The notes under the pieces are model-generated. The model did not search any database. It had not been told where the DNA came from and saw only the letters and a program-made list of their open reading frames with translations. 25,597 nt of DNA from a virus, in IMG/VR virus record IMGVR_UViG_3300048929_000531, positions 1 to 25,597 of that record; one strand, 5' to 3'. Shown here one piece after another: positions 1 to 25,597 of the stretch. Position numbers and translations under genes: made by a program. Numbering within the stretch: position 1 is the first letter of the stretch; every line of letters starts with the position of its first letter.

Positions 1-358
1 CGGCTGATGATACGGTCAAGGATTCCGAGGGCTCGTTTGGGCCGCCGTTGCTCCCGTCAGTCATGCGCTCGATCGTCGAGCGCAGATCGTTCTCTTGCTG
101 CTCGAGCTGGCCGACATGGTTGCGCGAGACGCCGTGCAGCTCGTCGATGCGGTCGAGCACGGCGTCATAACGCTGGCCTGTCGTGGCGATATCGGCTTCC
201 TGTTTCCTGGCACGCGCCAGGCGGCCCTTGAGGCCGGCAAGCTCCATCGGTCGGCGGATTTCCATGTCGATAGCCTCCAACAGTTGCGGGTTGCGCTCGA
301 TCAGCTCGAGCCGCAGTTTCAGATGCGCGATGGCGACCAGCGCGGTGACGCGGTCCAT
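1..358 (-). CDS. Coiled-coil protein of the connector/tail region (3' end outside window)
   Basis: An open frame runs leftward from an ATG at 356-358 through position 1 without a stop, giving about 119 visible residues. It starts MDRVTALVAIAHLKLRL. Long stretches rich in Leu, Glu, Arg and Gln with no Pro (about residues 5-40 and 65-98) look like amphipathic helix or coiled coil. The C-terminal visible part becomes Ser/Asn/Gly rich. The start lies 5 nt after the stop of the upstream membrane-protein gene, so it belongs to the same late transcript. I do not recognise the family. Small helical proteins after the adaptor genes may be tail chaperone or scaffold-like proteins, but nothing here decides it. 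Confidence 0.6.
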   Translation of the reverse strand, partial: MDRVTALVAIAHLKLRLELIERNPQLLEAIDMEIRRPMELAGLKGRLARARKQEADIATTGQRYDAVLDRIDELHGVSRNHVGQLEQQENDLRSTIERMTDGSNGGPNEPSESLTVSSA

Positions 359-362
359 GCCG

Positions 363-527
363 TCATGCGTTCCAGAACATGTAGCCGGTCGCCGCCAGCC
401 AACCGAGCCAGGCGAAGCCGGCGCCGACGATCGCCACCGCGATCCAGAACAGCACCGGCGCGAAGAAATAGAGCAGCGCGAGGACGGCGAGCACCCCCGC
501 CCAGAAGCGCCACGTGCGCCAATCCAT
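363..527 (-). CDS. Small membrane protein, 54 aa
   Basis: The frame starts at ATG 525-527 and ends with TGA at 363-365. The product starts MDWRTWRFWAGVLAVLALL and is almost entirely hydrophobic and aromatic, with two probable membrane segments (about residues 9-22 and 24-48) and many Trp and Phe. It begins about 10 nt after the stop of the adaptor-like gene and ends 4 nt before the next gene, so it fits the tightly packed late operon. Size and hydrophobicity would fit a holin-like or other small phage membrane protein, but no family is recognised and no endolysin is next to it. The long open frame that overlaps it in another phase is a shadow. Confidence 0.55.
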   Translation of the reverse strand: MDWRTWRFWAGVLAVLALLYFFAPVLFWIAVAIVGAGFAWLGWLAATGYMFWNA

Positions 528-536
528 GGTCTGCCC

Positions 537-851
537 CTAGCCCGCCTTGACGCGCAGCTTGATCGCCTGCTCGATGGTGCGGCGCTTCAAGGTCTCGACG
601 CGGTTGACGATCTCGTAAGACCCGGCCGCGGCTCCGCTGGAGATCCATACCGTGGCCGTCGCAGCGGTGTTGCTGGCGCGATCGGCGACCAGGCCGGCCG
701 GCAGCGCGAAGGTCGATGAAGCGATGGCGTCGCCGCCATCGAGCCGCGCCGACCAATCCAGCGTGTAGTCGAGCACCAGATCGCTCGCGCTGGCGATCCA
801 GACCAGGCGCGCCGGGCGCCGCAGCAGCTTGACGATGCGGTCCGCCATCAC
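537..851 (-). CDS. Fiber-tail adaptor-like phage protein, 104 aa
   Basis: The product is probably a small virion protein with an Ig-like beta fold that sits at the head-tail or tail-fiber junction. The visible pattern is LDYTLDWSARLDGG near residues 26-39, a Ser/Thr/Ala-rich strand region with ALPAGLVAD, and a C-terminal part ISSGAAAGSYEIVNRV. This layout (Y.DW near the N-terminus, 'sSG.aG..YeivN.v' near the C-terminus) is what I associate with proteins annotated as phage fiber-tail adaptors. Its start overlaps the stop of the connector gene by 3 nt, which supports co-translation. Placement directly after the head-tail connector agrees with a joining role. Assignment is from pattern memory only. 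Confidence 0.55.
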   Translation of the reverse strand: MMADRIVKLLRRPARLVWIASASDLVLDYTLDWSARLDGGDAIASSTFALPAGLVADRASNTAATATVWISSGAAAGSYEIVNRVETLKRRTIEQAIKLRVKAG

Positions 852-1468
852 CAGGCCTCGTCGAGCAGCAGATCGCGGACCGCGTTCGGGATCAGCGTCT
901 CCATGTTCTGCGGCACGCCGAACGACTTGTCCCCGAGGCCGATCACGGAATCCCGTGTCAGCGTCAGGCTGTTCTCGCCCATGGTGTAGAGGTGGCGCAG
1001 CATCAGCAGGATGCTCGCCTTGACGTTGCCGGGGATGTCGGCTGGATCCTCATAGCCGGCATCGAAGCGGACCACGATCGGCTCGCTCGAGCCCGCGAAC
1101 ACCCGCGGCCAGAATTCGCCGAACTTCGGCAGCAGCCGGACGGTGTCCTTGTGCGTCTGCACCACGTAGCGCGCCGGGTCGAGCGTTTGCGGCGTCACGC
1201 TCTGCCAATCGATGTACTCGATGGAGGCGATGCCGTCCTTGAGCACTGGCGCGATCGGCACAGCCATGTCCTCGCGCCAGCGGGTCAGCACCCATTCCAT
1301 GGTCTGCAGCATGAACACCCGCTGCACCAGTGACTGGCAGAACTTTGTCGCCGCCGGAATCAACGCCTGGATGACAGTGTCCTGACACGAATCAGGGACA
1401 CGCAATTGCGCCTTGGCCTCGGCCAGCGTGACCGGATAGGCCGCCGGCGGAACGACGACGCGGAGCAT
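848..1468 (-). CDS. Phage head-tail connector protein (gp6/gp8-like), 206 aa
   Basis: The protein probably forms the adaptor ring between portal and tail. The N-terminus (VTLAEAKAQLRV, residues about 13-24, followed by a run ending LIPAATKFCQ) is the typical opening of the phage gp6-like/phiE125 gp8 connector family, which begins with a helix carrying 'eAK.hLRv..d.eD..i..li.aA...ce'. The middle repeats beta-rich phrases typical of the family (PVLKDGIASIEYID, then YVVQTHKDTVRLLP), and the C-terminal part has helices (KASILLMLRHLY). Length is normal for the family. In other HK97-like phages this gene follows the capsid gene closely; here the cargo block and a 62-aa gene lie between. Confidence 0.85.
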   Translation of the reverse strand: MLRVVVPPAAYPVTLAEAKAQLRVPDSCQDTVIQALIPAATKFCQSLVQRVFMLQTMEWVLTRWREDMAVPIAPVLKDGIASIEYIDWQSVTPQTLDPARYVVQTHKDTVRLLPKFGEFWPRVFAGSSEPIVVRFDAGYEDPADIPGNVKASILLMLRHLYTMGENSLTLTRDSVIGLGDKSFGVPQNMETLIPNAVRDLLLDEAW

Positions 1469-1497
1469 GTGGGATTACCTTGTGATCCTAGGAGAGA

Positions 1498-1686
1498 TCA
1501 GGCGAAGTGGAGGCTCGCAATGGCAAGCACCCAGCCGAGCGTCGCAACGCCGACAATAATCGGGCGACGCGTGCGCGCCAGCCAACGCGCGATGCGTTCA
1601 GCGCGCTGTCGACGCTTGCGCTCTTGCGGCCAATCCTCGCCATACCACGGCTTCGGCAGAGGCTTGTTCCAGTCCAGGACGCTCAT
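1498..1686 (-). CDS. Small single-pass membrane protein, 62 aa
   Basis: Starts at ATG 1684-1686 and ends 29 nt before the connector gene. The N-terminal half is polar and strongly basic (KPLPKPWYGEDWPQERKRR, then many Arg), and residues about 42-60 form one probable transmembrane helix (IIVGVATLGWVLAIAS). The positive charges before the helix suggest the N-terminus stays in the cytoplasm. It is co-directional with the late genes and lies just downstream of the cargo insert, so the insert edge is near its start codon. No family is recognised. It could be a phage protein of unknown role or part of the inserted block. Confidence 0.55.
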   Translation of the reverse strand: MSVLDWNKPLPKPWYGEDWPQERKRRQRAERIARWLARTRRPIIVGVATLGWVLAIASLHFA

Positions 1687-1722
1687 TGCTTTTGAATGCC
1701 CGTGAGGGAGTGGATAATTGCC

Positions 1723-1746
1723 GTCCGCTTATGACGCGCAGCGGAC
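1723..1746. terminator. Hairpin at the left edge of the cargo insert
   Basis: A perfect 7-bp inverted repeat GTCCGCT / AGCGGAC with a 10-nt spacer lies between the phosphorylase stop and the start of the 62-aa gene. It could end transcription of the phosphorylase. There is no T-run on the minus strand right after it, so it is a weak terminator candidate and could equally be a remnant of the insertion boundary. Confidence 0.35.
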
Positions 1747-1760
1747 ATTTGCGGGGTTCG

Positions 1761-2552
1761 CTACGGCGAGCCCTCGACCCCAGCAACTATCACCTCGAGT
1801 GCGGTCAAAGCTTCACGTGTTCCGTCCGCTTCACCTTTCTCGAAATCGTCACCGGTCTGCCCCATTGTGTTGGTGACATGAGCGAGGCAAAGGACGCGCA
1901 CTCGGGCGGTGTGGGCAAACGTGTACAGGGCTGCCGCTTCCATCTCCACTGCGAGGATGCCTTTATCCCTGGCCGCTTCGATCGCTTGCGGGGTCTCTCG
2001 AAAGGGCGCGTCCGTGGTCCAACTCGCTCCCACGACGCAGTGCAGGTCACTCTGTGAGAGAGCCGTCGCAGCCTTCTTTACGAGGGTTGGATCTGCTTCT
2101 GCGAACTCTGACGGTGGCGCATAGTGGTAGCTCGTTCCTTCATCTCGCAAGGAGCGGTCGATCACAACAAAGTAAGGAGGCTGACCAGCGGCGACAATCT
2201 GACCCGCCGATGTCAGGCTCACTAATAGCTGGCATCCGCTGGCAAACAGCTCCTCGGCTACAAGGACGGCGAAAGACGCGCCAACGACCCGGCCAACAAT
2301 CCCGACCTGACGGCCGCCAAGGTCGAAAACATCGAGTTCTGTGTGATAGCAGGGCCAGCCGGCGAATGGCCTTGCCGCGCCCGCTCGTCGCAAATGGCGC
2401 ACCAAATCACCATCGGGGTCCAAAATGCAGACGCTGGGCACATCCAGGGTATCGAGCCCCTTCTGTCGCCGTGCTTCACGAAGCAGAACTGCTGGAGCAA
2501 ACACCGACGGCATGGATGTGTGCTTATTGTCAAGGATGGGGGGAATTACCAT
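1761..2552 (-). CDS. Nucleoside phosphorylase family protein (PNP_UDP superfamily), 263 aa
   Basis: The product should cleave the glycosidic bond of a nucleoside, with phosphate (phosphorylase) or water (nucleosidase). Family signs in order, numbered from the chosen start: a glycine-containing strand IGIVGRVVGASFAVLVAE (about residues 80-97), LVSLTSAGQI (about 106-115), YFVVIDRSLRDEGTSYHY (about 122-139), then near the C-terminus GILAVEMEAAALYTFA, where VEMEAA is the signature that contacts the ribose. Substrate cannot be read from sequence; uridine, purine or methylthioadenosine/SAH-type substrates are all in this superfamily. The start MVIPPILDNK (ATG 2550-2552) was chosen because it opens the conserved region; MPSVFAP at 2513 is an alternative, and the frame stays open upstream to 2771. 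It is divergent to the methyltransferase with only 39 nt between starts. Confidence 0.78.
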   Translation of the reverse strand: MVIPPILDNKHTSMPSVFAPAVLLREARRQKGLDTLDVPSVCILDPDGDLVRHLRRAGAARPFAGWPCYHTELDVFDLGGRQVGIVGRVVGASFAVLVAEELFASGCQLLVSLTSAGQIVAAGQPPYFVVIDRSLRDEGTSYHYAPPSEFAEADPTLVKKAATALSQSDLHCVVGASWTTDAPFRETPQAIEAARDKGILAVEMEAAALYTFAHTARVRVLCLAHVTNTMGQTGDDFEKGEADGTREALTALEVIVAGVEGSP

Positions 2553-2591
2553 GTTTTTGCCAAAACCGCGCGTGGGTTGGAGGAGCAGGCT

Positions 2592-3215
2592 ATGAAGAGC
2601 GAGAGTCGTCAAGCCCATTGGGAAGAAGTCTACATCGAGAAGCGCGAGAACGAAGTAAGTTGGTTTCAGGAAAGTCCGGCGCCTTCGATCGAGTTGATTG
2701 CACAGGTCGATGCGACCCACGCTGGGGCTATCATCGACGTCGGCGGGGGTTCTTCGCGTCTGGTCGATCACCTCATTGATCGAGGCTTCGAGGATGTGAC
2801 CGTCCTCGATTTATCCGAGGCGGCGCTAGAGGCCACGAAAGGCCGCCTGAGGGACCGCGCTGCACAGGTTCATTGGATAGCCGCAGACGCAACAGTCTGG
2901 GAACCGCTGAAAGCGTACGATGTTTGGCATGATCGCGCGACGTTTCACTTCCTCACTGAGGAGCGTGACCGTGCTGCGTACGTCGCGCGCCTTGGACGAG
3001 CCTTGAAGGTCGGAGGGTACGCCATCATTGCGACCTTTGCACTCGATGGACCGGAACGATGTAGCGGCCTTCCCGTAGTGCGGTACGATGCCACGAGCCT
3101 TGGTGAGACCCTTGGGAGCGCGTTCCAACTCATTGAGACTCGGCGGCACGCTCATGCGACGCCTTGGGGTTCCAATCAATCGTTCCAATTCAGTGTGTTC
3201 CGGCGTCGCTCCTGA
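2592..3215 (+). CDS. Class I SAM-dependent methyltransferase, 207 aa
   Basis: Rossmann-fold methyltransferase that should transfer a methyl group from S-adenosylmethionine to a small molecule or metalloid. Seen in order: SRQAHWEEVY near the N-terminus, SAM motif I IIDVGGGSSRLVD at about residues 39-51, motif II VTVLDLSE at about 61-68, motif III-like HWIAADAT at about 88-95, motif IV-like YDVWHDRATFHFL, and LKVGGYAIIATF with the usual post-motif glycine. The start at 2592 is supported by a strong ribosome-binding site (GGAGGAG, 7 nt upstream). Its strand is opposite to all neighbouring phage genes, so late phage transcripts would run antisense through it. Proteins of this shape are often found near metal-resistance genes (memory, not searched). 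Substrate unknown. Confidence 0.82.
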   Translation: MKSESRQAHWEEVYIEKRENEVSWFQESPAPSIELIAQVDATHAGAIIDVGGGSSRLVDHLIDRGFEDVTVLDLSEAALEATKGRLRDRAAQVHWIAADATVWEPLKAYDVWHDRATFHFLTEERDRAAYVARLGRALKVGGYAIIATFALDGPERCSGLPVVRYDATSLGETLGSAFQLIETRRHAHATPWGSNQSFQFSVFRRRS

Positions 3216-3242
3216 GCGGCCAAGGGACAAGGGCGGCTCAAT

Positions 3243-3887
3243 CTATTTGGCGGCCGCCAATCGGCCAATGCGGAGTTCCTTACGGGCTTGGCGAACCACC
3301 ATTAGAGAGCCCTGGATCGCAAGTGCCGCCATGACCGCGGCGACAAATATATCGGGCCAGCCCGTGCCGGTTCCGAATACGCCCGCCGCTGCCAACAAGA
3401 CCGCGAGGTTTCCAAGCACATCGTTACGGGTGCAAATCCACGCGGATCGCATGTTAGAGTCACCATGACGGTACGCCCAAAGCAAAAAAAATGATGCTGC
3501 GTTGGCAGCTAAAGCTGCAGCTCCAACCGTGCCCATCGCAAATGCGCTTGGAATCGTTCCATGGAACGAATGCCACACAACTGTTGCGACAACCCAAACG
3601 CCGAAGGCCGCCATCGTCGCCCCCTTCGCAAGGGCAGCAACAGCACGGTAGCGCAGTGCCATCCCGACTACGAGCAGGCTTATGGCATAGTTGGCAGCGT
3701 CACCTAGAAAATCGAGCGAGTCCGCTTGTAGCGAAGCCGATCCGGCCACAAGACCCGCAATAACCTCAGCCGCAAACATTGCGGCATTGATCGCCAACAC
3801 AGCCCAGAGAACCCGGCGATAAGCCGCGTCCCTTTTTTTGTTTCCGCCCAGATCGAGGGCCGGCGGAGCGCAACAGCAATCGTTCAT
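3243..3887 (-). CDS. Short CDF-type cation transporter, 214 aa
   Basis: Predicted inner-membrane metal-ion exporter of the cation diffusion facilitator type. There are about six hydrophobic segments starting at residue about 25 (WAVLAINAAMFAAEVIAGL). The metal-site region in TM2 reads LQADSLDFLGDA, giving a D-xxx-D pair where CDF proteins have H/D-xxx-D, and TM5 carries WICTRNDVLGNLAV in place of HxxxD. The usual cytoplasmic C-terminal ferredoxin-like domain is missing; the protein ends with a basic tail. The N-terminus MNDCCCAPP has a Cys triplet that could take up soft metals. The start at 3885-3887 was chosen since upstream open sequence to 4823 is antisense to the decoration and capsid genes. 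Convergent with the methyltransferase, 27 nt apart. Confidence 0.82.
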   Translation of the reverse strand: MNDCCCAPPALDLGGNKKRDAAYRRVLWAVLAINAAMFAAEVIAGLVAGSASLQADSLDFLGDAANYAISLLVVGMALRYRAVAALAKGATMAAFGVWVVATVVWHSFHGTIPSAFAMGTVGAAALAANAASFFLLWAYRHGDSNMRSAWICTRNDVLGNLAVLLAAAGVFGTGTGWPDIFVAAVMAALAIQGSLMVVRQARKELRIGRLAAAK

Positions 3888-3972
3888 GAGCCGAAGATAA
3901 GATGAATCGCCGCCAATCGCTAGTCGTCTCCTCTTGGCCCATTGCGGACCCGGCGCCCGCATCGCCTGGACG

Positions 3973-4001
3973 CGCGCGCCCCGGACATGCCGAGGCGCGC
4001 G
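3973..4001. terminator. GC-rich hairpin after the decoration-like gene
   Basis: Perfect 8-bp inverted repeat CGCGCGCC / GGCGCGCG with a 13-nt spacer, starting 6 nt past the stop of the decoration-like gene in its reading direction. There is no T-run, so if it ends transcription it does so weakly. It marks the last phage-like sequence before the cargo insert. Confidence 0.4.
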
Positions 4002-4006
4002 AGTGA

Positions 4007-4459
4007 TCAGCCGACGATCTCGTCGACCGTGGTGGCGCCGTTGTCGCTGGCGAAGTCGTAGCGCGGATCGAAGCCGAGCACGACGCCGCCGATCAGGCAG
4101 GCCGCGGTCGCCGGCGTCATCGACAGACGGAAGAACTTGAAGCCGCCATTGAAGTCGAGATCTTCCTGCTTGAGGTTGATCAGGACCTGCTTGTTGTCGT
4201 CGGTGCCGGCTTTCGTCAGCTGGGTGATGGCGCGGCCGGCGACATCCTTGACGCCGGCGCCGGCGTTGCTGGTGGCCTGCTCGAGCTTGGCGTCGACCGT
4301 GGCCGAGGCGCCGAGCGCACCGACCATCAGCACCGCCATGTAGTTGTGGAACAGGGTCGCGTCGATCCAGCCCGAGGACTGCACCGCGGCGGCCGACTGC
4401 GGAGCGATGGTGCCGACGACGCTGACGCGCTGCGACGGCTTGAGAGCAATTCCAGACAT
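4007..4459 (-). CDS. Probable head decoration-like protein, 150 aa
   Basis: This gene directly follows the major capsid gene, the usual place for a head decoration or stabilisation protein. The sequence is Ala/Gly/Val/Thr rich and low in Cys, typical of a small virion protein: MSGIALKPSQRVSVVG at the start, a middle Ala-rich stretch (LMVGALGASATVDAK), then DLDFNGGFKFFRLSMTP and FDPRYDFASDNGATTVDE near the end. I do not recognise the exact family, so the role is inferred from position and composition. A ribosome-binding site-like AGGGA lies about 10 nt before the ATG at 4457-4459. Its upstream spacer (4460-4539) has a hairpin. Confidence 0.6.
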   Translation of the reverse strand: MSGIALKPSQRVSVVGTIAPQSAAAVQSSGWIDATLFHNYMAVLMVGALGASATVDAKLEQATSNAGAGVKDVAGRAITQLTKAGTDDNKQVLINLKQEDLDFNGGFKFFRLSMTPATAACLIGGVVLGFDPRYDFASDNGATTVDEIVG

Positions 4460-4507
4460 GCTGTTTCCCTATGATCTGGAGGAGTGAACGGGTGAAGGCA
4501 GAGGCGA

Positions 4508-4530
4508 CGCGCGGCCGCAGGGACCGCGCG
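4508..4530. other. Hairpin between capsid and decoration-like genes
   Basis: Inverted repeat CGCGCGG / CCGCGCG (7 bp, 9-nt loop) in the 80-nt spacer after the capsid stop. On the minus strand it is not followed by a T-run. It may tune the capsid-to-decoration mRNA ratio by pausing or protecting the capsid mRNA 3' end. Function is not proven. Confidence 0.35.
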
Positions 4531-4539
4531 CTATTGCGG

Positions 4540-5850
4540 TCAGCGCGCCTCGAGGGCGACGAAATGCGACTTGGTGTTGGGGCCCTTGGCCGGCGAAACC
4601 GGCTTCGACAGATAGGGCTGGCCGCCAAGGCGAAAGATCCAGCGGAACGCCTGGATGTTGTAGTCGAAGAACAGATGGATCGACGATGCGAAGTCGATGC
4701 CACCGCCGGCCTTGGTCGCCAGCGCGTAGCCAGAGAGGTCGACGGCGATGATGTCGCCGACATCGCCGAGCGTGGCGCAGTGCTCGTTGAATGACAACGA
4801 GCGTCCGAGGAAGATCCCGCCATCCGGCGCGCCCTGAATGGGCTGATTGAATGGCAGCCAGGCCGGAACGTTGCCGATGGTGAGCTGGCCGAGCTGCGGC
4901 AGCGTATCGGAGTTGGCGAGCCACATCGGACGGCCGCCCATGCGCAACAGCCGGGAATACATCTTCAGCACGTTCGGCACCGTAATGGTGTCGGCGGCCT
5001 GGCCGCTTTCCTTGGCTACCGTGACCAACGCCGACGAGTTCATGAAGCCGAGCGGCTTGCCGTTGCCGTCGCCGGTCACGACCGCCTCGAAGGCCTTCCA
5101 GCGGATGGCATTGGCGGCCTGGACGGTGATGCGGTTCTGCAGCCGCGGCGCGTCGTCGAGCACCTCCTGCGTCGCCAGCACAAAGGCGTAGAGCTCATGG
5201 AGCTGCATCATGGTCGGCGTGATCGCGGCCTTGGTGGCAACCATCTGGGTGCCTTCCGAACGCCAGTAGGCCTGCACGCCGGCGGCGCCCCAGGGCGTGG
5301 TCTCATCCTTGGCGATGCCGACCGAATTGCCGCTGGTCGGCTCCGGGTTGCAGAAGCCGAGCAGGTTGCCGTCATCGAACACCAGCGCCCAGATCTGCTC
5401 GCGGAATTCGGTCGGCACCAGGATGCCCTCGCCCGAGGTGCCCTGGTTCTGCTGGAAGCCGGACGGCGCGGCGCCGAGGCGCGGATCCTGAATGCCGCTC
5501 ACCTGGAAATTCCGGACCGACACCGCGAATTCGGCGAGGTTGTGAAAGCCGCCGGTGCGCTCCGGATTGAGATCGTTGACAACGGTGGCGCGCGCCGGTC
5601 CGCCGAGCGAGGTGGTGCCGAACAGCGCGGCGCGACGGATGGACTTCTCCTCCGCGGAGATTTCCTTGTCGAGATCGGCAACTTCCTTCTCGAGCGCATC
5701 GACCTGCGCCTCGAGCGTGGTGATCTGCCCCTTCTCGGCATCGGTCGCATCCGCCTTCACGAGCAGCGCATTGAGCTGATCGAGCGCAGTCTTGCCGGCC
5801 TTCGCCCTGTCGGCGCGGGCCTGGCGCAGCTTCTTGAGATCCTTCTTCAT
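4540..5850 (-). CDS. Phage major capsid protein, HK97 family, 436 aa
   Basis: Forms the icosahedral shell. Residues about 1-75 are a charged coiled coil (MKKDLKKLRQARADRAK through LEAQVDALEKEVADLDKEI) that matches the delta/scaffold domain of HK97-type capsid proteins, normally removed by the prohead protease. The rest shows family features: EGILVPTEFREQIWALV at about residues 140-156, SEGTQMVATKAAITPTMMQLHELYAFV in the core (long helix before it is the usual A-domain start), GDGNGKPLGFMNS near the middle, and IIAVDLSGYALATKAGG followed by FRWIFRLGGQPYL near the C-terminus. Ribosome-binding site AGAGGG sits 7 nt before the ATG. Downstream of the protease gene, as expected. Confidence 0.95.
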   Translation of the reverse strand: MKKDLKKLRQARADRAKAGKTALDQLNALLVKADATDAEKGQITTLEAQVDALEKEVADLDKEISAEEKSIRRAALFGTTSLGGPARATVVNDLNPERTGGFHNLAEFAVSVRNFQVSGIQDPRLGAAPSGFQQNQGTSGEGILVPTEFREQIWALVFDDGNLLGFCNPEPTSGNSVGIAKDETTPWGAAGVQAYWRSEGTQMVATKAAITPTMMQLHELYAFVLATQEVLDDAPRLQNRITVQAANAIRWKAFEAVVTGDGNGKPLGFMNSSALVTVAKESGQAADTITVPNVLKMYSRLLRMGGRPMWLANSDTLPQLGQLTIGNVPAWLPFNQPIQGAPDGGIFLGRSLSFNEHCATLGDVGDIIAVDLSGYALATKAGGGIDFASSIHLFFDYNIQAFRWIFRLGGQPYLSKPVSPAKGPNTKSHFVALEAR

Positions 5851-5870
5851 GGATACCCTCTGTTGATGTT

Positions 5871-5912
5871 CGCCCGGACGGAAAACGAGCCCTTGTTCCC
5901 GCTGTCCGGGCG
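5871..5912. other. Long-range hairpin in the protease-capsid spacer
   Basis: Perfect 9-bp inverted repeat CGCCCGGAC / GTCCGGGCG separated by 24 nt, lying between the protease stop (5954) and the capsid start (5850), about 20 nt upstream of the capsid ribosome-binding site. Such a structure can act as a processing or pausing site that separates low-level upstream mRNA from highly expressed capsid mRNA. This role is inferred. Confidence 0.45.
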
Positions 5913-5953
5913 GACGCGGGTTGGAGCGACTGAGAAAGGAAAAAAGGCGCCGG

Positions 5954-6817
5954 CTACTCGAAAGCCAGCGCGGAGCGGCGGCGCGTGGTGCGCGCTGCGG
6001 AAACCATCTTCTGCGTCAGCCCCGCGATGACCTCGTCGAGCGTGGCGACGCGATCGGCCATGCCGCGGGCGACCGCCTCGCGCGCGCCGAATACGCGGCC
6101 CTGGCCGAAGTCTTCCTTGACCTTGGCCTGCGTCACGCCGCGGCCCGCGGCGACGGCCTTGATGAAATCGGCGCCGGCGTCATTGGCGCGCGCCTGCAGG
6201 AACGCCCCCGCCTCATCCGACAGCGGCGCGAATGGATGGGCCTCATTCTTGTTCGGCGACTGCTCGGAGCGGATCATCGTCATCTTGATCCCCCATTGCT
6301 CGAGCATGCCTGAGACGTCCTGATGCATGATCATGGCGCCGATCGAGCCGACATCGGCCGAAGGCGCCATCACGAATTCGCTGGCCTGCGAGCCCAGCCA
6401 GTACGCCGCCGAGGCGGCGAGCGTGTTGGCGATGGCGATGACCGGCTTTTGCGCGGCCGCAGCCTTGACCTCGTTGGCGGCCTCGACAGTGCCGGCGACC
6501 GTGCCGCCGGGGCTGTCGATGTCGAGCACGATGGCCGCAACATCGGCATCATTGGCCGCGCGCCGCACGAAGCCGCCGAAAGCCGAGAGGCTGGTGCCGA
6601 ACCAGCTGCCGCGCGGCGTCAGCGCGCCATAGGCCGGGATCACAGCCACCTTCGCGGCGCGGCCGGCATCGGCCACGGCCGCGCTGCGGATCGCATTGGC
6701 CTCGGCGCGCGCCAGGCAATCGCCGAGCGCCGAGATCTCGATCGCAACGACGGGATCGATGGCGGCGATCTGCTGAATGGCCTGGCGCAATTCCGGCGGC
6801 TTGTCAGTCATCGGCAT
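5954..6817 (-). CDS. Prohead maturation protease, S49/SppA-like, 287 aa
   Basis: Serine protease of the ClpP-fold S49 family that should cleave the scaffold domain from the capsid protein during head maturation. Visible family features: IVLDIDSPGGTVAGT (about residues 96-110, oxyanion-hole DSPGG), the catalytic Ser in LAASAAYWLG at about residue 136, then SADVGSIGAM (about 153-162), where S49 proteins have a conserved SIG element. The S49 family also uses a Lys, which I could not place with certainty. The start at 6815-6817 is chosen because GAGGAGG lies 6 nt upstream; ATG at 6811 is the alternative. It overlaps the end of the portal gene by 14 nt. Order portal-protease-capsid is classical. 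Confidence 0.92.
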   Translation of the reverse strand: MPMTDKPPELRQAIQQIAAIDPVVAIEISALGDCLARAEANAIRSAAVADAGRAAKVAVIPAYGALTPRGSWFGTSLSAFGGFVRRAANDADVAAIVLDIDSPGGTVAGTVEAANEVKAAAAQKPVIAIANTLAASAAYWLGSQASEFVMAPSADVGSIGAMIMHQDVSGMLEQWGIKMTMIRSEQSPNKNEAHPFAPLSDEAGAFLQARANDAGADFIKAVAAGRGVTQAKVKEDFGQGRVFGAREAVARGMADRVATLDEVIAGLTQKMVSAARTTRRRSALAFE

Positions 6818-8147
6818 TTTCGTCCTCCTCGTCAGAATTCTGGTTGTCGCCAGGCTCGCTGCCGCCGCCAGCGCCGGCGTCGGCTGAGTTCTTGGTCTGC
6901 GGATTCTTGTACTCGTCGCCGCCCGGATCGGTGCGCGGCGGCATATTTTCGAACCGCAGGATGTCGTTCGCCGATAGCCACTCGCCCTGCCGGCCGATCA
7001 GATAAGCGCGGTAGCGGTTGAGCAGGTCGCCGCGCAGCAGACCGGCGAAATTGAATTCGACGAACAGCTTGTCGTCGTCATTGTCGAGCAGCAGATCGCG
7101 CTCGCAGGCCTGCTCGATTTCGATCGCGAGCGGCGCCAGGCAGTTGATGACGAAATCGAGCGACTGCTGCTCGATGTTGTTGTTGGTCGATCGCTTCAGC
7201 CGCGCGGCGCGGTGCGGCGGATAGCTCCAGAGGCCAAAGATCGCGGTGTCGGCCGCATCCTCGGTCTCGAGGAGCTGCGCTTCCTGGTTGGTGACCTTGA
7301 GCGGCTGGTACTCGCCGCCATATTTCAGCAGCCGATCGCGATGCCGGTTGCGACCGGTCGACATCGACCGCCATGTGTCAAGGAAGTCGCGCTCGTCGTC
7401 CTTGTTCCTGAAATTGCCGGGATGCTTGATAACGCCGCCGGTCTGGCCGGAATTGGCGAACCAGATGTCGCCATATTCGTGCACGGCAACGGCGCGGGCG
7501 AAGACATCGCGCGCGGAGACGAAGATCGGCTCGCCGAGCAGGCCATCTTCCTGCAGCGGATTGCTGCGAATGTGCCAGATCTCGTCGTCGCGATAGACTT
7601 CCGGCTTCAGCTTGGCATTCTGCACCAGCGTCGAAGGCGGATTGAAGGTGTAGTACAGGTGGCCGTCGATGCCGCGCTCGAGGTTCGCCAGCCGGCGCGG
7701 ATGCAGGATCTCGAGGCCGCCAACCGCATAATAGTCGCCGCGCTCGTCGACCGTGCCGGGCAGGACGCGGCAATAGGCGTTGCGATAGAACGAGACATGC
7801 CAGCCGATCTCGCCAATGAATTCGGCCGGCGTGGCGCCGTTGCCGGGGCGGCAGGCCAGCAGCTTCGTCAGCCGATGATCCGGCAGCGCCTCGCGCGCGC
7901 CTTTCGGGCCACGGCGATAAACCGAGACAGGCAGCGACTTCAGCGCCGAGGCCAGGCCATAGCGCACCGACTGGACGGCGCCGAGCTGGCTGGTGTTGCG
8001 GTCGGTCACCGTGACGCCGGCAATCGCGAGCTGGCCGCCGATCAGGCCGGCGTACATCCGCTCTTCCATCACATCGCGCGGCCGTGACGGATCGACCGCG
8101 TCCGCAACGGCGCGAAATGCCGAGGTCAGCCCGCTCATCAGCCCCAT
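6804..8147 (-). CDS. Phage portal protein, HK97 family, 447 aa
   Basis: Forms the dodecameric ring at the capsid vertex through which DNA is packaged. Family features include YGLASALKSLPVSVYR (residues about 64-79), ALPDHRLTKLLACRPGNGATPAEF (the usual 'l..hpl..lL..rPN...t..eF' block), YYTFNPPS, DEIWHIRSNPLQEDGLLGEPI (matching 'eilHir....dg..G.Spi'), and a C-terminal ENMPPRTDPGGDEY followed by an acidic tail. Length is normal. The start codon overlaps the large-terminase stop (TAATG), which supports coupled translation. The last residues are very acidic (NSDEEDENADD), common in portals. Confidence 0.95.
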   Translation of the reverse strand: MGLMSGLTSAFRAVADAVDPSRPRDVMEERMYAGLIGGQLAIAGVTVTDRNTSQLGAVQSVRYGLASALKSLPVSVYRRGPKGAREALPDHRLTKLLACRPGNGATPAEFIGEIGWHVSFYRNAYCRVLPGTVDERGDYYAVGGLEILHPRRLANLERGIDGHLYYTFNPPSTLVQNAKLKPEVYRDDEIWHIRSNPLQEDGLLGEPIFVSARDVFARAVAVHEYGDIWFANSGQTGGVIKHPGNFRNKDDERDFLDTWRSMSTGRNRHRDRLLKYGGEYQPLKVTNQEAQLLETEDAADTAIFGLWSYPPHRAARLKRSTNNNIEQQSLDFVINCLAPLAIEIEQACERDLLLDNDDDKLFVEFNFAGLLRGDLLNRYRAYLIGRQGEWLSANDILRFENMPPRTDPGGDEYKNPQTKNSADAGAGGGSEPGDNQNSDEEDENADD

Positions 8148-9862
8148 TAGACCACCACCAGCATGTCAGATCCGGTCACCAGCATGCCGGCCTGCGGATT
8201 CCAGCTCATCAGGATTGTCGCCTGCAACAGCGCGATCAGCGGGTCGATCTTGGCGCGGCCGGCGACCTGCTTGGTGATCATGTCGGCATTGCCGCGCTGC
8301 TCGACCTTGGCGTTGCCGACCACCCACGTCATCAGCGCCTGCTCGGCGTGAAAGTACGTCGCATCGGCGAGCTTCAGATCGAGGCCGTACACCGCGGGCG
8401 CCAGCGCCGGACCCTGCAGCAGCCGGCGCACCATGTCGTCGGTCACGCCGGCGCCGAACAACGCTTCGAACAGGGCCGCCGCCCGGTTCGGGTCGACACC
8501 CACAGCGTTCTTGTCCGGCAGCAAGCCGCTCGCGACCACGGTGGCGACGATGGCTGCAAGCTCGGTCAGCGCCGCCGCGATATCCACAATCGAGCACGAA
8601 TCCTCTTTCACGAAGTCGTCGAGATGCGACGCGATGTCCTTGCGGCGCTCCAGCACGATCGGGTCCGCCCATGCGTAGCACCATGACAGCCAGTTACGCG
8701 TGCCCTTCTCGCGCCCCATCACCGCCAGGCCGAGCAGATCGTCGCGGCCGCCGCCGTCAACGCCGATCGTCACCACCTCGCTGCGCTCCAGCAGCGTTTC
8801 CAAGGTCAGCCCCTCGTCGGCCTGCGCGTCCCAAAGATCCGCGCCGCTCCAGCCGTCATCGTTGGTCCCCGTCCCGATCTCGATGTTGAGATGCTGCGAA
8901 GCCCAGATGCGGATAGCTTCCTCGCCCTTCTCGCGCTCGCTGGCGAAATCGGCCTGCATCGAGGCAACCGTGATGGGCCGGTTGATGTTCGGCATCACCA
9001 TCGGCCAGCAGGCCGGGTCCATCCAGCGTGGCTCGACACCACGCTTGCGTTCTTCGCGCGTCAAAGTGGCGATATCGCGCGGAAGCTCATAGAGCAACGG
9101 TAGCGTCGGGCGAATGATCTTGCCGCGGTAAAGGCCGTCGCGCAGATTGCGCACGAATTTCAATTCGCTCTTGAAAGCGCCCGCCGGAGGCTCGTCGCTC
9201 TGCGTCGTGGTGGTGACCAGCACGCCTTCCTCGGTCTTATCGAGTCCCCCGCGGATCTGGCGCAGCACGCGCGAGGTATGGGCGCGCTTGCCAAGCAGAT
9301 GCAGCTCGTCGAGCAGCACGAAGATCAGCGCCATCGCGCCGGTCAGGATCTTGAGGTCGAAGCTCGCGATCATGATTTCCGACTTGGTGACAAGGTCCTC
9401 GATCGTCTTGTCGTAGTCGCGCGGTTTGAACCGCCGGCGCAGATCCGGCGACTCCTCGATCATGCCGACCGCCTGCTCATAGGCGCGATCGGCAACCGCC
9501 TGCGTCTCGCCGAGAAACAGCGCGGTCGCGCGCGGCCGGAAGTTCATCAGCATCGCGACCAGCATCAGCGCGGCGGAATACGTCGTCTTTGACGAGCCCT
9601 TCGGGACCAGCGCGAAGAAATCGCGGATCATCCGCACCTTGTTGACCGGGTCCCATGATCCGAACACCGCACGCACCAGGTCGCGGAACCACTGGCCCGA
9701 CGCATCGCCGAGCCGCGGATTGCCCGCCACGTCCGGCAGCCGCATCTCGTCGTAGAACGCCAGACCCATGTCCGCTTCGCTTTCGAACAGCGGAAGGTCC
9801 GGAATCAGCGAGCGGCCGTTGCGGATGCGATCTTCCCAATCGGGGCAGGAGGTGTCCCACAT
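8147..9862 (-). CDS. Terminase large subunit (TerL), 571 aa
   Basis: ATP-driven motor that cuts and packages phage DNA. The ATPase domain shows a Walker A variant VPKGSSKTT at residues about 86-94 (Ser-rich instead of GxGKS/T, common in TerL), the coupling region ALFLGETQ, and Walker B LIFVLLDELHLL at about 179-190 with the Asp-Glu pair at 185-186. The nuclease domain contains VTIGVDGGGRDDLLGLAV with the metal-binding Asp, plus later acidic residues (AVGVDPNRAAALFEAL). Length fits the HK97/Terminase_1 group. The start overlaps the methylase stop (TGATG). With the small subunit encoded just upstream, this suggests cos packaging, but no cos site could be recognised. Confidence 0.94.
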   Translation of the reverse strand: MWDTSCPDWEDRIRNGRSLIPDLPLFESEADMGLAFYDEMRLPDVAGNPRLGDASGQWFRDLVRAVFGSWDPVNKVRMIRDFFALVPKGSSKTTYSAALMLVAMLMNFRPRATALFLGETQAVADRAYEQAVGMIEESPDLRRRFKPRDYDKTIEDLVTKSEIMIASFDLKILTGAMALIFVLLDELHLLGKRAHTSRVLRQIRGGLDKTEEGVLVTTTTQSDEPPAGAFKSELKFVRNLRDGLYRGKIIRPTLPLLYELPRDIATLTREERKRGVEPRWMDPACWPMVMPNINRPITVASMQADFASEREKGEEAIRIWASQHLNIEIGTGTNDDGWSGADLWDAQADEGLTLETLLERSEVVTIGVDGGGRDDLLGLAVMGREKGTRNWLSWCYAWADPIVLERRKDIASHLDDFVKEDSCSIVDIAAALTELAAIVATVVASGLLPDKNAVGVDPNRAAALFEALFGAGVTDDMVRRLLQGPALAPAVYGLDLKLADATYFHAEQALMTWVVGNAKVEQRGNADMITKQVAGRAKIDPLIALLQATILMSWNPQAGMLVTGSDMLVVV

Positions 9863-11256
9863 CAGGCAGCCTCGCCGGCAGCGCGATCGGCCGCGCGCGC
9901 GACCGCGATTTCATCGAAGGTGCGGCCATCGCCCTCGAGCGTGGCGGCATGGCCCGTGAAATTTTGCCACCGCTTGACGTCGATATCGACGTAAAGCGGG
10001 TTCAGCTCGATCGCGTAGCCCTTGCGGCCAGTGATCTCGCAAGCAATCAACGTGGTGCCGGAACCGGAGAACGGCTCATAGACAGATTCGCCGGGGAGAG
10101 AGTTGTTCTCTATCGGGCGGCGCATGCATTCGACCGGCTTTTGCGTGCCGTGCCCGGTATCGGACTTGACGTGTTCGATGTTCCAGACCGTCGACTGCTT
10201 GCGGCCGTTGTCCGCCTTCCGGTTGAAGTGACCCGGCTCGCCACAGCGGACGGCGTAGGTCGCCAGCTCATGCTCCGGCATGAAATGCCAATGCTCCTCG
10301 GCGCCATCCCTCACCGCGTAGAAACACGGCTCGTGCTGGAAATGGTAGTCGCTGCGGCCGACGACGTGGCGCTGCTTGACCCAGACGATCTGGCTGCGGA
10401 CTTTGAAACCGACTGCATCGAGGGAATTAGCGACAACGCCGCAATACGTCGAAGCGTGCCAGATATAGGCAACATCGCCATCAAACAGCGCCCAGGCCTC
10501 GCGCCAATCGGCCCGGTCGTCGTTGAGCACCTTACCGAGAGCGCCATCCTTCGTCGGGCGAAATTCTTCGCGCCAGCTAGGGTCATATTCGACGCCGTAG
10601 GGCGGATCGGTCACCATCAGGTGCGGCTTGGCGCCGGCCAGGACGCGTGCGACATCGGCCGGATTCGTGGAGTCGCCGCAGGTCAGGCGATGCCTGCCGA
10701 GCAGCCACACGTCGCCCCGTGCCGATACCGCGACGGCCGCGGGCGCCGGCGTTTCATCCTGATCGGTCAGCCCTTCGGACGGTCGCGACAACAGCCCCGC
10801 GATGCGGCCGGGCTCGAACCCGAGCTGGTCGAGCGGCACACCGAGACCGTCCAGCTCGATGATTTCCAACTTGAGCAGCTTCTCATCGAAGCCGGTCGCC
10901 AGGTTGAGCTGGTTGTGCAGCAAGCGAAAACGGCGCTTCTGGTCGTCGGTCCAATCGATGGCGACGGAAACCCGCATCTCGGGGACGTTTTCCTGCAACA
11001 GCGCAAGATGGCGACCGTGGCCCGCGATGATCTCGCCAGTTTCGTCGACGAACACGCGGTCGACCTCGCCGAATTCGCGGTAGGAGGCGCGAACCTTGTC
11101 GATCTGCTCTTGCGGGTGCTTTTTGGCGTTCCGCTCATAGGGGCGAATCTGCTCAATCGGCCAGACTTCCTCGCGGATGCGGTACGGCAGAGTGCGCGGC
11201 GTGCCCTGCTCGGCCGCCGGCGCTGTGGCGGCCGCTTTTTTCGACTTCCTAGCCAT
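9862..11256 (-). CDS. ParB-domain DNA methyltransferase (beta-class, N6-A or N4-C), 464 aa
   Basis: Two parts. Residues about 25-160 are a ParB/Srx-like domain (PIEQIRPYERNAKKHP, then GEIIAGHGRHLALL, the usual 'i.aGhgR..A'). Residues about 180-450 form the methylase: GDVWLLGRHRLTCGDST leads into the catalytic motif IV DPPY at 217-220, and SAM motif I (EPFSGSGTT) follows at 394-402. DPPY before FxGxG is the beta-class order. HGTQKPVE, with the conserved KP, precedes motif I. The family methylates adenine N6 or cytosine N4; target unknown and no partner nuclease of restriction type is encoded here, so it is an orphan, plausibly shielding phage DNA from host restriction. It lies between the terminase genes, a common place in Rhizobiales phages. 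Confidence 0.92.
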   Translation of the reverse strand: MARKSKKAAATAPAAEQGTPRTLPYRIREEVWPIEQIRPYERNAKKHPQEQIDKVRASYREFGEVDRVFVDETGEIIAGHGRHLALLQENVPEMRVSVAIDWTDDQKRRFRLLHNQLNLATGFDEKLLKLEIIELDGLGVPLDQLGFEPGRIAGLLSRPSEGLTDQDETPAPAAVAVSARGDVWLLGRHRLTCGDSTNPADVARVLAGAKPHLMVTDPPYGVEYDPSWREEFRPTKDGALGKVLNDDRADWREAWALFDGDVAYIWHASTYCGVVANSLDAVGFKVRSQIVWVKQRHVVGRSDYHFQHEPCFYAVRDGAEEHWHFMPEHELATYAVRCGEPGHFNRKADNGRKQSTVWNIEHVKSDTGHGTQKPVECMRRPIENNSLPGESVYEPFSGSGTTLIACEITGRKGYAIELNPLYVDIDVKRWQNFTGHAATLEGDGRTFDEIAVARAADRAAGEAA

Positions 11257-11653
11257 CGAACAGCTTCCGTCGCGACGCCGGCGTCATATCGAGCAGCGCG
11301 AACAGCGCGCGTTGACGCTTCAGCGCCGCATCGAGCAGCGGAACGAAAGGATGCACCTTGACGCGCTCGGCCGTCGCCGACTTCTCGCGATAGACCTCAA
11401 GGTTGATCGATTTGAGCTGGGTTCGGTAATCGGCGATGCGGGCAGTCTCGATGCAGTACTCGTTGATCAGCACCCGATAGCGCGGCGACGGCGACCAGCC
11501 CGGCGGATCATCCGCAAAGGTCTTGGCGAGATCGCGCCAAGCGGCCTCCAGGTTCGGCGCCAGACCGACCGGCATCAGCGCCAGGATCGAACGCTGGCGC
11601 TCGGACCAAGCGGCCGCTTCCATTTCCGCCAATCGAGCTGTGCGACCGGTCAC
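11249..11653 (-). CDS. Terminase small subunit, P27-like, 134 aa
   Basis: DNA-recognition subunit of the packaging enzyme. The C-terminal half has the P27-type pattern: an N-terminal helix block YRVLINEYCIETARIADY, then VHPFVPLLDAALKRQRALFALLDMTPASRRK, which corresponds to 'v.nP.l.i...a...l..l...LGlTPssRar'. Starts with GTG at 11651-11653, overlapping the stop of the upstream gene (GTGA). Its end overlaps the methylase start by 8 nt. Being upstream of the large terminase gene supports the call. The N-terminal part (ARLAEMEAAAWSERQRS) shows no obvious winged helix, which keeps the assignment below certain. Confidence 0.7.
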   Translation of the reverse strand: MTGRTARLAEMEAAAWSERQRSILALMPVGLAPNLEAAWRDLAKTFADDPPGWSPSPRYRVLINEYCIETARIADYRTQLKSINLEVYREKSATAERVKVHPFVPLLDAALKRQRALFALLDMTPASRRKLFDG

Positions 11654-12123
11654 GAGTTCAGCCCTTGCCGTCGCGCCATCAGCTCGCCGAGGCGCGAGCC
11701 GGTGTCCGGCGTATGCGCGGCGACGATCGCGGCATCCTTTTTGCCGAGCTTCTCGGCCGGCTTCTCCTCAACCGGCGGCCGCTGCTGGCCGTAGAGCATC
11801 AGGTCGTTGTGCTCCTGCAGCTTCCGGAACTCGCGCATGGCGCCGACATTGCCCGCCTCGACCTGCTCCCAGAGCTTCATGGCCAGACGAGCGTCGAGCC
11901 GATCGCGAGCGACGGCCCGCAGCTTCAGCTCAGAAAAATAATACTTCCGCAGCGTCGGCAGCGTGATCAGCATCGCGCCGGCGATGCGCTCATTGCTCCA
12001 GCCGAGCCCGACTAACATGCTGACACGATTCCGGTTTTGCTGCGTCGGGACATGCTGGGGCCGACCGCGCTGGCCACGGTTGGCCGCGACAGGATCGCCA
12101 AACAGGTCGAAATTCGCCGACAT
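11650..12123 (-). CDS. HTH phage protein upstream of terminase, 157 aa
   Basis: Residues about 20-75 look like a DNA-binding helix-turn-helix: RGRPQHVPTQQNRNRV followed by GLGWSNERIAGAMLITLPTLRKYYF, the 'G.s...IA..l.is..TLrkyy' pattern seen in resolvase-like HTH domains. The C-terminal half has helices (RLAMKLWEQVEAGNVGAMREF) and a basic/acidic tail. It may work with the small terminase in recognising the packaging site, or regulate late genes. The start MSANFDLFGD (12121-12123) was preferred to an upstream ATG at 12141 because conserved-looking sequence begins there. Its upstream side has a minus-strand T7 run. Confidence 0.65.
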   Translation of the reverse strand: MSANFDLFGDPVAANRGQRGRPQHVPTQQNRNRVSMLVGLGWSNERIAGAMLITLPTLRKYYFSELKLRAVARDRLDARLAMKLWEQVEAGNVGAMREFRKLQEHNDLMLYGQQRPPVEEKPAEKLGKKDAAIVAAHTPDTGSRLGELMARRQGLNS

Positions 12124-12185
12124 CAGAAAAAAACCTGCCAATGCGAGAGACGCCGGTCCGCGGAGAGGGGGACCGTGAGGAATTG

Positions 12186-12201
12186 CCCCACCCCCCTCCC
12201 C
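12186..12201 (-). other. Potential G-quadruplex tract at the end of the HNH gene
   Basis: The plus strand reads CCCC-A-CCCCCC-T-CCCC; the minus (coding-sense) strand therefore has closely spaced G-tracts able to supply four G-runs. It lies immediately after the HNH stop codon, in the gap before the HTH/terminase genes. Possibly structural in RNA or DNA; no function can be proven. Confidence 0.4.
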
Positions 12202-12483
12202 TCAATGCCAGACGCCGCGTGTGTGGAGAGATGACTGCTCGGCGCGCTGCTTGTCGCTATCGTGGCAAGCCTTGCAGAGCGTCTGCAGGTTCGCCTCATC
12301 CCAGAACAGTGCTTCGTTGCCACGATGCGCCTTGACGTGGTCGCAGACAAGCAGCGCCGTGTTGCCTTCGATCCTGCCGCACGCCTTTCGCTGGCATGTG
12401 TACAGATCGCGCCGGAAGATGCGCAGGCGCAGCTCGCGCCAGCGCGCCAGCTTGTACCAGGCTTTCCATGGTGGTGATGGCAT
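12202..12483 (-). CDS. HNH endonuclease next to terminase, 93 aa
   Basis: Small HNH nuclease of the kind encoded next to terminases in HK97-like phages, where it helps the packaging enzyme cut DNA. Visible features: WKAWYKLARWRELRLRIF (residues about 6-23, the basic 'r.yk...Wr.lr...l' lead-in), YTCQRKACG with two Cys, LVCDHVKAHRGN with the His of the first HNH position (DH), then EANLQTLCKACHDSD, giving NLQTLC..CH; the four Cys would bind zinc. The start at 12481-12483 (MPSPPW) was chosen because it sits just before the conserved part; upstream ATG 12564 would cross a hairpin at 12497-12526. First gene of the late module. Confidence 0.88.
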   Translation of the reverse strand: MPSPPWKAWYKLARWRELRLRIFRRDLYTCQRKACGRIEGNTALLVCDHVKAHRGNEALFWDEANLQTLCKACHDSDKQRAEQSSLHTRGVWH

Positions 12484-12496
12484 CCTACCCAAAGGA

Positions 12497-12526
12497 AAGG
12501 CCGATCGCCTTGCGACGACCGGCCTT
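12497..12526 (-). terminator. Leader hairpin just upstream of the late HNH gene
   Basis: Inverted repeat AAGGCCG / CGGCCTT (7 bp, 16-nt loop) ends about 13 nt before the HNH start codon in the reading direction, followed by the T-rich stretch TTCCTTTGGG. It would act as an attenuator in the leader of the late operon. Read-through could be controlled by the NusG-like protein encoded upstream. Confidence 0.45.
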
Positions 12527-12602
12527 AAGTCTAGGGAGGAAACGCCCAAGGAGGGCAGCGGCACCAGAGGCGATGCCGCACAACCAGTTTAAACGGAAAA
12601 GC

Positions 12603-12623
12603 AGCCCGGCGCGAGGCCGGGCT
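12603..12623 (-). terminator. Rho-independent terminator after the NusG-like gene
   Basis: Perfect 8-bp stem AGCCCGGC / GCCGGGCT with a 5-nt loop, followed on the minus strand by GCTTTTCCGTTT. It lies about 40 nt past the NusG-like gene stop and would end the long early operon before the late genes. This is the strongest intrinsic terminator in the window. Confidence 0.7.
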
Positions 12624-12664
12624 TGTCGGGGACGGTTAGACGCGCTTCGCGCCTCTGGCTGGAA

Positions 12665-13321
12665 TCACAGCCTGCGCTCAGAGCGTTTCAACTTCCGCTT
12701 CTGACGAGTAGCCGTGGGTGCAAGCGTGCTTGCAGCGACCGGCTCCACCTGTGCCTCTGTTACTGTGACTGAGGCACCGCGCGAGAACGCTTCGACAAAG
12801 ACCTTGAGTCGCCCCTTTGAGTCAAGCCGCTGCACCTGACCGACAAAGTCCGCCATCGGACCTTCAACGATCCTGATCAGCTGCCCGATGGCATAGTCCC
12901 GAACGCCAAGCGGCACGTTGAACGCGGCGACAATGCCGCGGACGACCGTCATGTCCGCGGCGCTCAGCGTCGCAAAGTGCTCGCCGATCTTGAGGAAGTC
13001 GCCGATGTCATCGACCCGTTGAAGCGCAGGGTTATCAACATCGAAGTCCGGCACGAACGCTAAACCCGGCAGGAACGGCTTCTCGACGCGCTTGCCGACA
13101 TGCGGCTTTCGGGTCTCAAGGCGAGTCCGTCGATCGATGTAACGCACCACCGTGGGCGAATAGGCGCACGCACCGCGTCGCTTGAGCGCATCGACAACGC
13201 GGCCATCTCGCCCCGGCGTCACACACAGGATGTACCATCGCTTCGGCGCCGACGGCACTGAAATCGGCTCTTCGATCGGCACGTAGCCGACGAATTGGCC
13301 CCTGACGTACTGCATGTTCAT
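12665..13321 (-). CDS. NusG/RfaH-like transcription elongation or antitermination factor, 218 aa
   Basis: Predicted to bind RNA polymerase and change pausing or termination. Residues about 28-113 look like a NusG N-terminal domain: RWYILCVTPGRDGRVVDALKRRG (the 'WYvl.t.pg.E..v...L...G' opening), PTVVRYIDRRTRL, and KPFLPGLAFV (the 'plfPGYvFv' element), ending with DIGDFLKIGE. Residues about 142-175 are a KOW motif: YAIGQLIRIVEGPMADFVGQV, a good match to 'G..V.I..GPFa...G.V'. A basic tail (KRKLKRSERRL) closes the protein. It starts at ATG 13319-13321, overlapping the replication gene stop (ATGA). Being the last early gene, directly before two hairpins and the late operon, suggests it lets polymerase read into late genes. 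That role is inferred. Confidence 0.82.
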   Translation of the reverse strand: MNMQYVRGQFVGYVPIEEPISVPSAPKRWYILCVTPGRDGRVVDALKRRGACAYSPTVVRYIDRRTRLETRKPHVGKRVEKPFLPGLAFVPDFDVDNPALQRVDDIGDFLKIGEHFATLSAADMTVVRGIVAAFNVPLGVRDYAIGQLIRIVEGPMADFVGQVQRLDSKGRLKVFVEAFSRGASVTVTEAQVEPVAASTLAPTATRQKRKLKRSERRL

Positions 13322-14562
13322 TCGTTCTCCCCTGCCTGTGGTGATGCTGAAATCATTCCGTCCTTGCGCGGCGGCCACGGCCATGGCGCATGGAAGCCGC
13401 GGCTCAGTTCGGCGCCGACGCGGCGCGTCGTAAGGATTTCCGGCCGCGGCCGATGAATGTGCGTCGACAGGAACGCCGACCAGGCCGCGACCTGCGCCCG
13501 ATCTTGGATCCAGTGCCACGCCGATTCCGGCGGCGCGACGGCGAAGGCGATCACGCGCGCCGTTACCGGAAGCGGATAGATCACGCGACCATTGCGCTCC
13601 GACAGCGACGTCCGGGCGAGCCCGAACAAAGCCTTGAGCGCCCTGCCCTCCACGCTTTCGACCGCGTAGGAGTTGCTCGACCCTTGCGAGCCTGAAGGCG
13701 CATCCGCGAGCGTTGCAGTCGGGAATTCTTCGAAGCCACGACTGCGAATCCACAGATGGAAATTCGGGATGTGGTCACGCTTGAGGTGCCGCTGCATCTC
13801 GAAAAATTTCGGAATCGCCGCCCGACAGAGCAGCCGTTTGTCGGGCGTCAGCTTTCGAAACTCGGCGAGCGCCAGATCTCGGCGCATCACTTCGTGCCCC
13901 GGCCACGACTGCCACGCGGGAGCGAAGTGTTCAGGCTCGGGCTCAACTTCCGAGACCTCGCTCCGCTCGCTCTCGCCTCCGGAGGGGGTAGGGGGAGAAT
14001 CTTCCGGTTCAGGTTCAGAAGAGTCTGTGGCCCCCACGCAGCTGGGGGGCTGCTGAGGGGCTACTGCGGGGCAGTCCCCATTTTGCCCCCCATGCGGCGG
14101 GGGGCTAGATGTAGCAACCTGCCCCCCATGGCGTGGGGGGCTAATCCCTTGCGAGCGCTTGCTCAGAAAAGCATCAAGTTCGTGCTCCGGAACATGCGCT
14201 GCCTCTTCGATCTCGTCGATGTCAGCAAACAGCATGAGCTGAATGTCGTCGGTGGTGCGCTTGCCCCTACCCTCGCTGTTACGAACGCCATTGCCATCCC
14301 GCCAGCGCGGGCGCCGACTGATCGCTCCGATCTTCTCCAACCAGCCGAGACGCTTGCTGATGGTGTTGACCGCCAGCTCGCAATCCTCGGAAAGCGATTC
14401 CTGCCCGACGAAGCAAATTCCCTCGCCATTGACATAGCCGGTGATCATCATGAGCACCAACTTGCCGAGGGGATTGCCGAGGCGAAGATTGCGCGCCCAG
14501 GAATGCGCTTCGTCGGAAGCGATGCGCCGCGGGCGAGGCTTGCCGCGCACGATGGTAGCCAT
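13318..14562 (-). CDS. Replication-initiator-like protein with N-terminal winged helix, 414 aa
   Basis: Residues about 15-90 form a winged-helix domain of the helix-turn-helix_36 type (AHSWARNLRLGNPLGKLVLM, then GQESLSEDCELAVNTISKRLGWLEKIGAI). Such domains open many phage replication proteins (lambda O-like). A Pro/Gly/Ser/Glu-rich linker (about residues 140-215) contains short repeats SPPRHGGQ, SPPPHGGQ and QPPSCVGA. The C-terminal half has helices and Trp-rich phrases (HIPNFHLWIRSRGFEEF; PPESAWHWIQDRAQV) with no helicase or primase motif seen. The repeats are encoded by GC-rich near-palindromes (see 14030-14141), as in lambda where the origin lies inside gene O. It overlaps the NusG-like gene by 4 nt. 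Exact family not certain. Confidence 0.75.
   Translation of the reverse strand: MATIVRGKPRPRRIASDEAHSWARNLRLGNPLGKLVLMMITGYVNGEGICFVGQESLSEDCELAVNTISKRLGWLEKIGAISRRPRWRDGNGVRNSEGRGKRTTDDIQLMLFADIDEIEEAAHVPEHELDAFLSKRSQGISPPRHGGQVATSSPPPHGGQNGDCPAVAPQQPPSCVGATDSSEPEPEDSPPTPSGGESERSEVSEVEPEPEHFAPAWQSWPGHEVMRRDLALAEFRKLTPDKRLLCRAAIPKFFEMQRHLKRDHIPNFHLWIRSRGFEEFPTATLADAPSGSQGSSNSYAVESVEGRALKALFGLARTSLSERNGRVIYPLPVTARVIAFAVAPPESAWHWIQDRAQVAAWSAFLSTHIHRPRPEILTTRRVGAELSRGFHAPWPWPPRKDGMISASPQAGENE
14030..14141. repeat. Three 21-nt GC-rich iteron-like repeats inside the replication gene
   Basis: Copies lie at 14030-14050, 14085-14105 and 14121-14141. Each starts with G plus 5-6 C, has a 7-8 nt centre, and ends with 6 G plus C, so each can form a hairpin. 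The two right-hand copies share GCCCCCCATG and are followed by TA. Between copies 1 and 2 is a further G/C-rich partial copy. In the protein they code for the linker repeats. Location in an initiator gene suggests replication-origin iterons; this is inference by analogy to lambda ori in gene O. Confidence 0.55.
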
Positions 14563-14630
14563 TTTCTAGTCTCGTGATGCGAAAGATTAAGTTGGACGCG
14601 GTAAGCAACTGCACTGAAACGATGATCCGG

Positions 14631-14909
14631 CTATTTCCCCTGCAGCAGGATCTCGACGATGCGGTCGGCGTCGAGCCGGTCGATCGCTTCGGTCTCGACG
14701 GCGCGGCCCAGACGGTCGAGCCACTCAGGCCGCATGCGGCGGCATTTCGTGCCGCCGTCTTTGGAGAGCGTCCGGTCGGGATGGTCGTACTCGACAAGCT
14801 CGCCGAGCTGGCCGCCCTTCGCGACAAGGTCGCAGATGATGTCGGCCAGCTTGAATCCGCGCGGGCCTTCGGCCGACAGCGTCCAGAGGAGTCGCTCAAG
14901 ACCAGCCAT
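14631..14909 (-). CDS. Hypothetical phage protein, 92 aa
   Basis: Starts at ATG 14907-14909, overlapping the end of the upstream gene by 14 nt, and ends 68 nt before the replication gene, the one clear gap in the early operon. The product is helical and mixed in charge: [31 protein letters not shown], a basic middle KDGGTKCRRMRPEWLDRL, and DADRIVEILLQGK at the end. There are no Cys pairs or known motif. Position suggests an early or replication-associated role. I do not recognise it. Confidence 0.6.
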   Translation of the reverse strand: MAGLERLLWTLSAEGPRGFKLADIICDLVAKGGQLGELVEYDHPDRTLSKDGGTKCRRMRPEWLDRLGRAVETEAIDRLDADRIVEILLQGK

Positions 14910-15414
14910 TGAAGCCTCGGCTTTGCAAAGCCGGCTTCCGCGGCTCGTCGGGCCCGGCCAGGCGCCTATCGAGCGCGCTGCGGCCAGGCGCAGGGTCGCC
15001 GAACAAGCCGCCCGTCAGGCCGCGCTCGGCGATCCTGGCGCGCAGTTCGGCCTCGGCCCGCAGGACCTCGAGCGCAGCGGTACGGCGGCGCAAAGCAATG
15101 TCTGCCGGCGCCGGCACGGCGACCAAAGGTGGGGCGACCGGCTTGACCGCCTCCGGCACCGACGGCCGCGCCGGCTTCGGCGCCGGCAGCGGAGGCGGCG
15201 CGGCGCGGATTGGCTTCGGCCCATAGCGCCCGGGCTCTTCAGGACGCTGCTGCGCTTTGTTGAAGGCGCGCAGCCGATCGTAATACTGGACGATGCAGGA
15301 GCCGCGCGTGCGGCCAGGCATGCGCGCAGCGACCGCGTCCCATTTCAGCCGCTCGACGTCGCGCAGATGCAACAGCCGGTCGCGTTCCTTTTGGGTCCAG
15401 CGCGGCTGCTTCAT
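14896..15414 (-). CDS. Myb/SANT-like DNA-binding protein, 172 aa
   Basis: Residues about 3-50 resemble a Myb/SANT fold: [36 protein letters not shown], with spaced aromatic/Trp-like positions (W6, W25) and the last helix [15 protein letters not shown] ('gRt..qc..ry...L'). This suggests DNA binding, often seen in phage early proteins. The middle (about 60-110) is Pro/Ala rich and probably disordered. The C-terminal part is a basic, Arg/Leu/Ala-rich helix ([21 protein letters not shown]). Start ATG at 15412-15414 overlaps the upstream stop (ATGA). Could regulate early transcription or bind origin DNA; unproven. Confidence 0.72.
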
Positions 15415-15626
15415 GCCGGCACGCCCTCGAGTCTGGCGTCGCAGAGCGGCGTCGCATCGCTGCGGATGCGCTCCTCGTCGCGCCACCATTCGATCCAGTG
15501 CACGTCGCGGCCGCCTTCCTGCTCATGGCGCGAGACCTTCACCAGTTCGCAGCGAACACATTGCCGCTCGGTCTTATAGGCGCCGAACCGGACTGGCTCC
15601 CCCCAACGGTGACGGGTGGAGTTCAT
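15411..15626 (-). CDS. Small Cys-containing hypothetical protein, 71 aa
   Basis: Starts at ATG 15624-15626 (overlaps the upstream stop as ATGA) and overlaps the Myb-like gene by 4 nt. It begins [15 protein letters not shown] and contains [18 protein letters not shown], a CxxC pair like a zinc knuckle half, then [12 protein letters not shown] with two Trp, and a third Cys near the C-terminus (PLCDARLEG). A single CxxC followed by His and Cys may bind one metal ion. Similar tiny 'CxxC..l' proteins are common in Rhizobiales phages. No function known. Confidence 0.65.
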
Positions 15627-15928
15627 TGCTCCTCGCCTTCCAGCAGGTCGCCCTGCTGCTCCAGCTCGGCGGCGCCGGCGTAGTTCATGGCGATCAGGGC
15701 GCGGGCGACCAGGTGCCAGACGTGGATGCGCAGGCGCGGATAATCCTTGACCTCTCCGGAGCGCTGGCATTCGCCGCGGTTGAGCTGTTCGCGTGATCGG
15801 CCCCGCAGCGTCTCGACGGCGTAGCGTGCGAGCGCCTTGGTGCCCCCGGCGTTGCGGATCCGCATGCGCGCGATCTCGGTGACCTGGCGCGTGATGGCAG
15901 AGTGGAGTTCGACGCGAATGACGATCAT
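15623..15928 (-). CDS. Hypothetical early phage protein, 101 aa
   Basis: ATG at 15926-15928 overlaps the upstream stop (ATGA), and the end overlaps the next gene by 4 nt. The sequence starts [24 protein letters not shown] and is mostly helix with a basic central part ([20 protein letters not shown]), then [21 protein letters not shown] and an acidic end ([13 protein letters not shown]). The first block, beta-strand followed by helix, resembles many small phage proteins that begin 'v.i.veL.sa..g...elgr..I.n'. Role unknown. Confidence 0.6.
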
Positions 15929-16110
15929 CGCTGCGACCTCCGCACCCGTGCCTCAAGGCAATCGCGCCGGCGCTCGATCGTCGTTGAATCTACGACGTCG
16001 GCGAGCGTTTTGCCTAAGTTGGCGCCGCGATGGCGCCAGCCAAACCAATACCCACCCATGAAGCTTGCGAACGCTGCAACCGCGAGCAGCGCGATCAGAG
16101 GCTGGCTCAC
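15925..16110 (-). CDS. Small single-pass membrane protein, 61 aa
   Basis: Start is GTG at 16108-16110, overlapping the stop of the DUF7768-like gene (GTGA). Residues about 4-25 form a transmembrane helix ([21 protein letters not shown]), after which the protein is basic and soluble ([18 protein letters not shown], then [15 protein letters not shown]). No signal-peptidase site is clear. Might be a superinfection-exclusion or other membrane phage protein, but the sequence does not decide. Confidence 0.55.
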
Positions 16111-16481
16111 GATGCCGACGCCTCTTCAATCGACCTGTACTCAACGGTCACCCCGTGAAACTTGGCCAGGCTGATGCCCGCGGCCATGCCGATCGAGATC
16201 CCGCGATCGGTATAGACGACGACCGCATCGGCGAGATGCATCCACGCGTGGCCAGCATTGATGCCGTGCGACCGTTCGTTGCGATCGTCGTCGTTCAGAA
16301 TGCCTTGCTGCGTATAGAGCAGATGCGACGCGAGTGGCGCTTCACCCCGCAGCAGCGCATCGCGCACGCAAGCGCGGGCATACGCAACGTTGGCGTCGAC
16401 ATCGCCAGCAAATGGTGACTCGAGGATCACGCGGCGCATATCGCGCGGTGCGATCGTGTGATGCTTCTCGATTACGGTCAT
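16107..16481 (-). CDS. DUF7768-like protein (nucleoside-deoxyribosyltransferase-like fold), 124 aa
   Basis: Features: MRRVILESPFAGDVDANVAYARA at about residues 15-37, PLASHLLYTQQGILNDDD at about 50-67, RSHGINAGHAWMHLADAVVVYTDRGISIGMAAGI at about 72-105, then VEYRSIEEA. This 'ESPfaG....N..Ya.a....r.GE.p.asH.ly.q' pattern fits phage proteins I know as DUF4406/DUF7768-like, related to nucleoside 2-deoxyribosyltransferases with a Rossmann-like fold. Enzyme activity is not shown; it might act on modified nucleotides. Start ATG 16479-16481 chosen over an upstream ATG at 16526 because it overlaps the previous stop (ATGA). Confidence 0.8.
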   Translation of the reverse strand: MTVIEKHHTIAPRDMRRVILESPFAGDVDANVAYARACVRDALLRGEAPLASHLLYTQQGILNDDDRNERSHGINAGHAWMHLADAVVVYTDRGISIGMAAGISLAKFHGVTVEYRSIEEASAS

Positions 16482-16666
16482 TGCCCCACAACCCCTTTGA
16501 TGCGCGCCTCGTTGGTCTGCAGCCAACGCAAGGTGTCGATCGCGGCCTCGAGGCGCTTGATGTGAAATTCCGCGACCGAACGGCTCATCTTGCCGCGCGT
16601 GATGCGGCGCTCTTTCAGCTCCAGCTCGACGGCGTCGACCTGTTGAGACAGCGAGAACTTGTTCAT
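16478..16666 (-). CDS. Small helical phage protein, 62 aa
   Basis: Begins at ATG 16664-16666 (overlaps the ParB/MT-A70 stop as ATGA). The product, MNKFSLSQQVDAVELELKE followed by RRITRGKMSRSVAEFHI and a helix with IDTLRWLQTNEARIKG, is charged and almost wholly helical, likely a coiled-coil dimer. Small proteins with this exact flow (start 'fsl..Qi..ve.el..R...y', end '...a...Tl.wl...e..i') are common in early regions of alphaproteobacterial phages. No known function. Confidence 0.7.
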   Translation of the reverse strand: MNKFSLSQQVDAVELELKERRITRGKMSRSVAEFHIKRLEAAIDTLRWLQTNEARIKGVVGQ

Positions 16667-18642
16667 GCCCGCGCCCCCTCCCCTTTCGCCGCCGGCAATT
16701 GCCCGACGATTAGCGCCAGGAAGGCGCGGCCCTCGTCGGTGACGAAGACTGACGTCGTGGTGGCCGAGGCGAAGCCGGCGCCGATCGCGTTGCGCATGAT
16801 CGACCATTCGACCTCCTGGCCGGCGTCGATCGCGAGCAGCGTCGCCTGCAGTTCGATCTCGTCATCGGTCAGCGGCAGGCGCGTCTGCAGCCTGTCGTCG
16901 ACGACCTCCGCCGGCGCACGGTCGCGGCGCGTGACGTCCATCTCGCCTTGCAGGTCTGGCCGCGACGCTTTCTTCGGCTGATCCTGGAAGCGCAGGAAAT
17001 CCGGGATGCCGCCGTCGTCAGGGAATTTGAAACGTCCAGGTCGGTTCGCCGGCGGCGCGGCGTCATCGGTGCGGCCCGCAGGGGCGGCATCCGAAACGAC
17101 TGTCCCACACTCGGCCGGGGCAACACCGGCCGGAGGGGCTGGACGATCGACGGCGCGCGAAGCTTCGCCGCCGTCCGCAATGGGTGAGGACGCGCCGCCA
17201 TGGCTATCCGGCGCGTCCTCGTCCGATGTCCGGCCATCGGCAACCCTACTAACAGGCGCTTCCATACCTGCCGGCTCGCCCTCGAGAGCCGGACCGTCGC
17301 CTGCGTTCGCTTGGGAATGTTCGGGCGCATCAAAGCCCCAGGCGGTCCAGCCTGGGCGCGCGCGCCGCGCGTTGAATTCCACTTTCGGCATCGAGGGCCA
17401 GTGGAATTCAACGATCTCGTGAATGTTGGCCGGCTTCTCCGAATGCTCGCCGACCGGCGCGGAGAAGTTGCTGCGGAAACGCGCGACGGCCGGCGCCACC
17501 ACCTTGCCGCGGACGCCGACCAGGACGATTTCGTGCTCGCCGGTGAACCAATAGCCAGGACCGCGGGCCTCACCGGGGCGCTCCTTGTTCCAGACCAGGC
17601 TAGTGACGTAGCGGAAGCCCTGCAGCTCCATCACGCGGATGGCGATGGCGAGATGCGGGATTGTGGTCCACTTGAACAGGACGCAATCGTCAGCCAGGCA
17701 GGCGAAGCGCTCGGCGCAGCGGGCGACGATATCCTCCGGGCTATGCGCATCCTCGGCGGTCTCGTAGTGCATCGACGGATGCCGCTCGACACCGGTCTTG
17801 CGCGACCACGGCTCGTGGTCCCATTCGAAATCCTCGATCGCGACGCCGAACGATTTTTCCGGCAGCGCCTGCAGCTTGCGGCCGAGCTGCTGCTCGCGCT
17901 CGGCCCGCTTTTCCTTCTTGGCGGCGACCTTCTCGGCCCGGATCTCCTTGATGACGGGCGCCAACGCCTTTTTGACCTCGGGCAGCAACCTGCCCTCGGC
18001 ATCGCGCGGGAGCGTCCTGACGATCTCCGCCTGGCGCTCAGCCGGCTCCTGAGCGATATCGGCGGCCGCCGACACCGCAATCTGCCCCGCCCGAACCGCT
18101 TCGGTTATTTCAGGGATCGCATCCCGCTTAACAACCTTGGCGCGCTCTACGGATGCCCGACTGGCCTGGGCCAGGTTGGAGGCTACCTCAATTGAGGTAC
18201 CCTCGCTGTGCTGGTTGCCGCCGACCCTCAGATCCGCCAGGTCGGCCGCGAGCATTGCTCGTTGTCCGGGATCGAGATGGCGCCGGGTCAGGTTTTTCGA
18301 CACCACGTAGGCCAGCGGGTCGCCATCGATCTCCGGCCAGAACCGAATGAAGACCGTATCGTTAGTGGTATCGAGCAGATCCTCGAGCAAGAGGATCGTT
18401 CCGGCCCTCTTGCCCCAACCGGGGCCGAGCGGCTCTTGCGTCGACACCAGCCACACCAAGGCCCGATAGCGGTTGCGACCGTCGAGGATCTGGAAATTGC
18501 CCTGCCCCTCGCCGTTCGCCATATCGATCAGAAGCACGCGGTCGAGCAGACCATTGATCCGGATGTCATCCGCCAGGTCATAGAATTCCTGGCCGTCGAT
18601 CAGCGGGAACAGGTTGGCGTACTGGTGAAATGCAAGGGTCAA
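16663..18642 (-). CDS. ParB-like domain fused to MT-A70-type methyltransferase, 659 aa
   Basis: Three parts. Residues about 1-200 are ParB-like (FPLIDGQEFYDLADDI, ILDGRNRYRAL at 52-62). About 255-440 is an MT-A70-type adenine methylase: FGVAIEDFEWDHEPWSR (motif IV at 271-274 reads DFEW instead of the canonical D/N-PPW or DPEW), VLFKWTTIPHL, LVWNKE, HSEKP at 400-404, and VEFNARRARPGWTAWG near its end. Residues about 445-620 are Ala/Pro/Asp-rich and probably disordered; 620-659 is a folded-looking tail. A charged coil (about 230-255) joins domains. The start is TTG at 18640-18642, overlapping the HNH stop as TTGA. No better start is present. The changed motif may lower activity or change target. 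Confidence 0.82.
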   Translation of the reverse strand: MTLAFHQYANLFPLIDGQEFYDLADDIRINGLLDRVLLIDMANGEGQGNFQILDGRNRYRALVWLVSTQEPLGPGWGKRAGTILLLEDLLDTTNDTVFIRFWPEIDGDPLAYVVSKNLTRRHLDPGQRAMLAADLADLRVGGNQHSEGTSIEVASNLAQASRASVERAKVVKRDAIPEITEAVRAGQIAVSAAADIAQEPAERQAEIVRTLPRDAEGRLLPEVKKALAPVIKEIRAEKVAAKKEKRAEREQQLGRKLQALPEKSFGVAIEDFEWDHEPWSRKTGVERHPSMHYETAEDAHSPEDIVARCAERFACLADDCVLFKWTTIPHLAIAIRVMELQGFRYVTSLVWNKERPGEARGPGYWFTGEHEIVLVGVRGKVVAPAVARFRSNFSAPVGEHSEKPANIHEIVEFHWPSMPKVEFNARRARPGWTAWGFDAPEHSQANAGDGPALEGEPAGMEAPVSRVADGRTSDEDAPDSHGGASSPIADGGEASRAVDRPAPPAGVAPAECGTVVSDAAPAGRTDDAAPPANRPGRFKFPDDGGIPDFLRFQDQPKKASRPDLQGEMDVTRRDRAPAEVVDDRLQTRLPLTDDEIELQATLLAIDAGQEVEWSIMRNAIGAGFASATTTSVFVTDEGRAFLALIVGQLPAAKGEGARA

Positions 18643-19127
18643 AACGGGATCTCCGCCGGTTGCGGCCGCGGGCCGAGGCTGGCGACGAGACCGCGGACGA
18701 TGTCATCGAGAGAAGGGATTGCCGATCGCGGGCCGCCGTTGCGGGCATTCTGCCGGCGCGTGGCCCAGCGCAAATTGGCGCGGCGATTATCAAGCGTCTG
18801 GCGGTTGATGTGGTCGACGTGATGCGACCCCTTGAACCGCTCGGAACGCGGGTCGGCGACGATCTGTATCTCGCGATGCATGCGCAGCGTGGCGCGGTCG
18901 ACCCCGACATTGCGCTTGCCGTACTTCTGCCAGGGCGTGCGCGAGCCCCAGCTGACGTTCCAAACGTTCGCCGACAGCCAGTCGTAATCCTCGGCGTCGA
19001 CCAAGCACCAGATGTTCTCCCGCGCCGACAGCACGATGCGGCGCCAAGGCGTCCATGACAGGTCGATCAAGTCGGCGGAGACCTGCTCGAGCTGCTGCTT
19101 GCGCGAAGTGACGAACGAGCCGTGCAT
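18639..19127 (-). CDS. HNH endonuclease, early region, 162 aa
   Basis: Free-standing HNH nuclease. N-terminal half resembles the AP2/NUMOD-like DNA-contact part: RIVLSARENIWCLVDAEDYDWLSANVWNVSW, then TLRMHREIQIVADPRS. The nuclease core is SHHVDHINRQTLDNRRANLRWATRRQNARN (about 97-126), giving the HNH His in VDH, the Asn in LDNRRANL and the N of RQNARN, the typical HNH_3 layout. It may act as a homing-type nuclease or join in phage DNA processing. It overlaps the GapR-like gene by TGATG and ends in TTGA with the methylase gene. Confidence 0.88.
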   Translation of the reverse strand: MHGSFVTSRKQQLEQVSADLIDLSWTPWRRIVLSARENIWCLVDAEDYDWLSANVWNVSWGSRTPWQKYGKRNVGVDRATLRMHREIQIVADPRSERFKGSHHVDHINRQTLDNRRANLRWATRRQNARNGGPRSAIPSLDDIVRGLVASLGPRPQPAEIPF

Positions 19128-19726
19128 CAGGCGACGGGCTCCTCATCATCCTCGTCGACCTCGTCCGGATCACGCGCATGATCGCGTGAGCGGCGCTCGG
19201 CACGATCGGCGGCGGCCTTGACCGGGTCATCCTTCGGCACGATCGACAGCACGGTCGCCGACGACTTAATCGCGCGGCCGGTCTTTTCCGGCTTCGGCGC
19301 GACATACTCCTCGGCGAACGACTTGCCGTCCTCGGTGCGCCAGAGCCGCATCGGCTTTCCGCCGAGCCGGGCGATGATCTCGCCGTTGACCGGGACGAGC
19401 TTCTGCAGCGCGTCGATCAGCTGGTCGCGCCCCATCTCGTCGTGCACCAGCGCGGAGATCTGTTCGTGCAGCGGGCTTTCCGCGGCCATGCCGAGCGCGT
19501 GCATGTAGGTGCCGTCGATCGCATCCCACTCCGCGATCTCGGCGGACTCCTTTTGCCGGCGCTTGATGATGCGCCGCATCGACTTGGTGTCGTACCCCTT
19601 CGCCTTGGCCTCGGCGAACAGCGCGCGCTGATCATCGCCGAGCGCCTTCCGCTCCTCGGCGATCCGCTCGATGCGCTCGATATAGGCCTTCAGCTCCTCG
19701 CGGGCCTCGGTGCGGAGTGACGTCAT
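19127..19726 (-). CDS. GapR-like (DUF2312) DNA-binding protein with extra C-terminal domain, 199 aa
   Basis: Residues about 10-62 (EELKAYIERIERIAEERKAL through YDTKSMRRIIKRRQKE) are a good match to DUF2312, the GapR family of alphaproteobacterial nucleoid proteins that bind overtwisted AT-rich DNA during replication. In this phage copy the domain is followed by about 130 more residues, with LHEQISALVHDEMGRDQLIDAL and a strongly charged tail ending DEDDEEPVA. GapR proteins are normally about 90 aa, so the extension is unusual. Start MTSLRTEARE at 19724-19726 is preferred to the far-upstream ATG at 19885. Upstream is a coupled 11-aa mini-ORF. Confidence 0.82.
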   Translation of the reverse strand: MTSLRTEAREELKAYIERIERIAEERKALGDDQRALFAEAKAKGYDTKSMRRIIKRRQKESAEIAEWDAIDGTYMHALGMAAESPLHEQISALVHDEMGRDQLIDALQKLVPVNGEIIARLGGKPMRLWRTEDGKSFAEEYVAPKPEKTGRAIKSSATVLSIVPKDDPVKAAADRAERRSRDHARDPDEVDEDDEEPVA

Positions 19727-19758
19727 AGGGCGACCTCGACAGACAGAAGCCGATCCAT
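19723..19758 (-). CDS. Coupled 11-residue mini-ORF (MDRLLSVEVAL)
   Basis: An ATG at 19756-19758 shares its A with the stop of the upstream HTH gene (TGATG), and its TGA at 19723-19725 overlaps the start of the GapR-like gene (ATGA). The peptide would let ribosomes pass from one gene to the next by termination-reinitiation. It is too short for the usual annotation, so it is kept at low confidence. Confidence 0.4.
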   Translation of the reverse strand: MDRLLSVEVAL

Positions 19759-20141
19759 CAGAGCCCCTCCTCGAGCGCGGCCAGGCGGCGCGCGGTTTCA
19801 GCCGCCTGCTTGCGCAGGCGCGCGACTTCATGCGTGCGGCGGACGTTTTCGGCCCATGGATGTTTGCAGTCGGCTGTGAGCGCATCGAGCACGCGATCGC
19901 CGATGTCGCTGCAAATCAGGCGCGCGAGCGCCTCACCATCAGGCGCCCCGGTGCCGGCGATCCAGAACTCGCAAATGCGAGTATGGCGGCCGGCCCGGGA
20001 GGCAAGATTCTGCGCCAGCTTCTTCGGGAAAATCCCGCGCAAATCCGCAATAACCGGCGCGAACCACAGATGAGATCGTCGGGATCGTCCGATCTTTTCA
20101 TCGGTCCCTTTTTTTGACGTTCCTGCGCGGGTGGGGCTCAT
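19758..20141 (-). CDS. HTH transcriptional regulator of the early operon, 127 aa
   Basis: Residues about 24-90 resemble a phage HTH domain: WFAPVIADLRGIFPKKLAQNLASRAGRHTRICEFWIAGTGAPDGEALARL, which has the 'k.a.nLA..tg.s.RtcerWl.G...P.g.a...L' flow of known alphaproteobacterial phage regulators. The last part RRTHEVARLRKQAAETARRL is a coiled coil. ATG at 20139-20141 overlaps the upstream stop (ATGA). It lies second from the control region, where a Cro- or CII-like regulator would be expected. The N-terminal 20 residues are basic and may be disordered. Confidence 0.72.
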   Translation of the reverse strand: MSPTRAGTSKKGTDEKIGRSRRSHLWFAPVIADLRGIFPKKLAQNLASRAGRHTRICEFWIAGTGAPDGEALARLICSDIGDRVLDALTADCKHPWAENVRRTHEVARLRKQAAETARRLAALEEGL

Positions 20142-20377
20142 GAAGGCACCCGCTCGGGACGCGCTACGCTCTCCGGCCAAACCGCGCCATCGGGCCAGTT
20201 TGAGGAAAACCAACTCATGGTCTTTTCGAAGCGCCGGACCTGGATGTCGGCACCGGCCTCGATCGCCAACAGTTTCTTGGTGTCCCTAAGCGCGCGCCAG
20301 CTAACGGTGGAGAGGTCGATGCCCTCTGCCCTTCCGTAGGCCCGCGCGACAATCAAAAGCGAATCTATGGCGCTCAT
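20138..20377 (-). CDS. First gene of the early operon, small protein, 79 aa
   Basis: Begins at ATG 20375-20377, 11 nt after the nearest operator. Its product MSAIDSLLIVARAYGRAEG, RALRDTKKLLAIEAGADIQVRRFEK, then MSWFSSNWPDGAVWP, resembles small proteins encoded first in the lytic operon of Rhizobiales phages ('...v.ayc.a.g...s.ls..algdgk...rl..g..vt.rt.ek...wfs.nWP.g..WP'). Part of it may be an HTH (residues about 15-45). A Cro-like role is possible because it is the first gene facing the repressor across the operators. Unproven. Confidence 0.68.
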   Translation of the reverse strand: MSAIDSLLIVARAYGRAEGIDLSTVSWRALRDTKKLLAIEAGADIQVRRFEKTMSWFSSNWPDGAVWPESVARPERVPS

Positions 20378-20388
20378 GATTGCCGTTC

Positions 20389-20464
20389 AACAGTAATTTT
20401 ACCGATTCGGTCAACGGTAATGTTACCGTTTCCCACCGGATTACCGGCCAGTCAAATTACCGAC
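20389..20464. promoter_or_regulatory. Left operator region: at least three sites between the early operon and the repressor
   Basis: Sites: 20389-20406 AACAGTAA-TT-TTACCGAT; 20413-20430 AACGGTAA-TG-TTACCGTT (perfect 8-bp arms); 20447-20464 GCCAGTCA-AA-TTACCGAC (weak); plus one lone half-site TTACCG at 20441-20446. They fill the 89 nt between the divergent starts of the early operon (20377) and repressor (20467). The same sequence recurs on the other side of the repressor gene. They should bind the CI-like repressor. Exact -10/-35 boxes here were not convincing. Confidence 0.8.
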
Positions 20465-20466
20465 CC

Positions 20467-21144
20467 ATGGATAACCTCAAGAAAATCGTTGCGAGGATTG
20501 ACAAACGGCTAGCAGCGGTCGGGCTGAAAGCCGCCACCGCGTCCCGTCAGGCAGGGCTTAGCGAGAGCGCGATTTACAACATGAAGCGTGGCGCAAAGGG
20601 GAAAATCGCCACGCGAGGTGCCAATGCCGCGACATTTATCGCCCTTGCCCCTGTACTTAAAACGACACCGGCATGGCTAATGTCAGGTGAAGGTCCCGAG
20701 GTTGCTGAACCGGATCCTCACATCGAAAGCGGCGCAATTCTGCCCGACCCTCCGCGCAACGGTCGTTTTGTGCGAATTGTCGGCTATGTTGGCGCGGGAA
20801 GCGCCGCCCACTATTACGCTATTGCCCAAGGAGACTACGAAGAGGTGGAAGCCCCTATCGGAGCTAGCGATCAAACGGTCGCGGTAGAAATCAAAGGCAA
20901 GAGCTTTGGCCCGCTCCTCGATTCCTGGCTGGTGTTCTACGAAGATGTCAGGTCACCAATTTCCGATGACCTGCTCAACCACACCTGCGTGATCGGCCTC
21001 AGTGACGACCGAATCCTGATCAAGGAGGTCCGACGGGAGCGCGACGGTAGTTATACGCTACTCTCAAATTCGGACGAACCTCCTATCCGAAACGCACAGA
21101 TTGAGTGGGCCGCAAAGGTAACCGGTCTTCGACCGAGGCGGTGA
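20467..21144 (+). CDS. CI-like phage repressor with S24 peptidase domain, 225 aa
   Basis: Keeps the prophage silent. N-terminal residues about 15-75 are an HTH domain (ATASRQAGLSESAIYNMKRG, then ALAPVLKTTPAWLMSG, the usual 'tPaWLl.G.g' end). Residues about 100-220 are an S24/LexA-like part: IVGYVGAGSAAHYYA with a probable Ala110-Gly111 cleavage point, VEIKGKSFGPLLDSWLVFY with Ser at about 146, and DRILIKEVRRERDGSYTLLSNS with Lys at about 186. Ser and Lys are both present, so RecA-stimulated self-cleavage is plausible, although GKSFGP replaces the common GDSMxP. Start at 20467 was chosen as the upstream ATG at 20380 would read through the operators. It has no strong ribosome-binding site, since operators lie right before it. 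Confidence 0.88.
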   Translation: MDNLKKIVARIDKRLAAVGLKAATASRQAGLSESAIYNMKRGAKGKIATRGANAATFIALAPVLKTTPAWLMSGEGPEVAEPDPHIESGAILPDPPRNGRFVRIVGYVGAGSAAHYYAIAQGDYEEVEAPIGASDQTVAVEIKGKSFGPLLDSWLVFYEDVRSPISDDLLNHTCVIGLSDDRILIKEVRRERDGSYTLLSNSDEPPIRNAQIEWAAKVTGLRPRR

Positions 21145-21189
21145 AACGGTAATTTTACCGTTTTTTGTTGACGCAGTAAAATTACCGAT
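21145..21189. promoter_or_regulatory. Right operators: two repressor sites after the repressor gene
   Basis: 21145-21162 reads AACGGTAA-TT-TTACCGTT, a perfect palindrome in its 8-bp arms that starts right at the repressor stop. 21172-21189 reads CGCAGTAA-AA-TTACCGAT, closely matching the weaker left site. The first palindrome is followed by T6 and could also act as an intrinsic terminator of the repressor message. Confidence 0.8.
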
Positions 21190-21196
21190 ATAGATA
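21168..21196 (+). promoter_or_regulatory. Probable rightward promoter for the integrase operon
   Basis: TTGACG (21168-21173), 17-nt spacer, TAGATA (21191-21196). The second right operator lies inside the spacer, so repressor bound there would block polymerase. It would transcribe 21226 to 23379, meaning the small genes, excisionase-like gene and integrase are under repressor control. Confidence 0.7.
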
Positions 21197-21221
21197 GTCT
21201 CCGTTTTGTTCTAACGGAGAC
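21197..21221 (+). promoter_or_regulatory. Perfect hairpin covering the ribosome-binding site of the first rightward gene
   Basis: GTCTCCGTT / AACGGAGAC (9 bp, 7-nt loop). The 3' arm holds GGAG, the ribosome-binding site for the ATG at 21226. The structure could hide the site in the mRNA, or the DNA palindrome could be an operator for a second regulator. If transcription starts near 21203, only part of the 5' arm would be in the RNA. Confidence 0.5.
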
Positions 21222-21225
21222 TTAT

Positions 21226-21510
21226 ATGCGTCGCTCGACCTGCAACCGCCTTCCAGGCGTCAGCCGCTTTACCGAACCCACCCCGTCCATTCCCGAATTC
21301 ATCACCACTTCGTTCGTCCAGCCCCGCGCGAACCTATCCGGCGATAGGGCGACCTCCCAACTCGCCGAGGATATGCGTCAGGCCGGCAATCGCGAGGGTG
21401 GCGTCTCGCGTGAAGATTTGCAGCTTTTAGGATGGACCGGGGCACAACTAGACCTGCTCGGCGAAAAGGCCAGAATAAGGGCGCAGCGCCTGTCCGGTGG
21501 CTCGATCTAA
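21226..21510 (+). CDS. Hypothetical phage protein, 94 aa
   Basis: First gene of the rightward operon, with GGAG 7 nt before the ATG. The protein (MRRSTCNRLPGVSRF, a Pro-rich stretch TEPTPSIPEF, SQLAEDMRQAGNREGG, SREDLQLLGWTGAQLDLLGEKAR) is polar with a helical C-terminal half. The block 'vs.edL..lGwt..Ql..lg..A...A..l' is a short pattern I associate with small phage proteins that have no known role. One Cys only. Could be an anti-repressor or an integration/excision helper by position. Confidence 0.65.
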   Translation: MRRSTCNRLPGVSRFTEPTPSIPEFITTSFVQPRANLSGDRATSQLAEDMRQAGNREGGVSREDLQLLGWTGAQLDLLGEKARIRAQRLSGGSI

Positions 21511-21513
21511 GCG

Positions 21514-21732
21514 ATGGTGGCCCTCACCCCTGACATCGCGAGCGCCAGCGCTGAAATCTACCGGCGCTGGCGCCGTTTCGTTTCCGCGGAAGAAGCCCGT
21601 CGTCAGGCAGCGGACTTCGCGCGCCGCTTTCATATGCCGATTGACGGAGCGCTAGCGCGCCCGGTCCCGATCACCGAAGCCGAACTGGACAGCATGCTGC
21701 AGGGCATAGCCAACGCGATGGGCGAACCGTGA
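21514..21732 (+). CDS. Hypothetical phage protein, 72 aa
   Basis: Begins 3 nt after the previous stop and overlaps the next start (GTGA). The sequence MVALTPDIASASAEIYRRWRRF is followed by SAEEARRQAADFARRF and ITEAELDSMLQGIANAM, so it is helical with an Arg-rich first half. No known motif. Small size and tight packing support a real gene; function is unknown. Confidence 0.6.
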   Translation: MVALTPDIASASAEIYRRWRRFVSAEEARRQAADFARRFHMPIDGALARPVPITEAELDSMLQGIANAMGEP

Positions 21733-21926
21733 GCGCGCTTCCCAACTGGCACTACCGACACCTTAGGCTGCTCAAACTCAGCCCCTTTGAGCGGCATCAG
21801 CGCGGCGGTTGGCGATTTGGCACACGACGGATTTCCGACAGCGTCGTTCAGAGCCTTATCGCCAGCGGCCGCGCCAAGCTCGACGGTGAGCGCGTCCGGC
21901 CCGCAGAGACGAAGGCGAGCCGATGA
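21729..21926 (+). CDS. Hypothetical phage protein, 65 aa
   Basis: GTG start at 21729 overlaps the upstream TGA, and its own TGA overlaps the ATG of the excisionase-like gene (ATGA). The product MSALPNWHYRHLRLLKLSPF, RGGWRFGTRRISDSVVQSLIASGRAKLDG is basic and looks like a compact winged-helix-like or small DNA-binding fold ('W.fG...i...vv..Li..G.a...g..v'), a pattern I associate with short phage proteins near integrases. Could help integrase in excision; not established. Confidence 0.62.
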   Translation: MSALPNWHYRHLRLLKLSPFERHQRGGWRFGTRRISDSVVQSLIASGRAKLDGERVRPAETKASR

Positions 21927-22324
21927 CCCCTATCTCCCTCGCAAAGAGTCCTGAGGACCTTCGCCTGGCACTGGAAGCCGCCTTCGCCGGCAAGGCTACC
22001 ATCGGCGTCCCAAAGCTGGCGGCCCTCATCCCCTTGCATCGCGAGACGATCCAGCGGCATGTTGAGGCTGGCAACCTGACCGGCCGGCTGAAGGGCCTCG
22101 GCCGCACCAGGCGCCACCGGGTTTTTACCATCGGCGATGTGATCCGGTTCATCGAGTTTCTGGCCGAGGATCCGCCATGTCAGTCTACCGCGACAAGCGA
22201 TCGCCCTATTTCCAATTCGACTTCCAGATCGACGGTTATCGCTTTTCCGGCTCCACCAAATGCCGCAATGAACGTGACGCGCAGACCTTCGAGGACGCGC
22301 GCAAAGTCGAAGCTCAAGAGCTAG
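21923..22324 (+). CDS. Excisionase-like HTH protein (overlaps integrase start)
   Basis: Residues about 20-80 form a MerR/Xis-like winged helix: FAGKATIGVPKLAALIPLHRETIQRHVEAG, then NLTGRLKGLGRTRRHRVFTIGDVIRFIEFL ('tIgv..la.l......Ti..hve.G.l.....G.g...r.f...dv..fie'). It would bind near the attachment site and steer integrase towards excision. The reading frame continues to a stop at 22324, 148 nt past the integrase ATG at 22177, so the last 50 residues (PISNSTSRSTVIAF...) are likely not functional sequence. A longer-than-needed overlap hints at loss of an original stop. Confidence 0.65.
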   Translation: MTPISLAKSPEDLRLALEAAFAGKATIGVPKLAALIPLHRETIQRHVEAGNLTGRLKGLGRTRRHRVFTIGDVIRFIEFLAEDPPCQSTATSDRPISNSTSRSTVIAFPAPPNAAMNVTRRPSRTRAKSKLKS

Positions 22325-23379
22325 TCGATCAGCTCAACGCCGCCGGCAGCGGGCCGCTGCAGCTCAAGGCGGCCTGCGACCGCTGGTGGATCGAGCACGG
22401 GTCAACCCTATCCGACGTCTCGATCAAGCGCGCCCTGGACCGCCTGGTCGAGATCATGGGCCCGAAGAAATTCCTGCATGCCATTACCGACGCCGACGTC
22501 ACCCTCATGATTCAGAAGCGGCGCGCTGACACTCGCCGCGACTGCACGGTTATCGACGACGACGGCAAGCGCACCATCCTGTACCGGCCGATCACGCTGT
22601 CGACGGTCAATCGGACCATCGACCTCTTGCGCCGCGTGATGCGCCGCGCCCGCGACAACTGGAACGTCGCGATCATCCGGGAACCGAAGTGGCGAAAGCA
22701 TCGCTTCAGGGAAAAGCGCGGCCATGTCCGGGAGCTTACGGCCACCGAGGAAATGACACTGGATGCGGCGGAGGATGCCGACTATGCCGAGCTGCGCCGG
22801 TTCGCGATCATTACCGGCCTGCGCAAGCGCAACCTCATTCTGCTCTGGCCTCAGATCGATTTCGAGCTCGGCGTCATCCGGGTCATCACCAAGGGCGGCG
22901 AGCCGCGCGTAGTTCCGATGACCCGCGAAGTCTACCAGATGCTCTGGCGCCGCCGCGGCGATCATCCGGAATACGTTTTCACCTTTCGCGCCAAACGCAC
23001 CCGCCAGTGCCCTAAAACCAAGCGTCAGTACGTCAAGGGCCAGCGCTACCCGATGACCTACGCCGGCGTGACTTCGAACAAGACGCGCAAATGGGCCAAG
23101 GCTGGCATCAAAGCGCGCATCCACGACCTCCGTCACACTACCGGCATGCGCACTCTGCGCCGAACCAGAAACCTGCGCGTGGTGCAGGAGCTGCTCGGCC
23201 ATACCGACATCAAGACAACGGCAGATTTTTACACCGCCGCGATGGTCGACGATCTTCGGGCCGCGATGGAGGAAGCGACCGCGCCAGCCGCGGCACCGCT
23301 CTTTGAGCAGCCATCAGAAGGCCAAGCCGAGAGTCAGGCCTCGGGCTCGAGTCCCGGAAAAAATCCCGGAACGCCCTGA
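22177..23379 (+). CDS. int: Tyrosine-type site-specific integrase, 400 aa
   Basis: Catalyses integration and excision at the tRNA site. N-terminal arm-binding part: SPYFQFDFQIDGYRFSGSTK (an AP2-like beta region). A SAM-like core-binding domain covers about residues 60-170. The catalytic domain holds the full set of residues: Arg216 in TGLRKRN, Lys239 in TKGGEPR, His316 and Arg319 in HDLRHT, His342 in LLGHTD and Tyr352 in TADFYT. The protein is full length and should be active. The tail from about 365 is Ala/Pro/Ser rich. The gene points to the attachment site about 55 nt beyond its stop. ATG at 22177 fits the normal N-terminus although it lies within the excisionase-like frame. Confidence 0.96.
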   Translation: MSVYRDKRSPYFQFDFQIDGYRFSGSTKCRNERDAQTFEDARKVEAQELVDQLNAAGSGPLQLKAACDRWWIEHGSTLSDVSIKRALDRLVEIMGPKKFLHAITDADVTLMIQKRRADTRRDCTVIDDDGKRTILYRPITLSTVNRTIDLLRRVMRRARDNWNVAIIREPKWRKHRFREKRGHVRELTATEEMTLDAAEDADYAELRRFAIITGLRKRNLILLWPQIDFELGVIRVITKGGEPRVVPMTREVYQMLWRRRGDHPEYVFTFRAKRTRQCPKTKRQYVKGQRYPMTYAGVTSNKTRKWAKAGIKARIHDLRHTTGMRTLRRTRNLRVVQELLGHTDIKTTADFYTAAMVDDLRAAMEEATAPAAAPLFEQPSEGQAESQASGSSPGKNPGTP

Positions 23380-23433
23380 GAAATCGGTACAAGTGATTGA
23401 TGCTGGCTCTGAAATTAAACTTCGGCTCGCTTG

Positions 23434-23478
23434 TTTCGATTCCGAGGGTCGGGAGTTCGAATCTCTCCGAGCGCGCCA
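23434..23478 (+). other. Attachment site (attR side): tRNA 3' fragment, probably tRNA-Arg
   Basis: The fragment carries a tRNA 3' half in order: anticodon loop TTTCGAT (anticodon TCG, so Arg, by position), 3' stem TCCGA, variable loop GGGTC, T-stem GGGAG/CTCTC with loop TTCGAAT, acceptor strand CGAGCGC, discriminator G and encoded CCA. No matching 5' half (GCGCTCG..., D-arm, TCGGA) precedes it; the upstream bases do not pair. This is the copy left by phage integration into a tRNA gene. The intact gene should be at the other prophage end, left of this window, on the plus strand. The exact core of crossover cannot be defined. Confidence 0.8.
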
Positions 23479-23562
23479 CTAATATCAAAGCAATTTCAGA
23501 TATCTAACTAAGTATCGGGTTCGTTCTTTTGAGCAAATCCGTGTTGCTGTCTGGTATTTCTA

Positions 23563-23585
23563 AAACACCTTTATTTACGGTGTTT
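23563..23585. terminator. AT-rich hairpin downstream of att
   Basis: Inverted repeat AAACACC / GGTGTTT (7 bp, 9-nt loop) in otherwise featureless sequence between the att site and the next ORF. It may end read-through from the tRNA or integrase. No strong T-run. Confidence 0.3.
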
Positions 23586-23657
23586 CATGTTTAGTACCAA
23601 CTGGCGGATGCAACACGGGCGCAACATGGATATTCGCGCATCGTTCTCATTGAAGGA

Positions 23658-23680
23658 CCCGCCGGCTCGTCACCGGCGGG
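23658..23680. terminator. GC-rich terminator-like hairpin
   Basis: CCCGCCGG / CCGGCGGG (8 bp, 7-nt loop) lies about 34 nt past the stop of the small minus-strand ORF at 23714-23848. This stem shape is a typical alphaproteobacterial terminator, but no long T-run follows on either strand. Confidence 0.5.
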
Positions 23681-23713
23681 CCCCCGAAGGAATTCTACTG
23701 ACGAGGTCCGTCG

Positions 23714-23848
23714 TCAATCGGTACCGACCAGCCGGACGGTGCTTGCCGTCGGAGCCTTGGCCTCGGTCTCCGCTAGAAACTCCCTCACTAGCTGTTCGGA
23801 GAGCCGGAGCACGATCAGGGGCGTCTTCCTGATCTTCAGGAAGCTCAC
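23714..23848 (-). CDS. Possible 44-aa protein in the host flank
   Basis: GTG at 23846-23848 opens a frame reading VSFLKIRKTPLIVLRLSEQ, then LVREFLAETEAKAP, STVRLVGTD, stop. The pattern of hydrophobic and charged residues looks like a helix-rich small protein, and a terminator-like hairpin follows. An in-frame stop lies directly before the GTG and there is no clear ribosome-binding site, so it may be the remaining end of a larger gene. Low confidence. Confidence 0.3.
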   Translation of the reverse strand: MSFLKIRKTPLIVLRLSEQLVREFLAETEAKAPTASTVRLVGTD

Positions 23849-23888
23849 TCACCACGTGGATAGTGCCGCCTATGCCATGGCTTCTCGA

Positions 23889-24683
23889 TCATGCCATCAC
23901 CGTCTGCGTCCAGTCCTGCGATCCGACCTGCTCAAGCAACCCCTCAATATCGCCGACGCCGGTGTCGCTTTGATCGCCTTCGTCGTCGCACTGTTCTTCG
24001 AGATCGGGCAGACCGCCGGCGTATTCTCCGCGGCCGGCTTCCTGCATGGTCCAACCGAGGGATGGCTCGTCGTTGCCATCCTCTTGCTCGCAGTCCTCGC
24101 ACCCCAGCGCGCTCGGCATGTTAAGGCCGCTCGCCGTTACGCCGCAAAGGGAAGGCTCGTCGTCGTCAGGCATCTCCCGAGGTCCTGATTGCCCTCGCTG
24201 GTGTAGCTCTGCCAGTAACAGCCCTTTTCCTCTGGCGGATTGTCCTTGCAGAAGAACAGAAACTCCGGCCGGCCTAGCGTCGGCTCGTCGTCGGCGCCGT
24301 CCTCGTCATCCTCTGATCGAACCGCCAATAGCGACCCACCTCCCCGATCTCGGCATGGGTCGGCTCGTCAGTAAGCTCCATATCGGAATCCCCTTCCGTG
24401 GCGTCCAGGAAGGCCAAGAGCCGCTCGATCTCGTCGGCGGCCCTTGCTGCTGCCGGATTAAGATGGCCAGCGGGTGCCCGTCTCTGGCTGCGGCGGCCGC
24501 AGGATCGAAGGAGCGGAAGGCCCGGTACGGGTGCTGTTCCGCCTGCAGTTCAATCGGAGGCGGCAGGACGCTCTCCCCGCGGTTTGCTGGCTCGCTCTTG
24601 AGCCGGGGGTGCACCGAACGCGCTCGACGAGACTTGCGCACACGCGTGGCCGCCGCTGGGGCGGTAATCGGTAGGATAGACAT
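23889..24683 (-). pseudogene. Degraded acidic-repeat protein gene (several frameshifts)
   Basis: Read on the minus strand from ATG at 24681-24683 (MSILPITAPAAATRVRKSR), the sensible protein moves between frames. Segment 1 ends near 24440; segment 2 is DEIERLLAFLDATEGDSD and DMELTDEPTHAEIGEVGRYW; segment 3 is SEDDEDGADDEPTLGRPEF and ends EGNQDLG; segment 4 is MPDDDEPSLCGV, DGNDEPSLGWTMQE and DWTQTVMA. The repeated DDEPSLG-like blocks recall acidic hypothetical proteins often seen in Bradyrhizobium-type genomes. At least three 1-nt shifts are needed, for example one G lost from GGGG near 24175. The gene therefore looks dead, unless sequence errors explain it. Confidence 0.6.
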
Positions 24684-25241
24684 GGGGGTGGTTGCTCTGT
24701 CGCTTAAGGGCTTGTCACGGCCCTGTCGCAGCGGGACAGCCGCTGCAGCCGGGGGGTGACAATGCCAGAGCGACACGCCGAGCGCTTTCAAGGGCCGAAA
24801 CCCTCTGGACAGCATGCCCGACCCCGGCCATAAAGGCAGGGTTCGGAGCCGCACCGCCAAGTGCGTCCCTCGGGATACGCACATTGTGCGCACCCCATTC
24901 AGCCGTCACCCCCGACGCCAATCGGGGGCATCCTGACCGAGGATGTGCGGCTATAGCTCTGGTCCGGGTTGTCACGACCACGGACACCGGAAGCACCGCA
25001 GCGGGATTCTAGATCTCCGATGACGGAGACGATCCAGCCCGGAACTGTCGCTCTATCTGCCCGGGCTACCATTGCGGCGAAAATGTCGGGAGGCGTTTCC
25101 CTAGCGGCTTAGCCACGGCTTCGCGCGCCTTAGAGAAATCTCGCAGTTTGGAGAAGCCAAAGACCGGGCGTGGCAATAAGCAGTTCGCTTGAGGTCTGTC
25201 GACGGCGTCCATCTCCGACTGCGGGAAAGCCCCTTCGGAAG
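24684..25241. other. Non-coding or degraded stretch, nothing firm
   Basis: This 558-nt part holds only short overlapping open frames in several phases (for example minus-strand 24715-24996 and plus-strand 24692-25012). None shows a recognised motif, good start context or protein-like composition. I see no RNA gene. It is best read as intergenic or decayed host sequence. Confidence 0.55.
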
Positions 25242-25391
25242 GCTAGACACTCCAGCGGTTCGGTTAAATTCCCCGAACCGCTGGAGCCAAAGCCTATACG
25301 GAGGCGCTTTTGCGCCTAGATCGCGGCCAGCCGAACATTCGCTCTGCGGCTGGCGTTATGCCAATTCGCATTAACGCCATTTGCTAGACAC
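25242..25391. repeat. Hairpin cluster bracketed by a 9-bp direct repeat
   Basis: GCTAGACAC occurs at 25242-25250 and again at 25383-25391. Between them are four hairpins: 25250-25286 CTCCAGCGGTTCGG / CCGAACCGCTGGAG (14 bp perfect, 9-nt loop); 25302-25317 AGGCGC-TTTT-GCGCCT; a GCCAGCCG / CGGCTGGC stem at about 25326-25354; and GGCGTTATGC / GCATTAACGCC at about 25352-25378 with one bulge. Could be a small non-coding or REP/MITE-like element or a structured RNA. Confidence 0.5.
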
Positions 25392-25461
25392 CGCGGTATT
25401 TTCTTCAGGTTGCTCGGCGCGATTGTGGTGCGTTAGGCTGCATGCGGCTCGGGGACTTGGA

Positions 25462-25575
25462 ATGACGTCGTTCAGGGTGTTTTTGTCTTACCCGTTTCTT
25501 ATAGCAGGCTTGGCTCTATCGACGGTGTCGGACTTCTTCAGATTCTGTGCAATGCGGATCGCTGGTAGGAAGTAG
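25462..25575 (+). CDS. Possible small membrane peptide, 37 aa
   Basis: ATG at 25462 follows GGGGACTTGGA. The peptide MTSFRVFLSYPFLIAGLAL, STVSDFFRFCAMRIAGRK has one hydrophobic helix (about residues 6-24) and a basic end. Tiny membrane proteins with 'rlflsiPf.laal.l...' are seen in Bradyrhizobium-type genomes. A longer frame starts at 25381 but its first part is low quality. No partner genes are visible before the window ends. Confidence 0.4.
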   Translation: MTSFRVFLSYPFLIAGLALSTVSDFFRFCAMRIAGRK

Positions 25576-25597
25576 GTATGTTGACAATCTTACCCGC

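Follow-up and report, generated by a model that had tools for sequence, protein, structure and literature searches.

A probable moron-type block of bacterial genes inside the head operon of a Bradyrhizobium-type HK97 siphoprophage

The head operon of a soil-bacterium prophage, a Bradyrhizobium-type HK97 siphophage, is interrupted by an insert of ~2.5 kb with definable edges, which is absent from the related phages, is foreign in composition, consists of two source blocks of bacterial homology and encodes strongly conserved proteins. It lies in the window analysed here, namely the whole stretch of 25,597 nucleotides at positions 1 to 25,597 of the IMG/VR record IMGVR_UViG_3300048929_000531, and separates the decoration-like gene from the head-tail connector. 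Its cargo comprises genes for a phosphorylase-superfamily protein, a class I SAM-dependent methyltransferase and a short CDF cation transporter. Taken as a whole, the insert is read here as a moron-type cargo block of a rhizobial siphoprophage, whose genes may contribute to metal and chalcogen tolerance side by side; we put the probability of this reading at roughly 0.55.

Results

The three cargo reading frames are all intact, with the phosphorylase and CDF genes on the strand of the head operon and the methyltransferase gene between them on the opposite strand (Table 1). Since the methyltransferase gene points in the opposite direction to the head operon, the trio does not constitute one operon. 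The start of the phosphorylase gene was placed by alignment with homologs; the 336-aa form in the list of open reading frames begins too early. A sequence-only reading of the window had described a cargo of three spaced, non-virion genes at 1690-3972 in the head operon, between the decoration-like gene and the connector. Three such genes are indeed present within this range with phage head genes on both sides, but they do not form a single operon, and the insert extends over about 1474-3973, adding an orphan 62-aa ORF and spacers. Wide gaps occur only towards the phage genes, while the cargo genes themselves are just 39 bp (2553-2591) and 27 bp (3216-3242) apart.

The lower GC noted in the same reading was borne out. 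Overall GC is 0.58-0.60 in the cargo genes versus 0.65-0.69 in the neighbouring phage genes, and the contrast is also evident at third positions (0.59-0.62 in the three cargo genes versus 0.83-0.91 in the neighbouring head genes). The orphan ORF is intermediate (third-position GC, 0.75); no relatives of it were found in the collections searched, and it is also missing from the related phages. The window contains no tRNA, and the repeats in 1400-4100, where transposition was considered, are only short, chance-level ones. No sigma-70-like consensus promoter was found in 1400-4550, and ~60 bp upstream of the CDF gene is common to the window and its bacterial homologs. Elsewhere in the window, GC dips to 0.53-0.58 at 20000-21500 and 23250-24000; the ORFs in these dips include a repressor-like one (20380-21144), with an integrase-like one (22177-23379) close by, both named from reading their translations.

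Table 1. Features of the insert and the flanking head genes (window coordinates)
Feature	Position	Strand	Evidence and remarks
Gp77-like adaptor	537-851	-	beside connector
gp6-like head-tail connector	848-1468	-	TIGR02215, E 1.7e-18; phrog_442; downstream neighbour of insert
Whole insert relative to related phages	1474-3973		edges from phage nucleotide homology
Orphan 62-aa ORF	1498-1686	-	one hydrophobic stretch
Phosphorylase-methyltransferase module	1742-3220		bacterial nucleotide homology
PNP_UDP_1 phosphorylase-superfamily protein, 263 aa	1761-2552	-	PF01048, E 1.5e-30; fold
Divergent intergenic region between two start codons, 39 bp	2553-2591		sequence; starts set by homolog alignment
Class I SAM-dependent methyltransferase, 207 aa	2592-3215	+	Methyltransf_25, E 3.3e-12; phrog_26773, E 2.5e-62; fold; family conservation
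CDF module	3231-3950	-	bacterial nucleotide homology; takes in ~60 bp upstream
Short CDF cation transporter, 214 aa	3243-3887	-	PF01545, E 2.4e-14, above cut-off
Phage hairpin directly after decoration-like gene	3974-4000	-	fold; comparable hairpin in L073 and L279
Decoration-like head gene (phrog_28483)	4007-4459	-	E 1.8e-57; upstream neighbour of insert in head operon; kept after capsid gene in relatives
HK97 major capsid protein	4540-5850	-	TIGR01554, E 6.2e-45; query for finding relatives
Protease	5954-6817	-	head operon
Portal	6804-8147	-	head operon
Terminase	8147-9862	-	head operon

With the capsid protein as a query, relatives of the phage were found in 24 viral contigs, in ppBdUSDA122-1, an induced siphophage of B. 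diazoefficiens USDA 122 (PMC10127595), and in 11 prophages from 9 of 266 Bradyrhizobium genomes. The phosphorylase, methyltransferase and CDF genes were absent from the stretch examined in all of them. In most relatives with a recognisable connector, this gene begins ~10-100 bp after the decoration-like gene (~60-100 bp in L279 and prophages L309-L314, L316, L318 and L319; 310 bp in L080). In prophages L315 and L317, the stretch examined contains no recognisable connector, and all three cargo genes are likewise missing. Phage nucleotide homology in the window ends at 3974-3989, at a hairpin that relatives also have on the decoration side, and resumes at 1473, where the connector starts. As the junction is empty in the nearest relatives, the block is a true insert.

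A comparison of the head operon with relatives had been proposed from the sequence alone, on the view that related phages all carrying these genes at phage GC would speak against a foreign cargo. This was not seen: ppBdUSDA122-1 and the 11 Bradyrhizobium prophages are free of the cargo, and their flanks are joined wherever the connector is recognisable. Extra genes thus stand between conserved phage genes, are missing from all related phages checked and are unlike the phage in third-position GC, and the earlier suggestion of moron-like cargo holds in this respect. The block is carried by only one phage record in IMG/VR, and a second phage with the same insert was not found, which is what an assembly chimera or a decayed prophage, rather than a permanent component of a functional phage, would give. 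We consider such an artefact very improbable, as phage homology is continuous on both sides of the 2.5-kb block, the head genes are intact and two independent bad joins would have been required.

Within the insert, two bacterial modules meet at ~3220/3231, the divergent phosphorylase-methyltransferase pair and then the CDF gene. At the nucleotide level, the pair matches G474 (1759-3220, 78%) and G501 (1742-3218, 77%), and the CDF block matches G512 (3231-3950, 75%) and G002 (3241-3926, 84%), all four belonging to the Bradyrhizobium genus genome set. In the methyltransferase tree, the window copy stands beside chromosomal Bradyrhizobium copies with local support of 0.75-0.87. The cargo proteins keep the family-invariant residues, and dN/dS against the nearest relatives is ~0.05-0.13 in pairwise NG86 estimates, in which the phage branch is not isolated.

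The sequence-only reading had taken the trio as one unit and called for a search for the three proteins as neighbours across genomes. We searched 392 family genomes, 266 genus genomes and the plasmid matches listed; the genome samples were spread evenly over the larger groups, and presence was defined by E-value cut-offs. Relatives of the phosphorylase, methyltransferase and CDF were present in 82, 133 and 78 of the 392 family genomes, respectively. The phosphorylase and methyltransferase genes lie within 300 bp of each other in 14 of these genomes, with ~0.01 expected; 12 of the adjacent pairs are divergent and 2 are on the same strand, and the divergent pair also occurs on plasmids L135-L137. 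The phosphorylase-methyltransferase pair is a real genomic unit. The CDF gene adjoins the phosphorylase gene in one of the 392 genomes and the methyltransferase gene in one (~0.01 expected); such neighbours are rare (L026 and L071 with phosphorylase, L015 and L019 with methyltransferase), and both L019 and L071, the latter a Bacteroidota MAG, are outside the 392-genome sample. All three genes together were found nowhere besides the window (0/392 family genomes, 0/266 genus genomes and none in the plasmid matches listed), and no description of this gene set was found in the literature. The idea of a single unit therefore survives for the pair, which recurs, but not for the trio, which is a one-off so far: the bacterial homology of the CDF gene and that of the pair form distinct blocks that simply adjoin each other.

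This arrangement bears on whether the host modules came together by accident, being neutral or with either the CDF or the methyltransferase alone being of consequence, and with no shared pathway. The two abutting blocks, the trio's lack of recurrence and the scarcity of a CDF gene next to the pair all fit such chance accumulation. We nevertheless regard it as possible but on balance unlikely, as the frames and the family-invariant residues are kept, both modules have bacterial contexts of a metal or redox type, and even the rare pairwise links of the CDF gene, one each per 392 genomes, exceed expectation.

Separately, plasmid pGW6_1 of Methylocystis rosea (L141:7251-8786) encodes a phosphorylase-like relative fused to a UbiE-like methyltransferase, with ArsR, DsrE and cysteine desulfurase genes as neighbours. 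This fusion was dropped as direct support for the pair, since the fused methyltransferase belongs to a different family; it gives indirect support only.

The CDF protein has a Cation_efflux domain, lacks the C-terminal cytoplasmic domain and carries an N-terminal CCC motif. D59xxxD63 and C152xxxD156 are conserved in the family and probably form the paired metal site in TM2 and TM5, with a Cys in TM5, an assignment that draws partly on general features of the CDF family. The TM2 site could be aligned to ZnT8, in a weak match that does not confirm the TM5 register. The unusual quartets listed in the passages of PMC5703985 considered here do not include the putative D,D / C,D quartet, and the protein possibly has soft-metal specificity. 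On plasmids, its relatives adjoin MerR regulators, Czc/Cus RND or mer genes. The window protein resembles the MerR-linked short CDF proteins of alphaproteobacterial plasmids, annotated as 'cation transporter', in length, family and the N-terminal Cys motif present in most relatives (53-63% identity to the best plasmid matches), but it differs from them in lacking the MerR neighbour found beside CDF relatives on several plasmids.

The AlphaFold models of the phosphorylase-like protein and the methyltransferase are both confident (mean pLDDT of the two models, 88 and 92). The folds nearest to the methyltransferase include echinomycin thioacetal, halide and TehB methyltransferases among many of class I, with TehB and the halide methyltransferases being among the closest solved structures. 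With TehB, halide-thiol and Mdd small-molecule S-methyltransferases it shares the class I fold and contexts with sulfur or metal genes. It differs from TehB and the halide-thiol enzymes in that identity is ~20% or less and the window family has the invariant motifs WHDRA, GPxxCSGL and HxTP. The plasmid neighbours of the methyltransferase are often P-type ATPases, ArsR, MerR, ChrA, RND pumps and DmeF (hand-picked matches with no background rate), which is suggestive of an association with metal-resistance loci. Other neighbourhoods hold sulfur and thiol redox genes (also hand-picked), and several chromosomal neighbourhoods of the pair are non-metal ones with CoA-transferase, enoyl-CoA hydratase and histidine kinases.

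Among phages, a scan of IMG/VR for close relatives gave no match to the window methyltransferase, and an alignment-based viral scan found the family in 21 viral contigs, all without the phosphorylase or CDF gene. In 17 of the 21 (L326, L329-L342, L344 and L345), the methyltransferase comes directly after a conserved 73-aa gene (phrog_4276), and terminase genes (terS/terL) lie downstream in 16 of these 17; in L327 and L328 it precedes the tape measure gene. The phage copies are on the late-gene strand. In addition, Pseudomonas phage Y11 (OQ572412, a record marked UNVERIFIED) encodes a relative of 52% identity (L133:6001-6609). Such a recurrent lone phage gene with a constant neighbour raises the alternative that the methyltransferase and the nucleoside enzyme serve the phage during infection, acting on SAM, nucleosides, small-molecule signals or in counter-defence, with the CDF gene incidental. 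This is improbable for the window, as its methyltransferase groups in the tree with chromosomal Bradyrhizobium copies rather than the phage ones and is oriented opposite to the late operon; moreover, a search for anti-phage defence with PADLOC gave only a generic methyltransferase-domain match in mad2.

The phosphorylase-like model matches the PNP/MTA/uridine phosphorylase fold. The protein resembles the PNP_UDP_1 enzymes (DeoD, MTA phosphorylase and uridine phosphorylase) in fold, the EMEA ribose-site motif and the Pfam match. On the other hand, it differs from DeoD-type enzymes in belonging to a separate, tightly conserved subfamily and in having, by alignment, Asn at the position of Asp204 and Ser at that of Arg87, the catalytic and the phosphate-binding residue of DeoD, respectively. 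It thus does not qualify as a DeoD-type purine nucleoside phosphorylase, and ordinary purine phosphorolysis is doubtful because of these two replacements. The same applies to recycling of the SAM by-product nucleoside, a role proposed from the sequence alone that is weakened with the usual catalytic Asp and phosphate Arg missing. Structure 4m3n has Asp at the DeoD 204 position. We had considered Asn as a mark of adenosine specificity and dropped this, as 3uay is an engineered D204N mutant. The motifs RDEGTSYHY and WTTDAPFRET are conserved in the phosphorylase-like protein and point to a distinct subfamily. In viruses, the scan of IMG/VR for close relatives found no match to the window phosphorylase, and the alignment-based scan found one truncated phosphorylase-like locus.

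Discussion

We infer that two bacterial modules, the divergent pair and the single CDF gene, to both of which Bradyrhizobium-type chromosomal copies are closest, came to sit one after the other in the short gap that separates the decoration-like gene from the connector gene. In the lysogen, the cargo would be expressed from its own short upstream regions. The CDF protein would export a divalent metal, the methyltransferase may methylate a small nucleophile (a thiol, sulfide or metalloid) relevant under metal or sulfur stress, and the phosphorylase-like partner may cleave a nucleoside-like molecule, either product or substrate, tied to that stress. The gains in tolerance would stand side by side and need not belong to one shared pathway. 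The metal or metalloid detoxification proposed earlier is partly supported by the links of the CDF and the methyltransferase to metal-resistance loci, but need not run as a single pathway of the trio.

A more far-reaching version, which we offer as tentative and rather doubtful, is that the divergent pair makes up a mobile stress module not described before. Its methyltransferase would modify a metabolite of metal or sulfur stress, its partner, with the canonical residues for phosphorolysis lost, would cleave a non-standard nucleoside, and phages would spread the module, here together with a metal exporter.

Metal-resistance genes in prophages are already known to be common. They are reported in 8.9% of 63,058 soil prophages (PMC13343844) and in lysogenic phages of chromium soils (PMC8240259). 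The block described here resembles phage morons and such prophage genes in being a set of host-derived extras of other composition, flanked by virion genes and missing from relatives. It differs in that this combination is not described in the passages of the two papers considered here, and that only the CDF gene is clearly a metal-resistance gene.

The block is therefore new as a further example of prophage-borne metal-resistance genes. With related phages as empty-site controls, it clearly shows a temperate phage whose virion operon holds host stress genes. It also draws attention to a pair of a phosphorylase-family protein and a methyltransferase that recurs, is apparently uncharacterised and often lies close to genes for metal and redox functions, as well as to a methyltransferase family acquired by phages more than once.

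Follow-up and report, generated by a model that had tools for sequence, protein, structure and literature searches.

A probable phage replication origin inside its own initiator gene, with an oriented GAACC repeat as the putative opening tract

Repeats in the middle of a replication initiator gene of a temperate phage probably form part of the phage's replication origin, in which the opening tract would be an oriented, sequence-specific GAACC repeat. Judging from comparison of sequences, we give this reading a probability of roughly 85%. The window, that is, the whole stretch of DNA analysed, comprises 25,597 nucleotides (IMG/VR record IMGVR_UViG_3300048929_000531, positions 1 to 25,597). The first-pass annotation had proposed the phage origin at these repeats, and the proposal is supported by the sites in relatives, by codon conservation in the linker and by a match between one protein residue and the site type. 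It had, however, treated the iterons as the whole candidate origin and missed a phased array, a GAACC box and a hairpin; its interval, 14030–14141, was too narrow, as the element reaches about 13976.

The window encodes a CI-like repressor (20380–21144) and an integrase (22177–23379), both on the plus strand, as in a temperate phage, and its early genes form a leftward run through the initiator gene to the terminase gene. The relatives of the phage suggest a host in Bradyrhizobium/Hyphomicrobiales. A gene for a NusG-like transcription antiterminator (phrog_6386; 12665–13327, minus strand) adjoins the initiator gene downstream; two annotated Bradyrhizobium phages have a similar-sized gene at this place without that annotation. 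Also on the minus strand are a gene in the early region for a protein with a GapR-like DNA-binding domain (19127–19885; PF10073, E = 5e-26) and a gene whose single product has an MT-A70-type methyltransferase match and a weaker ParB-like match (16663–18642). No helicase loader was recognised by Pfam and PHROGs profile search in the subset of window open reading frames that was scanned.

The initiator gene (13318–14562, minus strand; 414 amino acids) had been called initiator-like from its sequence, and profile searches identified it as a replication initiator, with matches to HTH_36 in Pfam (PF13730, E = 8e-6) and to replication initiation (phrog_1032, E = 1e-10) and O-like (phrog_345, E = 1.5e-8) families in PHROGs. 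An AlphaFold2 model, built from 14 family sequences, has a winged-helix DNA-binding domain at residues 9–138 (14149–14538, minus strand; pLDDT mostly >85), including a predicted recognition helix at residues 65–78 (14329–14370, minus strand) in which residue 66 differs by iteron type. An N-terminal DNA-binding domain, found here by both the profiles and the model, is characteristic of initiators of lambda-type origins. The model also has a helical domain at residues 213–283 (13714–13926, minus strand), possibly the part that recruits a partner, and a last domain at residues 297–410. Residues 140–205 were predicted to be disordered, exactly where the repeats are coded, in agreement with the disordered linker described earlier. 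A fold search of the PDB gave weak, general winged-helix matches, the DnaD N-terminal domain among them. An iteron plasmid origin (RepA/RepE/TrfA) was considered and rejected because Pfam assigned the initiator to HTH_36 only and to no Rep winged-helix family.

All three 21-nt copies reported earlier with the pattern G-C(5-6)...G6-C were located, with arms G-C5/6-N7/8-G5/6-C. Iterons A (14121–14141) and B (14085–14105) are perfect palindromes, GCCCCCC-N7-GGGGGGC, while iteron C (14030–14050), the final site before the box, is imperfect. Their plus-strand sequences at 14030–14050, 14085–14105 and 14121–14141 are GCCCCCACGCAGCTGGGGGGC, GCCCCCCATGCGGCGGGGGGC and GCCCCCCATGGCGTGGGGGGC, respectively, with start-to-start spacings of 55 and 36. 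Such perfect palindromes are far above chance: 0.01 are expected per window, and two together occurred in none of 100 shuffles. The peptides that the copies had been said to encode, SPPRHGGQ/SPPPHGGQ, are encoded by two of them, but the third starts at codon position 3 instead of 2 and encodes QPPSCVGAT. This change of reading frame suggests that the DNA is being kept rather than the peptide.

Relatives were taken from two prophages, one of Bradyrhizobium with 46% identity and the other more distant, 10 IMG/VR contigs, 4 genome contigs and a scan for the box, which gave 28 genes in addition to that of the window. A scan of IMG/VR with the single protein yielded zero relatives, while a two-sequence alignment used as query did find them. 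In the scan of IMG/VR DNA for the box, from which some of the 28 genes came, 20 of 21 matches were to this type of initiator gene (the exception was L037). Absence of the repeats from relatives had been named as an argument against an origin; palindromic or clearly repeated sites were present in the same linker in all 28 related genes, imperfect in a few (L016, L041), although counts across these genes, which share descent, are not counts of independent events. The sites were TTAGCCCT..AGGGCTAA in most genes, GACCCT..AGGGTC in some and GCCTCC..GGAGGC or C6..G6 in others, with AGCCCT/AGGGCT also found at the same place in the linker, so that the C6/G6 sites of the window are one variant among several kinds. 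Like the iterons of a lambda-type origin, they lie within the coding sequence of the initiator and are conserved in relatives.

The same codon was used for 92–95% of identical amino acids across the iteron and box regions, compared with 52% gene-wide, which bears out the earlier expectation that the DNA of the linker is better conserved than its protein. If the repeats were instead kept for the protein, as a partner-binding linker rich in Pro and Gly, the near-identical SPPxHGGQ from two copies would be explained, but the third copy in another frame, the unrelated peptides at the same place in relatives and the conservation of codon choice itself would not. The box in L019, CTGAACCTGAAGATTC, is retained despite a frame shift that turns SEPEPED into SNLNLK, a further point against a peptide function, which we regard as very unlikely.

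A scan for tandem strict palindromes gave a single isolated case, L003/L171 (IMGVR_UViG_3300033489_000009; 588–800 of L003), which was set aside. Its 251-aa HTH gene, GC-rich and probably actinobacterial, has several G-C5/6...G5/6-C palindromes in a linker, sites close to those of the window in an apparently unrelated protein.

The kind of site co-varied with residue 66, at the start of the recognition helix. Aspartate at this position went with CCCTNGC sites in 17 of 18 genes, glutamine with CCCTACC or CCCTATCC sites in 5 of 5, and asparagine or glutamate with neither of these in 6 of 6, an agreement in 28 of 29 genes that was spotted by eye and then counted. In a tree from which helix and linker had been left out, the residue classes were scattered, with 3 changes for Q and 5 for N/E; several changes of class imply that shared descent alone does not produce the match, though independent events are few. 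L015 and L028 have different sites; their DNA identity is 99% from the box onward and 75% before it, as if DNA-binding domain and sites had in effect been exchanged as a single block with its border at the box. With one helix residue matched to the iteron centre, this amounts to a small recognition code that can be tested. A packaging (pac) or partition site, which the terminase gene a few kilobases away might suggest, would not be expected to vary in type with the recognition residue of the initiator, nor to show the same repeat-then-box order in initiator genes of other families; we give this explanation almost no weight.

Beyond the palindromes, Tandem Repeats Finder detected tandem GCCCC half-sites with an 11-bp period leading into iteron C (14041–14072, minus strand). 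Mean identity among the 28 family members was 0.58 at lag 11 and 0.51 at lag 22, against about 0.26 at other lags. When the family genes were aligned on the box, they matched without gaps for about 60 nt upstream, and the 42 nt preceding the closing half-site consisted of half-sites at the 11-bp period. The box itself (13997–14018, minus strand), CTGAACCTGAACCGGAAGATTC, is a conserved TGAACC repeat, the only such site in the window, and is proposed from these comparisons as the strand-opening or single-strand element. An AT-rich opening tract beside the window iterons was tried and rejected, the box in the family being just 3% richer in AT than the gene.

In the family, the half-sites give way to 2–5 TGAACC units and these to two C5-6 tracts, separated by a short gap, with a small loop between the second tract and G5-6. 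C5 N0-8 G5 was found in 26 of 27 family genes, compared with 0.4 expected; the window has a degenerate, weak form of this hairpin, C5-TA-C5-TCCGGAGG (13976–13995, minus strand). A hairpin after the box as a general feature was rejected: outside the family, fold energy was just modestly low in the other sets. Hairpins acting in RNA, whether to terminate or pause transcription or to provide the NusG-like protein encoded downstream with an antitermination signal, would suit the GC-rich hairpins directly upstream of an antiterminator gene, several of them with UUCG/UCCG-type loops. The sites, however, have no T-run and no terminator call, and a role in RNA leaves the helix co-variation and the GAACC repeats unexplained and could apply at most to the last hairpin, so we consider it improbable.

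The palindromes and the winged-helix protein would also fit the anatomy of autoregulation, with the palindromes as operators inside the protein's own gene and the true origin elsewhere; some initiators both start replication and autoregulate. The sites are, however, about 420–530 nt into the gene in the window and mid-gene in relatives as well, no promoter-like site was present in 13300–15500, and an operator does not need an array and a box in fixed order after the sites. Operators thus seem an unlikely explanation, if slightly less so than a role in RNA.

The sequences themselves show that the sites exist, are conserved at the DNA level and co-vary with the recognition helix, and they show the array as well as the box and its recurrence; from all this we infer binding, oligomer growth, melting, helicase loading, the strand bound and initiation for an origin at the repeats. 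A probable dimer of the N-terminal winged-helix domain would bind the palindromic iterons; the domain would next fill the 11-bp-phased half-sites, whose spacing would set further copies along one side of the helix towards the TGAACC box. The resulting strain would open the box, and one strand, with its oriented GAACC repeats, would be kept open for loading of the host helicase. The C-rich/G-rich hairpin beyond the box may mark the opened end or lend it stability. The position and conservation of GAACC point to it as a likely opening or loading element. A DnaA-dependent origin was rejected, as no DnaA box within one mismatch was present near 14.0 kb, a search that boxes of a diverged consensus would escape; matches across the window were at chance level in total. 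Cumulative GC skew showed no inflection at 14.0 kb. We found no experiments on any of these phages in the literature searched.

GAACC repeats were also frequent outside the family. Among phrog_1032 initiators from 398 varied Pseudomonadota genomes, which gave 40 non-redundant genes outside the family, at least two GAACC within 30 nt were present in 23 genes, compared with 2.0 by codon permutation (maximum 5 in 60 shuffles), and three within 45 nt in 11 genes, compared with 0.08. GAACC ranked first among the 1024 5-mers against codon permutation, a ranking that was not blind because GAACC had been seen by eye beforehand. Compared with synonymous shuffles, in which the protein is preserved, pairs were found in 23 genes versus 9.9 (maximum 14) and triples in 11 versus 1.4, and AACCA and GGGTG ranked above GAACC. 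The pairs were oriented: 24 were on the coding strand in 37 kb, 1 was antisense and 1 was in 173 kb of flanking DNA. They were at 0.45 of the gene, with repeated 7-mers upstream in 40 of 42 genes, and mostly spaced by 11–12 bp, so that the reading frame need not be kept. Two further sets from IMG/VR gave the same picture: in the Pseudomonas-like one, the iterons varied freely (GCACC.., TGCCCC.., TTCACC..) while AGAACCGTAATAGAACCATCAAGTGAACC was nearly constant. Both sets were gathered with families already sampled, and their evidence speaks to conservation and not to independent discovery.

Close to half of the 40 genes lack the motif or have a changed form of it. The idea that GAACC is universal was rejected, as lambda-O-type genes lack it and use CAAAAGAC-like repeats. 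In the lambda-O-type L141, L143 and L146, CAAAAGAC-like repeats past the iterons are followed by C5-N-C5 tracts, and in L141 and L143 by a G5 arm, which the window family also has. Two enterobacterial-type initiators (L071, L073) have GATCC where GAACC would be, which recalls AGATCC of P1 oriR. A literature search found no description of GAACC with phage origins; its coverage of subscription journals was thin.

We see an even chance that GAACC repeats in one orientation, a helical turn or 6 bp apart, are a general strand-specific element for opening and helicase loading in HTH_36-type phage origins across Proteobacteria. They would then correspond in phages to the DnaA-trio and be read by a conserved factor, with the iterons free to diverge from one initiator to the next. 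Because iterons and binding domain vary and GAACC does not, GAACC is more likely read by a host loading factor, or by a second, conserved surface of the initiator, than by the iteron-binding helix. To our knowledge, most temperate phages have no mapped origin; with an oriented GAACC after a mid-gene repeat block in HTH_36 genes as a guide, many origins could be located by eye, and a shared GAACC would indicate a common opening mechanism behind very different iterons.

Among known systems, P1 oriR (L333) is an experimentally known origin in which iterons adjoin short direct repeats, AGATCC(A/C), mostly spaced by 10–11 bp. These are close to AGAACC at 11–12 bp, a formal parallel; unlike the origin proposed here, oriR is outside its initiator gene, has Dam and DnaA sites and uses an initiator, RepA, that is not HTH_36. 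P1 oriL, like the window, has its origin inside the initiator gene, repL, and synonymous changes in its AT2 tract cut replication strongly while the protein was fine in trans (PMC9948254); its tract is AT-rich, with no GAACC repeat. In Bacillus oriC, the DnaA-trio and the DnaD recognition element are short oriented single-strand repeats that adjoin double-strand initiator boxes and are thought to steer helicase loading onto one strand (PMC10797057, PMC10201434). Initiator family and motif differ from those of the window, and single-strand binding, which was shown there, is inferred here.

The lambda origin in gene O (L042) resembles that proposed for the window in its mid-gene, palindromic iterons (TCCCTCAAAACGAGGGA), with an opening tract on the same side. 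In lambda, a type-specific N-terminal initiator domain is paired with its own iterons. Lambda O belongs to other PHROG families than the window initiator, and the window, unlike lambda, has an extra array of 11-bp half-sites. The opening tract is AT-rich in lambda (ACACAAAAGACACTATTACAAAAG), whereas the window has a TGAACC-repeat box of ordinary composition. Because an AT-rich tract is absent and a sequence-specific TGAACC box is present instead, we classify the window element as a variant of the lambda-type origin and not as a plain member.
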